The notes: generated by a model from the letters alone, not told the origin. Shown: positions 1-48,555, counted from the stretch's first letter. The stretch is DNA of 48,555 bases from Campylobacteraceae bacterium (GCA_027014605.1 JALWDJ010000017.1:1-48555); one strand, 5' to 3'. Translations and numbers: made by a program.

Positions 1-50
1 GAAGTATCCTTTAACTTTGCAAAGTTTTTAAAATGTGCCAATTCAGCCAT
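1..50 (-). CDS. Start of an unidentified gene, cut by the left window edge
   Basis: An ATG at 50-48 on the minus strand opens a frame that runs off the window (MAELAHFKNFAKLKDT). An AAAGGT ribosome-binding site lies at 57-62. The gene starts 11 bases after the purE stop codon on the same strand, so it is probably the next cistron of the purE operon. Only 16 residues are visible, too few to name a family. Confidence 0.55.
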   Translation of the reverse strand, partial: MAELAHFKNFAKLKDT

Positions 51-61
51 TTTTTTACCTT

Positions 62-556
62 TTATAATAGAACTTCAACTATAGATGAGTCAAGCTCCAC
101 CTTTTTAGCTTTGCTTATTCTATCCTCTTGAAGTTTTACTCTTAACTCATCATCTTGAAGAGCCATAATCTGAATTGCTAAATATGCAGAGTTTACAGCT
201 CCAGCTTTACCAATAGCTACAGTTCCAACAGGCATACCTGCTGGCATCATAACAGTACTTAAAAGTGCATCTTCTCCTCTAAGCTCTCCACTTGCCATTG
301 GTACACCAATTACAGGTTTTGTAGTAGCTGATGCGACTGCTCCTGCTAAGTGAGCTGCCATTCCAGCAGCAGCAATAAATACTTGAGCTCCCTTCTCTTC
401 TGCCTCTTTAATATAATTTTTTGTTCTCTCTGGACTTCTATGGGCTGATGAGATTATAAGTTCATAAGGAACACCAAACTTTTTAAGTGTAATAGAACAC
501 TCTTTCATAACTTCATAATCACTTTTGCTACCGATGATAATAGATACGAATTTCAT
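62..556 (-). CDS. purE: N5-carboxyaminoimidazole ribonucleotide mutase PurE
   Basis: Class I PurE converts N5-CAIR to CAIR in de novo purine synthesis; it is a cytosolic octamer. The 164 residues match the usual length. Visible signatures are the N-terminal GSKSD loop (residues 9-13), the SAHRSP segment with catalytic His39 (37-42), and the glycine/alanine-rich [11 protein letters not shown] stretch followed by the GVPM turn. No purK lies in the window. The gene appears to be first of a minus-strand pair with the gene that starts at base 50. The upstream 260 bases are AT-rich and palindromic and may carry its promoter. Confidence 0.96.
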
Positions 557-615
557 AATATCTCTCCTATTTTATTACGCGAATAATAGCAATTTTTATC
601 TTCAATAAAAGAATA

Positions 616-698
616 TTTAATTCTAATAAATAGAATTAAAATAGATATTATATTATATTTTTATTGGATTAAATATATTTAATTTTATTAATAAAATT
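616..698. promoter_or_regulatory. Cluster of three palindromes in the purE / small-protein intergenic region
   Basis: Three symmetric elements occur in about 80 bases. TTTAATTCTA (616-625) and TAGAATTAAA (631-640) form a perfect 10-base inverted repeat around a 5-base loop. ATTAAATATATTTAAT (668-683) and AATTTTATTAATAAAATT (681-698) are perfect palindromes that overlap slightly. The region lies between divergent starts (purE minus, 54-residue protein plus). They could be operators, but AT-rich DNA yields such palindromes by chance. Nothing else is evident between 557 and 819. Confidence 0.35.
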
Positions 699-819
699 AT
701 AAGATTGTATCTTTTTGTATCACTCTAGGAGAAAATTAAATCTTTTTTTTTATATATACTTCAGAATTAATTACTATTTTGATAATATTCATTATTAAAT
801 TAATATTATAGGGGATAAC

Positions 820-984
820 ATGTCAATGTCATATAAAAATAAAATTAGTCTAATAGATGGTGATTGTTACAATCACAATTTAAAAGAGGACTCTTTTATA
901 AAGAGTCTATTTAAAATAGGTCTATTATTAACTGTAGCTATTTTTGGATTTTTGTATTTATCAAAAAATACAAATCTTATTTAA
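820..984 (+). CDS. Small single-pass membrane protein, 54 residues, unknown function
   Basis: The frame begins MSMSYKNKISLIDGDCYNHN and ends KNTNLI. A strong AGGGGAT ribosome-binding site at 810-816 lies four bases ahead of the ATG. Residues 1-28 are polar, with a Cys/His-containing DCYNHN patch at 15-20. Residues about 30-47 (LFKIGLLLTVAIFGFLYL) form one transmembrane helix, so the N-terminus is probably cytoplasmic. It is divergent from purE and convergent with the gene at 995-1246. I do not recognise a family. The good ribosome-binding site and coherent topology support a real gene. Confidence 0.6.
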   Translation: MSMSYKNKISLIDGDCYNHNLKEDSFIKSLFKIGLLLTVAIFGFLYLSKNTNLI

Positions 985-994
985 TAGTAAAGAG

Positions 995-1246
995 TTATTT
1001 TAAAGTTTTAATATCTATTAATTCTTTAAGTAGCTCTTTAGCTTCATCTATTTCATTTTCATCAATCTCTTTTATAATATCTTTACACTCTTTATGCATC
1101 TCTTGAAACTCTTTTAACTCCTCTTTATCTTTTAGAGAAGCTATCTTTTTTTTTTCGATTACTGAAAATATTTCATCTATAGCATTTTCTAAATCTGGAA
1201 TTATCTCTGATATTAATAAATTTTTTAATTTTTGGGTACTTTTCAA
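995..1246 (-). CDS. Short acidic helical protein, unknown function
   Basis: This 83-residue protein is Lys/Glu-rich and predicted almost entirely helical, with heptad-like spacing (EIIPDLENAIDEIFSVIEKK, then EELKEFQEMHKECKDIIKEI). It starts at TTG 1246-1244 behind an AAGGA site about eight bases upstream. It follows mrp by 42 bases on the same strand, so the two are probably cotranscribed, with a hairpin between them (1266-1284). No signal peptide or membrane helix is seen. No function is assigned. Confidence 0.7.
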   Translation of the reverse strand: MKSTQKLKNLLISEIIPDLENAIDEIFSVIEKKKIASLKDKEELKEFQEMHKECKDIIKEIDENEIDEAKELLKELIDIKTLK

Positions 1247-1265
1247 TCTTTTCCTTATTGAGTAG

Positions 1266-1284
1266 AGAGAGGTAAAACCTCTCT
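1266..1284 (-). other. Intercistronic hairpin between mrp and the 83-residue gene
   Basis: AGAGAGGT and ACCTCTCT form a perfect 8-base stem around a 3-base loop. No T-run follows on the minus strand, so it is unlikely to be a simple terminator. It could stabilise the upstream mrp transcript or modulate the downstream gene. Confidence 0.4.
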
Positions 1285-1288
1285 ATTA

Positions 1289-2401
1289 TTACATGCTACA
1301 AGCACTAACACCTGGAGGTGTTGTAGGTTGAATAGCTTGATTATCAGCTCCACCCTCTTTAATCACTTTATCTATAAAGGCTAAAAGTTCACTACCTGCT
1401 TTTTGGTATCTTTTAGCAGTTTCAGAGTCCGCTTTATGATAAACTATAGGCATTCCACTATCTCCACCAACTCTAATAGCAGGTTCTATTGGTATCCTTG
1501 CAATTACATTAGTATTATACTCTTTTGCAACAGGCTCTGTTGTTCCCATTCCAAAAATATCAGATTCAGTGCCACACTCTGGACAGATAAATCCACTCAT
1601 ATTTTCTATAATTCCAGCAGTTGGAATATGAAGTTTTTTAAACATATCTAAACTTCTTCTACTATCATCAAGACTTACCTCTTGAGGAGTTGTAACAGTA
1701 ATCCCTGCTGTAACAGGAACTGATTGTGCTAAGGTTAACTGTGCATCACCAGTTCCTGGAGGCATATCAATTACAAGTACATCAAGTTCACTCCATAAAA
1801 TATCTCTTAGAAACTGCTCAATAGCTTTCATAATCATAGAGCCACGCCATATAAGAGATTGTCCCTCTTCCATAAGTGAACCCATAGACATAATCTCTAC
1901 ACCATAAGCTTTTAAAGGTAGAACTTTATTTCCTTGGATTTCAGGTTTTTGGTCAGCTATTCCCATCATTCTAGGTATATTAGGTCCATAGATATCTGCA
2001 TCAAGTAGTCCAACTTTTTTACCCTGCATCGCCATTGCAACAGCTAAATTTACAGAGGTAGTTGATTTTCCAACTCCACCTTTACCAGAACTTACCATTA
2101 CAAAACTCTTTACATGTGGAGCTATATTTTTACCTGTAACAGAATTGCTCATCTGCTTTGGTGGTTTTGGTGCTTTAATTTCTAAATTTATAGTATCAAA
2201 TCCTAATTTATTTAGCTCTTTTGTAACTTCATCTCTTATTTGAGCCTTAACCTCATCTGCTGAAGAGGTAATATCTACAACTAAATCTACACTATTACCA
2301 CTAATATTTATATCTTTTACAAATCCAAAACTTACAATATCTTTTGTAAATCCTGGATACGTTACACTCTTTAGTGCATCTAAAATATTTTCTTTTGTCA
2401 T
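1289..2401 (-). CDS. mrp: Fe-S cluster carrier ATPase Mrp/ApbC
   Basis: Mrp proteins are dimeric cytosolic P-loop ATPases that bind and deliver [4Fe-4S] clusters. Residues 1-75 form a MIP18/DUF59 domain. The deviant Walker A GKGGVGKST is at 106-114, followed by DADIYGPNIPRM and by VIDMPPGTGD. A CPEC motif follows NMSGFI and supplies the bridging cluster ligands. Length (370) is normal for the DUF59-ATPase form. The C-terminus ends ACSM. The only Fe-S protein within 10 kb is the ferredoxin at 9817, so context adds little. Confidence 0.94.
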   Translation of the reverse strand: MTKENILDALKSVTYPGFTKDIVSFGFVKDINISGNSVDLVVDITSSADEVKAQIRDEVTKELNKLGFDTINLEIKAPKPPKQMSNSVTGKNIAPHVKSFVMVSSGKGGVGKSTTSVNLAVAMAMQGKKVGLLDADIYGPNIPRMMGIADQKPEIQGNKVLPLKAYGVEIMSMGSLMEEGQSLIWRGSMIMKAIEQFLRDILWSELDVLVIDMPPGTGDAQLTLAQSVPVTAGITVTTPQEVSLDDSRRSLDMFKKLHIPTAGIIENMSGFICPECGTESDIFGMGTTEPVAKEYNTNVIARIPIEPAIRVGGDSGMPIVYHKADSETAKRYQKAGSELLAFIDKVIKEGGADNQAIQPTTPPGVSACSM

Positions 2402-2471
2402 TAATACTCCTATATTAATTTTTATACTTTTATACTTTATTATCTAAGAGTAAGCTTATCTGATTAAAAAA

Positions 2472-3242
2472 TTACTCATTTTTTTCTAAAATAATAATCT
2501 CATGGGCATGATTAGTTCGTTTATCAACAGGTGGTAACTCCATATAGTTAAATGAATAGATATTTTCTAAATAGTGATGTGGGTCATTTGGTGCTAGAAA
2601 CTCTAACCCCTCAAACTCTATTCGTTTTAAAGGATATATAGCACTATATTTAAAAGCACCTGCTACATCTGGCATCTTCCCACTATATATAACTGAAGTT
2701 CCCTCTTTTTTATCCCAACCAAGATGTAATCTCTCAAGAGATTTTTTTATTAGCTTTCGTATCTTAGTAGAGTTAAACTTTTTTGCAGAAAAAAATCTAA
2801 GAGTAGCAAAGGCATACTCATAAAATAGATGATTTAATTTAGTCTCTTTAATTGCAAACATAGGAAATATATCTACAAAAACGCCTTGATTGTAGTCAAC
2901 TTTTTTATCTTTTTCGTGAAACTCTATGATTTTGGCTTTAGATGAACGAATTTTCATATAGTCAAATGGAAATGATGGGTCTGTAGTTCTGTTTTGTAAG
3001 AACATATCTTTAGGTAGCTCTTTTGATGCAATCTTTGCAAATGCCCTATAGTCCTCTACAGGCATAGATATATCTATATCATCGTCCCATGGGATAAACC
3101 CTTTATGTCGTACAGCACCAAGTAGAGTTCCACTATCTAGCCAATAGTCAAAATTATACTTTTTACAAATCCTATCAAACTCAATAAGAGACTCTAACAT
3201 AATAAGTTGAGCCTCTCTTAATATCTTAGGGTCTATATTCAC
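2472..3242 (-). CDS. LicD-family phospho-alcohol transferase
   Basis: LicD/fukutin-type nucleotidyltransferase-fold enzymes move phosphocholine or similar phospho-alcohols from CDP-donors onto sugars of surface glycans. The signature is clear at residues 34-60: YWLDSGTLLGAVRHKG, then the metal-binding cluster WDDDIDISM. The 256 residues have no signal peptide or membrane span, so it acts at the inner face of the membrane. The GTG start at 3242-3240 directly abuts the stop of the aminotransferase gene, making it the last cistron of a three-gene operon. The transferred group is not known; upstream enzymes suggest a CDP-activated amino-alcohol rather than choline, since no choline kinase or uptake gene is present. 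Confidence 0.85.
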   Translation of the reverse strand: MNIDPKILREAQLIMLESLIEFDRICKKYNFDYWLDSGTLLGAVRHKGFIPWDDDIDISMPVEDYRAFAKIASKELPKDMFLQNRTTDPSFPFDYMKIRSSKAKIIEFHEKDKKVDYNQGVFVDIFPMFAIKETKLNHLFYEYAFATLRFFSAKKFNSTKIRKLIKKSLERLHLGWDKKEGTSVIYSGKMPDVAGAFKYSAIYPLKRIEFEGLEFLAPNDPHHYLENIYSFNYMELPPVDKRTNHAHEIIILEKNE

Positions 3243-4322
3243 TTATCTTCTCTCTATTTTATAGAAGTCATACATTGCATCTATCAATACATCAACATAG
3301 GCTCTAGTCATCTCTCCCATGTGAGAGACTCTAAATATAGTATCTCTTAAATCTCCACCATTAGGGCATACCATAACCTTATATCCCTCTTCTAATCCAT
3401 CTACTATCTCCATTGCACTCTTACCATCTGTTGGAGTTAGTGTAGTCATAGCATTTGGCATATATGGGGTATAGAATTTTAAAGGTAAATCTTTAATAGA
3501 TGCTCTAAAGTATTCTGATATATCTTTAGCTCTCTTAATAGATTGCTCTACGCCACCTCTTCTTTTAATCTGTGATAACCTAGCTTCTAGTTGTAACATA
3601 ATAGTTACAGCAGGTGTATATGGTGTCTGTCCTCTCTCTCCATTTCTTAGATAGTCTTTAAAATTAAAGTAGAGATTGTCTATATCTTGAACTCTATTAA
3701 TTGCTTTTGGAGATAAGATTACCATAGTTAACCCAGGTGGTAGTGCTAATCCCTTTTGACTACTAGCAATAATTACATCAATATTTTGAGCAGACATATC
3801 AATTGGGTCAGTTACTAACATACTAATAGCGTCAACAATAAAAAATAGATTGTTCTTCTTAGAATACTCTCCCATCGCATTTAAGTCATATAGATGTCCA
3901 ACACTTGTCTCATGAGCATTAACAATAAGAGATGTAAAATTATCTTTGGGTGCTAACTCTTCTATATTGCTTAGATTTGTATCTTCTACCATAAAGTTGG
4001 TGTGAGGGATTGAGTGAGTTTTACATATATCTACAAATCTTCCTCCAAATCCACCACCATTGACTACTAAAGCCTTATCATTTTTAGTTAAAAGGTTTAT
4101 AACAGCAGACTCCATACCAGCAGTTCCTGATGCTGTTAAGAAGATTACTCTACTCCCTTTTGGAGCATTTACCATCTCTAAAAGCCCATTTTCACAATTA
4201 AAAGTGACCTCTGAAAATTTATCATTTCTAAAATATGGTGTCTGTTTAGCTCCAATTGCTAAAATCTCATCAGACATCTTAACAGGGCCTGGTGTAAAGA
4301 TATAATAATCTTCATATATCAT
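3243..4322 (-). CDS. Class V PLP-dependent aminotransferase (phosphonate/serine type)
   Basis: A fold-type I aminotransferase of class V. The N-terminal TPGPVKMSDEI motif (10-20), TASGTAGMESAV (63-74), Asp164 in VDAIS and the Schiff-base Lys190 in SSQKGLALPPGL are all present over 359 residues. Relatives include 2-aminoethylphosphonate-pyruvate and serine/alanine-glyoxylate transaminases; the KGLALPPGL active site is more like the latter. It lies 3 bases downstream of the cytidylyltransferase fusion and directly upstream of licD. I infer that it installs an amino group on the small phospho-alcohol or its aldehyde/ketone precursor. No phosphonate genes (PEP mutase, phosphonopyruvate decarboxylase) are in the window, so a phnW name is not justified. 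Confidence 0.85.
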   Translation of the reverse strand: MIYEDYYIFTPGPVKMSDEILAIGAKQTPYFRNDKFSEVTFNCENGLLEMVNAPKGSRVIFLTASGTAGMESAVINLLTKNDKALVVNGGGFGGRFVDICKTHSIPHTNFMVEDTNLSNIEELAPKDNFTSLIVNAHETSVGHLYDLNAMGEYSKKNNLFFIVDAISMLVTDPIDMSAQNIDVIIASSQKGLALPPGLTMVILSPKAINRVQDIDNLYFNFKDYLRNGERGQTPYTPAVTIMLQLEARLSQIKRRGGVEQSIKRAKDISEYFRASIKDLPLKFYTPYMPNAMTTLTPTDGKSAMEIVDGLEEGYKVMVCPNGGDLRDTIFRVSHMGEMTRAYVDVLIDAMYDFYKIERR

Positions 4323-4325
4323 AAA

Positions 4326-5702
4326 CTATCTCTCCTTCTTTTTTGTTTTTTTACTACTTTTCTCTTTAAACTCATTATAGTCTAATACAACCCTACTAAT
4401 TGATACCATATCAGATGGAGTTAACATTTTTGATTTTCGCTTATCTCTTTGAATAAGTGATGCAAACTCTGCAATCATATATCTAAGTCCACACCCCTCA
4501 AACTCATAATTAAATTTATAACTTTTATGTGTATCTTCAAATCTAAAATAGAACTCTCTTGTAAGCCACCATGGAGCAGGAATATATACATACCCTTTTG
4601 TTCCTGATATAACAGCATCTCCTTCAGATTTAATACCTGTTGCAACTCTTGCAATCCCTATTGCATCATCTTTATGAGTTGTAATAATTAGGTTACTAAT
4701 ATCATAATTTTTCTCTATTTGGTCAAAAAATTTTATGGATTTTCTCTTTCCTAAAACTTTATGAATTAGTAGAGATGGATAACCTGATAATATATTTGTA
4801 GCACCCTGCTCCATAAAACTATCTGGATAGTTCTTCTCTCTATATAGAGATGTTCGTGTAGCTCTAACCTCTTTTATTTCTCCAATATCACCCTTTTTAA
4901 GCTCTTTTAATAGCTGATTAAATGCAGGTAAAAAGGCTGTTTTTAGAGCAGTAAGAAGTATTAACTTTTTAGACTTTGCTAATGATAATAGCTCTTTTAA
5001 CTCTTTTTTATTAAGTGCAATAGGATTTTCACATAATACATGTTTTCCTGCTTGTAGAGCTTTTTTTATCAGTATATAGTGTCTTTTTAGAGAGGTATCT
5101 ATATATACTGCTTGAATTGGTGTATCTAAAAACTCATCATAGTTATCATGTCCAAATTTAATAATAGAACTCTCTTTTGTAAACTTTTTAATAGCTAAAA
5201 AATCATCTCCATAAATCCTATTTATTTTAATATTTGATACAAATTGTGCCTCATCAATAAAGAATTGTGTATCTCTTCCAAGTCCAACTATACCCATCTT
5301 AATTAAATCAAAATTCTCTCTTCTTAGTTGTGTACTTGAAATCCCCTCTGTTCGTGGAAGATACTTAACCTCTACATATTTTTTTAGATAATCAAATGTA
5401 CCAATCCAATCATCTCCAATAGCAAAAATATCAACATCATACTTAACCATATCTTGAGCTTTTTGTTTTTTATGTTTTTCGACTATAACTTTATCTACAA
5501 AGTCAAGCTTCTCTATCGCTTTTACTCTCTTTTTAGTACTTTGAATAACATTTAATTTACCCCTTGAACGGTCGTAGTTCTCATCTGTGACACCTACGAT
5601 AAGATAATCGCCAAGTGCCTTAGCTCGTTTGAGCAAATTCATATGTCCTTCATGGAGCATATCATAAGTTCCATAGGTGATTACTGTTTTTTTATTTTTC
5701 AT
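4326..5702 (-). CDS. Cytidylyltransferase / Gfo-Idh-MocA oxidoreductase fusion
   Basis: Two domains in one 458-residue chain. Residues 5-130 are a TagD/GCT-type cytidylyltransferase: TYGTYDMLHEGH with the HxGH motif at 17-20, and the TEGISST loop at 118-124. Residues 134-455 are a Gfo/Idh/MocA dinucleotide-binding oxidoreductase (KMGIVGLGRDTQFF at the junction). The usual EKP motif reads ENP (225-227), so the conserved lysine is Asn, and the Rossmann glycine pattern is altered. It is first of a tight operon with the aminotransferase and licD. No Shine-Dalgarno sequence is evident before the ATG. The likely job is making a CDP-activated reduced small alcohol phosphate; the substrate is not determinable here. 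Confidence 0.85.
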   Translation of the reverse strand: MKNKKTVITYGTYDMLHEGHMNLLKRAKALGDYLIVGVTDENYDRSRGKLNVIQSTKKRVKAIEKLDFVDKVIVEKHKKQKAQDMVKYDVDIFAIGDDWIGTFDYLKKYVEVKYLPRTEGISSTQLRRENFDLIKMGIVGLGRDTQFFIDEAQFVSNIKINRIYGDDFLAIKKFTKESSIIKFGHDNYDEFLDTPIQAVYIDTSLKRHYILIKKALQAGKHVLCENPIALNKKELKELLSLAKSKKLILLTALKTAFLPAFNQLLKELKKGDIGEIKEVRATRTSLYREKNYPDSFMEQGATNILSGYPSLLIHKVLGKRKSIKFFDQIEKNYDISNLIITTHKDDAIGIARVATGIKSEGDAVISGTKGYVYIPAPWWLTREFYFRFEDTHKSYKFNYEFEGCGLRYMIAEFASLIQRDKRKSKMLTPSDMVSISRVVLDYNEFKEKSSKKTKKKER

Positions 5703-5734
5703 ATTTTATAATAACAATTTTTATAAATATATTT

Positions 5735-5763
5735 ATTATTACTTTTAGTTTAAAAAAAGTCAA
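5735..5763 (-). promoter_or_regulatory. Candidate sigma70 promoter of the CDP-alcohol/licD operon
   Basis: Read on the minus strand, TTGACT (5763-5758) is followed after exactly 17 bases by AATAAT (5740-5735). This would start transcription about 25 bases before the ATG at 5702. The rest of 5703-5805 is AT-rich with no gene. Confidence 0.4.
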
Positions 5764-5805
5764 TAGATATATTGATACTATCAGTAACAAATAGATATAA
5801 AAAAA

Positions 5806-6441
5806 TTATATTTTTTCTATAAAATTTTCTAGCCCTTTATCTAAAAACCACCACTCTTTCTTAAAGTAACTATCATAAAATGGTTGCGTTACTATTTGAA
5901 ACTCATTTCTATCTTTATATAGATTTACACACCAATCATAATCTATATTTCTACTTTTTAAAGCTTCAATACTAAGTAGTGTATCATTAATACACCCTAA
6001 TTTTGATGGAGTTACCAAAAGTACCTTTGCATTTAACTCTTTAGCTAAATCTATCATCATATAATCTTTTGTAATTGGGACAAATAACCCCCCAGCTCCT
6101 TCAATGATTAATATATCAGATAATTTAGATAACTCTTTGATTTTATCTTTAATTTTCTCTATATTAATCTCTCTTTTTATATCTGCACAAAATGGTGCTG
6201 AAGGTAACTTAAATGTATATGCTGTTATATCTTTTGGATTTATAGATTTAAACTTTTTATTATAGATTTTTACTTTTTCTAGGAGTTTTTTAGCATCCTC
6301 TGGTTCATAGATAACACCAGTTTCTATGGGTTTACAAACACCAACTTCTATTTTATGTTTGGCTATGTTTTCAATTAGTTTTAATGATACAAAAGTTTTA
6401 CCAATATTGGTATTTGTCGCTGTAACAAAGAGTAATTTCAC
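5806..6441 (-). CDS. bioD: Dethiobiotin synthetase BioD
   Basis: ATP-dependent carboxylase that closes the ureido ring of 7,8-diaminopelargonate to give dethiobiotin. The P-loop TATNTNIGKT (residues 7-16), the CKPIETG segment and IEGAGGLFVPI are diagnostic; 211 residues is near the family norm. The GTG start at 6441-6439 has a GGAGA site upstream. No other bio gene is in the window. The gene is divergent from clpS. Its GAGGL codons include a six-base C/G run (6088-6093), short but notable. Confidence 0.92.
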   Translation of the reverse strand: MKLLFVTATNTNIGKTFVSLKLIENIAKHKIEVGVCKPIETGVIYEPEDAKKLLEKVKIYNKKFKSINPKDITAYTFKLPSAPFCADIKREINIEKIKDKIKELSKLSDILIIEGAGGLFVPITKDYMMIDLAKELNAKVLLVTPSKLGCINDTLLSIEALKSRNIDYDWCVNLYKDRNEFQIVTQPFYDSYFKKEWWFLDKGLENFIEKI

Positions 6442-6509
6442 AATTAATCTCCAATCTTTATATAAATTTTTATGTGGCTAATTAAATAAGATTGTAACAT
6501 AAAATAGGC

Positions 6510-6515
6510 TATACT
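6510..6515 (+). promoter_or_regulatory. clpS: Candidate -10 element for clpS-clpA-aat
   Basis: TATACT at 6510-6515 sits 23 bases ahead of the clpS ribosome-binding site (GAGG, 6538-6541). No good -35 is evident, as is common in this phylum. The 108-base bioD-clpS gap must hold divergent promoters. Confidence 0.3.
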
Positions 6516-6549
6516 CATTTATATATTATTTATAATTGAGGATTAAAGA

Positions 6550-6846
6550 TTGCCAAAGATAGAAGAAGAGATAAAATCGATGTTAAGATTAGATGAACCT
6601 ACTAAATATAAGGTTCTATTACATAATGATGATTATACAACAATGGATTTTGTAGTAGAGATTTTAATGGCTATCTTCCATAAAAATATAGTTGAAGCTG
6701 AAGAGATTATGTTAACAATTCATAAACAAGGTAAAGCAGTTTGTGGTATTTATACTTATGATATTGCCCAAACAAAAGTTTATCAAGTTAAGGAGTTAGC
6801 TAAAAGAAATGGATTTCCACTTCTTGCTACACTTGAAGAGGTATAA
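6550..6846 (+). CDS. clpS: ATP-dependent Clp protease adaptor ClpS
   Basis: ClpS recognises N-degrons and hands the protein to ClpA. Residues N26, D27 and H58 match the E. coli N34/D35/H66 that grip the N-terminal amino group, and the GKAVCGIYTYDIAQTKV core and LLATLEE terminus are conserved. Length is 98. The start is TTG with GAGG eight bases upstream. It lies 19 bases before clpA, and aat follows, so substrate tagging, recognition and unfolding are encoded together. Confidence 0.96.
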   Translation: MPKIEEEIKSMLRLDEPTKYKVLLHNDDYTTMDFVVEILMAIFHKNIVEAEEIMLTIHKQGKAVCGIYTYDIAQTKVYQVKELAKRNGFPLLATLEEV

Positions 6847-6865
6847 TTAAATAAAAGGATAAAAA

Positions 6866-9079
6866 ATGATAAGTATAGAACTTAATAATGTATTTAGAGA
6901 GTCTGTTCGGTATGCTAAAGATAATCGACATGAGTATCTCACACTTGAACATATCTTTTTATCTATATTAAATAGTAAAGAGGGGAAAGAGATATTATCC
7001 ACAATAGGTGCTAATATTGAGTATATGAAGGAGTTAACAAAAAGATACCTTGAGAGTAATATCCCTGTTTTAGAGTTAAATGAAGATGGAAAGATTGATG
7101 ACCCTTATGAGACAGTAGCACTATCACATGTTATGAATGATATGATGATGCATATTAATAGTTCTGGAAAAAATGAAGCAACAATTGGGGATATGTTAGC
7201 CTCTATGTTTACGCAAGAGAAGAGTTATGCATATCAGATAATGAATGCAGAGGGAATTGAGAGAATAGATATTTTAGAGGTGATTTCTCATCTTGATTTG
7301 ATTGAAGATAAGAACATTGAGGGAGATATAGAGTTTAAAGAAGAAGAGTATCCAAATTTAGACTCATATACAGTAGAGTTAGTATCATTTGCTAAAAAGG
7401 GTAAAATAGACCCTATAATTGGTAGGGCTAATGAGATAGATAGAGTAATGCAGACTCTATGTAGAAGAAAGAAAAATAATCCTCTATTAGTGGGCGAACC
7501 AGGAGTTGGTAAGACTGCAATTGCAGAGGGATTAGCACTTAAAATAAGCGAAGGTAGTGTACCTGAAATATTAAAAGATAGTAAAATATTTGCATTAGAT
7601 TTAGGTTCTATGATTTCTGGTACTAAATATAGGGGTGATTTTGAAAAGAGACTAAAGGGTGTCTTAACAGAACTTCAGAATATAGAAAAATCTATACTAT
7701 TTATAGATGAGATACATACGCTAGTTGGTGCAGGGGCTACTAGTGGTGGTAGTATGGACGCTGCTAACTTACTTAAACCCGCACTTGCTAGAGGAGAATT
7801 AAAGTGTATTGGAGCTACAACTTATAGTGAATTTAGAAATCATTTAGATAAAGATAAGGCACTATCGAGACGATTTTCTAAGATTGATGTAGAAGAGCCA
7901 AGTTTTGATGATACTATGAAGATACTTCAAGGTATTAAACATAAATATGAACAGTATCATAATATCAACTTTTCAGATGAGGCTCTAAATAGTGCAATTA
8001 ACCTTAGTATTAAATATCTACATGATAGATTTTTACCAGATAAGGCTATGGATATAATAGATGAAGTTGGTGCTCACTTTATGTTAAGAGATAAAAAAGA
8101 TATAACTATTACTAGCTCAGATATAGAAGAGAGTGTTGCTAGAATGTTAAAGTTACCATCAAATGTTATCTCTAGTGATAGTACAGCTAAATTAAAAGAG
8201 TTAGATAAGAGTATAAAGAGAAAAATTATAGGTCAAGATGAAGCTATAGATACTATAGTTCAAGCTATTAAACGCTCTTATGCAGGATTAAATAAAGAGA
8301 ATAGCCCAATAGGCTCATTTTTATTTGTAGGACCAACAGGAGTTGGAAAGACAGCACTAAGCCAAGAGTTAGCTAATAGTATGGATATTCACTTTGAGAG
8401 AATTGATATGAGTGAGTATATGGAAAAACATGCACTAAGCAGACTAATAGGTGCACCTCCAGGGTATGTTGGATATGAGCAGGGTGGACTCTTAACAGAG
8501 ATGATAAAAAAGAACCCTCACACTGTTTTATTACTTGATGAGGTTGAAAAAGCACATCCAGATATTATGAATATCTTACTTCAAGTAATGGACGGAGCAA
8601 AACTTACAGACAATAATGGAGTTGTAAGTGATTTTAAAAATGTTATTCTAATAATGACATCAAATATAGGCACAAAAGAGGCTAATGTTATGGGCTTTGC
8701 TAAAAATAGTAGTAGCAAAACAGATAATGCTCTAAAAGATTTCTTCTCTCCAGAGTTTAGAAATAGATTAAGTGCCGTAGTTGAATTTAACCATCTTAAT
8801 TTTGAGGTTATTGTAAAAATAGTTAACAGAGAGATAGAAAAGCTAAATGAGCAGATGAAGAGTAAAAATATAACTATTAAACTATCTAAAGAGGCATCAG
8901 AATATATTGCAAAAGAGGGGTATAGTGATATATATGGGGCAAGAGAGATAGCAAGGGTTATTGATAAAGAGATAAAAGAGCCTTTAACAGATGAGATTTT
9001 ATTTGGAAAATTAAAAGATGGTGGAGTTGTAAAAATAGACTATAAGAAGGAGAAGTTAGATTTTGTCTTCAATATATGA
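6866..9079 (+). CDS. clpA: ATP-dependent Clp protease ATP-binding subunit ClpA
   Basis: Hexameric AAA+ unfoldase that feeds ClpP. An N-domain of about 145 residues binds ClpS. Walker A motifs are GEPGVGKT (210-217) and GPTGVGKT (489-496), with Walker B/DE pairs at ILFIDEIH and VLLLDEVEKAHPD. An MGF tripeptide at 609-611 occupies the place of the IGL/IGF loop that docks on ClpP. Length (737) fits ClpA and there is no ClpB-type long middle domain. No clpP is in the window. An AAAGGA site precedes the ATG, and the 3' end overlaps aat by 17 bases. Confidence 0.96.
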   Translation: MISIELNNVFRESVRYAKDNRHEYLTLEHIFLSILNSKEGKEILSTIGANIEYMKELTKRYLESNIPVLELNEDGKIDDPYETVALSHVMNDMMMHINSSGKNEATIGDMLASMFTQEKSYAYQIMNAEGIERIDILEVISHLDLIEDKNIEGDIEFKEEEYPNLDSYTVELVSFAKKGKIDPIIGRANEIDRVMQTLCRRKKNNPLLVGEPGVGKTAIAEGLALKISEGSVPEILKDSKIFALDLGSMISGTKYRGDFEKRLKGVLTELQNIEKSILFIDEIHTLVGAGATSGGSMDAANLLKPALARGELKCIGATTYSEFRNHLDKDKALSRRFSKIDVEEPSFDDTMKILQGIKHKYEQYHNINFSDEALNSAINLSIKYLHDRFLPDKAMDIIDEVGAHFMLRDKKDITITSSDIEESVARMLKLPSNVISSDSTAKLKELDKSIKRKIIGQDEAIDTIVQAIKRSYAGLNKENSPIGSFLFVGPTGVGKTALSQELANSMDIHFERIDMSEYMEKHALSRLIGAPPGYVGYEQGGLLTEMIKKNPHTVLLLDEVEKAHPDIMNILLQVMDGAKLTDNNGVVSDFKNVILIMTSNIGTKEANVMGFAKNSSSKTDNALKDFFSPEFRNRLSAVVEFNHLNFEVIVKIVNREIEKLNEQMKSKNITIKLSKEASEYIAKEGYSDIYGAREIARVIDKEIKEPLTDEILFGKLKDGGVVKIDYKKEKLDFVFNI

Positions 9080-9776
9080 TGATGATTACTATATAGCAGA
9101 GATAGGAAAAGCACATATATTTCCAAATCCAAGATATGCAGGAGATGAGGGATTACTAGCCTATGGGGGAGATTTAAATCCAAATAGACTCTTAACTGCA
9201 TATAGAAAAGGGATATTTCCATGGTTTAATCAAGGTGACCCTATCTTATGGTGGTCTCCAAACCCTAGATTGGTTCTATATCCTAGTGAGTTTAAAGAGA
9301 GTAAATCTCTTAGACGAGTAATTAGAAATAGAGGATATGTAGTTAAATTTGATACTAATTTCAAAGCTGTTATAGAGCATTGTAGCAAAGTTCCACGAGA
9401 GGGACAAGATGGTACATGGTTAACAGATGAAATGAAGAGTGCTTATATGAAACTACATGAGATGGGATTTGCACACTCTATTGAGACATACTATCAAGAT
9501 AGATTGGTTGGTGGATTTTATGGTGTATCTATGGGGAGAGCCTTTTTTGGAGAGTCTATGTTTGCACTTATGCCAGACGCTTCAAAAGTAGCACTTAGAA
9601 TATTTTGTAATATATTAGTCCAAAAAGATTATGATTTTATCGATTGTCAAGTAGAGACACCTCATCTAATAAGTCTTGGAGCTAGGACTATTAGTCGAGA
9701 TAATTTTTTAGAACAACTAGAAAATAGTCTAAATAGACCTAGCGATATAGGTTCATGGATAGAGTGGAGAGCTTAA
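9063..9776 (+). CDS. aat: Leucyl/phenylalanyl-tRNA-protein transferase
   Basis: Aat adds Leu or Phe from charged tRNA to proteins with N-terminal Lys/Arg, creating ClpS ligands. The LWWSPNPR signature (about 62-69), YGGDLNPNRLLTAY and VGGFYGVSMGRAFFGESMF are typical. Length is 237. The TTG start lies within the clpA end behind an AGGAG, implying coupled translation. It completes a ClpS-ClpA-Aat N-degron operon. Confidence 0.95.
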   Translation: MSSIYDDDYYIAEIGKAHIFPNPRYAGDEGLLAYGGDLNPNRLLTAYRKGIFPWFNQGDPILWWSPNPRLVLYPSEFKESKSLRRVIRNRGYVVKFDTNFKAVIEHCSKVPREGQDGTWLTDEMKSAYMKLHEMGFAHSIETYYQDRLVGGFYGVSMGRAFFGESMFALMPDASKVALRIFCNILVQKDYDFIDCQVETPHLISLGARTISRDNFLEQLENSLNRPSDIGSWIEWRA

Positions 9777-9816
9777 AATAGATTAAAAATTTTCTCTCTA
9801 TCCATATATATTTTTA

Positions 9817-10068
9817 TTACTCTTCTGTTTGCATCTGTTGGAATTTAAATTTTAACTCCTCTACGCTCTCCACATTATCAGGGTCTGAGATAATACAATC
9901 AACAGGACATACAGCAATACATTGAGGCTCATCATAGTGTCCAACACACTCAGTACATCTATCTGAATCAATTATATATATTGGGTCATTCTCTTCAATT
10001 GCCTCATTTGGACACTCCTCTCTACATGCATCACACGCTATACACTCATCAGTAATTTTTAAAGCCAT
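9817..10068 (-). CDS. 2[4Fe-4S] ferredoxin, YfhL/Allochromatium type
   Basis: A low-potential electron carrier of 83 residues. Cysteines 9, 12, 15 and 19 form CxxCxxCxxxC; cysteines 38, 41, 50 and 54 form the second set with an eight-residue insertion (VGHYDEPQ) between the second and third; Cys58 is extra. That insertion and the C-terminal helix define the Alvin/YfhL-like group. It is convergent with aat and upstream of nothing obviously redox-linked, so its partner is unknown. Confidence 0.93.
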   Translation of the reverse strand: MALKITDECIACDACREECPNEAIEENDPIYIIDSDRCTECVGHYDEPQCIAVCPVDCIISDPDNVESVEELKFKFQQMQTEE

Positions 10069-10171
10069 ATTTACTCTCTTTATATTAAATTTTTTAGTAC
10101 CTTTGAACTTCTAAGTACTTAAATAGTTTTATATCTTATCAAAGCTTAGAAATAATTTAAATAGTAAAAAT

Positions 10172-10573
10172 CTAACTTTCTACCTTAATAGCATCCAAAA
10201 TAGCATTAATAAATCTAGGTGATTTATCATCAGCTAATACCTTTGCTAACTCTATTGCTTCATTAATAATAATTCTTTTATCAACTTTTTCTATCATTAT
10301 CTCATAAGCTCCTAAACGCAAGATTGCTTTTTCTACCTTACCGATAGTTTTATAGTTCCAATCTTTTATAAGATGTTTTTTTATCTCTTTATCAATAGTA
10401 TCTAAATTTTTAATAGTTCCATCAAAAAGATTTTTTGAAAATAGTCTCTGTCTGTTTCTAATCTTATCACTCTCTAAAATCTCATCTGAAAATTTAGATA
10501 TATTGGTATTGCCTAAATCATAAGCATATAGTAGTCCAACAACAGCCGTTCTAGCTTGATGTCTAGTTGCCAT
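10172..10573 (-). CDS. nusB: Transcription antitermination factor NusB
   Basis: All-helical RNA-binding protein of rRNA antitermination complexes, with NusE (S10). The 133 residues start [19 protein letters not shown] and contain the conserved [19 protein letters not shown] and INEAIELAK segments. It overlaps ribH by 11 bases, the arrangement typical of Campylobacterota. Its downstream flank to the ferredoxin gene (10069-10171) shows no terminator. Confidence 0.95.
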
Positions 10574-11039
10574 TTTCTATTCTCTCATATAGATTTATTA
10601 TCTCAATAAGACTCACCATCGCTTCAGCTCCCTTATTTCCTGCCTTTGTTCCTGCTCTCTCGATTGCCTGTTCTATGCTATCAACTGTTAAAATACCAAA
10701 AGTTACAGGTTTCCCATATTTAAGTGCCATATTAGCCACACCCTTAGTTGCCTCTGCTGATACATAATCAAAGTGTGGAGTAGCACCTCTAATTACAGCT
10801 CCAACGCAACATATAGCATCATATTTTCCACTAGCTAATGCTCTATCTAATGCAAATGGTATCTCAAATGCCCCTGGAACTAAGATTAAATCTAAATCTT
10901 TATCATCTCCACCATGTCTAATATAGGCATCTTTTGCACCCTCTACCAATCTATCTGTAATAAAATGGTTAAATCTAGCACTAATCACTGCTACTCTTTT
11001 ACTACTATCAACAGTTAAGTTACCCTCTACAATATTCAT
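10563..11039 (-). CDS. ribH: 6,7-dimethyl-8-ribityllumazine synthase
   Basis: Penultimate enzyme of riboflavin synthesis; it forms 60-mer or decamer shells. [26 protein letters not shown] and [12 protein letters not shown] (with the catalytic His) are clear over 158 residues. An AGGAG site stands six bases ahead of the ATG. The kdsA gene often found upstream in this phylum is replaced here by an unrelated membrane-protein gene. Confidence 0.96.
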
Positions 11040-11082
11040 CTACGCTCCTGCTTTTTTAACTGTAGTCTATCTAAGAGAGGCT

Positions 11083-11889
11083 TTAATCTCTCTTCTCTTT
11101 TTGAATTAATTGTATAAATATAAATAGACTTGCTAACTCTATAAAGCTCTCTCGTATCTCATACTGCATATTATAGAAGCTATATATACTGTGTGATAGC
11201 ATAGATATAAGCATAGTTATCACTACTATAAAAAAGTGTATTTTAACTAATCTATCTGTTTTTTTTAAAATTAAAAAGAGTCCAAATAGAGCTAAAGCTA
11301 AAAATAAGGTTATCATATCTACTATAACACCTATATCGTTATAGAAATATAGTTGAAATGTCGAGCCAAATAGAACTACTAATATAATATTTGGGTCTAT
11401 ATCAAAATATCTAAGTAGTTTAAATCTATGTAGCATAGGAGATAGCTTATATATAAGTGGAATAAATATTAAAAGGGTATATACTGATGAATAGACTATA
11501 GAGCTAAATAGATTTCCATCTATTAGATTATGAAGATTTGTCTCATCTTGTATATTGTGTTGTGCAAAATATTCAGATGTTGGAAAGTGAAATATCTGCT
11601 GTCCCCAACTTATCTCCTCCATACCAGCTAAAAAACCTAAAATAGAGAATATTACTATTGTAATCTTCTTATATCTATTAAACCTATATCTTTTTAGAGC
11701 ATATATTCCATAAAAAAATATTAAAAATAGAGCTATAGTTCCAACAGACTCAAAAAAACTATTTTCATGACTCATCTGGCTTAATAGAAACTGATAGTGA
11801 GGTATATATTTTGTGGCTAATATTGTAAAGATTGAGATAATGTATAGAGTTGCTACTATTATAATATTTAACATGAGAAATTTTAACAT
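11083..11889 (-). CDS. Multi-pass membrane protein with EEISWGQ...ETNLHN motif
   Basis: A 268-residue integral membrane protein with about seven hydrophobic segments. Between segments 3 and 4 lies a polar, strongly patterned loop, GMEEISWGQQIF followed by AQHNIQDETNLHNL, rich in Glu/His/Asn/Gln, which looks like an active or binding site rather than a linker. I recall similar motifs in uncharacterised bacterial membrane proteins but know of no function. It is on the same strand as ribH, 43 bases upstream, and divergent from the zinc-type cluster. The ribosome-binding site is weak. Confidence 0.8.
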   Translation of the reverse strand: MLKFLMLNIIIVATLYIISIFTILATKYIPHYQFLLSQMSHENSFFESVGTIALFLIFFYGIYALKRYRFNRYKKITIVIFSILGFLAGMEEISWGQQIFHFPTSEYFAQHNIQDETNLHNLIDGNLFSSIVYSSVYTLLIFIPLIYKLSPMLHRFKLLRYFDIDPNIILVVLFGSTFQLYFYNDIGVIVDMITLFLALALFGLFLILKKTDRLVKIHFFIVVITMLISMLSHSIYSFYNMQYEIRESFIELASLFIFIQLIQKEKRD

Positions 11890-11942
11890 CTTTTTATTAA
11901 ACTATATTATAATTATAAAAAAATAGTTGGGAAAGGGTAGTT

Positions 11943-12215
11943 GTGAAAAAAATTTATATACCTATTGTTATACTATTTTTCTATATAACCTCGTCTTACC
12001 TAACTGCAACACATATACATAAACGAGCAATACAGCAACATGCAGATTGTAAAGTCTGTATTATGGCTAAAAATCTTCATAGTGGAGATATTGAAGTAAA
12101 AGATGATATATCTATATTTCATACCAGATACTCTCAAATTATATTTTTTACTCAAAATATAATCTATCAAACTATCTTAAAAGGGTTTAACTCAAACGCT
12201 CCTCCTATCTCTTAA
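11943..12215 (+). CDS. Small exported His/Cys protein, DUF2946-like
   Basis: A 90-residue protein with an N-terminal hydrophobic signal/anchor (residues 4-20). After it come His24, His26, His33, Cys36, Cys39 and His46, in an HIH...HADCKVC arrangement suited to metal binding. The C-terminus NAPPIS resembles the conserved APP/GPP ending of DUF2946-type proteins. The GTG start follows an AAGGG site. It precedes an outer-membrane protein, a ZnuA and a ZnuB gene, so a role in periplasmic zinc handling is inferred, not shown. Confidence 0.65.
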   Translation: MKKIYIPIVILFFYITSSYLTATHIHKRAIQQHADCKVCIMAKNLHSGDIEVKDDISIFHTRYSQIIFFTQNIIYQTILKGFNSNAPPIS

Positions 12216-12259
12216 AATTCTATAGATAACTATATAAAAATTATAATTTAGGAGATAAT

Positions 12260-13435
12260 ATGCAAAAGATTATTGGAGGATTATCTATTGTCTCAATTCT
12301 ACTACTTCAAGCAGATAATATTAGCTTAGAGAAGAGAGTTGAGTCATTAGAAAAGGCACTAAAAGCAAATAAGGAAAAACTCCTTAATGAGAAGATGAAA
12401 AAGGCACTAAATAGTAGTGGAAGTTTTAACCAAAAAAGTTTTAATCCAGATATTTCACTTATTTTAGATGGCTCTGCTGTTATAAGAGATGTAACAAATA
12501 GCAGATATGAGGGTTACTCTATTGATGGATTTCTTGATGAGGCTGATGAGATACCTTTTCATAAAAATAGAGGATTTAACTTTAATTATGGAGAGTTGGG
12601 AATGCACTCAGCAGTTGGACCATATTTTGATGCTGATGCTATTTTTCACTTGCACCCTGATGAGTTTGAGATAGAAGAGGCATATATCACTACAAAAAAA
12701 CTCCCATATAATTTAGATATGAAAATGGGTAAATTTAGAAGTGGTTTTGGTAGAATTAATTCTATTCACCAACATGCACAACACTTCTCATCTCAACCAT
12801 TAGTATATGAGGCTATGTTGGGAGTTGAGGGGATAAATGATGCAGGTGTTGCTATGCACTATGTAGCTCCAACAGATAACTATCTTATGGTGGGAGCTGA
12901 AGCTATGCAGGGTACAAATGAACTTAGTTTTGGAGAGGCTAATCAAAACAATCTATATGTAGGCTATATTAAGAGTGGGTTTGATATTGGAGATAATACT
13001 GCTCTTCTAACAGGTGGAAGTGTAGCTTTAGGTAAAACAGAAGCAAATAGAGATAGCAGACTATATAATGGAGAGTTGACTCTAAAGTATATATTAGATA
13101 GTTATAGCTCCTTAAATCTTCAAGGAGAGTATCTATATAGAGATAGAGAAGATATTAAACAAGCAGGATATTACACCCAACTAATATATAAAAAAGATAG
13201 TAATTGGGAGTTTGGAGCTAGATATGGTGCATTAAATAAAAATGCCAAAAATCAACCAGATAATTTAAAAAAATATTCAGCCATTATCACCTATTCACCA
13301 TTTGAGTTTTCTAAAATTAGACTTCAAGCGACTCAAGATAAATCAAAATCGTTTGGAGGTAAGAGAGATACTGAAAATGAGGTACTCTTAGAGTTTTTAG
13401 TTGAAACAGGCTCTCACGGAGCTCACGCATTTTAA
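12260..13435 (+). CDS. Outer-membrane porin-like protein of the zinc-uptake cluster
   Basis: The 391-residue product has a signal sequence (1-18), a short coiled coil (about 22-50) and then long amphipathic beta-strand repeats ending in phenylalanine, as in outer-membrane barrels. Histidine-rich patches occur (FHLHPDEF, HQHAQHF, GSHGAHAF). It lies 15 bases upstream of the znuA-like gene. Similar outer-membrane proteins accompany ZnuA-type genes in other proteobacteria. I infer a zinc-linked porin or receptor. It lacks a TonB box and plug domain, so it is not a TonB-dependent receptor. Confidence 0.7.
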   Translation: MQKIIGGLSIVSILLLQADNISLEKRVESLEKALKANKEKLLNEKMKKALNSSGSFNQKSFNPDISLILDGSAVIRDVTNSRYEGYSIDGFLDEADEIPFHKNRGFNFNYGELGMHSAVGPYFDADAIFHLHPDEFEIEEAYITTKKLPYNLDMKMGKFRSGFGRINSIHQHAQHFSSQPLVYEAMLGVEGINDAGVAMHYVAPTDNYLMVGAEAMQGTNELSFGEANQNNLYVGYIKSGFDIGDNTALLTGGSVALGKTEANRDSRLYNGELTLKYILDSYSSLNLQGEYLYRDREDIKQAGYYTQLIYKKDSNWEFGARYGALNKNAKNQPDNLKKYSAIITYSPFEFSKIRLQATQDKSKSFGGKRDTENEVLLEFLVETGSHGAHAF

Positions 13436-13450
13436 AAAAAAGGATAAAAA

Positions 13451-14329
13451 ATGAGAAAAATACTACTTATTATACTATTTACAACAGCAATATTTGCAAA
13501 GTTAAATGTTGCAGTAACCTATAACTATCTAGGAGAGGTTACTAAAGCTATTGGTGGAGACTTGGTAGATGTTACAGTGCTATCATCTCCTAAACTAGAC
13601 CCACACTTTATTACACCTAAACCATCACTTATCGCAAAATTAAGAAGAGCTGATTTACTTATTATTAATGGAGGACAACTAGAGATTGGTTGGCTTCCAC
13701 CACTTCTGAAAAGAGCAAATAGTAGTAAAATTAATACAGGTGGGATAGGATTTTTAGATGTTAGTGGAGCAGTTGAACTTATAGATAAACCTAAAAGCGT
13801 ATCAAGAGCCTATGGAGATATTCACCCAGATGGAAATCCACACTTTGGACTCGATATTAATAATATTATACCGATAGCAAAACTTATTAGTATGAAGCTA
13901 TCTCAATTAGACCCTAAAAATAGCTCAACCTATAATAATAACTACAACTCTTTCTCATCTAAAATGGAGACTCTAGCTAATAGTCTAAAAGAGAAGTATA
14001 AGAGTTGTCAAGGTAAAAAGGTAATTCAATACCATGAACTATTTAACTATGCACTAAGAGCTTATGGAGTAGAGAGTCTAGCAACAATAGAGCCACTACC
14101 AGGGATTAGTCCAAGCTCTAAACATACTATAAAAGTGATAAATCTTATAAGAGAGAATGGCATTAAAACAATTTTACAAGATGTATATCATGAGAAAAAG
14201 ACAGCTAAATTTATTGCAGATAAGACAGGAGCAAAAGTTAATATAGTTCCTCATGATGTAGGTGCTATTAGTGAGGCAAATAGCTTAGAAGATTTCTATA
14301 AAATAGTGGCTAAGAGAATATGTCAGTAG
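13451..14329 (+). CDS. znuA: Zinc/manganese-type ABC substrate-binding protein (ZnuA-like)
   Basis: Periplasmic cluster A-1 solute-binding protein. A signal peptide spans residues 1-16. Metal ligands are placed at His52 (DPHFITPKPS), His131 (GNPHFGLD) and His195 (IQYHELF), with an acidic or His residue near 268-269 as the fourth. The His/Asp-rich loop of classical ZnuA is reduced to GDIHPDGNPH (122-131). Length is 292. An AAAGGA site precedes the ATG, and the 3' end overlaps znuB by 10 bases. Metal identity (Zn or Mn) is not certain. Confidence 0.85.
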   Translation: MRKILLIILFTTAIFAKLNVAVTYNYLGEVTKAIGGDLVDVTVLSSPKLDPHFITPKPSLIAKLRRADLLIINGGQLEIGWLPPLLKRANSSKINTGGIGFLDVSGAVELIDKPKSVSRAYGDIHPDGNPHFGLDINNIIPIAKLISMKLSQLDPKNSSTYNNNYNSFSSKMETLANSLKEKYKSCQGKKVIQYHELFNYALRAYGVESLATIEPLPGISPSSKHTIKVINLIRENGIKTILQDVYHEKKTAKFIADKTGAKVNIVPHDVGAISEANSLEDFYKIVAKRICQ

Positions 14330-15051
14330 TATCTATTCTCTACCCAGCATTTATATTGGCTATTCTATTAGTCTTTATACATGCTATTTTTGGTTTAGAG
14401 ATTATTAAAAGGGGTGTAATATTTACAGATTTAGCTATTGGACAGTTTGCATCTATTGGAGTTGCTATTAGTCTGCTCTTTTTTAATGGCTCATATAGTT
14501 TTATATTAACACTTATCTTTGCTCTAATTGGAGCAACACTAATCTCTATTGCTACTTATAGAGTTGAGCATATAGAGGCTTTTATCGGTATGCTTTACGC
14601 TTTAGGGGCAAGTGCTATTATAGTAATACTCTCAAATACAACAGAAGGAACAGAGCTTTTTAATAAACTCCAAGCTACAGATATTCTATTTACATCAATA
14701 GAGGATTTAATAGAGCCACTACTTCTATATAGTGCTATCGCATTTATATTTTTTAAATTCTACCATAAACTAGATGGATTTTATAAAGAGATGCTATTTT
14801 TTGGCTTATTAGCTCTAACTGTAACCTCATCAGTTCAACTTGCAGGAGTTTTGGTTGTATTTGTACTTTTAATAGTTCCTGCTTTCTTAGCACTTTTACA
14901 AAATAGATTTAAGAAATTGCCTTTTGCATGGAGTGTTGGCTCTATTGTAATTATCTTAGCAATGGTAATATCATACTATTTTGATTTACCAACAGGTTAT
15001 ACAATAGTTTTTATTGGCTCTTTGAGTGGAATAATCTTATCTTTTATCTGA
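14320..15051 (+). CDS. znuB: Metal ABC transporter permease (ZnuB-like)
   Basis: ABC-3 family inner-membrane permease of 243 residues with about seven to eight helices. LEIIKRGVIFTDLAIGQFASIGVAISLL and the VQLAGVLVVFVLLIVPAFLALL segment are family hallmarks. It partners the overlapping znuA-like gene. No ATP-binding subunit follows: the next gene is an aldehyde dehydrogenase. The ATPase must be encoded elsewhere. Confidence 0.85.
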   Translation: MSVVSILYPAFILAILLVFIHAIFGLEIIKRGVIFTDLAIGQFASIGVAISLLFFNGSYSFILTLIFALIGATLISIATYRVEHIEAFIGMLYALGASAIIVILSNTTEGTELFNKLQATDILFTSIEDLIEPLLLYSAIAFIFFKFYHKLDGFYKEMLFFGLLALTVTSSVQLAGVLVVFVLLIVPAFLALLQNRFKKLPFAWSVGSIVIILAMVISYYFDLPTGYTIVFIGSLSGIILSFI

Positions 15052-15073
15052 TATAATTTATTAAAAAGGTTAT

Positions 15074-16525
15074 ATGATGTTTAGAATATTTATAAGAGGC
15101 AATACAATTATAGATGCAAAAATCCTTATGGGTAGTAGTGAAGAGAGTAGAGATAATTTAGAGACAATAATCAATCCATATAGTGGTGAGGTTGTCTCAA
15201 GGTATCCTATATGTAATAGAGAAGATGCCCTAAAAGCTCTTAAGATTGCCCAAAAAGCATCAAAAGATACAGCTAAATCTCCATTACATCAAAGAGTATC
15301 ATGGCTTGAAGATGTAGCAGATAAGTTAAGAGAGTATAGAGAAGATATTGCTTTAACTATTGTTGATGAGGTTGCAAAGCCATTAGCCTTTGCAAGAGTA
15401 GAGGTTGATAGATGTATTGAGACAATAGAGCTTACTGCAAAAGAGTTATTAAGACTCAATGGAGAGACAATTCCAACTGATATTGCTCCTAGTGGAAAAA
15501 AGGCTATAGCATATTTTAAAAGAGTTCCTGCTGGTGTAGTAGCATGTATAACACCATTTAATTTTCCTCTAAATCTCGTAGCACATAAGATAGCTCCAGC
15601 ACTTGGAGCTGGAAATGCAGTTGTATTAAAACCGACTCCAGAAGCTCCACTTACAGCATATAAGTTAGCAAAACTATTTATTAGTTCAGAGTATGCTATA
15701 AAAGATGCTCTAAGTGTTGTATATGGAGATGTAGAGGTTGGTAGTACTCTAGTTAAGAGTTCAATTCCAAGAGTTTTATCCTTTACAGGTTCTGTTCCTG
15801 TTGGAACTATTATTACAAAAGAGGCAGGAATTAAGAAAGTTAGTTTAGAGCTTGGTGGAAATGCAGGTACATATATTGATAAGAGTGCTGATATATGCCA
15901 CTCTGCAAAGAGATGTACATTTGGTGCTTTTGTAAATAGTGGGCAGGTATGTATATCTCTTCAGAGAATTTTTGTCCATAGTGATATATATGATGAGTTT
16001 GCTGATGCTATTGTAAAAGAGAGTAAAGAGTTAAAAGTTGGCTCGCCATATAAAGAGGATACATTTATGGGACCTCTTATAAATAAAGATGCCTTAAATC
16101 GTGCTAAGAGTTGGATAGAGAGTGCTAAGAGCGAGGGTGCTAAGGTTATAGTAGGTGGAGATGAAGTTGACGGTGCATTTGCACCAACTATTATGGCAGA
16201 TGTGACTGATAATATGAATATTGTATGTCAAGAGGTTTTTGCACCTATTGTTAGTCTAATTAGAGTTGACTCTTATGAGGAGGCTATTACTAAAATGAAT
16301 GACTCACCTTATGGATTGCAATTTTCTATATTTACAAATGATTTAGCCTTAACACAGAGATTTATAGATGATGCAGAGGCTGGAGGAGTTGTTATTAATG
16401 ATATTCCAACTCTAAGATTTGATGTTCAACCATATGGTGGAGTTAAACTATCTGGAATTGGTAGAGAGGGTCCTAGATGGGCATTAGAGGAGTTTACAGA
16501 GATTAAGAGTGTAGTTATATGCTAA
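15074..16525 (+). CDS. NAD(P)-dependent aldehyde dehydrogenase
   Basis: ALDH superfamily enzyme that oxidises an aldehyde to an acid. ITPFNFPLNLVAHKIAPALGAGNAVVLKP is followed by the general-base Glu in LELGGN and the nucleophilic Cys in NSGQVC. The closing KLSGIGREGP motif is present. At 483 residues it resembles the lactaldehyde/GAPN-like branch, but the substrate cannot be read from sequence. Two adjacent Met codons open the frame; an AAAAGG site favours either. It may be read from its own promoter: TATAAT occurs just upstream near 15052. Confidence 0.9.
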   Translation: MMFRIFIRGNTIIDAKILMGSSEESRDNLETIINPYSGEVVSRYPICNREDALKALKIAQKASKDTAKSPLHQRVSWLEDVADKLREYREDIALTIVDEVAKPLAFARVEVDRCIETIELTAKELLRLNGETIPTDIAPSGKKAIAYFKRVPAGVVACITPFNFPLNLVAHKIAPALGAGNAVVLKPTPEAPLTAYKLAKLFISSEYAIKDALSVVYGDVEVGSTLVKSSIPRVLSFTGSVPVGTIITKEAGIKKVSLELGGNAGTYIDKSADICHSAKRCTFGAFVNSGQVCISLQRIFVHSDIYDEFADAIVKESKELKVGSPYKEDTFMGPLINKDALNRAKSWIESAKSEGAKVIVGGDEVDGAFAPTIMADVTDNMNIVCQEVFAPIVSLIRVDSYEEAITKMNDSPYGLQFSIFTNDLALTQRFIDDAEAGGVVINDIPTLRFDVQPYGGVKLSGIGREGPRWALEEFTEIKSVVIC

Positions 16526-16527
16526 AG

Positions 16528-16550
16528 ATAGAGTGTATTTTACACTCTAT
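16528..16550. terminator. Bidirectional hairpin terminator between ALDH and murC
   Basis: ATAGAGTGTA (16528-16537) and TACACTCTAT (16541-16550) form a perfect 10-base stem with a 3-base loop. It fills the gap between convergent stop codons and ends inside murC. T-runs are short, so efficiency is uncertain. Confidence 0.6.
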
Positions 16551-17860
16551 ATCTCTCCTCTAATCTGATATGTAATATCTCCTGCACCAAAAGCAACAGT
16601 TAACCCCTCATGATACTCTGTAATAATATTTCCATCTTTAATAACTTGCACCACTCCATCTTTTTTAGTTACGCTATCTGCCATATAGAGTTTATATCTA
16701 CTAAAAGCACCCTTTAAGTCAATATCTACCTCTATCTCTCCAGCACTCCATATTTTTAAAATTACAAGCTCATCAACTCCATCAAAACATTTAACAAATC
16801 CATCTAAATTATCTATTGTTCTACTATATTTGTGTGGTTGCCATATCACTTGAAGTCTATTTAATCCTCTTAAATCTTTATATATTTTAAGAGAGTCTAT
16901 AGTAGCCTTTATCTCTGTTGGATGGTGTCCATAATCATCTATAACTACACTATCTTCATAGTTTTGAACTATATCAAATCTCTTTTTTATCCCTTTATAA
17001 TTTAGAAGATTTAATCTAATATCCTCTATACTCTCACCCATCTCTAAAGCACCCATAATAGCTAAAGAGGCATCTACTGCTATATGGTATCCAAATCCAA
17101 AAACTTTAAACTCTCCAAAATCCTTTAGGCTAAATTTTGTATATGGTTCACCACTAACTAGAGTAAACTCAATATCTTTTATATCTTTTGATGGATAGAG
17201 TCTAATAGCGTCTATATCTAAGGTAGATAGAAACTCATCTTCCCCATTTATAACTCTAATTTTTGCTAAATTTAGAAAGTTTCTATAGGCATTATAAAAT
17301 CTCTCCTCATTATACTCATAATACTCCATATGTTCAGGCTCTACATTTGTAACTATGGCTAGGTGTGGATTTGAGTTTAAAAAGCTCTCATCACTCTCAT
17401 CTGCTTCAAATACTACTCTATTATTATTATAGTGTCTTACATTTGAGCCAAACTCTTTACTAATAGCTCCAATAAGTGCATTTGATTTAGGAATTATAGA
17501 GCTAAGCATTGCTGATGTTGTACTCTTTCCATGCGCTCCACCAACTGCATATACCTCTTTATCTCCTAAGATACTCTTTAGTGACTCTTTTCTTGATAAT
17601 AACTCAATTCCTAACTCTTTAGCCCTTTTATACTCAACATTATTTGGTCTAACAACTGCTGAATAGATAACTCTATCAACTCCAACTACTGCATCAGGGT
17701 GGTGAGGTATTGTAATCTTTGCTCCAAAGTTTAGAGCTAAATCATCAGTTATCTCTGTCTGTTTTATATCAGAGCCACTTATCTCATGCCCATCATTTAC
17801 TAAAAATTTTGCTAATGCTGAGAGACCAATTCCACCAATTCCTATAAAATGTATTTTCAT
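16547..17860 (-). CDS. murC: UDP-N-acetylmuramate--L-alanine ligase MurC
   Basis: Cytosolic ATP-dependent ligase that adds L-Ala to UDP-MurNAc. The protein starts MKIHFIGIGGIG, has the ATP loop GAHGKSTTSAM, the FEADESDESF metal segment and DDYGHHPTEI. I place the start at 17860 rather than 17911, because an AAGGAG site lies about ten bases upstream and the family begins at this Met; the upstream 17 residues are not conserved. Length is then 437. No other mur gene is adjacent. Confidence 0.94.
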   Translation of the reverse strand: MKIHFIGIGGIGLSALAKFLVNDGHEISGSDIKQTEITDDLALNFGAKITIPHHPDAVVGVDRVIYSAVVRPNNVEYKRAKELGIELLSRKESLKSILGDKEVYAVGGAHGKSTTSAMLSSIIPKSNALIGAISKEFGSNVRHYNNNRVVFEADESDESFLNSNPHLAIVTNVEPEHMEYYEYNEERFYNAYRNFLNLAKIRVINGEDEFLSTLDIDAIRLYPSKDIKDIEFTLVSGEPYTKFSLKDFGEFKVFGFGYHIAVDASLAIMGALEMGESIEDIRLNLLNYKGIKKRFDIVQNYEDSVVIDDYGHHPTEIKATIDSLKIYKDLRGLNRLQVIWQPHKYSRTIDNLDGFVKCFDGVDELVILKIWSAGEIEVDIDLKGAFSRYKLYMADSVTKKDGVVQVIKDGNIITEYHEGLTVAFGAGDITYQIRGEI

Positions 17861-17961
17861 TATTAAAAAACTCCTTATGGTTATTTTATTATAAAAGCTC
17901 TGAGACATCATCTTTTTTTAAAAGAGCGATGAGAGGAGCAATCTTAATTTTCCATCTTAAT

Positions 17962-17998
17962 AAAAAAAGTATATCAGATTTAAGCTCCGATACCTTTT
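17962..17998 (-). terminator. Weak intrinsic terminator after the phosphate permease
   Basis: On the minus strand an imperfect stem (AAAAGGTATC with GATATACTTTT) spans the stop codon and is followed by seven T residues (17968-17962). Confidence 0.4.
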
Positions 17999-19515
17999 AT
18001 AATAAAGAAGATAATAGCAGATATAATAGCAGCAACAGGAACGGTAATAATCCATGCAGCTACAATCTTATTTACCATACCTCGTTTAACATAACTCTCT
18101 TTAAGTATTTTTTTAAGTGCTTTTACCTTTTTCTTTTCAGCTTTAATAATCTCAAAAAGCTCAGCTTTTCTCTGATAGTTATCTCCTACATTTTTTAACT
18201 CTTTCTTAAACTCCTCTACCATTTTAAGTTGTGCTTGAAGTGCCTTATGTTTCTCATCAGTACCTTTTCTATCTAACCACTCTCTTAAGAAACCAACCCC
18301 AAACACTCCACCAACAGCAATATGTGTAGATGATACAGGAAGTCCAAGTTGAGAAGCAATAACAACAGTAATAGCTGCTGCCATCATAATAGAAAAAGCT
18401 CTCATTGGGTCTAGTTCTGTAATTTCTGAACCAACTGTCTTAATAAGTCTTGGACCAAAAAGAGATAATCCAACAGAGATACCAATTCCACCTGTAACCA
18501 TTACCCATAGAGGAATAGATGCTTTAGCAGAGATAGTAGCGTGTGAGAGTGCATCATAAATAGCAGCTAATGGGCCAACTGCATTTGCAACATCATTTGC
18601 ACCGTGAGCAAAACTTAACATTGCGGCTGCAAAGATAAGAGGAATAGTAAATAGTGTATTAATTGCAATTCTATCATTATCTAAACTATCAATTTTAGAG
18701 CTAATTTTAGGTTTAACAAAAATATAAGTAATAATTGCACCAATAAGACCAAAAGAACTAGCAACACTAATAGTTGGTTTTTTGGTCTCTGGTAGGAAAG
18801 ATAAGAATTTTAAAATATCACTCCATATATGTTTAAATCCTTTAAGTGTAAGATAGGTTAGAAATGCCCATGCCATAACAGAGACTAAGATAGGTACAAT
18901 CTTTTTAGCTGAACTTAGTCTATCCTCTTTATATAGGATTTGAGACTTAATAATATATAGAAAACCAGCTGCAATAAGTCCACCAAGTAGAGGAGAGATA
19001 ATCCATGAAGCTACAATTTTACCCATAGTTCCCCAAGATACAATAGCAAAACCACCAGCAGCAATACCTGCACCCATTACACCACCAACAATAGAATGTG
19101 TAGTAGAGACAGGTGCTTTAAGTGCTGTTGCTAATGTTAACCATATAGCAGCAGAGAGCAGAGCTGCCGCCATAGCATATACAAACATCATGGGGTCACC
19201 TGAAAAGGCTACAGGGTCAATAATCCCCTTTTTAATAGTTCCAACAACATCTCCTCCTGCAAGTAAAGCTCCACTTGCTTCAAATATAGAAGCTATAATA
19301 ATAGCCCCACCAATCTTTAATGCCCCTGCACCAACAGCAGGACCGACATTATTAGCAACATCATTTGCCCCGATATTCATTGCCATATATGCACCAAAGA
19401 CTCCTGCTAACATTAAAAATTCTGAATGTACCATATCTCCAAATGTTGATTGGACATAGTAGGCAATAGCAATAGCAAATCCTGCACCAAGTAGTGTTTT
19501 AAATAAGTTATTCAT
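17980..19515 (-). CDS. pit: Inorganic phosphate permease, PiT family
   Basis: Cation-coupled phosphate carrier. The duplicated PiT signatures are visible: MNIGANDVANNVGPAVGAGAL near the N-terminus and FAHGANDVANAVGPLAA in the second half, each with following TTHSIVGGVMGAG / STHIAVGGVFGVG motifs. The 511 residues include about eleven membrane spans and a C-terminal Lys-rich cytoplasmic region before the last helix. An AGAGGA site stands ahead of the ATG. No PhoU-like regulator is adjacent. Confidence 0.94.
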   Translation of the reverse strand: MNNLFKTLLGAGFAIAIAYYVQSTFGDMVHSEFLMLAGVFGAYMAMNIGANDVANNVGPAVGAGALKIGGAIIIASIFEASGALLAGGDVVGTIKKGIIDPVAFSGDPMMFVYAMAAALLSAAIWLTLATALKAPVSTTHSIVGGVMGAGIAAGGFAIVSWGTMGKIVASWIISPLLGGLIAAGFLYIIKSQILYKEDRLSSAKKIVPILVSVMAWAFLTYLTLKGFKHIWSDILKFLSFLPETKKPTISVASSFGLIGAIITYIFVKPKISSKIDSLDNDRIAINTLFTIPLIFAAAMLSFAHGANDVANAVGPLAAIYDALSHATISAKASIPLWVMVTGGIGISVGLSLFGPRLIKTVGSEITELDPMRAFSIMMAAAITVVIASQLGLPVSSTHIAVGGVFGVGFLREWLDRKGTDEKHKALQAQLKMVEEFKKELKNVGDNYQRKAELFEIIKAEKKKVKALKKILKESYVKRGMVNKIVAAWIITVPVAAIISAIIFFIIKGIGA

Positions 19516-19588
19516 AAATCTTCCTCTAGTTTTATAAGTTTATTAAGAAAAAAAATATCAAATTAAACAATTATAAAAAAAATAAATT

Positions 19589-19850
19589 TTAATATCCATA
19601 TCTTTCTAATAGATAATAAGTAGATACTTTATTATTTATATCATCATTTTCTAAAATTTGAATTTTATCAGTTTTTCCTAAAATTTCATAAACTTTTTCT
19701 CTTTTAATTAGTTTTCTTGAAAATATTCCAATAGTATAATTTTTCTTGTTGAATTTACTAAATCTTTTAGAGCGTAAAAAAGTAGATAGTTTTCATTTAT
19801 CTTCTCTAATTTTTTAATATAGTCTGTTTTATTTTTCTAAAATTACTTTC
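19589..19850 (-). pseudogene. Decayed gene remnant, family unknown
   Basis: The 435-base gap between the phosphate permease and the CapA-like gene holds protein-like sequence on the minus strand in more than one frame. One frame reads ENYLLFYALKDLVNST before a stop; the next gives NYTIGIFSRKLIKREKVYEI and ends STYYLLERYGY at 19589. The segments join through at least one frameshift and have no usable start. I cannot name the parent gene. The rest of the gap is AT-rich with a nine-T run at 19862. Confidence 0.45.
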
Positions 19851-19950
19851 ACCATAAACTATTTTTTTTTAATAATTCTTTTTTTTGATTTGATTATAAA
19901 CATATTAAATTATTAAAATATGGTAAAATTATATAAAATAGGAGAAATTT

Positions 19951-20922
19951 ATGAAGTTAAGTTTTTTTGGAGATACAGTTTTAAATAAGCGATATAAGAT
20001 AGATTTTGATATAGATGAGTTTATATTTAATTTAGAAACTCCTCTATCATGTGATGGAGTTCCTGCTAAGTTTAAGGTAAATATATGCCAAGAGAAATCA
20101 TATATAAAAGAGACATTTTCTAAAACTCCAATAGCTGTAAGTTTAGCCAATAATCATATTATGGATTTTGGACAAAAGGCATTTAATAAGACTATAGATA
20201 TTTTAAAAAAGAATAATATTAAATATTTTGGTGCAGGAGATGAGCAGGATAATTTTAATAACCCTCTTATTATTGATTTTGAGGGTAAAAAGATTGCACT
20301 CTTAGGATATAGTTGTCCATCAACACATGCCATTTTTGGAGATAAGATAAATATGGGAAGTGCTAAATTGGATATAGAAGAGGTTATTGGAGAGATAAAA
20401 TCTCTTAAACTTAAAGTAGATTTTATTATAATACAACCACATTGGGGTATTCAAGATATATCTATCCCTAAATTTAGTGATAGGAAGATAGCCCATAAAT
20501 TGATTGATGCAGGTGCAGATGTGATTATTGGACACCATGCACATGTAATACAGAGTTATGAGATATATAAAAATAGATATATATTCTATGGAGTTGGTAA
20601 TTTTATATTTCCTAATTTGGATATCCCAACAAGATGGAATGGTAGTGAGTTTACAGCAAGAAGAATAAAAAAGCAGGAGATTGAACACCGTAGCTCAATA
20701 GTTGTAACATTAGATAGTAATCTAAATATAGACTTTTTTACTGTTAGATTAGAAAATGGAGTAGTTAGGAGAGCTGATTTTAAAATTCCAAACTATCTAC
20801 CACAATCAGAAGAGGATTTTCAAAAGAGATTAGCTATAGAGAATAAAAAGGCTATGATAAAGAGATTTTTTAGAAATCCAAAACTTCCTAATATAAACCA
20901 TATAAGGGAGCTATTTAAATAA
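19951..20922 (+). CDS. CapA-family metallophosphatase-like protein
   Basis: CapA/PgsA proteins carry a calcineurin-like fold and are linked to polyglutamate capsule or surface polymer production. Here FFGDTVLN (5-12), FNLETPL, SLANNHIMDFG, IIQPHWG and IGHHAHVIQ line up with the metal-site motifs. The 323 residues lack a signal peptide or membrane anchor, unlike Bacillus CapA, so the protein may be cytosolic. An AGGAG site precedes the ATG. It is followed 9 bases later by a polymerase-like membrane protein, suggesting a surface-polymer role; no CapB/PgsB ligase is present. Confidence 0.8.
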   Translation: MKLSFFGDTVLNKRYKIDFDIDEFIFNLETPLSCDGVPAKFKVNICQEKSYIKETFSKTPIAVSLANNHIMDFGQKAFNKTIDILKKNNIKYFGAGDEQDNFNNPLIIDFEGKKIALLGYSCPSTHAIFGDKINMGSAKLDIEEVIGEIKSLKLKVDFIIIQPHWGIQDISIPKFSDRKIAHKLIDAGADVIIGHHAHVIQSYEIYKNRYIFYGVGNFIFPNLDIPTRWNGSEFTARRIKKQEIEHRSSIVVTLDSNLNIDFFTVRLENGVVRRADFKIPNYLPQSEEDFQKRLAIENKKAMIKRFFRNPKLPNINHIRELFK

Positions 20923-20931
20923 GGAGTTTTT

Positions 20932-22275
20932 ATGGTAGAGAAGATAGAGATATTTATAGTTTTTATACTCTATCTATCTCTCTTTATCTATATTGCAAGA
21001 TATATATACTCTAGTGTAAAAGAGGGTTGGAGTATGGTATCTGTCTTTTTACTATTTTGGGCAATTCAATATCTAGTTGTTCCATTAAGTTTTATTTTAA
21101 ATGATAATATATTTTTCCTAAACTATAAACTACTAGATTTATATATTCAAAATCATGGTATAGATAGATTTTATAGCTTTCTATCTTTTGAGACTATATT
21201 TATATTTATTGCTATCTTCTTTTTTGGTGTAAAATCTGTAAAAGATAAAGAGATGGTAGAGTATATACTCAAAGAGAGAACTATAAAAATATTCTCAAAA
21301 GATATAAGTCTGCTCTTTTTAATTGGTCTATTTTTGGCACTCTTATCTTTAGCTTCAATGTTTATATACGCTTCTCAATTTGGAGGTATGCAAAGAGCCA
21401 TAGAGGTTGCTGATGCTGTTAGGTCTGGACATGGCGATGAGGTTTGGATTAGTAAAAAGTATATCTTTGTATATAGATTTATCCCTTTTTCTATTTTAGC
21501 TATTATTATATTTTTTCTATTGGATAATAAAAAAGGATTTTGGAGCTTAATCATATTATGGGTAGGAGTTGGAGTAGCCCTATTTTCAAGACTATTTCTA
21601 TTTAAAAGTAAACAGGCAATTATTGAACTTCTACTACTCTATCTATTTTATCTATCACTAAAAAATAGAAAGAGTTATCTTTTTCATTTTACTATATTTT
21701 TTATAATAGCTATTTTTTTTATCCCTGCATTAGAAAGCTACCTTGATACAGGTAAATTCGTTATATCAGATGCCTCAAATATAGTTCAAGCAATATTAAA
21801 TATGTTAAGTTTTTTCAATTTTGACCAAACCTCTTTAGAGTTTGCTTTACATAAAAATTATGATTTTGTCCATTTTGAGGGGATTATATCTGGACTTCGT
21901 GGATATATAATTCCTATGTCATGGCTTAGTAATATTAATGAAAATACAATTTTTACAAATACATATTTTTTTTATAATTTAAAAGAGGCTATTGTCCCCC
22001 CTGGAATTGTTGCATTTGGAATTTATAATTTAGGAATATGGGGAGTTATAATAGTAGCTTTTTTTTCTGGATATTTAGTAAAAAAGATAGATAACTTTTT
22101 TATACATCTTATAGATTATGAGCCTAAATTTTTTATATTATATGCCTATGTTATGACAAAAGTGTTTACTTGGGTAAGAACAGGTATTCCAAAATTTACA
22201 TTTTATGATACAATTTTAATTGTTTTAACCCTAATTTTAATAATTGGATATAAAAGAGAGAAAAAGTGTTTATAA
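20932..22275 (+). CDS. Polytopic membrane protein, O-antigen-polymerase-like
   Basis: A 447-residue protein with roughly ten to eleven membrane helices and a larger external loop around residues 300-350. Topology, poor sequence conservation and its CapA-like neighbour suggest a Wzy-type oligosaccharide polymerase. The C-terminal half carries IPMSWLSNINENTIFTN and APPGIVAFG-like (VPPGIVAFGIYN) loops. Its last 10 bases overlap the GTG start of cbiB. A C6 run occurs at 21996-22001. The family call is by topology and context, so confidence in function is low. Confidence 0.55.
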   Translation: MVEKIEIFIVFILYLSLFIYIARYIYSSVKEGWSMVSVFLLFWAIQYLVVPLSFILNDNIFFLNYKLLDLYIQNHGIDRFYSFLSFETIFIFIAIFFFGVKSVKDKEMVEYILKERTIKIFSKDISLLFLIGLFLALLSLASMFIYASQFGGMQRAIEVADAVRSGHGDEVWISKKYIFVYRFIPFSILAIIIFFLLDNKKGFWSLIILWVGVGVALFSRLFLFKSKQAIIELLLLYLFYLSLKNRKSYLFHFTIFFIIAIFFIPALESYLDTGKFVISDASNIVQAILNMLSFFNFDQTSLEFALHKNYDFVHFEGIISGLRGYIIPMSWLSNINENTIFTNTYFFYNLKEAIVPPGIVAFGIYNLGIWGVIIVAFFSGYLVKKIDNFFIHLIDYEPKFFILYAYVMTKVFTWVRTGIPKFTFYDTILIVLTLILIIGYKREKKCL

Positions 22276-23153
22276 AAATAGGACTATTTGCATATTTAAT
22301 AGATAGAGTATTTGGTGAATTTAGCTCAAAAAGACACCCTGTTGTATATATGGGAGATTATATTAAATGGTTTGAAGATAACTTCTATAGAGATAGTATC
22401 TTGCGTGGAGCTATATTAACAGTAACTCTTATCTTAATTACATTTTTAGCCTCACACTCAATTACTATATATATAGATTATATGCAAAATATATATATTC
22501 AAATTTTTCTATTTAGTATAGTAGCATCAACTACAATATCATCTAAAATGTTATATGATAGTGTAAAAGATATTACCAAAAATCCTAAAAATATTAGATA
22601 TTTAGTTAGTAGAGATACAGAAGATTTAACAAAATCAGATATAAATAAATCAGCCATAGAGAGCTATGCAGAGAATTTAAGTGATGGTGTAATTGCTCCA
22701 ATGTTTTATCTTATGCTTTTTGGAATTGATGGAGCATTTATATATAAATCTATTAACACTTTAGACTCTATGGTAGGCTATAGAAATAGTAGATATGAAA
22801 ATTTTGGTAAATTCTCTGCTAAAGTTGATGATATAGCAAACTATATTCCAGCACGAATTACAGCAATTATTATATCTATATTAATGTTTAATAGAAAGGC
22901 ACTATTAAATTTCTATAGATATGGGAAAAAACATAATAGCCCAAATGCAGGACTACCAATATCTGCTATGGCATTAGCTATAGATATAAGATTGGGAGGT
23001 GATACAAAATATTTTGGAGAGTTAAAAAAGAAGTCATACTTTGGAGATGGAAAAAATAATATAGAAGAGTCTGATATATTAAAAGCGTTAACTTTTAGAA
23101 AAAAATTTGATTTATTAATAGCTCTACTCTTGATTTTTAGTTTAATCATCTAA
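22266..23153 (+). CDS. cbiB: Adenosylcobinamide-phosphate synthase CbiB/CobD
   Basis: Inner-membrane enzyme that attaches aminopropanol (phosphate) to adenosylcobyric acid in B12 synthesis. Signatures: YLIDRVFGEFSSKRHPVVYMG, AIESYAENLSDGVIAPMFY, NTLDSMVGYRNSRYENFGKF, DDIANYIPARITA and SPNAGLPISAMALAIDIRLGG. Length is 295. The GTG start overlaps the upstream membrane-protein gene by 10 bases. No other cobalamin gene is in the window, so its placement after surface-polymer genes is odd. Confidence 0.92.
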   Translation: MFIKIGLFAYLIDRVFGEFSSKRHPVVYMGDYIKWFEDNFYRDSILRGAILTVTLILITFLASHSITIYIDYMQNIYIQIFLFSIVASTTISSKMLYDSVKDITKNPKNIRYLVSRDTEDLTKSDINKSAIESYAENLSDGVIAPMFYLMLFGIDGAFIYKSINTLDSMVGYRNSRYENFGKFSAKVDDIANYIPARITAIIISILMFNRKALLNFYRYGKKHNSPNAGLPISAMALAIDIRLGGDTKYFGELKKKSYFGDGKNNIEESDILKALTFRKKFDLLIALLLIFSLII

Positions 23154-23168
23154 TATAAAGAAATTTTC

Positions 23169-23212
23169 TGCTAAAATTCGCAAACTCATAGTCCTTGGAG
23201 ATAATCTCAAGG
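23169..23212 (+). promoter_or_regulatory. rpsT: rpsT promoter -10 and leader hairpin
   Basis: An extended -10 like element TGCTAAAAT lies at 23169-23177. Downstream, CCTTGGAGAT (23193-23202) pairs with ATCTCAAGG (23204-23212) apart from one bulged G. The hairpin is in the leader about 37 bases before the rpsT ATG and may mediate autoregulation or mRNA stability. Confidence 0.4.
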
Positions 23213-23249
23213 TATCAATATAGCAAAAATGCAAAGGATAGATTAAAAT

Positions 23250-23519
23250 ATGGCACATCATAAGTCAACTATTAAGAGAATTAGACAGACAGAAAAACGA
23301 ACAGAGAGAAATAGATATTATAGAACAAGACTAAAAAATATCATTAAAAATGTAGTTTTAGCTGTTAATGCAAAAGATAAAGAGAGAGCTTTAGACGCAT
23401 TTAAAGTTGCAAATAAACAAATTCACAAAATGGTAAGTAGAGGATTTCTTAAAAAGAGAACTGCATCAAGAAAAGTAAGCAGACTAAATCTACTTGTAAA
23501 TAAACTTGAAGTTGCTTAA
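23250..23519 (+). CDS. rpsT: 30S ribosomal protein S20
   Basis: A helical primary binder of 16S rRNA. The 89 residues begin [20 protein letters not shown] and end in the [14 protein letters not shown] segment, typical of S20 with the basic N-terminal helix. An AAAGGA site is 12 bases upstream. prfA follows by 66 bases, a common pairing in Campylobacterota. Confidence 0.97.
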
Positions 23520-23529
23520 GCAATAAATA

Positions 23530-23546
23530 GGAGTCAAATTGACTCC
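23530..23546 (+). other. Hairpin between rpsT and prfA
   Basis: GGAGTCA and TGACTCC form a 7-base stem with a 3-base loop just after rpsT. There is no T-run, so it may be an mRNA 3'-end stabiliser or partial attenuator rather than a strong terminator. Confidence 0.4.
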
Positions 23547-23585
23547 AAATGTTAATATATCCACATCTCACCACTAGGTTTTACT

Positions 23586-24653
23586 ATGTTTCAAGAAAAA
23601 TTACAACCATTTATAGATAGATATGAAGAGATAAATACTCTTTTAAGTTCACCTGAGATTTCAAAAGATATTAAAAAAATGACAGAGCTTGGAAAAGAAC
23701 AAGCAAAACTCTCAAAGCTTGTAGAAAAAGCAAAAGAGTATATTCAAATAGCAAACGATATAGCAGAAAATAGGGAACTTTTAGGTGATAGTGAACTTGG
23801 AGATTTAGCAAAAGAGGAGCTTAATGAGTTAGAACCAAAACTTACGAAATTAGAAGAAGAGATTAAACTTCTTATGATACCAACTGACCCAAATGATGAT
23901 AAAAATATCTATTTAGAGCTTAGAGCAGGAGCTGGAGGAGATGAAGCAGCACTATTTGTAGCAGACCTATTTAAGATGTATGTTAGATATGCAGAGAGTC
24001 TTAATTGGAAAGTAGAGATAGTAAGCTCATCAGATGGAACAGCAGGTGGATATAAAGAAATTATTGTAATGTTAAAAGGTGATGGCGTTTACTCTAAACT
24101 AAAGTATGAAGCAGGAGTCCATAGAGTACAGAGAGTACCAGATACAGAGACACAAGGCAGAGTCCATACATCAGCCATTACAGTAGCTGTTATTCCTGAA
24201 GTTGATGATGTAGAAGTGGATATTAAACCTAGTGATGTAAAAATGGATGTATATCGCTCTAGTGGTTGTGGTGGACAGTCTGTCAATACAACAGACTCTG
24301 CTGTTAGATTAACTCATATTCCAACAGGTATTGTAGTAGCTATTCAAGATGAAAAGTCTCAACATAAAAATAGGGAAAAAGCTATGAAAGTTTTAAAAGC
24401 AAGGGTATATGAAGCTGAACTTCAATCACAACTAGATGAGACATCAGCAGAAAGAAAACTTCAGGTAGGTTCTGGTGGTAGGTCTGAAAAGATTAGAACA
24501 TATAACTATCCTCAAAATCGTATAACAGACCATAGAATTGGATTGACTCTCTACTCTTTAGATAGTATTATGAATGATGGAAATTTAAAATTAATCCTTG
24601 ACCCCCTAAATGCACATGCACAAGCAGAGGCGATAAAAGAGGCAGGACTTTAA
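23586..24653 (+). CDS. prfA: Peptide chain release factor 1
   Basis: RF1 reads UAA/UAG and triggers peptide release. The GGQ motif is at 229-231 ([10 protein letters not shown]) and the codon-recognition PxT tripeptide is P185-D186-T187 in [12 protein letters not shown]. Length (355) is standard. The stop overlaps the convergent gene at 24650 by 4 bases. The ribosome-binding site (AGG, eight bases upstream) is weak. Confidence 0.97.
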
Positions 24654-25288
24654 GTTAGAGCTAAAAAAGATATAATTGGATTAGACTCTATTAAATTCTC
24701 TTTTTTAATAGGGCTATCTATCTTCTTTTTATACTCTTTTAGTCTATTCTCTATCTGATAGAATTGGTCCTTTGATATTTTAAAATAGTTCTCCTTTTCT
24801 AATTTCTCTCTTCTTTTAAATGCCTCTATTTCCGTATCTCTTTTAGAGATTAACTCTTTTAACCGTTTTATCTCATCTTTTAGATTACTATCTCTACTCT
24901 CTAACTCTCTCTTTTCCAATCTATCTATTTTAGCTAACAGTATTCTATTTCTTCTCTCTACCTCTTCAACCTTAGATATTCTACTCTTCATGCTATCTAA
25001 TTTATCTTGAACTCTATATAGTTCATCTGATTTTTTTCTAAAATCATTAGAGAGTTTTAGGAGTTTAGCTTTAGAATATATACTATCCATAACGATTTTA
25101 TCTAGCTGTTTTTTCTTAATATTACACTCATTTTCCAAATCTACTAAACAATTCTCTTTTTCAGTTATTTTTTTATTTAATAGACCTATTTTAAACTGAA
25201 ATCTCTTTTTTAAATAAAAATTTGAAAAAAAGATACCTATTAAAAGTCCTAAAAGTGTAAATGGTATATAAAGTAGTAATTTTTCCAA
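24650..25288 (-). CDS. Membrane-anchored coiled-coil protein, unknown function
   Basis: A single N-terminal transmembrane helix (about 5-24) is followed by 165 residues of charged coiled coil with many Lys/Glu/Arg heptads and a short hydrophobic tail (IISFLALT). There is no catalytic motif. The layout recalls RmuC N-termini or structural cell-envelope proteins, but the RmuC nuclease-like domain is missing at 212 residues. It converges on prfA and follows fabG by 75 bases on the same strand. Confidence 0.7.
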
Positions 25289-25363
25289 TTTAAAATCCTA
25301 TTTTTTATTTAATTATATTATATAATATTAATATTAGAATAGGATTAAATAAGTTGTTTTTTG

Positions 25364-26107
25364 TTACATCAACATTCCACCATTAACTTTGAGTGTCTCA
25401 CCTGTAATGTATGAAGAGTAGTCACTTAAAAGAAAAGCTACAGCCTCTGCTACTTCTTTAGCTTCTCCAAATCTTTTAAGTGGAATTTTAGTTATAAAAC
25501 CATCTTTTATACCATCTTTTAGAGTATCTGTCATCTCTGTAGCAATAAAACCAGGGGTAATACTATTAAATCTAATACCTCTTGGAGCAGACTCCATAGC
25601 AAAAGATTTAGTCATTGCAATAATTCCCCCTTTACTTGCAGAGTAGTTTGTCTGTCCAACATTACCTGTCTCACCTACAATTGATGCTATATTGACAACT
25701 GAACCAAATCTCTTTTTACTCATAACCTTAATAGCCTCTCTACAACCAATAAAAGTAGATTTTAAATTTGCATCTATTACAGACATAAAATCCTCAACCC
25801 TCATTCTCATAGCCAACTTATCATTTGTAATACCTGCATTATTAACTAAATATGATAAAGAGCCATCAGAAGATACAATATGTTTAATTGCACTTATAAA
25901 ATCTTTCTCATTAGTTACATCAAAACCAATAATATCCCCTTTTCCACCATTAGATAAAATCTCATCTAAAACAGCTTTAGCCTCTGCCTCTCTGCTTCTA
26001 TAGTTTATCCAAACCTTTAAACCAAAACTTGCTAAAGTCTTTGCAATCTCTGAGCCTATACCTCTACTAGAACCTGTTACTAATACATTATTACCTGTAA
26101 ATTTCAT
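25364..26107 (-). CDS. fabG: 3-oxoacyl-[ACP] reductase FabG
   Basis: Short-chain dehydrogenase that reduces 3-ketoacyl-ACP in fatty acid elongation. TGSSRGIG (11-18) binds NADP; NNAG is at 89-92; the catalytic triad is Ser142, Tyr155 and Lys159; the closing GETLKVNGGMLM is FabG-like. Length is 247. acpP and fabF, the usual neighbours, are not next to it in the window. The ribosome-binding site is a modest AAAGG. Confidence 0.93.
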   Translation of the reverse strand: MKFTGNNVLVTGSSRGIGSEIAKTLASFGLKVWINYRSREAEAKAVLDEILSNGGKGDIIGFDVTNEKDFISAIKHIVSSDGSLSYLVNNAGITNDKLAMRMRVEDFMSVIDANLKSTFIGCREAIKVMSKKRFGSVVNIASIVGETGNVGQTNYSASKGGIIAMTKSFAMESAPRGIRFNSITPGFIATEMTDTLKDGIKDGFITKIPLKRFGEAKEVAEAVAFLLSDYSSYITGETLKVNGGMLM

Positions 26108-26144
26108 CTAAAACCTTTTTTGGGCTTATTATAATCTATTGGTT

Positions 26145-26205
26145 GTTAATTTATCTTAAATTTTTAATATAAACATAATATATACTTGATGTTAATTTAT
26201 CTTAA
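26145..26205 (+). repeat. 15-base direct repeat upstream of the hemerythrin gene
   Basis: GTTAATTTATCTTAA occurs at 26145-26159 and exactly again at 26191-26205, 46 bases apart. Each copy has TTAA half-sites spaced by six bases, as an operator might. They lie between fabG (minus) and the hemerythrin gene (plus). Confidence 0.5.
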
Positions 26206-26278
26206 GAATTTAACTATTTTTAATATCATTAAAATAAAATATACTATAATACATAATTACCTAAACAAGGAGAAAAAA

Positions 26279-26680
26279 GTGAAACTACTCAAGTGGAAAG
26301 ATGAGTACTCTATGAATGAGGAGAATATCGATAAACAACATAAAAGTTTATTTAAGTTATCTAATGAGATATATGATTTAGTAGAAAAGGGAATAGATGA
26401 TTATGAACATTTTAGAAAACTATTTTTGGCACTTAATGATTATGGAATAGAACACTTTTTATATGAAGAGATGTATATGCAAGAGCAAGGATATCCAGAT
26501 TTAAAAGAGCATATAAGACAGCATAATGAGTTTTCTAATAAATTAAAAGATTTATGTATAGGTATAGATAAAGAGACTCATATAAGAGAGATAGGTGAAT
26601 TTGTATCTACTTGGTTAGTTGAACATGTATTAAATGAAGATATGGAATATAAAGAGTTTGTTGAAAATAGAACAAAATAG
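26279..26680 (+). CDS. Bacteriohemerythrin
   Basis: Single-domain O2-binding di-iron protein. With the GTG start at 26279, behind AAGGAG, the protein is 133 residues and all ligands match the family: His21, His59, Glu63, His78, His82, His116 and Asp121. A longer reading frame from 26186 adds 31 unconserved residues that I reject. Likely roles are O2 storage or delivery to an oxygen-dependent enzyme in a microaerophile. It ends in a strong shared terminator with the TerB-like gene. Confidence 0.93.
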   Translation: MKLLKWKDEYSMNEENIDKQHKSLFKLSNEIYDLVEKGIDDYEHFRKLFLALNDYGIEHFLYEEMYMQEQGYPDLKEHIRQHNEFSNKLKDLCIGIDKETHIREIGEFVSTWLVEHVLNEDMEYKEFVENRTK

Positions 26681-26711
26681 ATTTTTTGCTCGAAATTATC
26701 GAGCAAAAAAT
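26681..26711. terminator. Strong bidirectional terminator
   Basis: TTTTTTGCTCGA (26682-26693) pairs with TCGAGCAAAAAA (26699-26710) around a 5-base loop, with a further closing A-T pair. T-runs on both strands flank the GC core. It serves the convergent hemerythrin and TerB-like genes; the latter's stop codon is in the loop. Confidence 0.85.
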
Positions 26712-27037
26712 GAGTGTTTAACTTTATCAAAAAATTCATAATCTTCACTTCTCATTTTACTTCTAAAAATAATATGATTTAATTGTTTTAATATACTCAT
26801 TTTTGAGTATGGCTCATTATATAATCCATTAGATATAATTGATATATGAGTATCAATATTATCACAATCTTTCTCCATAATTTCATCTAAAAGTTTTTGT
26901 GAATCTTCACTATCACAATCAAAATTCTCTTTCATAAAACGACAAAAAATGGGCTTTTCTAGAACTAAATCCTTATCATCTAGTTTAATTGCATGACAAA
27001 ACAGGGTTGCAACAGACTCTTTTAACATCTTATCCAT
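26696..27037 (-). CDS. TerB-like small protein A
   Basis: A 113-residue all-helical cytosolic protein with a clear paralogue next door at 27104. Shared features are ESVATL/RSVATL near the start, an FC-x-x-M-x-E-N-F-x-C-D core (FCRFMKENFDCD), and a KM-x-IL-K-x-LNHIIF/Y stretch. This pattern of acidic residues and helices resembles TerB/DjlA-type tellurite-resistance domains, which bind metals. An AGGAG site precedes the ATG. The function is unknown; the TerB assignment is by overall look and could be wrong. Confidence 0.65.
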   Translation of the reverse strand: MDKMLKESVATLFCHAIKLDDKDLVLEKPIFCRFMKENFDCDSEDSQKLLDEIMEKDCDNIDTHISIISNGLYNEPYSKMSILKQLNHIIFRSKMRSEDYEFFDKVKHSFFAR

Positions 27038-27103
27038 CTTAACTCCTTCCCTTGAACTGTTTACTCATATAATATCAAAATAAACATATAAAAATAATAA
27101 AAG

Positions 27104-27448
27104 TTAATCAATATCAGTGAAAAGTCTCCTTTTTATCTTCTCAAAGATACGATAATCCTCATCAGATATCTTATCAGAATAGATAATATGATTTAGCTCT
27201 TTTAATATATGCATTTTACTAATATTATCATCTTTCAAAGCTCTATCAATAATATCTATATGTTCGTCTAAATCATAATCATCAACCATAGCTGATTTTA
27301 AAAATGCTAAAGCCTCATCCCTATCACAACCAAAATTTTCACCCATTATAGAACAAAATAATGGGGCTTCTTTTTCTATATCTCTTTTATCTACCTTTAT
27401 TATATGTGCTAAAAGTGTAGCTACAGACCTCTTTATTCTCTTTTCCAT
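27104..27448 (-). CDS. TerB-like small protein B
   Basis: Paralogue of the 26696-27037 protein with 114 residues from the ATG at 27448. I choose that start over 27463 because AAGGA, seven bases upstream, lies inside the longer version. Core motifs: RSVATLLAHIIKVD, FCSIMGENFGCDRDEA, ISKMHILKELNHIIY. Cysteines in FC-x8-C-D are conserved between the two. The genes are tandem, 66 bases apart, implying a recent or maintained duplication. Confidence 0.65.
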   Translation of the reverse strand: MEKRIKRSVATLLAHIIKVDKRDIEKEAPLFCSIMGENFGCDRDEALAFLKSAMVDDYDLDEHIDIIDRALKDDNISKMHILKELNHIIYSDKISDEDYRIFEKIKRRLFTDID

Positions 27449-27500
27449 AATAATTTCCTTCATATAAAAATAATATATATAATTATAACATAATTAAATA

Positions 27501-28478
27501 TTACTTATCTAAAATTAATAATTTTTGATTATTATACTCATCATAAACAGTATATTTTGCATCTGTACTCTTAATAGTAAACTCCCTATTTGGAATAGTT
27601 GCAACCCTATATCCTAAATTAAGTCCTATTATAGGAATAGATGCTACTATTTTATATACATCTGTTTTTCCATTCTTAGGATTATTACTCAATTGAAACA
27701 ATGGCTTTTCTATATTTTTTGCCTCCATATTAAGAAGTATTTTATCTTTACCTATTCTAGCACTAATATCTGTAGATGGTATTTTATCTATACTAAAACT
27801 GTTAATAATTGTACTATTAATTATAAAAATAACTATTAAATATATAATTAGAGATGCTACTTTTTGTATCATATTTTCAACTACCAACTTGTGCATAAAC
27901 ATACTAAGTCCAACCCCTACAGAGATAACACCTAATAAAATTCTACTACTATATGTAATATCCCTTAAAAAGAGAAATACAATAGGCAAGATAAAAATAA
28001 AGAATATCTCAATAAAATACTCTAAAAGAGTTATAGAGAATATTTGTGATATTTTATCTATTTTAAAGTTTAAATTCATAAGCATTGTTATGGCAACTAA
28101 AATATAAAACCATATAAATAGAAATATATTATTAATATTACTACTAAATATAGCTAGATTTATAATCTCATCAATATCTTGTTCTGGTAATAACGTCATA
28201 ATAAATATACTATTTAATAAAATTGATAATAGTGCTATAATAAAAATTAGAGCAATAGTACCTATTTGAGTTAACATATATGGGAAAATATATCTAATAG
28301 TTGGTTGAAATATAATAAAAATACCTATACTCCAAAGTATGCTACATGATATAACCCATATAGTATTCCCCCCCGAGAGATACCATAATGTTGGTACTGT
28401 TATAATAGATAGAATAGTTGAAATTAGTAGAGTATCATAATATTGGATAGACTTTTTTAGAATTTCCTTATAAAACAT
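27501..28478 (-). CDS. Polytopic membrane protein with G7 tract, unknown function
   Basis: A 325-residue protein with six or seven membrane helices in residues 18-225 and a polar C-terminal domain (about 230-325) likely on the periplasmic side. It has a Yip1-like look but no diagnostic motif. The ATG has a good AAAGGAT site. A run of seven C on the plus strand (28368-28374) is seven G in the gene, encoding Ser35-Gly36-Gly37; a one-base slip there would truncate the protein. It is upstream of the TerB-like pair on the same strand. Confidence 0.75.
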   Translation of the reverse strand: MFYKEILKKSIQYYDTLLISTILSIITVPTLWYLSGGNTIWVISCSILWSIGIFIIFQPTIRYIFPYMLTQIGTIALIFIIALLSILLNSIFIMTLLPEQDIDEIINLAIFSSNINNIFLFIWFYILVAITMLMNLNFKIDKISQIFSITLLEYFIEIFFIFILPIVFLFLRDITYSSRILLGVISVGVGLSMFMHKLVVENMIQKVASLIIYLIVIFIINSTIINSFSIDKIPSTDISARIGKDKILLNMEAKNIEKPLFQLSNNPKNGKTDVYKIVASIPIIGLNLGYRVATIPNREFTIKSTDAKYTVYDEYNNQKLLILDK

Positions 28479-28564
28479 ATTATATCCTTTGAATTAAATA
28501 ATATTAAGCGTATTCTAATTGTAATATAAAACTATTGTCAATAAGATAAAATTATCTATTTTTT

Positions 28565-28592
28565 AAGCAATAAAGATTATATAATATTGCTT
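28565..28592 (+). promoter_or_regulatory. Inverted repeat around a TATAAT box before the PP-loop gene
   Basis: AAGCAATA (28565-28572) and TATTGCTT (28585-28592) flank a TATAAT (28580-28585), 16 bases ahead of the AAGGAG of the next gene. The arms could be a repressor site overlapping the promoter. Confidence 0.4.
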
Positions 28593-28616
28593 TTTAAAAT
28601 AAGGAGAATTAAATTT

Positions 28617-29603
28617 ATGAAAGCAATTTCACTATTTAGTGGAGGGCTTGATAGTATGATTGCTATTAAGCTTATGGTTAATCAGGGTATTGATGTAATA
28701 GCTATACATATAAAGACAGGTTTTGGTGGAACCAAAGATATAACAGATATACTTAAAAAGAGAGCTAATATGGCAGGGGCAAAGTTTAGAGTTCTTGATG
28801 TAAGAGAAGAATATATAGAAAAGATACTATTTGACCCTAAATATGGATATGGTAAAAATTTTAATCCATGTATTGACTGTCATGGATATATGTTTAGAGT
28901 TGCTAAAGGTATAATGGACGAGCTTGGAGCTTCATTTATTGTAACAGGAGAGGTTATTGGACAACGACCTATGAGTCAGAGAGCAGATGCACTTAAAAAG
29001 GTTATTAAACTAGCTGATGATATTGATGAAAAACTAATAGTAAGACCACTATCTGCTAAACTATTAGAACCAACAACTCCAGAGATAAATGGGTGGATAG
29101 ATAGAGAAAAACTATTAAATATTTCAGGTAAAAGCAGAGAGAGACAGCTAAAGTTGGCTAAAGAGTTTGGTTGGGAAGATTATGAAGCTCCTGCTGGTGG
29201 TTGTCTGCTTACAGAGGCTCACTACTCTAGTAGAATTAGAGAGTTTATAGAGCATGATAGTTTTAAAGTGGAAGATATTGATTTACTAAAATATGGACGA
29301 CACTTTAGATTACCCGATGGAGCAAAACTTGTAGTTGGAAGAGACAAAGATGATAATGAGGGACTAAAAGAGGTAAATAGTAGTAAATATAAAAGTATTA
29401 CTCTACCAATAGCAGGACCATACTCTCTAATAAGTAGAGATGCCTCTAAAGATGATATAGATTTAGGAGCAAAAATTGCTATAACATATGCAAAGAGTAA
29501 GATTGAAGAGAGCTATAGTGTAAATGTTGATAGTGAGATAGTAGTAACCTCTCCATTTGCCACTAAAAAAGAGGCTCAAAAATATTTTTTTAAAGTAGCA
29601 TAA
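28617..29603 (+). CDS. PP-loop ATPase, ThiI/MnmA-like tRNA thiolation family
   Basis: N-type ATP pyrophosphatase of 328 residues. SGGLDS (8-13) is the PP-loop, and Cys85, Cys88 (CIDCH) and Cys196 (GGCLL) are the likely sulfur-relay or cluster residues. GEVIGQRPMSQR is typical of a group annotated as ThiI- or MnmA-like. The start is set at 28617, not 28587, by the AAGGAG site and the family N-terminus MKAISLFSGG. It lacks the THUMP domain of true ThiI, so the target tRNA position is unknown. addA follows 3 bases later. Confidence 0.82.
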   Translation: MKAISLFSGGLDSMIAIKLMVNQGIDVIAIHIKTGFGGTKDITDILKKRANMAGAKFRVLDVREEYIEKILFDPKYGYGKNFNPCIDCHGYMFRVAKGIMDELGASFIVTGEVIGQRPMSQRADALKKVIKLADDIDEKLIVRPLSAKLLEPTTPEINGWIDREKLLNISGKSRERQLKLAKEFGWEDYEAPAGGCLLTEAHYSSRIREFIEHDSFKVEDIDLLKYGRHFRLPDGAKLVVGRDKDDNEGLKEVNSSKYKSITLPIAGPYSLISRDASKDDIDLGAKIAITYAKSKIEESYSVNVDSEIVVTSPFATKKEAQKYFFKVA

Positions 29604-29606
29604 CTT

Positions 29607-32330
29607 ATGAAAAAAGAGTTTTCACCTCATCTAGCATATCTAGCAAGTGCAGGGAGTGGTAAAACATTTGCACTTACTCGTAGATATATATCTCTACTCT
29701 TTTTAGATGTAGAACCTTCTACAATCCTAACAGCCACATTTACAAATAAGGCTGCATTGGAGATGAAGCACAGAATTATAAACTCTCTTATTAATCTAGC
29801 AGATAATAATCTATTTTTAGATGAGGTATCCAAAGAGACAGGATTAAGTAGAGAAGAGATTTTAAAAAAACAGCCAGAGATTTTAGATAGATTTCTATCT
29901 AGTCCAAAGTTTATAGTAACACTAGATAGCTTTTTTGTATCTATTCTTCGCTCTGCTTCACTCTATATAGGTTTAGAGCCAGATTTTTTAACAAAAGAGA
30001 TAGATATAAAATATAAAGAGAGTATCTTTTTAGAAGAGATAAAAAATAATTCTCTTTTAAACTCATTAGTAAGAGTTGTAATAGATATTGAAGATAGAAG
30101 ATTTCTAAAACTATTTGAGCTTATGCAGAACTTCTATAAGATAGAGCCATTACTCCCTAAAAATAGATATAAAATAGAGAACTTATCAGAGTTAGAGGAT
30201 AAGATAGAGTCTAAAAGAGAGCTTTTATTAGATTTAGTTGTAGAGAGTGGAGCATCAAAAAGAGCTATAAATAATTTTAAAAAGATTGATATTAAAGAGT
30301 TTTTTAAAAAGAGTCTATTTTCAAAGAGTTCTCTACTAGAGCATAGAGACTATAGAAAATATGCAGAGAAAAATCCTCAAATTGAAGATGAGTTTTTAGA
30401 GTTAAAAGAGCTATTAAGAGAGTGGGCAGATAAAAGAGAGAGTATAGTATTATATAATCTATTTAAGATATTTGATTATTATAAAAATGCCAATATCTTA
30501 ACAGCTAAAAGCTTAGGAGTTTTAAGTTTTGATGACCTTAGCTACTTTACTCATCGTCTATTAAGTGGAATTGATAGAGATTTTCTCTATTTTAAGATGG
30601 ATAGTCACTTTAAACATATACTGCTTGATGAGTTTCAAGATACATCAATCATACAATTTTTACTTCTAAAGCCTATTATAGATGAGATTTTTTCAGGCAA
30701 TAGTGAGTTTAGAACACTCTTCTATGTAGGCGATACAAAACAGTCTCTATACCGTTTTAGAGGTGGAGTTGAGGAGCTATTTAATCTAGTATCTCAACAA
30801 TATAGTATTCCTATAAAACAGATGGATATAAACTATAGAAGCTCAAAAGTAGTTGTAGAGCAGGTTAATAGATGGTTTGAGAGAAGTATGGAGGGGTATT
30901 TTCCTCAAAAATATAGAGATGATGCAAAAGAGGGGTTTGTAGAGGTTAGCCAGAGTGATAATCTAATTGAAGAGGTATTAAAAAAGGTAGAGTTTTTTTT
31001 AGACAATGGAGTTGATTTATCTGATATTGCAATTTTAGTCTCAACCAATAGAGATGGAGCAACTATTCAAGAGGCACTATATAAGAGTGGATATGATAGC
31101 AGACTAAAGACATCAAGCTCACTAAAATATATCCCTAAAATCGCATCTATTGTAGCTATGGTTGAGTATCTATATGATAATAATAGGCTTGATGCTATGG
31201 CTCTTTTAGAGCAGATAGGAAAAGATTTAGAGGATATTAATTTAGATTGGTTCAATCCATATATGCAACCTATAGAGGTTATCCATAGAGTTATATCAGA
31301 TTTTGGATATTTTGATAGTGATTTAAATATATTAAAGCTTTTAGAGTTTGCAAGTAGCTACTCAAATATTCAGATATTTATTGAGGAGTTTAAACTATCC
31401 AATATAGAGGTGGCATCTAGTTCAAAACATGGGATTATGATAATGACAATTCATGGCTCTAAAGGGTTGGAGTTTCCACATCTAATAGTATTAGACAAAC
31501 TAAAAGGTAATGCTCCAGATAATTCAGCACTTATATATGATTATGATGAGTATCTAAATATAAAGAGAGTATATTATAAGATGAGTAAAAGAGAGAATTT
31601 TGATGAACACTATAGAACTCTTATTGAAAAACAGAAAATATTATCTAAAAAAGATAAGTTAAATATCCTATATGTAGCTCTTACTCGTGCAGTTGAGAGT
31701 ATGATAATTATTAGAAAACCAAAAGGCTCTATATTTGATGATATTGGACTTACGCCCATAAAGGTTGGAAAGTTAGATATTGTAAAAAAATCAAAACCTA
31801 AAAGAGAGAAGATAAAAATAGATATTAGATTAGAAAACTATGGAACTCAAGAGCTTACTAATAGAGATGAAAAGATAGAAGATAAAAAGGCAATAAACTT
31901 TGGTATAGCTATGCACTACACCTTAGAGATGTTAAGAGATTTTACCTCATCAAGTCTAAAAGATGCAATAGAGGCTACTAAAAATAGATATGGTTTAGAT
32001 TTAACTAATGATGAGTTTATAGACATAGAAAATAGAGTAGATAGCCTAATATCTAATAGCAGTTTTAAAAAAATATTAGATGGTGCAGTAGATATAACAA
32101 AAGAGCAATCCATTAGTTTTAATGGAAAAGTAAAACAGATAGATTTACTTATAGAATATAGTGATAGATATTTAGTAATAGATTATAAAAGCTCTAAAAA
32201 GTCTAATCTACAACATAAATCACAAGTTAGAGGCTATATAAAAGCTATTAAATCTATAACTAAAAAGCAGACAGATGGAGTAATTATATATCTTTTAAAA
32301 GATAAGATAGAGATTGATAAAATTAATTAG
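29607..32330 (+). CDS. addA: AddA/RecB-like helicase-nuclease
   Basis: UvrD-superfamily 3'-5' DNA helicase joined to a RecB-family nuclease, for double-strand break repair. Walker A ASAGSGKT (13-20), TATFTNKAALEM, LLDEFQDTS, YVGDTKQSLYRFRGG, MTIHGSKGLEFPH and LYVALTRA are helicase motifs. The C-terminal QIDLLIEYSDRYLVIDYKSS carries the D-DYK nuclease signature. At 907 residues it is slightly short for AddA but normal for Campylobacterota. The partner AddB is not adjacent. It is followed after 9 bases by the polysaccharide locus. Confidence 0.88.
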   Translation: MKKEFSPHLAYLASAGSGKTFALTRRYISLLFLDVEPSTILTATFTNKAALEMKHRIINSLINLADNNLFLDEVSKETGLSREEILKKQPEILDRFLSSPKFIVTLDSFFVSILRSASLYIGLEPDFLTKEIDIKYKESIFLEEIKNNSLLNSLVRVVIDIEDRRFLKLFELMQNFYKIEPLLPKNRYKIENLSELEDKIESKRELLLDLVVESGASKRAINNFKKIDIKEFFKKSLFSKSSLLEHRDYRKYAEKNPQIEDEFLELKELLREWADKRESIVLYNLFKIFDYYKNANILTAKSLGVLSFDDLSYFTHRLLSGIDRDFLYFKMDSHFKHILLDEFQDTSIIQFLLLKPIIDEIFSGNSEFRTLFYVGDTKQSLYRFRGGVEELFNLVSQQYSIPIKQMDINYRSSKVVVEQVNRWFERSMEGYFPQKYRDDAKEGFVEVSQSDNLIEEVLKKVEFFLDNGVDLSDIAILVSTNRDGATIQEALYKSGYDSRLKTSSSLKYIPKIASIVAMVEYLYDNNRLDAMALLEQIGKDLEDINLDWFNPYMQPIEVIHRVISDFGYFDSDLNILKLLEFASSYSNIQIFIEEFKLSNIEVASSSKHGIMIMTIHGSKGLEFPHLIVLDKLKGNAPDNSALIYDYDEYLNIKRVYYKMSKRENFDEHYRTLIEKQKILSKKDKLNILYVALTRAVESMIIIRKPKGSIFDDIGLTPIKVGKLDIVKKSKPKREKIKIDIRLENYGTQELTNRDEKIEDKKAINFGIAMHYTLEMLRDFTSSSLKDAIEATKNRYGLDLTNDEFIDIENRVDSLISNSSFKKILDGAVDITKEQSISFNGKVKQIDLLIEYSDRYLVIDYKSSKKSNLQHKSQVRGYIKAIKSITKKQTDGVIIYLLKDKIEIDKIN

Positions 32331-32339
32331 GAGAGAGAT

Positions 32340-33632
32340 ATGAGATTAGAGTTTTTATCATATATTTTAGATAAAGAGACACCAACCTATGGAGATAGGG
32401 AGAGATTTAATCAGTTTAAAAAAAGTAGTATTAGTAGTGGAGATATAGCAAACAATACATCTATAGAGACTACAACACATATAAGCACACATATAGATAT
32501 GCCATATCACTTCTATGAAGAGGGTAAGAGTATAGAGGATTATCCAGCATCTTTTTGGCATTTTAGTAGAAGAGAGATACTATATATTGAGTTAAAAGCT
32601 AAAGATTTAATAGTAAAAGATGAGTTAATATCTAAACTAAAAGAGATTAAAAATCGCCATAGATATAAGATTTTAATAGTTAAAACTAATATATGTGCTA
32701 TTAGAGGAGAGAGAAAATTTTGGGCTAAAAATTATGGTTTCTCTCCAGATATATATGATTATCTAATAAAATATTTTCCTAATATTAAAATATTTGGTTT
32801 TGATAGTATATCTGTATCTAGTTTTGCAAATAGAGCTATTGGAAGAGAGGCACATAAGAGATTTTTAAATCCTAAAAGAGAGATTTTACTATTAGAGGAT
32901 ATGAACTTATGCAGATTAGATAGAAACAGAAAAATTAAAGAGCTTACTATAGCACCACTTAGAATAAAAAAGAGTGACGGCATTCCCTGCTCTATTATTG
33001 CTAAGATAAAGATACCAAAAGTTAAAAATATACTTTGGGATTTTGATGGTGTAATTTTCAATAGTATGAAGATTAAAAATGATGGATTTTTAGAGCTATT
33101 TAAGGGACATAAGCAGGAGGATTTAGAGAAGTTTAGAGAGTATAATTATATAAGTGGTGGAGTTCCTAGATTTGATAAAATTAGATATTTCTACAATACT
33201 ATTATAAAAGAGGATATAAGTGATGATGAGGTTAAGAGATTAGCAGATAAGTTTTCTACTATTATTCAAAATAGACTATTTTTAAGAGAAAATCTAATAT
33301 CTGATACTATAGAATTTATTAAAAGAGAGTATAAAAATTATAATTTTCACATAACTTCAGGTGCAGAGCATAATGAGTTAAATAGATTGTGTAGAGAGTT
33401 TAATCTATCTAAATATTTTATCTCTATTGAGGGGAGTCCTACAAAAAAAAGTATTTTAATTAAAAATATTTTAAAAAATTATGAATATAGGGAAAAAGAT
33501 ACAATCTTAATTGGAGATGCCATTACAGACTACTATAGTACTTATGATAATGGAATTGGTTTCTATGGTTATAATAACCCTAAGTTAAAAAACTTCCTCT
33601 ATATTGAGAGTTTTAAGGATTTTAAAATTTGA
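32340..33632 (+). CDS. Cyclase (formamidase-like) / HAD phosphatase fusion
   Basis: Residues 1-225 are a metal-dependent cyclase/kynurenine-formamidase fold: the HxxTHxDxPxH signature reads His47, His51, Asp53, His57, with Glu186 in LLEDMNL and the closing PLRIKKSDGIPCSIIAKI strand. Residues 228-430 are a HAD hydrolase, with the nucleophile in WDFDGVIFNS (Asp234, Asp236) and IGDAITDYYS near the C-terminus. Both halves look intact. It opens the CDP-sugar locus and overlaps the glycosyltransferase by 4 bases. I infer hydrolysis of a formyl amide or ester plus a dephosphorylation on a sugar precursor; the substrate is unknown. Confidence 0.8.
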   Translation: MRLEFLSYILDKETPTYGDRERFNQFKKSSISSGDIANNTSIETTTHISTHIDMPYHFYEEGKSIEDYPASFWHFSRREILYIELKAKDLIVKDELISKLKEIKNRHRYKILIVKTNICAIRGERKFWAKNYGFSPDIYDYLIKYFPNIKIFGFDSISVSSFANRAIGREAHKRFLNPKREILLLEDMNLCRLDRNRKIKELTIAPLRIKKSDGIPCSIIAKIKIPKVKNILWDFDGVIFNSMKIKNDGFLELFKGHKQEDLEKFREYNYISGGVPRFDKIRYFYNTIIKEDISDDEVKRLADKFSTIIQNRLFLRENLISDTIEFIKREYKNYNFHITSGAEHNELNRLCREFNLSKYFISIEGSPTKKSILIKNILKNYEYREKDTILIGDAITDYYSTYDNGIGFYGYNNPKLKNFLYIESFKDFKI

Positions 33633-35089
33633 GAGAGTTAGATAAAGCTTTTAAAATTAAAAAAGAGGAGTTTTTAGACTATATTAGAGATATAAAAAGA
33701 AAATCAATATGGGATATATATACAATCTCTAATGTAACTCTTATATCAAATCCATATATTACAGACTTTCCAAAAAACTTTTTTTTAAATAAAAAGAGTA
33801 GTAAATATTTTATAAAAAGTCTATTTAAGTTCTATATAAAGCAGTTTTATCTATTTAACTCATATCTAATTAGCTTTTTTCTATATAAGATATATTATAA
33901 AAAGAGAAACTTAGATTTTAAAAACTCAACTCTTATAGATATTTTTTTTCTAATAGATAATATAAATAGAGATGGAGAGTTTAGAGAGAACTACTTTAGA
34001 GGCTTATATCCATATTTAAATAACTATATCTTTCTACCTAGACTATATGGAGCAAATAGAAATCCATTTAAACTTATAGAGTTTTTTAAAATTATATCAA
34101 AAGATAGTAGGAGTTTTCTATTTGAGTTTGAACTGCTTAAATTTAGAGATTTTATAAAGATAGTAAAATTAATAACTCTATATCCATTTAAAACTCTAAG
34201 ACTCTATAGGGATAATGATATTTTCAATAGTTCACTTATAGCAGATATAGAAAAACAGCAATTTGAAGCCTTTAGTAGATATATTTTAGGTAAAAATACT
34301 GCTAAATTAGATGGAGTTAAAAAAATATTCTCATGGAGTGAATTTCAGACTATTGAGAGGAGTTTTAATTATGGAGTTAGAAAGATGGATAGCAATATTA
34401 AGATATATGCCTCTCAACTATATCTTAACTATGAGACATATCTAAACTCATATATAGATGATATTGATTTTGATATGTTATCATCTCCTCACTTTGTTTT
34501 AGTAAATGGAAAATATTATCTTAAAGAGAGAAAAAAGGTTAAATATAGAGTTGGAGTCTCTTTTAGATATGCAGAGATATTTAAATTTAAAAGAGAAAAA
34601 GAGGGAAATGCTACTCTACTATTAGGTTCATATATTTTAGATGATACAAAATATATGTTATTTATGGTAAGCAAATTTAAAAATGTGTTATTTAAGAGCC
34701 ATCCAGCCGTTAATATTGCCTATTTTAAGGGCATAAAGGATAATATTAAGATTGTAGATAGTAATATATATGAGCTATTTTATAGAGCTAATTTAGTAAT
34801 ATCAACAGCATCAGGCACAGCAGTTGAGGCTGTAAGCTGTGAACTTAGTGTTATTATTATAGCAAGTAGAGATAATCTAACTTCAAATCCTTTAGTTGAC
34901 TACGGTAGAGGTGAAATTTGGGATATAGCTTTTAATAGAGATGAAATAGATAGCATCTATAATAGTTTAATAGAATATAGAAATAAAAATAGAGATAAGA
35001 TAGTTAAAATAGCTAAATGGTATAGAGATAATTTTTTTATAGAGCCAAAGAGAGAGAATATTATAAGAGCATTTGATTTAGGAGATTAG
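33629..35089 (+). CDS. Surface-carbohydrate glycosyltransferase (LIC13510/TIGR04326-like)
   Basis: A 486-residue protein, Lys/Tyr/Phe-rich, resembling O-antigen proteins of the LIC13510 type with a GT-B-like C-terminal half. SHPAVN and ELFYRANLVISTASGTAVEAVSC (visible in pieces at about 363-412) match the nucleotide-sugar end of GT-B folds. There is no signal peptide; a hydrophobic stretch (YLFNSYLISFFLYKIYY) near residue 75 may associate with the membrane. The TTG start overlaps the previous gene by 4 bases, and rfbF follows after 3. Donor and acceptor are not known. Confidence 0.65.
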   Translation: MRELDKAFKIKKEEFLDYIRDIKRKSIWDIYTISNVTLISNPYITDFPKNFFLNKKSSKYFIKSLFKFYIKQFYLFNSYLISFFLYKIYYKKRNLDFKNSTLIDIFFLIDNINRDGEFRENYFRGLYPYLNNYIFLPRLYGANRNPFKLIEFFKIISKDSRSFLFEFELLKFRDFIKIVKLITLYPFKTLRLYRDNDIFNSSLIADIEKQQFEAFSRYILGKNTAKLDGVKKIFSWSEFQTIERSFNYGVRKMDSNIKIYASQLYLNYETYLNSYIDDIDFDMLSSPHFVLVNGKYYLKERKKVKYRVGVSFRYAEIFKFKREKEGNATLLLGSYILDDTKYMLFMVSKFKNVLFKSHPAVNIAYFKGIKDNIKIVDSNIYELFYRANLVISTASGTAVEAVSCELSVIIIASRDNLTSNPLVDYGRGEIWDIAFNRDEIDSIYNSLIEYRNKNRDKIVKIAKWYRDNFFIEPKRENIIRAFDLGD

Positions 35090-35092
35090 AGT

Positions 35093-35869
35093 TTGAAGGT
35101 GGTACTATTAGCAGGAGGGTTTGGAACAAGGATATCTGAAGAGACAGATATCCGTCCAAAACCTATGGTAGAGATTGGTGGTAAACCAATTCTATGGCAC
35201 ATTATGAAGATATATTCACACTATGGATATAATGATTTTGTAGTTCTCTTAGGATATAAGGGGTACTATATAAAAGAGTATTTTGCAAACTATTTTTTAC
35301 ATCAGAGTGATATAACTATAGATTTACAAAATAATAGAATGGAGGTTTTAAATAACTCTAGTGAGCCTTGGAGAGTAACTCTACTTGATACAGGATTAAA
35401 TACAATGACAGGTGGAAGAGTTAAACAGGCTCAAAGAGTTATAGGCAATGAGGCATTTATGTTAACTTATGGTGATGGTGTAGGAGATATAGATATAGAT
35501 GAGTTGGTCTCTTTTCATAAAAAAAATAAAAAATTAGTCACAATGACATCAACACAACCAGAGGGTAGATTTGGTGCTTTAGATATTGATGAGAATAATC
35601 TTGTTAAGGTATTTAAAGAGAAACCAAGAGGTGATGGTAGTTGGATAAATGCAGGTTTTTTTGTATGTCAACCAGAGGTATTTGATTATATTCCAGATAA
35701 TAACTCTATTATGTTTGAAAAAGAGCCATTAGAGCATTTAGCAAGAGATAGAGAGCTAATCACCTTTAAACATAGAGGTTTTTGGAAACCGATGGATAGT
35801 CTAAAAGATAAAAAAGATTTAAATACTCTATGGGATAACAATCTTGCCCCATGGAAAATATGGAGTTAA
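35093..35869 (+). CDS. rfbF: Glucose-1-phosphate cytidylyltransferase
   Basis: Makes CDP-glucose from CTP and glucose-1-phosphate, the entry to CDP-deoxysugars. LAGGFGTRISEETDIRPKPM (6-25) is the nucleotide-binding loop, followed by LLGYKGYYIKEYF, YGDGVGD and GRFGALDID. Length 258 matches RfbF/AscA. The TTG start has GGAGA eight bases upstream. rfbG follows 3 bases later. Confidence 0.95.
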   Translation: MKVVLLAGGFGTRISEETDIRPKPMVEIGGKPILWHIMKIYSHYGYNDFVVLLGYKGYYIKEYFANYFLHQSDITIDLQNNRMEVLNNSSEPWRVTLLDTGLNTMTGGRVKQAQRVIGNEAFMLTYGDGVGDIDIDELVSFHKKNKKLVTMTSTQPEGRFGALDIDENNLVKVFKEKPRGDGSWINAGFFVCQPEVFDYIPDNNSIMFEKEPLEHLARDRELITFKHRGFWKPMDSLKDKKDLNTLWDNNLAPWKIWS

Positions 35870-35872
35870 GAG

Positions 35873-36976
35873 TTGTTTAATAGTATATTTAAAGATAAAA
35901 AAGTTCTAATAACAGGACATACAGGATTTAAAGGTAGTTGGCTAGTCACTTGGCTTTTAAAATTGGGAGCTAATATTGTTGGAGTATCTAAAGATATACC
36001 TACTAATCCATCTATGTTTGAGGTTTTAGAGCTAAAAAATAGAATAAAAGATTATAGAGAGGATATTAGGTCTTTAGATAAGATAGTTAAAATTATTAAT
36101 AGTGAAAAACCAGATTTTCTATTTCATCTAGCAGCACAACCTATAGTATCTCAATCTTATGTCAATCCAATAGAGACAATATCTTCAAATATAATGGGAA
36201 CGGCAAATATATTAGAGGCTTTAAGATTATCTAATCATAACTGTATAGCTATTATGATAACAAGTGATAAGGCTTATGATAATATAGAGCAGGTTTGGGG
36301 ATATAGAGAGATAGATGCTATAGGTGGGAAAGATATATATAGTGGAAGTAAGGGGGGGGCTGAATTTGTTATAAAATCATACTACCACTCTTTTTTTAAA
36401 TCTGATAAATCAAATATAAAACTAGCAGTTGGTAGAGCAGGTAATGTAATTGGTGGTGGAGATTGGGCAAAAGATAGGATTGTAGTTGATTGTATAAGAG
36501 CTTGGAGTAAGGGAGAGGCTGTAGAGATACGAAGTCCTAAAGCTACAAGACCTTGGCAACATGTATTAGAACCTCTAAGTGGATATCTAAGATTAGCTCA
36601 ATCTCTAACCAAAGATGACCATCTTGTAGGAGAGGCATTTAATTTTGGACCAAAAGCAGAACAGAACCACACTGTAGTAGAGCTTTTAGATGACTTAAGC
36701 AGATATTGGAATTTCAAGGATAGCTCTTTAGCCTTTAGAGTTACAGAGAATATCCCTTTTCATGAGGCAGGACTTTTAAAACTAAATTGTGATAAGGCAC
36801 TATTTTACCTTAAGTGGCAAAGTAGTTTAGATTATAGAGATACAATTAGATTTACAAGTGAATGGTATTACGATTTTTATAAAAGAGATGTTAATATATA
36901 TAATAGAACTATTAAACAGATAGAAGAGTATGAAAATATAGCAAAAGAGGGAGGATTGATATGGACAATAGAGTAA
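35873..36976 (+). CDS. rfbG: CDP-glucose 4,6-dehydratase with G8 tract
   Basis: Extended SDR that converts CDP-glucose to CDP-4-keto-6-deoxyglucose. The NAD site is TGHTGFKGSW (14-23), and the active site is Thr130/Ser131 with Tyr156 and Lys160 in YSGSKGGAEF. Length 367 is full. Eight consecutive G (36352-36359) encode the end of Lys160 and the next two glycines plus Ala. In this AT-rich gene GGG codons are rare, so the tract looks selected for slippage. The end overlaps the cupin gene by 16 bases. Confidence 0.94.
   Translation: MFNSIFKDKKVLITGHTGFKGSWLVTWLLKLGANIVGVSKDIPTNPSMFEVLELKNRIKDYREDIRSLDKIVKIINSEKPDFLFHLAAQPIVSQSYVNPIETISSNIMGTANILEALRLSNHNCIAIMITSDKAYDNIEQVWGYREIDAIGGKDIYSGSKGGAEFVIKSYYHSFFKSDKSNIKLAVGRAGNVIGGGDWAKDRIVVDCIRAWSKGEAVEIRSPKATRPWQHVLEPLSGYLRLAQSLTKDDHLVGEAFNFGPKAEQNHTVVELLDDLSRYWNFKDSSLAFRVTENIPFHEAGLLKLNCDKALFYLKWQSSLDYRDTIRFTSEWYYDFYKRDVNIYNRTIKQIEEYENIAKEGGLIWTIE
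36352..36359 (+). repeat. rfbG: Poly-G tract (G8) in rfbG, candidate phase-variation site
   Basis: Eight G in a row within codons AAG GGG GGG GCT. The reading frame is on at eight; gain or loss of one G would put everything after the catalytic Lys out of frame. Poly-G tracts in surface polysaccharide genes are the standard contingency mechanism in Campylobacter. Confidence 0.75.
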
Positions 36977-37371
36977 TTTTAACACCTTTAAAGAGAATTT
37001 TTAATCCAAAAGGTGATATATACCATGTGATGAAGAGTAGTGATATTGGATATAGAGGATTTGGAGAGGCATATTTTACTACTATCAATAAAAATGAGAT
37101 TAAGGGGTGGAAAAAGCATAATAGAATGACTCTAAATTTAGTAGTAATTGTTGGAAGAGTAAAATTTGTAATATATGATGAGATAACTAGAAAGTTCTCA
37201 ACAGTTATACTCTCTCCTACAAACTATCAGAGATTAACTGTAAATCCACAACTATATTTAGCTTTTAAAGGTTTAAAAGAGAATAATATAATTCTTAATA
37301 TTGCTAATTTACAACATGACCCATATGAGGTAGAGAATTTAGATATTTTAAAGATTAACTATGAGTGGTAA
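36961..37371 (+). CDS. Cupin sugar epimerase-like (RmlC/FdtA-like)
   Basis: A short 136-residue double-stranded beta-helix protein similar to dTDP-4-dehydrorhamnose 3,5-epimerase-like and WxcM/FdtA enzymes. KGDIYHVMKSSD, GFGEAYFTTINKNEIKGWKKH with a candidate His, and LYLAFKGL can be seen. It probably isomerises the 4-keto sugar made by RfbG at C3 and/or C5. The ATG has GGAGG and overlaps rfbG by 16 bases. The downstream SDR is the likely reductase. Confidence 0.75.
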   Translation: MDNRVILTPLKRIFNPKGDIYHVMKSSDIGYRGFGEAYFTTINKNEIKGWKKHNRMTLNLVVIVGRVKFVIYDEITRKFSTVILSPTNYQRLTVNPQLYLAFKGLKENNIILNIANLQHDPYEVENLDILKINYEW

Positions 37372-38290
37372 ACGACTCTTAATTACAGGTGGCTTTGGGA
37401 ATTTAGGATTATGGTTTAGTGAATATTTTACTACAAAAGGTTATGATATATATATATTATCAAAAAATATTAAAAATAGTTTTATCTATAACTCTATTCA
37501 AGCTAATATTATAAATTTAGAAGAGTTAAAAGAGAAACTAAAATATATAGAAGTAGATTATGTAATACATACAGCAAGTTATAATGAGTATTTTCATAAA
37601 AATTATGCTAAAAAGGCTCTTTTAGTAAACTCTCTAGGTACTAGAAATCTTATAGAAGTTTTAAAAGATAAAAATATTAAAAATTTCATATATCTTAGTA
37701 CATTTCATATATATGGAACAAGCAGTGGAGTAATAGATGAGACCACTCCCCCAAATCCAAAAAATGATTATGCATCAACACATCTATTTGCAGAATTTTA
37801 TTTAAAACAGTTCTATAGCTCATCTAATTTTCCTTATATAATATTTAGATTAACAAATAGTTATGGCTCTCCAAAATCTATCTCTACGAATAAGTGGTAT
37901 TTAGTATTAAATGATTTAGTCAAATCTGCCTATCTATATAGAAAAATTGTTTTAAATAGTAATGGAGAGGCAAAAAGAGATTTTATATGGATAGGTGATG
38001 TTTGTAGGGTAATGGAGAAGAGTTTTAAATTTGAACCAAATAATATATTTAATCTCAGCTCAAAAAAGAGCTATAATATTCTATTTTTAGCTAAAAAAGT
38101 TAGAAAAATATATAAAAAGAGATATAAAAAAGATATAGAGATTGTCATAAATAAGGAAGATAAAACTAAACCTTTAAATTTAGTAGTTGATAATAGCAAA
38201 CTAAAGAAGCTCATAGATTTTGAGTTTTTAGATAGATTTGAGAAGGAAATAGAGAATATTTTTACTCTATTAGAGAACAATTATGGCTAA
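37361..38290 (+). CDS. NAD-dependent epimerase/dehydratase (SDR) with Tyr-x3-His
   Basis: Extended SDR of 309 residues. The nucleotide loop is TGGFGNLG (9-16); YLSTFHIYG (111-119) holds the Ser/Thr. The catalytic pair reads Tyr137...His141 (DYASTHLFAEFY) where YxxxK is expected. It probably reduces or epimerises the CDP-keto sugar. It overlaps the cupin gene by 11 bases and the GT2 gene by 8. I cannot say which sugar is formed; the His may reduce or alter activity. Confidence 0.8.
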   Translation: MSGKRLLITGGFGNLGLWFSEYFTTKGYDIYILSKNIKNSFIYNSIQANIINLEELKEKLKYIEVDYVIHTASYNEYFHKNYAKKALLVNSLGTRNLIEVLKDKNIKNFIYLSTFHIYGTSSGVIDETTPPNPKNDYASTHLFAEFYLKQFYSSSNFPYIIFRLTNSYGSPKSISTNKWYLVLNDLVKSAYLYRKIVLNSNGEAKRDFIWIGDVCRVMEKSFKFEPNNIFNLSSKKSYNILFLAKKVRKIYKKRYKKDIEIVINKEDKTKPLNLVVDNSKLKKLIDFEFLDRFEKEIENIFTLLENNYG

Positions 38291-39086
38291 AGTCTCAATA
38301 TTAATGAATGGATATAATTCAGAGAAGTATCTAAAAGAGGCAATTGATAGTATATATAATCAAACTTTTAAAGATTGGGAGATTATATTTATTGATAACT
38401 GCTCAACTGACACTACTAAAGAGATAGTATTAAGTTATGATAAGAAGATAAAATATTTTAAAACCTATAAAAATATTCCTCTTGGTGAAGCTAGAAACTT
38501 TGGATTAAAAGAGTGCAAGGGGGAGTATCTTGCATTTTTGGATACAGATGATATATGGCTAAAAGATAAGCTTAAAAAACAGATTACTCTTTTAGATAGT
38601 AATCAAGATTTACAGATGTGTTATAGTGGAGCTATATGGATAGATGAGTATGGAGATGAGATAAATAGAGATTTACCAAAAGCTAAGAGTGGATATGTTT
38701 TTCAATATCAACTAAAACGGTATGAGGTTAATATGCAGAGTGTTGTTATTAGAAACAATATTCCTATAGAGTTTAATACTAAAATGGAGTTCTCACCAGA
38801 TTTTGACCTATTTATGAAGATAATGAGTAGATATCAAGTAGGAGTGGAGAGAGAACCTCTTATAAAATATAGAAAACTCTCTAACTCTCTAACTACAAAA
38901 AAGATAGATAGATGGGGAGTAGAGATGAGAGAGACATTAGATACTATATTTAGTCAAAATCCAAAATTAAAGAGAGAGTATCCTATAGAGTATCTTCGTG
39001 CTTATGCTAAAGTTTACTACTACTACGCTAGATACTACTTTAGTATGGCTTTTATTAAAAATATTATAAATAGGTGTAAAATATGA
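38283..39086 (+). CDS. Family 2 glycosyltransferase
   Basis: GT-A fold enzyme of 267 residues. SILMNGYNSEKYLKEAIDSI opens the donor site, DNCSTDTT follows, and the metal-binding FLDTDDIW (D-x-D) is clear, as is EFSPDFDLFMKI. No membrane helix is needed; a short hydrophobic C-terminal tail ends in KCKI-like basic residues. It likely transfers a sugar of this locus, maybe the CDP-derived one. The stop overlaps the DUF819 gene. Confidence 0.88.
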   Translation: MAKVSILMNGYNSEKYLKEAIDSIYNQTFKDWEIIFIDNCSTDTTKEIVLSYDKKIKYFKTYKNIPLGEARNFGLKECKGEYLAFLDTDDIWLKDKLKKQITLLDSNQDLQMCYSGAIWIDEYGDEINRDLPKAKSGYVFQYQLKRYEVNMQSVVIRNNIPIEFNTKMEFSPDFDLFMKIMSRYQVGVEREPLIKYRKLSNSLTTKKIDRWGVEMRETLDTIFSQNPKLKREYPIEYLRAYAKVYYYYARYYFSMAFIKNIINRCKI

Positions 39087-40243
39087 TATATAGTGCCTTT
39101 TCATACCTTACAATTTTACTCTCTCTTGGCTCACTTTTAGTATATATTGAATATAGAAGTAGATTAAAACTCTTTGAGTATCTACCTGCTATTGTAATAC
39201 TGTACTTTTTAATTATGACTCTATCTACGCTAGGAGTATGGAGTAGAAGTCAAGAGATAACAGATACATATAGAGCATTTAAATCAAATCTACTACCTGC
39301 TATGATTTTTCTAATGCTACTACAATCAGATATTAGAAAAATTTTTAAACTTGGTAAAAAGATACTTCTTACATTTTTTTTAGCCTCATTTAGTATTGCT
39401 TTAGGATTTATTATCGCTTTTAATATATTTCATAACTATTTTGATAGTGATGCGTGGAAAGCATTTGGAGCATTAAGTGGCTCATGGTTGGGTGGCACAG
39501 GAAATATGGTAGCAATTCAAGGGGCATTAAATCTACCCGATAGTAAAATGGGATATGTTTTATTGATTGACTCAATAGATTATGCTATATGGGTTATGAT
39601 ACTTCTATCACTTGTTCCATTTGCATCTAACTTTAATAGATGGACAAAAGCTGATGGCTCTATCTTAGATAATCTAACCTCATCTCTAAATATAGAAGAT
39701 AGATGTAATAGTATAGATTTTCCATCTCTATTTTTTATGTTTGGATTATCTCTGTTTATCTCTTTAATCTCACAAGAGTTATCAAAAGTTATGCCAACTA
39801 CAGATTTTTTAACTAAAACTACTTGGATAGTAATATTTGCTACAATAGCAGGTATTTTAGCAGGATTAACTCCTCTAAATAGAGAGAAATCGGCTCAACC
39901 ATTAGCCAATATTATGCTATATTTTATAGTAGCACTTATAGCCTCAAGAGCAAACTTTAATGAGCTAACACAAGCTCCAATATATATCTTTACAGGCTTT
40001 ACTATTATATTAATTCACGCCTCTATTATGGTTATATTTGCAAAAATATTTAGATTAGACCTATTCTCTTTAGGTGTTGCCTCTTTAGCAAATATTGGAG
40101 GTGTTGCATCTGCACCTATTTTAGCAGGTGCATATAATAGAGCATTAATCCCTATAGGTGTATTAATGGCTATGATGGGATATATTATTGGTACATTTGT
40201 AGGACTTAGTGTAGCTAGAGTTTTAGAAATTATTTCTAATTAA
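39083..40243 (+). CDS. DUF819-family membrane protein
   Basis: A 386-residue protein with about ten helices, similar to the YjcL/DUF819 family, with the paired GSWLGGTGNMVAIQGAL and ANIGGVASAPILAGAYN motifs on the two repeats, like a transporter with inverted repeats. The ATG overlaps the GT2 stop by 4 bases, so it is translationally coupled to the polysaccharide locus. Its substrate is unknown. The 3' end converges with the GGDEF/EAL gene, overlapping by 4 bases. Confidence 0.85.
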   Translation: MIYSAFSYLTILLSLGSLLVYIEYRSRLKLFEYLPAIVILYFLIMTLSTLGVWSRSQEITDTYRAFKSNLLPAMIFLMLLQSDIRKIFKLGKKILLTFFLASFSIALGFIIAFNIFHNYFDSDAWKAFGALSGSWLGGTGNMVAIQGALNLPDSKMGYVLLIDSIDYAIWVMILLSLVPFASNFNRWTKADGSILDNLTSSLNIEDRCNSIDFPSLFFMFGLSLFISLISQELSKVMPTTDFLTKTTWIVIFATIAGILAGLTPLNREKSAQPLANIMLYFIVALIASRANFNELTQAPIYIFTGFTIILIHASIMVIFAKIFRLDLFSLGVASLANIGGVASAPILAGAYNRALIPIGVLMAMMGYIIGTFVGLSVARVLEIISN

Positions 40244-43035
40244 TTATTTCTTACTATATCCTTGGCAGGAACACCAAGATAAAATCCTTGCGAATAATCT
40301 GCACCTAAATCTTTAACTATATTATATATCTTTTTATTATGTATAAACTCTGCTATAGTTTTACGACCTAATTTTTTAGAAAAATTTATAATTGCTTCTG
40401 TAATAATATATGAATTTCTATCTGTATCTATATTTTTAATAAGAGTTCCATCTATTTTAATATAATCTGCATCTATATTTAATATATGTTCAAAATTTGC
40501 ATATCCACTTCCAAAATCATCAATTGCAATTTTGACATTATATTTCCTTACATATTTAATAAACTTATTAATTATCTCATAATCAGAAATTTCTTGAGAT
40601 TCTGTAATCTCAAATACAACTCTATTTGGATTTGGATAACTCTCTAATCTTTGATATATATAATTTGTTATCTTTTCAGATAAAATATCATCAACAGTTA
40701 AATTTAAAGAGAACTCAATATCAATCTCTTTTTCAAATTTATTTAAAGTCTTATCTATAATAATTTTACAAATTTGCTCATATAATTTTGCCTTTTTAGC
40801 TATATCCAAAAAGAAGAATGGAGATATTGGCTGTCCATCTCTATCTATTATTCTAACTAAAGACTCATATTTATTGATTTTTTGTGTAAAATTATCAAAT
40901 ATTGGTTGATAGTAACATGCTATTCTATCCTCTTCTATAGCCTCCTTTATTCGTCTTATCCACTCAATATTGTGTGCATAATCTTCATTTTTTCTCATAC
41001 TATGTTGAAATATTAAAAATTTCTTATGTTCAGCTTGAGCTTTTTTTCTTGCAATATTACTATATAAAATAAGTTTTTGATAATCTTCACTAGCATAATA
41101 TAGTGCAACTCCTCCTGTAACAGATATACTAATACGATTTCTAATCTCTAATTTCTTCTCTATATCCCCAATAAACTCTTCAAAAAAGAACTCTAAATTG
41201 TCTTTAGAGAGATAACCCTCTTGAAATAGAAGTATAAATTGGTCAGCCTCAAGTTTATATAACTTAAATTTATTTTTATCTTTAATTTCATTTAATATAT
41301 TAGATAGACATACTAAAGTTCTATCACTTATCTCTTTCCCATAAAAATCATTAAATCCTGAAAAATTGTCTATATTTAGATAAAATATAATAGGTTTTAT
41401 TGCAATATCTAAATCTTCTACAAGTTGATTTCTATTTGGTAATCCTGTTAATAGGTCAACTCTCTGCTTTCTTATCTCCTCTTTACTCTTTTCCAACTCT
41501 GTTATATCATGTCTTACTGCCACATACTCTATAATTTCACCTCTATTATCTAAAATGGGAATAATAGTAGCATTTACTATATATGTACCTCCATCTTTTC
41601 GTCTATTTTTAATAATACCTTTCCATACTCTTTTACTCTGAATAGTTTTCCACATTTGTTCAAATGTCTCTTTCTTTACATCAGGGTGTCTGACAATACT
41701 ATGTGGACGCCCAATTAACTCCTCTCTTGAGTAGCCTGAAACTTTACAAAACATATCGTTAGCATAAGTTATAATTCCTCTTAAATTGGTTTTTGATACA
41801 ATACTACTCTTATCTATAGCTCTCTTATATCCATCAAGAAAGGATATACTCTTTTTTAAATTATCACTCATTGTATTAAAAGCTATTAGAGCTTTTCCTA
41901 TTTCATCTTTTTTTCTTACTTTTAGATGAATATCTATCTTTCCCCTTGAAATCATCTCTGATGCTATCTGAAGTTTTTTTAAGTTATCAGTTATAGATAG
42001 ATAGAATGCTATAAATATATATAAAGATAGTAGTATTATTCCTAAAAATCCCATAATCATATAATTTAACTCTTTTTTAGAGGTATCTATTAACTCATGA
42101 ATAGTAGTTTTATAAGTTTTAGCAAACATATCATATAACTCCTCCTGAGCATACATAGCTTCCTCTATCTTTTTAGAAAATATATGAATATCATAGGAGA
42201 GATTTTGATTTAAAATAAGATTATTATCTACAATTGATAATATCTTTTTTAATCTATCAGCCACCTCTGTAGTTTGATTTTGTAAAGCTTGATAGTTCTC
42301 TAGTTTAGTTAATATTTTATTATCAATTAAATCAGATTTTAAGCTTACAAGCTCTGTTGATAGGGAATATAGTATCTTTTTTTGCTCCTGTATCATACTC
42401 TTTTTAGTTAAAACTGTTGAAGAAAGACTCAGTAGTTGCCCTGAGAGTTCATATATGCCCAATAGTTTATCTTGAAGCATATCAGCTAGATAGTTTATCC
42501 TTAAATCATCACTTATATTAAATTTTGTAACCCCTGATATGTCAAAAATACTATTTTTAAATAGAATTATAATATTATTATGCTCTTTAAAAATCTCTTC
42601 AGGATTACTATCTTTAGTAATTTTATTAAACTTTATAAGTTGATATTGACTAAGAGCTTTTGCAAAATTTTGATTTGAGTTTAATAGATTTAACTGCTCT
42701 GAATCTTCTTTATATATAGCATCCTTTCTCATATCAAATAACTTCTCATCATAGAGTACATCTGCTTTTTTATTTTTATCTCCATTTAAATAACTATTCA
42801 TATCTGCCCTATGAGATTGAACAGACTCTATTAGCTTATACATTATCTTAATATAACCTAAACCAATAAGCTGTTTATGATATATATTCTGTTTCTTATA
42901 ATGGTCTAAAAATATAGTATGAGAGGGAAAAATTAAAATTATAAATAATATTGATATAGATGCTATTATCTTTATCTTAAAAGATAGTAGGTTCATAATA
43001 TATAGAGCAGGATTTAATATTTTTTTTAAACTCAT
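40240..43035 (-). CDS. Transmembrane sensor with HAMP, PAS, degenerate GGDEF and EAL domains
   Basis: A 931-residue c-di-GMP signalling protein. TM1 (about 18-38), a periplasmic helical sensor (to about 323), TM2 (325-345), HAMP, an Aer-like PAS (VSGYSREELIGRPHSIVRHPD), GGDEF-fold domain, then EAL. The GGDEF signature is LEADQ, so cyclase activity is unlikely. The EAL domain reads YESLVRI, NLTVDDI, FEITESQ, IDDFGSGYANF, IKIDG and QGFYLG, so phosphodiesterase activity is plausible. I place the start at 43035 (AGAGGT site) rather than 43083. Confidence 0.88.
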   Translation of the reverse strand: MSLKKILNPALYIMNLLSFKIKIIASISILFIILIFPSHTIFLDHYKKQNIYHKQLIGLGYIKIMYKLIESVQSHRADMNSYLNGDKNKKADVLYDEKLFDMRKDAIYKEDSEQLNLLNSNQNFAKALSQYQLIKFNKITKDSNPEEIFKEHNNIIILFKNSIFDISGVTKFNISDDLRINYLADMLQDKLLGIYELSGQLLSLSSTVLTKKSMIQEQKKILYSLSTELVSLKSDLIDNKILTKLENYQALQNQTTEVADRLKKILSIVDNNLILNQNLSYDIHIFSKKIEEAMYAQEELYDMFAKTYKTTIHELIDTSKKELNYMIMGFLGIILLSLYIFIAFYLSITDNLKKLQIASEMISRGKIDIHLKVRKKDEIGKALIAFNTMSDNLKKSISFLDGYKRAIDKSSIVSKTNLRGIITYANDMFCKVSGYSREELIGRPHSIVRHPDVKKETFEQMWKTIQSKRVWKGIIKNRRKDGGTYIVNATIIPILDNRGEIIEYVAVRHDITELEKSKEEIRKQRVDLLTGLPNRNQLVEDLDIAIKPIIFYLNIDNFSGFNDFYGKEISDRTLVCLSNILNEIKDKNKFKLYKLEADQFILLFQEGYLSKDNLEFFFEEFIGDIEKKLEIRNRISISVTGGVALYYASEDYQKLILYSNIARKKAQAEHKKFLIFQHSMRKNEDYAHNIEWIRRIKEAIEEDRIACYYQPIFDNFTQKINKYESLVRIIDRDGQPISPFFFLDIAKKAKLYEQICKIIIDKTLNKFEKEIDIEFSLNLTVDDILSEKITNYIYQRLESYPNPNRVVFEITESQEISDYEIINKFIKYVRKYNVKIAIDDFGSGYANFEHILNIDADYIKIDGTLIKNIDTDRNSYIITEAIINFSKKLGRKTIAEFIHNKKIYNIVKDLGADYSQGFYLGVPAKDIVRNN

Positions 43036-43110
43036 AATAAACCTCTTTGTTAATTTTACTCTTATTGTAACATAAATAATCACAATTCAACAAATAAATT
43101 TATTATAAAA

Positions 43111-43140
43111 TTAAAAAAAATCCTCTAATTAAAGAGGAGA
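43111..43140 (-). terminator. Intrinsic terminator after the cyclophilin gene
   Basis: On the minus strand TCCTCT and AGAGGA pair around a 6-base loop (plus-strand stem 43121-43126 and 43133-43138), followed by eight T residues (43120-43113). It ends the 43146-43673 transcript. Confidence 0.7.
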
Positions 43141-43145
43141 TAAGA

Positions 43146-43673
43146 TTATTCTTTTTCTGGTAAAACCTCTATAGAGATAATATCATCATTTTGAGTAATA
43201 GAGTCAAGTACAGCAAAACTTTCAGTATCATCTTCATCAATAGCACCAAATACTGTATGTACTCCATCAAGATGAGGTGTTGGTACAAATGTAATAAAAA
43301 ATTGACTACCACCTGTATTTGGACCTGCATGTGCCATAGATAGTGTACCTCTTCTATGAGGTCTAAGACTTGTATCTGTTTCACAATCAATAACCCAATC
43401 AGGACCACCTGTACCAACTCTTGCAGGATTTCCACTAGGAGATGAGTGTGGACAACCACCTTGCGCCATAAATCCAGGAATTACTCTATGAAATTTAAGA
43501 TTATTATAAAATCCAGTCTCTGCTAAATGTGCAAAGTTTGCTACTGTATTTGGTGCTTCATCTGGATATAACTTTACCCAAATAACACCCTTATTTGTAG
43601 AAATCTTAGCATATCTATAGCTATCAATAACATCTTGTGGTATATCATATCGTTTACTTTTTTTTCCAAACAC
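43146..43673 (-). CDS. Peptidyl-prolyl cis-trans isomerase, cyclophilin type
   Basis: Cyclophilin of 175 residues. FHRVIPGFMAQGG, the catalytic region, is complete, as are RGTLSMAHAGPNTGGSQFFI and LDGVHTVFG. No signal peptide is seen, so the protein is cytosolic. The GTG start at 43673-43671 has AAAGGA upstream. It is divergent from trpA and ends at a good terminator. Confidence 0.94.
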   Translation of the reverse strand: MFGKKSKRYDIPQDVIDSYRYAKISTNKGVIWVKLYPDEAPNTVANFAHLAETGFYNNLKFHRVIPGFMAQGGCPHSSPSGNPARVGTGGPDWVIDCETDTSLRPHRRGTLSMAHAGPNTGGSQFFITFVPTPHLDGVHTVFGAIDEDDTESFAVLDSITQNDDIISIEVLPEKE

Positions 43674-43750
43674 TGTTTTATCCTTTTTATTTAAAATTGA
43701 AGTGATATTATAGCGATTAAAGATTAATAGTTTTTCTAATAAAAAAAATG

Positions 43751-43756
43751 TATAAT
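43751..43756 (+). promoter_or_regulatory. trpA: Candidate -10 element of trpA
   Basis: TATAAT at 43751-43756, preceded by an A-tract, lies 24 bases before the TTG start of trpA. No clear -35 is present. Confidence 0.45.
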
Positions 43757-43779
43757 GCTAATTAAAAAGAGTATATAAA

Positions 43780-44520
43780 TTGAAAAAATTAGTTGCATAT
43801 ATAACTACAGGCTATCCATCATTAAATTTTACTGTCGATATGATACCATCTCTTAAAGAGGCAGGTGTTGATACAATAGAGCTTGGTATCCCATTCTCTG
43901 ACCCTGTTGCAGATGGTCATATTATAGAGAGGGCTAATCTAAAAGCACTACAGAGTGGATTTAAAATTCAAAACCTATTTGATATATCTAAAAAAATAGC
44001 ATCAAAAATAGATACATTATGGATGGGGTATTTTAATCCATTTTATCATATAGGATTAGATAAATTTATATCTGAAGCTAAAAAATCTAAAGTTAATGGC
44101 TTTATTATTCCAGATTTACCATTTGAAGAGGCAAAACCATATAAATCTATGATAGAAAAAGAGAGATTAAATCTTATAGATTTTATTGCACCAACAGATA
44201 GTAAAGAGAGAATTAAAAAGATAGTTACCTCATCAAACAAATTTATCTATCTCGTAGCCTATACAGGAATTACAGGTGCTAAACAAAATGAAGATTTAAC
44301 TCCTATTATTAATAATATAAGAGAATTTAGCAATACACCAATATATGTAGGGTTTGGAGTAAATCAAGCTACAGCAAAAGAGAAAGCTAAAGATGTTGAT
44401 GGTGTTATTGTTGGTTCAGTTTTTGTTAAGATACTCTTAGATGAAGGGTTGACTAACTCTCAAAAAATTGATAAAATATCTAATATTGCAAAAGAGATAA
44501 AAGAGAAAATTAATGAATAA
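43780..44520 (+). CDS. trpA: Tryptophan synthase alpha chain
   Basis: Cleaves indole-3-glycerol phosphate to indole for TrpB. Catalytic Glu34 and Asp45 sit in IELGIPFSDPVADG; IPDLPFEEA, YLVAYTGITGA and VGFGVNQ are the barrel motifs. Length is 246. The TTG start has a weak AAGAG site. No trpB, trpC or trpF is next to it: trp genes are dispersed. A coiled-coil gene follows 15 bases later. Confidence 0.94.
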   Translation: MKKLVAYITTGYPSLNFTVDMIPSLKEAGVDTIELGIPFSDPVADGHIIERANLKALQSGFKIQNLFDISKKIASKIDTLWMGYFNPFYHIGLDKFISEAKKSKVNGFIIPDLPFEEAKPYKSMIEKERLNLIDFIAPTDSKERIKKIVTSSNKFIYLVAYTGITGAKQNEDLTPIINNIREFSNTPIYVGFGVNQATAKEKAKDVDGVIVGSVFVKILLDEGLTNSQKIDKISNIAKEIKEKINE

Positions 44521-44535
44521 AAAAAGGAATAAATT

Positions 44536-44742
44536 ATGAGAAATCAAACGGCTTTAGAAGAGTTAAGTACAAAAGTACTACTGTTAGTAGAGAGATATAA
44601 TAAAATAAAAGATGAAAATATTGTATTAAATAAAAAAATAGAGACACTAAATAAAGAGATAGAGAAACTCAAAGAGGAAGATGAGTTAAAAAATATGGAA
44701 ATAGAAGATATGACACAAAAAATTACAAAAATGCTATCTTGA
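44536..44742 (+). CDS. Short coiled-coil protein, ZapB-like in form
   Basis: A 68-residue protein that is a single uninterrupted coiled coil (LEELSTKVLLLVERYNKIKD through MEIEDMTQKI), without signal or membrane helix. Its size and layout resemble ZapB, the FtsZ-ring-associated protein, but I see no specific signature. An AAAGG site precedes the ATG. It is likely cotranscribed with trpA; its stop codon overlaps the -35 box of ssrA. Confidence 0.7.
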   Translation: MRNQTALEELSTKVLLLVERYNKIKDENIVLNKKIETLNKEIEKLKEEDELKNMEIEDMTQKITKMLS

Positions 44743-44767
44743 CAGATATATTAAATTTTGATATAAT
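44739..44767 (+). promoter_or_regulatory. ssrA: Consensus sigma70 promoter of ssrA
   Basis: TTGACA at 44739-44744 and TATAAT at 44762-44767 with a 17-base spacer: every position matches. The TGA in the -35 is the stop codon of the upstream gene. Initiation would fall about ten bases before the mature tmRNA 5' end. Confidence 0.85.
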
Positions 44768-44784
44768 AGACACTCCCACAATAT

Positions 44785-45149
44785 GGGGGCGATTTGGTTT
44801 CGACTAGAATAGTCGGGGCTATGTGCATGTCGGACTGAGCAATTCCGTTATACGGCTCATCGCAATAACTGCAAACAATACAGATTATCGTCCAGCTCTA
44901 GCAGTAGCTTAGAGTTTAATAAAATTTTGGACTGCCCTGCTAGTGAGTGTCATCTTAGCTAGATTTTGGGTACCACAATCTGATGACTATATCTTTTAGA
45001 AGCCATGCTAAAAGATGAATTTTTGGCTAGTCTTGTGTAGCTTTGGGTGTTGTGCAAAACAAGATGAAAAAAATCAACACTAACTAAACATGTAGAGTCA
45101 TAGTTCTAGCTATTTTAGGACTGGGGTTCAATTCCCCACGCCTCCACCA
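44785..45149 (+). ncRNA. ssrA: Transfer-messenger RNA (tmRNA)
   Basis: One-piece tmRNA of about 365 bases for trans-translation with SmpB. The acceptor stem pairs GGGGGCG (44785-44791) with CGCCTCC before the encoded CCA (45147-45149). The T-arm GGTTCAATTCC precedes it. The tag frame is 44871-44912: ANNTDYRPALAVA then TAG, with GCA as resume codon. The tag ends AVA rather than ALAA. ClpS-ClpA in the same window are components of pathways that act on tagged or N-degron substrates. Confidence 0.96.
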
Positions 45150-45169
45150 ATAATCTTAAAAAAATCTTT

Positions 45170-45640
45170 CTAAAATCTAACTCTTTGAGCATGTGTAATA
45201 GCTACAGCCATAGCATCTGTAATATCAAACGGTTTTATCTCCTTTTTTATCCCTAATAGACGACGAACCATAAAGGCTACCTGCTCTTTTGATGCTTTTC
45301 CATTACCTGTAATTGCTCTTTTTACCTGAAGTGGAGTATATTCTTCATATTTTCCAATAGTTAAGAGAATTTTTAGACATAAAGCTCCTCTAAATTGAGC
45401 TAATTTAATAAAAGTTTTTGGATTATGAGCAAAAAATATATTCTCAATAGATACCTCATCAATATTATAATTTTTTATAATAGCCTCTATCCCATCTGAT
45501 AACTCTCTTATCTGCTCTCTTAACTCTGTTGTTTTAAATTTTAATAGACCAGCTTCAACTAATGCTATTTTAGAGTTTTTTAACTCAATAATAGAGTAAC
45601 CTAAATTTCTAGTTCCTGGGTCTATACCTAATATTATCAC
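45170..45640 (-). CDS. ruvC: Holliday junction resolvase RuvC
   Basis: RNase H-fold endonuclease that cuts Holliday junctions in the RuvABC resolvasome. Catalytic acids are Asp7 (LGIDPGT), Glu66 (SIENIFF), Asp139 and Asp142 (FDITDAMA). Length (156) is normal. The GTG start at 45640-45638 is followed by [16 protein letters not shown]. It converges on ssrA with a 20-base gap. Confidence 0.96.
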
Positions 45641-45716
45641 TTAATATGCCTTATTATGTTAATTTACTATTGTAACAAAAAAAGATATGATTATAAAAAA
45701 ATTATAGGATATTAAA

Positions 45717-48555
45717 ATGTTAAAACTATTTAAGATAAACGGATTTAAACCATATATATTTATTGTTTTTTTAAACTCAATGACAGATTTAGGACATAAA
45801 ATAATACTTCAAAATACAATATTTAAAGCTTATAGTGGTACTGAGTTAATTATATTAACAGCTATTGTAAATGCTCTCATTCTACTACCTTTTATATTTC
45901 TATTTGCTCCTGCTGGATTTTTAAGTGATAAATACTCTAAGGTTAGGATTATTCAGCTCTCTGCACTATTTGCTATATTTATTACAATTTTTATTTTAAT
46001 ATCCTATATTATGGGGTGGTTTTGGGTAGCTTTTAGCATGACTTTTATATTGGCAGGGCAGAGTGCAATATATGCTCCTGCTAAGTATGGACTTATTAAA
46101 GAGATGGTAGGGGAGGATAGATTAACAGAGGGTAATGCTATAGTACAATCTATTACTATTATCTCTATATTAGCTGGAGCTGTAATATACTCTATATTTT
46201 TTGAATATCTTTTAGATGGAGTTAAACTTTTAGATAAATCTCATATCTTAAAAACTATATACCCTTTAGGATTTGCTCTCATTGGAGCATCTATAGTTGA
46301 GTTTTTACTATCTCTACGACTTAATCCAAATATAGAGAAAAAAGAGAATATTCAGATTAAATTTAAAAAAGATATAAATCTATCCTATCTAAAAGATAAT
46401 AATATAGTATGGCTCTCTATTATTGGACTTTCAATATTTTGGGGGGTATCTCAACTTGTAGTGGCTATATTTGGAGAGTATCTAAAGACAAATATGGGGA
46501 TTACAAATACTATAGTAGCCCAAGGATTACTATCAATAACAGGCATTGGAATAATATTTGGCTCTATATTTGTCGGCATAGTTAGCAGAAACCATATAGA
46601 AAAGGGGATTATTCCAATTGGTGCATTTGGTATATCTCTATCTCTACTGCTTATACCTCATCTAACCTCAACCATATATTTTGGAATTGCCTTTTTCTTT
46701 TATGGGTTCTTTTCGGGAGTTTTTATTGTTCCACTAAATAGTCTAATACAGTTCTATACACCTAAAAGAGTAATGGGTAAAGTCTTAGCAGGAAGTAACT
46801 TTATGCAAAATCTATCTATGTTTATATTTTTAATTCTATCTGCCCTATTTGCCTATTTTGGACTAGATAGTAAGGCTCTCTTTACTGTTGCTACTATAAT
46901 TGTATTTTTAGCTTTTCTCTACTCTATTACTAAACTAGCTCACTCTATGGTTAGATTTATTGTTAAATCTCTATTTAATTTAAAATATAAGATAACCATT
47001 GAGGGGTTAGAAAATCTAAAAACAGATAAGGGTGTGCTTCTATTAGGAAATCATATCTCATTTTTAGATTGGGCATTTTTACAGATAGCCTATCATAAAG
47101 AGATAAGATTTGTAATAGATAGAAGATACTATAATTTATGGTATTTTAAACCTTTTTTAAAATTTTTTAAAGCAATTCCAATATCTACAAGGGGTGGGAA
47201 AAATGCTCTATCTCTAGTAACTAATGCACTAAATAGTGGAGATAGTGTTGCACTATTTCCAGAGGGGAATATAACAAGAAATGGACAATTAGGCAGGTTT
47301 CAAAAGGGGTTTGAGTTTGCTACAGCTAATGTTCAAGATGCAATAATAGTTCCATTTTATATAAGGGGATTATGGGAGAGTAAGTTCTCTTACGCTTCAG
47401 ATAAGATGAGAGCTAGAAATCAAAAAGATATAAGTATAAATTTTGGAACTCCATTAGATATAGATAGTTCTGCTATAGAAGTGAAAAGAGAAGTCATTAA
47501 ACTATCTATACTCTCTTGGCAATCATATATCAATAGAGTTCCAACTATTCAAGAGGCTTGGATAGAGGAAGCTAAAAGAGTAGGTAGTAATCTATCTGTA
47601 GCAGACTCAACAGGAGTGGAGCTTAATGGATATAAATTTATAACAGCAGTTCTACTTATGAGAAGAGCTTTTGGTAGATTTTTATCTAATCAGCAGAATA
47701 TTGGATTATTAGTACCAACAAGTGCAGGTGGAACGATTGCCAATATGGCACTTTTAACTCTTGGGAAAACTATTGTTAATCTAAACTACTCAAGTGGAGT
47801 TGATATTATAAATAGTGCAATAGAGTTAGCAAATATAAAAAAGATTATCACCTCAAAACAGTTTATAACTAAACTAAAAGCAAAAGGGTTTAATCTTGAT
47901 AAGCTTTTAGAGAGTAGAGATATTATCTATTTAGAGGATATAAAATCCAATATTACTAAAGCAGAGCAGATAAAACACTATATATTAGCAAGATTTCTTC
48001 CAACAAGACTTCTAAAAACTCTATTTATAAAGAGAGTTAACACCTCATCTACTGCTGTTATAATGTTTTCAAGTGGAAGTGAAGGAACACCAAAAGGAAT
48101 TGAGCTAACTCATAAAAATATTATGGGAAATATTAAGCAGGTTATTACTCTCTTAAATCCAACTACAAAAGATATAATGGTTGGAACTCTTCCCATATTT
48201 CACTCATTTGGATTAACTGTAACTACACTTCTACCTATAGTAGAGGGAGTTCCTGTTGTATCTCATCCTGACCCAACAGATGGATTAGGTATTGCAAAAT
48301 TGACACTTAAATATAGAGCTACAACTATATTTGGTACATCTACATTCTATAGACTATATGCAAAAAATAGAAAAATTCACCCTTTAATGTTTGAGTCACT
48401 AAAAATGGTAGTAGCAGGAGCAGAGAAGTTATCTGATGATGTAGCAAAACTATTTAAGATGAGATTTGGAAAAGAGATATTAGAAGGATATGGCACAACA
48501 GAGACATCACCTGTTGCTAGTTGTAATCTACATGATAAGATTGACCCAAATGATT
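45717..48555 (+). CDS. Aas-like MFS / acyltransferase / acyl-ACP synthetase fusion, cut by the right edge
   Basis: The frame stays open for 946 codons to the window end. Residues about 10-415 are an LplT-type MFS lysophospholipid transporter (FLNSMTDLGHKIILQ, PAGFLSDKYSK). Residues 420-620 are a PlsC acyltransferase: NHISFLDW with His446 and Asp451, FPEG at 514-517. From about 640 there is an AMP-forming ligase with FSSGSEGTPKG (about 784-794) and EGYGTTETSP (about 923-932). Aas re-acylates 2-acyl-glycerophosphoethanolamine. The C-terminal part of the ligase lies outside. No good ribosome-binding site stands before the ATG. Confidence 0.9.
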   Translation, partial: MLKLFKINGFKPYIFIVFLNSMTDLGHKIILQNTIFKAYSGTELIILTAIVNALILLPFIFLFAPAGFLSDKYSKVRIIQLSALFAIFITIFILISYIMGWFWVAFSMTFILAGQSAIYAPAKYGLIKEMVGEDRLTEGNAIVQSITIISILAGAVIYSIFFEYLLDGVKLLDKSHILKTIYPLGFALIGASIVEFLLSLRLNPNIEKKENIQIKFKKDINLSYLKDNNIVWLSIIGLSIFWGVSQLVVAIFGEYLKTNMGITNTIVAQGLLSITGIGIIFGSIFVGIVSRNHIEKGIIPIGAFGISLSLLLIPHLTSTIYFGIAFFFYGFFSGVFIVPLNSLIQFYTPKRVMGKVLAGSNFMQNLSMFIFLILSALFAYFGLDSKALFTVATIIVFLAFLYSITKLAHSMVRFIVKSLFNLKYKITIEGLENLKTDKGVLLLGNHISFLDWAFLQIAYHKEIRFVIDRRYYNLWYFKPFLKFFKAIPISTRGGKNALSLVTNALNSGDSVALFPEGNITRNGQLGRFQKGFEFATANVQDAIIVPFYIRGLWESKFSYASDKMRARNQKDISINFGTPLDIDSSAIEVKREVIKLSILSWQSYINRVPTIQEAWIEEAKRVGSNLSVADSTGVELNGYKFITAVLLMRRAFGRFLSNQQNIGLLVPTSAGGTIANMALLTLGKTIVNLNYSSGVDIINSAIELANIKKIITSKQFITKLKAKGFNLDKLLESRDIIYLEDIKSNITKAEQIKHYILARFLPTRLLKTLFIKRVNTSSTAVIMFSSGSEGTPKGIELTHKNIMGNIKQVITLLNPTTKDIMVGTLPIFHSFGLTVTTLLPIVEGVPVVSHPDPTDGLGIAKLTLKYRATTIFGTSTFYRLYAKNRKIHPLMFESLKMVVAGAEKLSDDVAKLFKMRFGKEILEGYGTTETSPVASCNLHDKIDPND

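Follow-up and report, generated by a model that had tools for sequence, protein, structure and literature searches.

A conserved cytidylyltransferase fusion, aminotransferase and LicD gene set predicted to make and transfer a CDP-activated amino-alcohol

Three packed genes in a 48,555-nucleotide stretch of DNA from a Campylobacteraceae bacterium (GCA_027014605.1, JALWDJ010000017.1:1-48555; the whole stretch is called the window here) raise the question of what an aminotransferase is doing between a cytidylyltransferase and a LicD-family transferase. The first-pass annotation had proposed that oxidoreduction, transamination and CDP activation of a small phosphate yield a CDP-activated amino-alcohol, which is then transferred to a glycan. 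Our analysis leads us to consider it likely that the trio is a module making and transferring a CDP-activated amino-alcohol. Whether that amino-alcohol is serinol specifically is, in our estimate, an even call.

Gene layout and recurrence of the trio

Calling of open reading frames placed the fusion gene, the class V aminotransferase gene and the LicD gene on the minus strand (Table 1), with 3 bases (4323-4325) between the first two and none between the last two, exactly the packing first described. No glycan cluster adjoins the trio on its flanks in the window, and promoter-like matches at the trio are close to the number expected by chance; taking only gene spacing and conservation into account, we call the three genes a putative operon.

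Table 1. Positions of the trio, the domains of the fusion and the neighbouring genes in the window
Feature	Position	Strand	Details
Fusion gene, whole	4326..5702	-	458 aa; CTP:alditol-phosphate-type cytidylyltransferase and Gfo/Idh/MocA-like domain; Pfam PF01467, PF01408
Cytidylyltransferase domain, residues 1-131	5310..5702	-	HEGH and RTEGISST intact; closest solved structures TagD-type 1coz, 2b7l
Gfo/Idh-like domain, residues 132-458	4329..5309	-	EKP reads ENP; Asp/His positions replaced; conserved GTKGYxYIPxPWW block
Class V aminotransferase	3243..4322	-	359 aa; Pfam Aminotran_5; presumed PLP lysine in ASSQKGLALPPG; nearest structure 3f0h
LicD-family phosphotransferase	2472..3242	-	256 aa, GTG start; Pfam LicD; WDDDIDISM motif
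Neighbour, BioD-like gene	5806-6441		PF13500
Neighbour, Mrp-like gene	1289-2401		PF10609

The trio is a conserved unit. Scanning a genome collection with the window fusion yielded two remote cytidylyltransferase matches and 14 close relatives at 73-96% identity. Of the 14, 12 (L004-L006, L008-L015, L017) carry fusion, aminotransferase and LicD in the same order amid differing flanking genes; in L007 and L016 the stretch stops short of the third gene. Two further loci, L051 and L130, also show the trio in order. The first-pass annotation had suggested searching genomes for this order, and had held that its reading would fail if the genes were never found together elsewhere; they recur. Hosts of the 14 relatives are mostly Sulfurovum-like Campylobacterota and, by record title, also include Gammaproteobacteria (L011), Thiotrichaceae (L012) and Sulfuriflexus (L015), all of them metagenome-assembled genomes (MAGs), with L015 on a 200-kb contig and L012 sharing a sample number with L010, such that mis-binning is possible. 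The distribution is patchy, with the trio in 2 of 298 genomes from the window's class and in 2 of the 63 from the family to which the Thiotrichaceae MAG belongs. Base composition gave no clear signal of recent transfer, the GC content of the trio being close to that of its flanks at most loci and about 5 points lower at L015.

Related gene sets occur in Bacillota. Searches around a Hungatella MAG found aminotransferase homologues at 39-45%, and at seven loci (L061, L069, L070, L071, L072, L073, L129) a fusion homologue is the aminotransferase's direct neighbour or lies two genes away, six of these stretches also containing a LicD gene, with none seen at L070; L074 and L075, which have weaker aminotransferase homologues, lack the fusion. 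The set stands reshuffled within polysaccharide clusters at L061, L069, L071, L072, L084 and L129. L084 is a Ruminococcus albus plasmid, the only plasmid with the gene set in our plasmid search, whose public annotation lists LicD, class V aminotransferase, cytidyltransferase, LicD, GNAT and LicD in such a cluster. When a Bacillota fusion served as query, it was present in 41 of 348 genomes, with a class V aminotransferase, a HisC-like one or neither among its neighbours; loci with neither often carry a glycerophosphodiester phosphodiesterase (GDPD) and LicD, and some carry CDP-glycerol glycerophosphotransferases.

The fusion protein and its partners

The N-terminal domain of the fusion (Pfam CTP_transf_like, residues 8-128) most closely resembles TagD: its nearest PDB entries, 1coz (E ~1e-35) and 2b7l (E ~1e-32), are both glycerol-3-phosphate cytidylyltransferases, and it shares their HxGH and RTEGIS motifs. 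It differs from TagD in its fusion to a Gfo/Idh domain, an architecture conserved across 60 aligned loci, in the loop DRSRGKLNV, and in its score against the TIGR01518 equivalog model, which at 126.2 bits (protein scan) or 130.4 bits (genome scan) falls below the cut-off of 165.4.

The second domain matches Pfam GFO_IDH_MocA (PF01408) over residues 134-250 (60.9 bits against a cut-off of 24) but lacks catalytic residues expected of a dehydrogenase. The EKP lysine is absent from 35 of the 60 aligned fusions and kept in 25. Those without it comprise two outliers (L120, L121) and a group of 33 including the window's, whose branch support of 80 is not strong. All 33 have N, H, S, A, T or L in its place, the Asp/His catalytic pair is replaced in every one, and the GxGxxG motif, which reads GLGRDT and is partly degraded in the window protein, is gone from the Bacillota members. 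In the sister group, by comparison, all 25 fusions keep the lysine and GTGRIA is intact. Judged by these residues, the Gfo/Idh domain of the window's group is probably not a working dehydrogenase, and since redox residues are missing throughout the group, the simpler route does without oxidoreduction. An AlphaFold model of the fusion, built from close relatives only, was too poor to inspect the NAD pocket (mean pLDDT 56).

Lysine loss and gene neighbourhood run together: 28 of 30 fusions near an aminotransferase are without the lysine, and 23 of the 25 that have the lysine have no aminotransferase nearby, the exceptions being L098 and L105. As the lysine was lost in a single change on the fusion tree, this split (28/30 against 2/25) is a property of the group and not repeated evidence, and an independent-pairs test against aminotransferase presence was uninformative. 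Five lysine-less Bacillota fusions of the window's group have no aminotransferase within four genes.

Several loci around these fusions have features of their own. In the sister group, the Bacillota loci L103, L106, L108, L113, L115 and L119, with EKP and GTGRIA intact, have GDPD and LicD beside the fusion, along with a protein of approximately 850 aa that matches nothing in Pfam, and are possibly a system for glycerol-phosphate decoration; flagellin-like ORFs occur at some loci related to sister-group fusions (L114). Stand-alone Gfo/Idh-like genes lie next to or near the fusion at L114:7741-8745, L117:5391-6380, L119:7694-8686 and L094:4058-5011. The lysine-less fusion at L090:5208-10379 has no aminotransferase; next to it are genes for a TPP enzyme, an HMGL-like aldolase and an iron alcohol dehydrogenase, neighbours that hint at some other CDP-activated group. 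At L129:7780-9994, ornithine cyclodeaminase-like and octopine dehydrogenase-like genes separate aminotransferase and fusion.

For the window's aminotransferase the closest structure is 3f0h (E 2e-96), itself uncharacterised, and the best family matches are PhnW-AepZ and BhcA, enzymes of aldehyde acceptors; against the 2-aminoethylphosphonate (AEP) transaminase model TIGR03301 the window's enzyme reaches 161.3 bits where the cut-off is 360.8. At some related fusion loci, a HisC-like class I/II aminotransferase occupies the class V slot, and the two types changed places at least six times on the fusion tree within the aminotransferase-linked group, where amination thus appears to be the constant job. 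Nothing else indicates as strongly that amination feeds this cytidylyltransferase as the alternation of two aminotransferase families in a single position. The LicD protein matches PF04991 at 145.9 bits (cut-off 22.6) and carries the acidic DDDID motif within WDDDIDISM; its sole NCBIfam match is the Mf1 cholinephosphotransferase of Mycoplasma fermentans (NF045866), at 71.2 bits against a cut-off of 225.

A candidate route to CDP-serinol and its alternatives

An aminotransferase feeding a CDP-activated amino-alcohol to LicD, as first claimed, remains the best reading of a gene set that proves to be conserved elsewhere. As for the examples offered for the substrate, a serinol-phosphate-like group is now the leading candidate, about as probable as all else together, and a phosphonate-like group falls away, the genome's sole PEP-mutase-family match being PanB-like. 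On the serinol route, the class V aminotransferase would aminate C2 of DHAP to give serinol phosphate (2-amino-1,3-propanediol phosphate), the TagD-like domain would combine this with CTP into CDP-serinol, and LicD would move phospho-serinol onto a surface glycan or glycolipid, with the Gfo/Idh domain a remnant or a binding or structural module without a dehydrogenase role; we infer every substrate here, and the acceptor. DHAP is the ketone of glycerol-3-phosphate and serinol phosphate its 2-amino analogue, and a TagD-like enzyme could, by this analogy, plausibly accept the latter. HisC, for its part, acts on a DHAP-like ketone phosphate. There is precedent for both ends of the route: in C. 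jejuni, Cj1437 reportedly converts DHAP to (S)-serinol-P by transamination (PMC11800397), and the M. fermentans glycolipid MfGL-II bears phospho-2-amino-1,3-propanediol (phospho-serinol) on glucose (PMC3403081).

The rest of the 1.98-Mb genome has little that competes. The window LicD is the only one found, the TIGR01518 scan revealed no second TagD, and there is no PF01633 match that would indicate the choline kinase LicA. Nor is there a PEP mutase (PF13714), the single match being a PanB-like ORF by sequence, at 30.8 bits for the stretch and 33.8 with its neighbours against a cut-off of 31.5. The trio would accordingly need no more than DHAP, an amino donor and CTP. Absence of PEP mutase rules out a native phosphonate pathway, and absence of choline kinase the standard lic (phosphocholine) route. 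The acceptor could possibly be an N-glycan, as two STT3-family genes are present, or LPS. The same contig has a second carbohydrate cluster (window 32340-39086), with a cyclase/HAD protein, a 258-aa nucleotidyltransferase with a GDP-mannose-dehydratase-type enzyme next after it, another epimerase and a GT2 glycosyltransferase; the sizes of the nucleotidyltransferase and the dehydratase-type enzyme recall those of the CDP-glucose RfbF/RfbG pair.

Some observations weigh against serinol. The aldehyde-acceptor matches of the aminotransferase could mean an aldehyde phosphate and not DHAP, the five lysine-less fusions with no nearby aminotransferase and the lysine-bearing L098 and L105 beside one break the pattern, GLGRDT is only partly degraded and so conserved a Gfo/Idh domain presumably does something, and the Mf1 match lies far under its family cut-off.

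It is improbable, though worth weighing, that another small amine is used, with glycolaldehyde phosphate giving ethanolamine phosphate or glyceraldehyde-3-phosphate giving 3-amino-1,2-propanediol phosphate, and with CDP-ethanolamine or CDP-isoserinol made and LicD transferring the group. The class V relatives PhnW and AepZ do act on a small phosphono-aldehyde; glycolaldehyde phosphate, however, is to our knowledge no main metabolite, which counts against this reading. The LicD enzyme Mf1 accepts CDP-ethanolamine in vitro (PMC11982090), and Cj1436 forms ethanolamine-P by decarboxylation (PMC11800397), so that HisC-like partners could be decarboxylases, but one such partner is far closer to HisC (1.6e-35) than to phosphothreonine decarboxylase (8.5e-17), and the cytidylyltransferase is nearest to glycerol-3-phosphate enzymes and not to ethanolamine-phosphate cytidylyltransferase.

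The order of steps in the first-pass annotation, in which a CDP-polyol is made (or a polyol phosphate accepted) by the fusion and oxidised by Gfo/Idh, after which the aminotransferase would aminate the ketone or aldehyde formed and LicD would transfer what results, seems unlikely to us. Its oxidoreduction step is unsupported, given that 33 of 33 members of the window's group lack both the EKP lysine and the Asp/His catalytic residues and that the Bacillota members have lost the NAD motif as well, even if the Gfo/Idh fold is retained and conserved and a sister group with EKP and GTGRIA includes L098 and L105 next to an aminotransferase.

We give still less credence to an ordinary CDP-glycerol system, in which glycerol-3-phosphate is the substrate that the fusion activates, glycerol phosphate is the group that LicD transfers, and the aminotransferase has its role at a different step of the same glycan. 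The likeness to TagD fits such a system, as do the GDPD and LicD genes adjoining sister-group fusions and the CDP-glycerol glycerophosphotransferases at some loci. The trio, however, is often the sole glycan-related set at its locus, which leaves the aminotransferase without another visible partner, and the alternation of two aminotransferase families and the score under the TIGR01518 cut-off also speak against it. Activation of 2-aminoethylphosphonate by a PntC-like enzyme and its transfer by LicD is scarcely credible, since the genome lacks PEP mutase and its lone family match is PanB-like, which leaves uptake of external AEP as the escape, although the aminotransferase is distantly related to AEP transaminase (161 bits against 361) and LicD-like genes occur in AEP loci (PMC6697681).

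Returning to serinol, a broader conjecture, which we hold tentatively and with some doubt, is that CDP-serinol is a widespread undescribed donor, that a redox-competent Gfo/Idh domain working on the three-carbon phosphate lost its activity in the lineage in which C2 of DHAP became the task of a separate aminotransferase, and that the partner gene sets whether the CDP donor is of the glycerol or the serinol type.

Comparison with known systems

The window's aminotransferase belongs to class V, unlike Cj1437, which we take to be a HisC-type enzyme. The C. jejuni capsule pathway (Cj1437, Cj1438C, Cj1435; PMC11800397), from the same phylum, shares with the proposed route the formation of serinol phosphate from DHAP by a PLP enzyme and the decoration of a surface glycan, but its serinol-P is amide-joined by an ATP-dependent ligase and then dephosphorylated, with no CDP activation and no LicD. 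Mf1 of M. fermentans is a LicD-family enzyme in a host whose glycolipids (MfGL-II/GGPL-III) include phospho-2-amino-1,3-propanediol (PMC3403081, PMC11982090), but it transfers phosphocholine or phosphoethanolamine (PMC11982090) and is weakly similar to the window LicD; the available portions of the literature on MfGL-II and Mf1 do not name the enzyme that adds phospho-serinol there. No CDP-serinol pathway or mention of one appeared in the literature searched, which took in few subscription papers, and enzymes supplying phospho-serinol for phosphodiester links are not described in the literature found.

Phosphodiester-linked amino-alcohols give bacteria zwitterionic surfaces, and the portable cassette common to sulfur-cycling Campylobacterota and Gammaproteobacteria and to Bacillota offers an assayable candidate for CDP-serinol synthesis. 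If the serinol route is true, it would suggest a function for the structure 3f0h and would correct the annotation of many cytidyltransferase/oxidoreductase fusions without the catalytic lysine in their oxidoreductase half.

The lic phosphocholine systems (LicA/LicC/LicD) likewise pair a LicD transferase with a CDP donor, but the window genome has no choline kinase and its set includes an aminotransferase. The premise that known LicD systems need no aminotransferase does not hold, since AEP loci already combine AEP production, the cytidylyltransferase PntC and LicD-like transferases (PMC6697681), so that LicD systems fed by an aminotransferase are already a known kind. Those loci resemble the window's set in a class V-type aminotransferase, CTP activation and LicD-like transfer of an amino-bearing group to surface glycans, whereas the window genome lacks PEP mutase, its cytidylyltransferase is of the TagD/HxGH type (PF01467) and fused to Gfo/Idh, and its aminotransferase scores under the AEP cut-off. 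The sequences suggest three novelties here: a TagD/Gfo-Idh fusion whose redox half is probably dead, aminotransferases that replace one another, and the product that is probably made.
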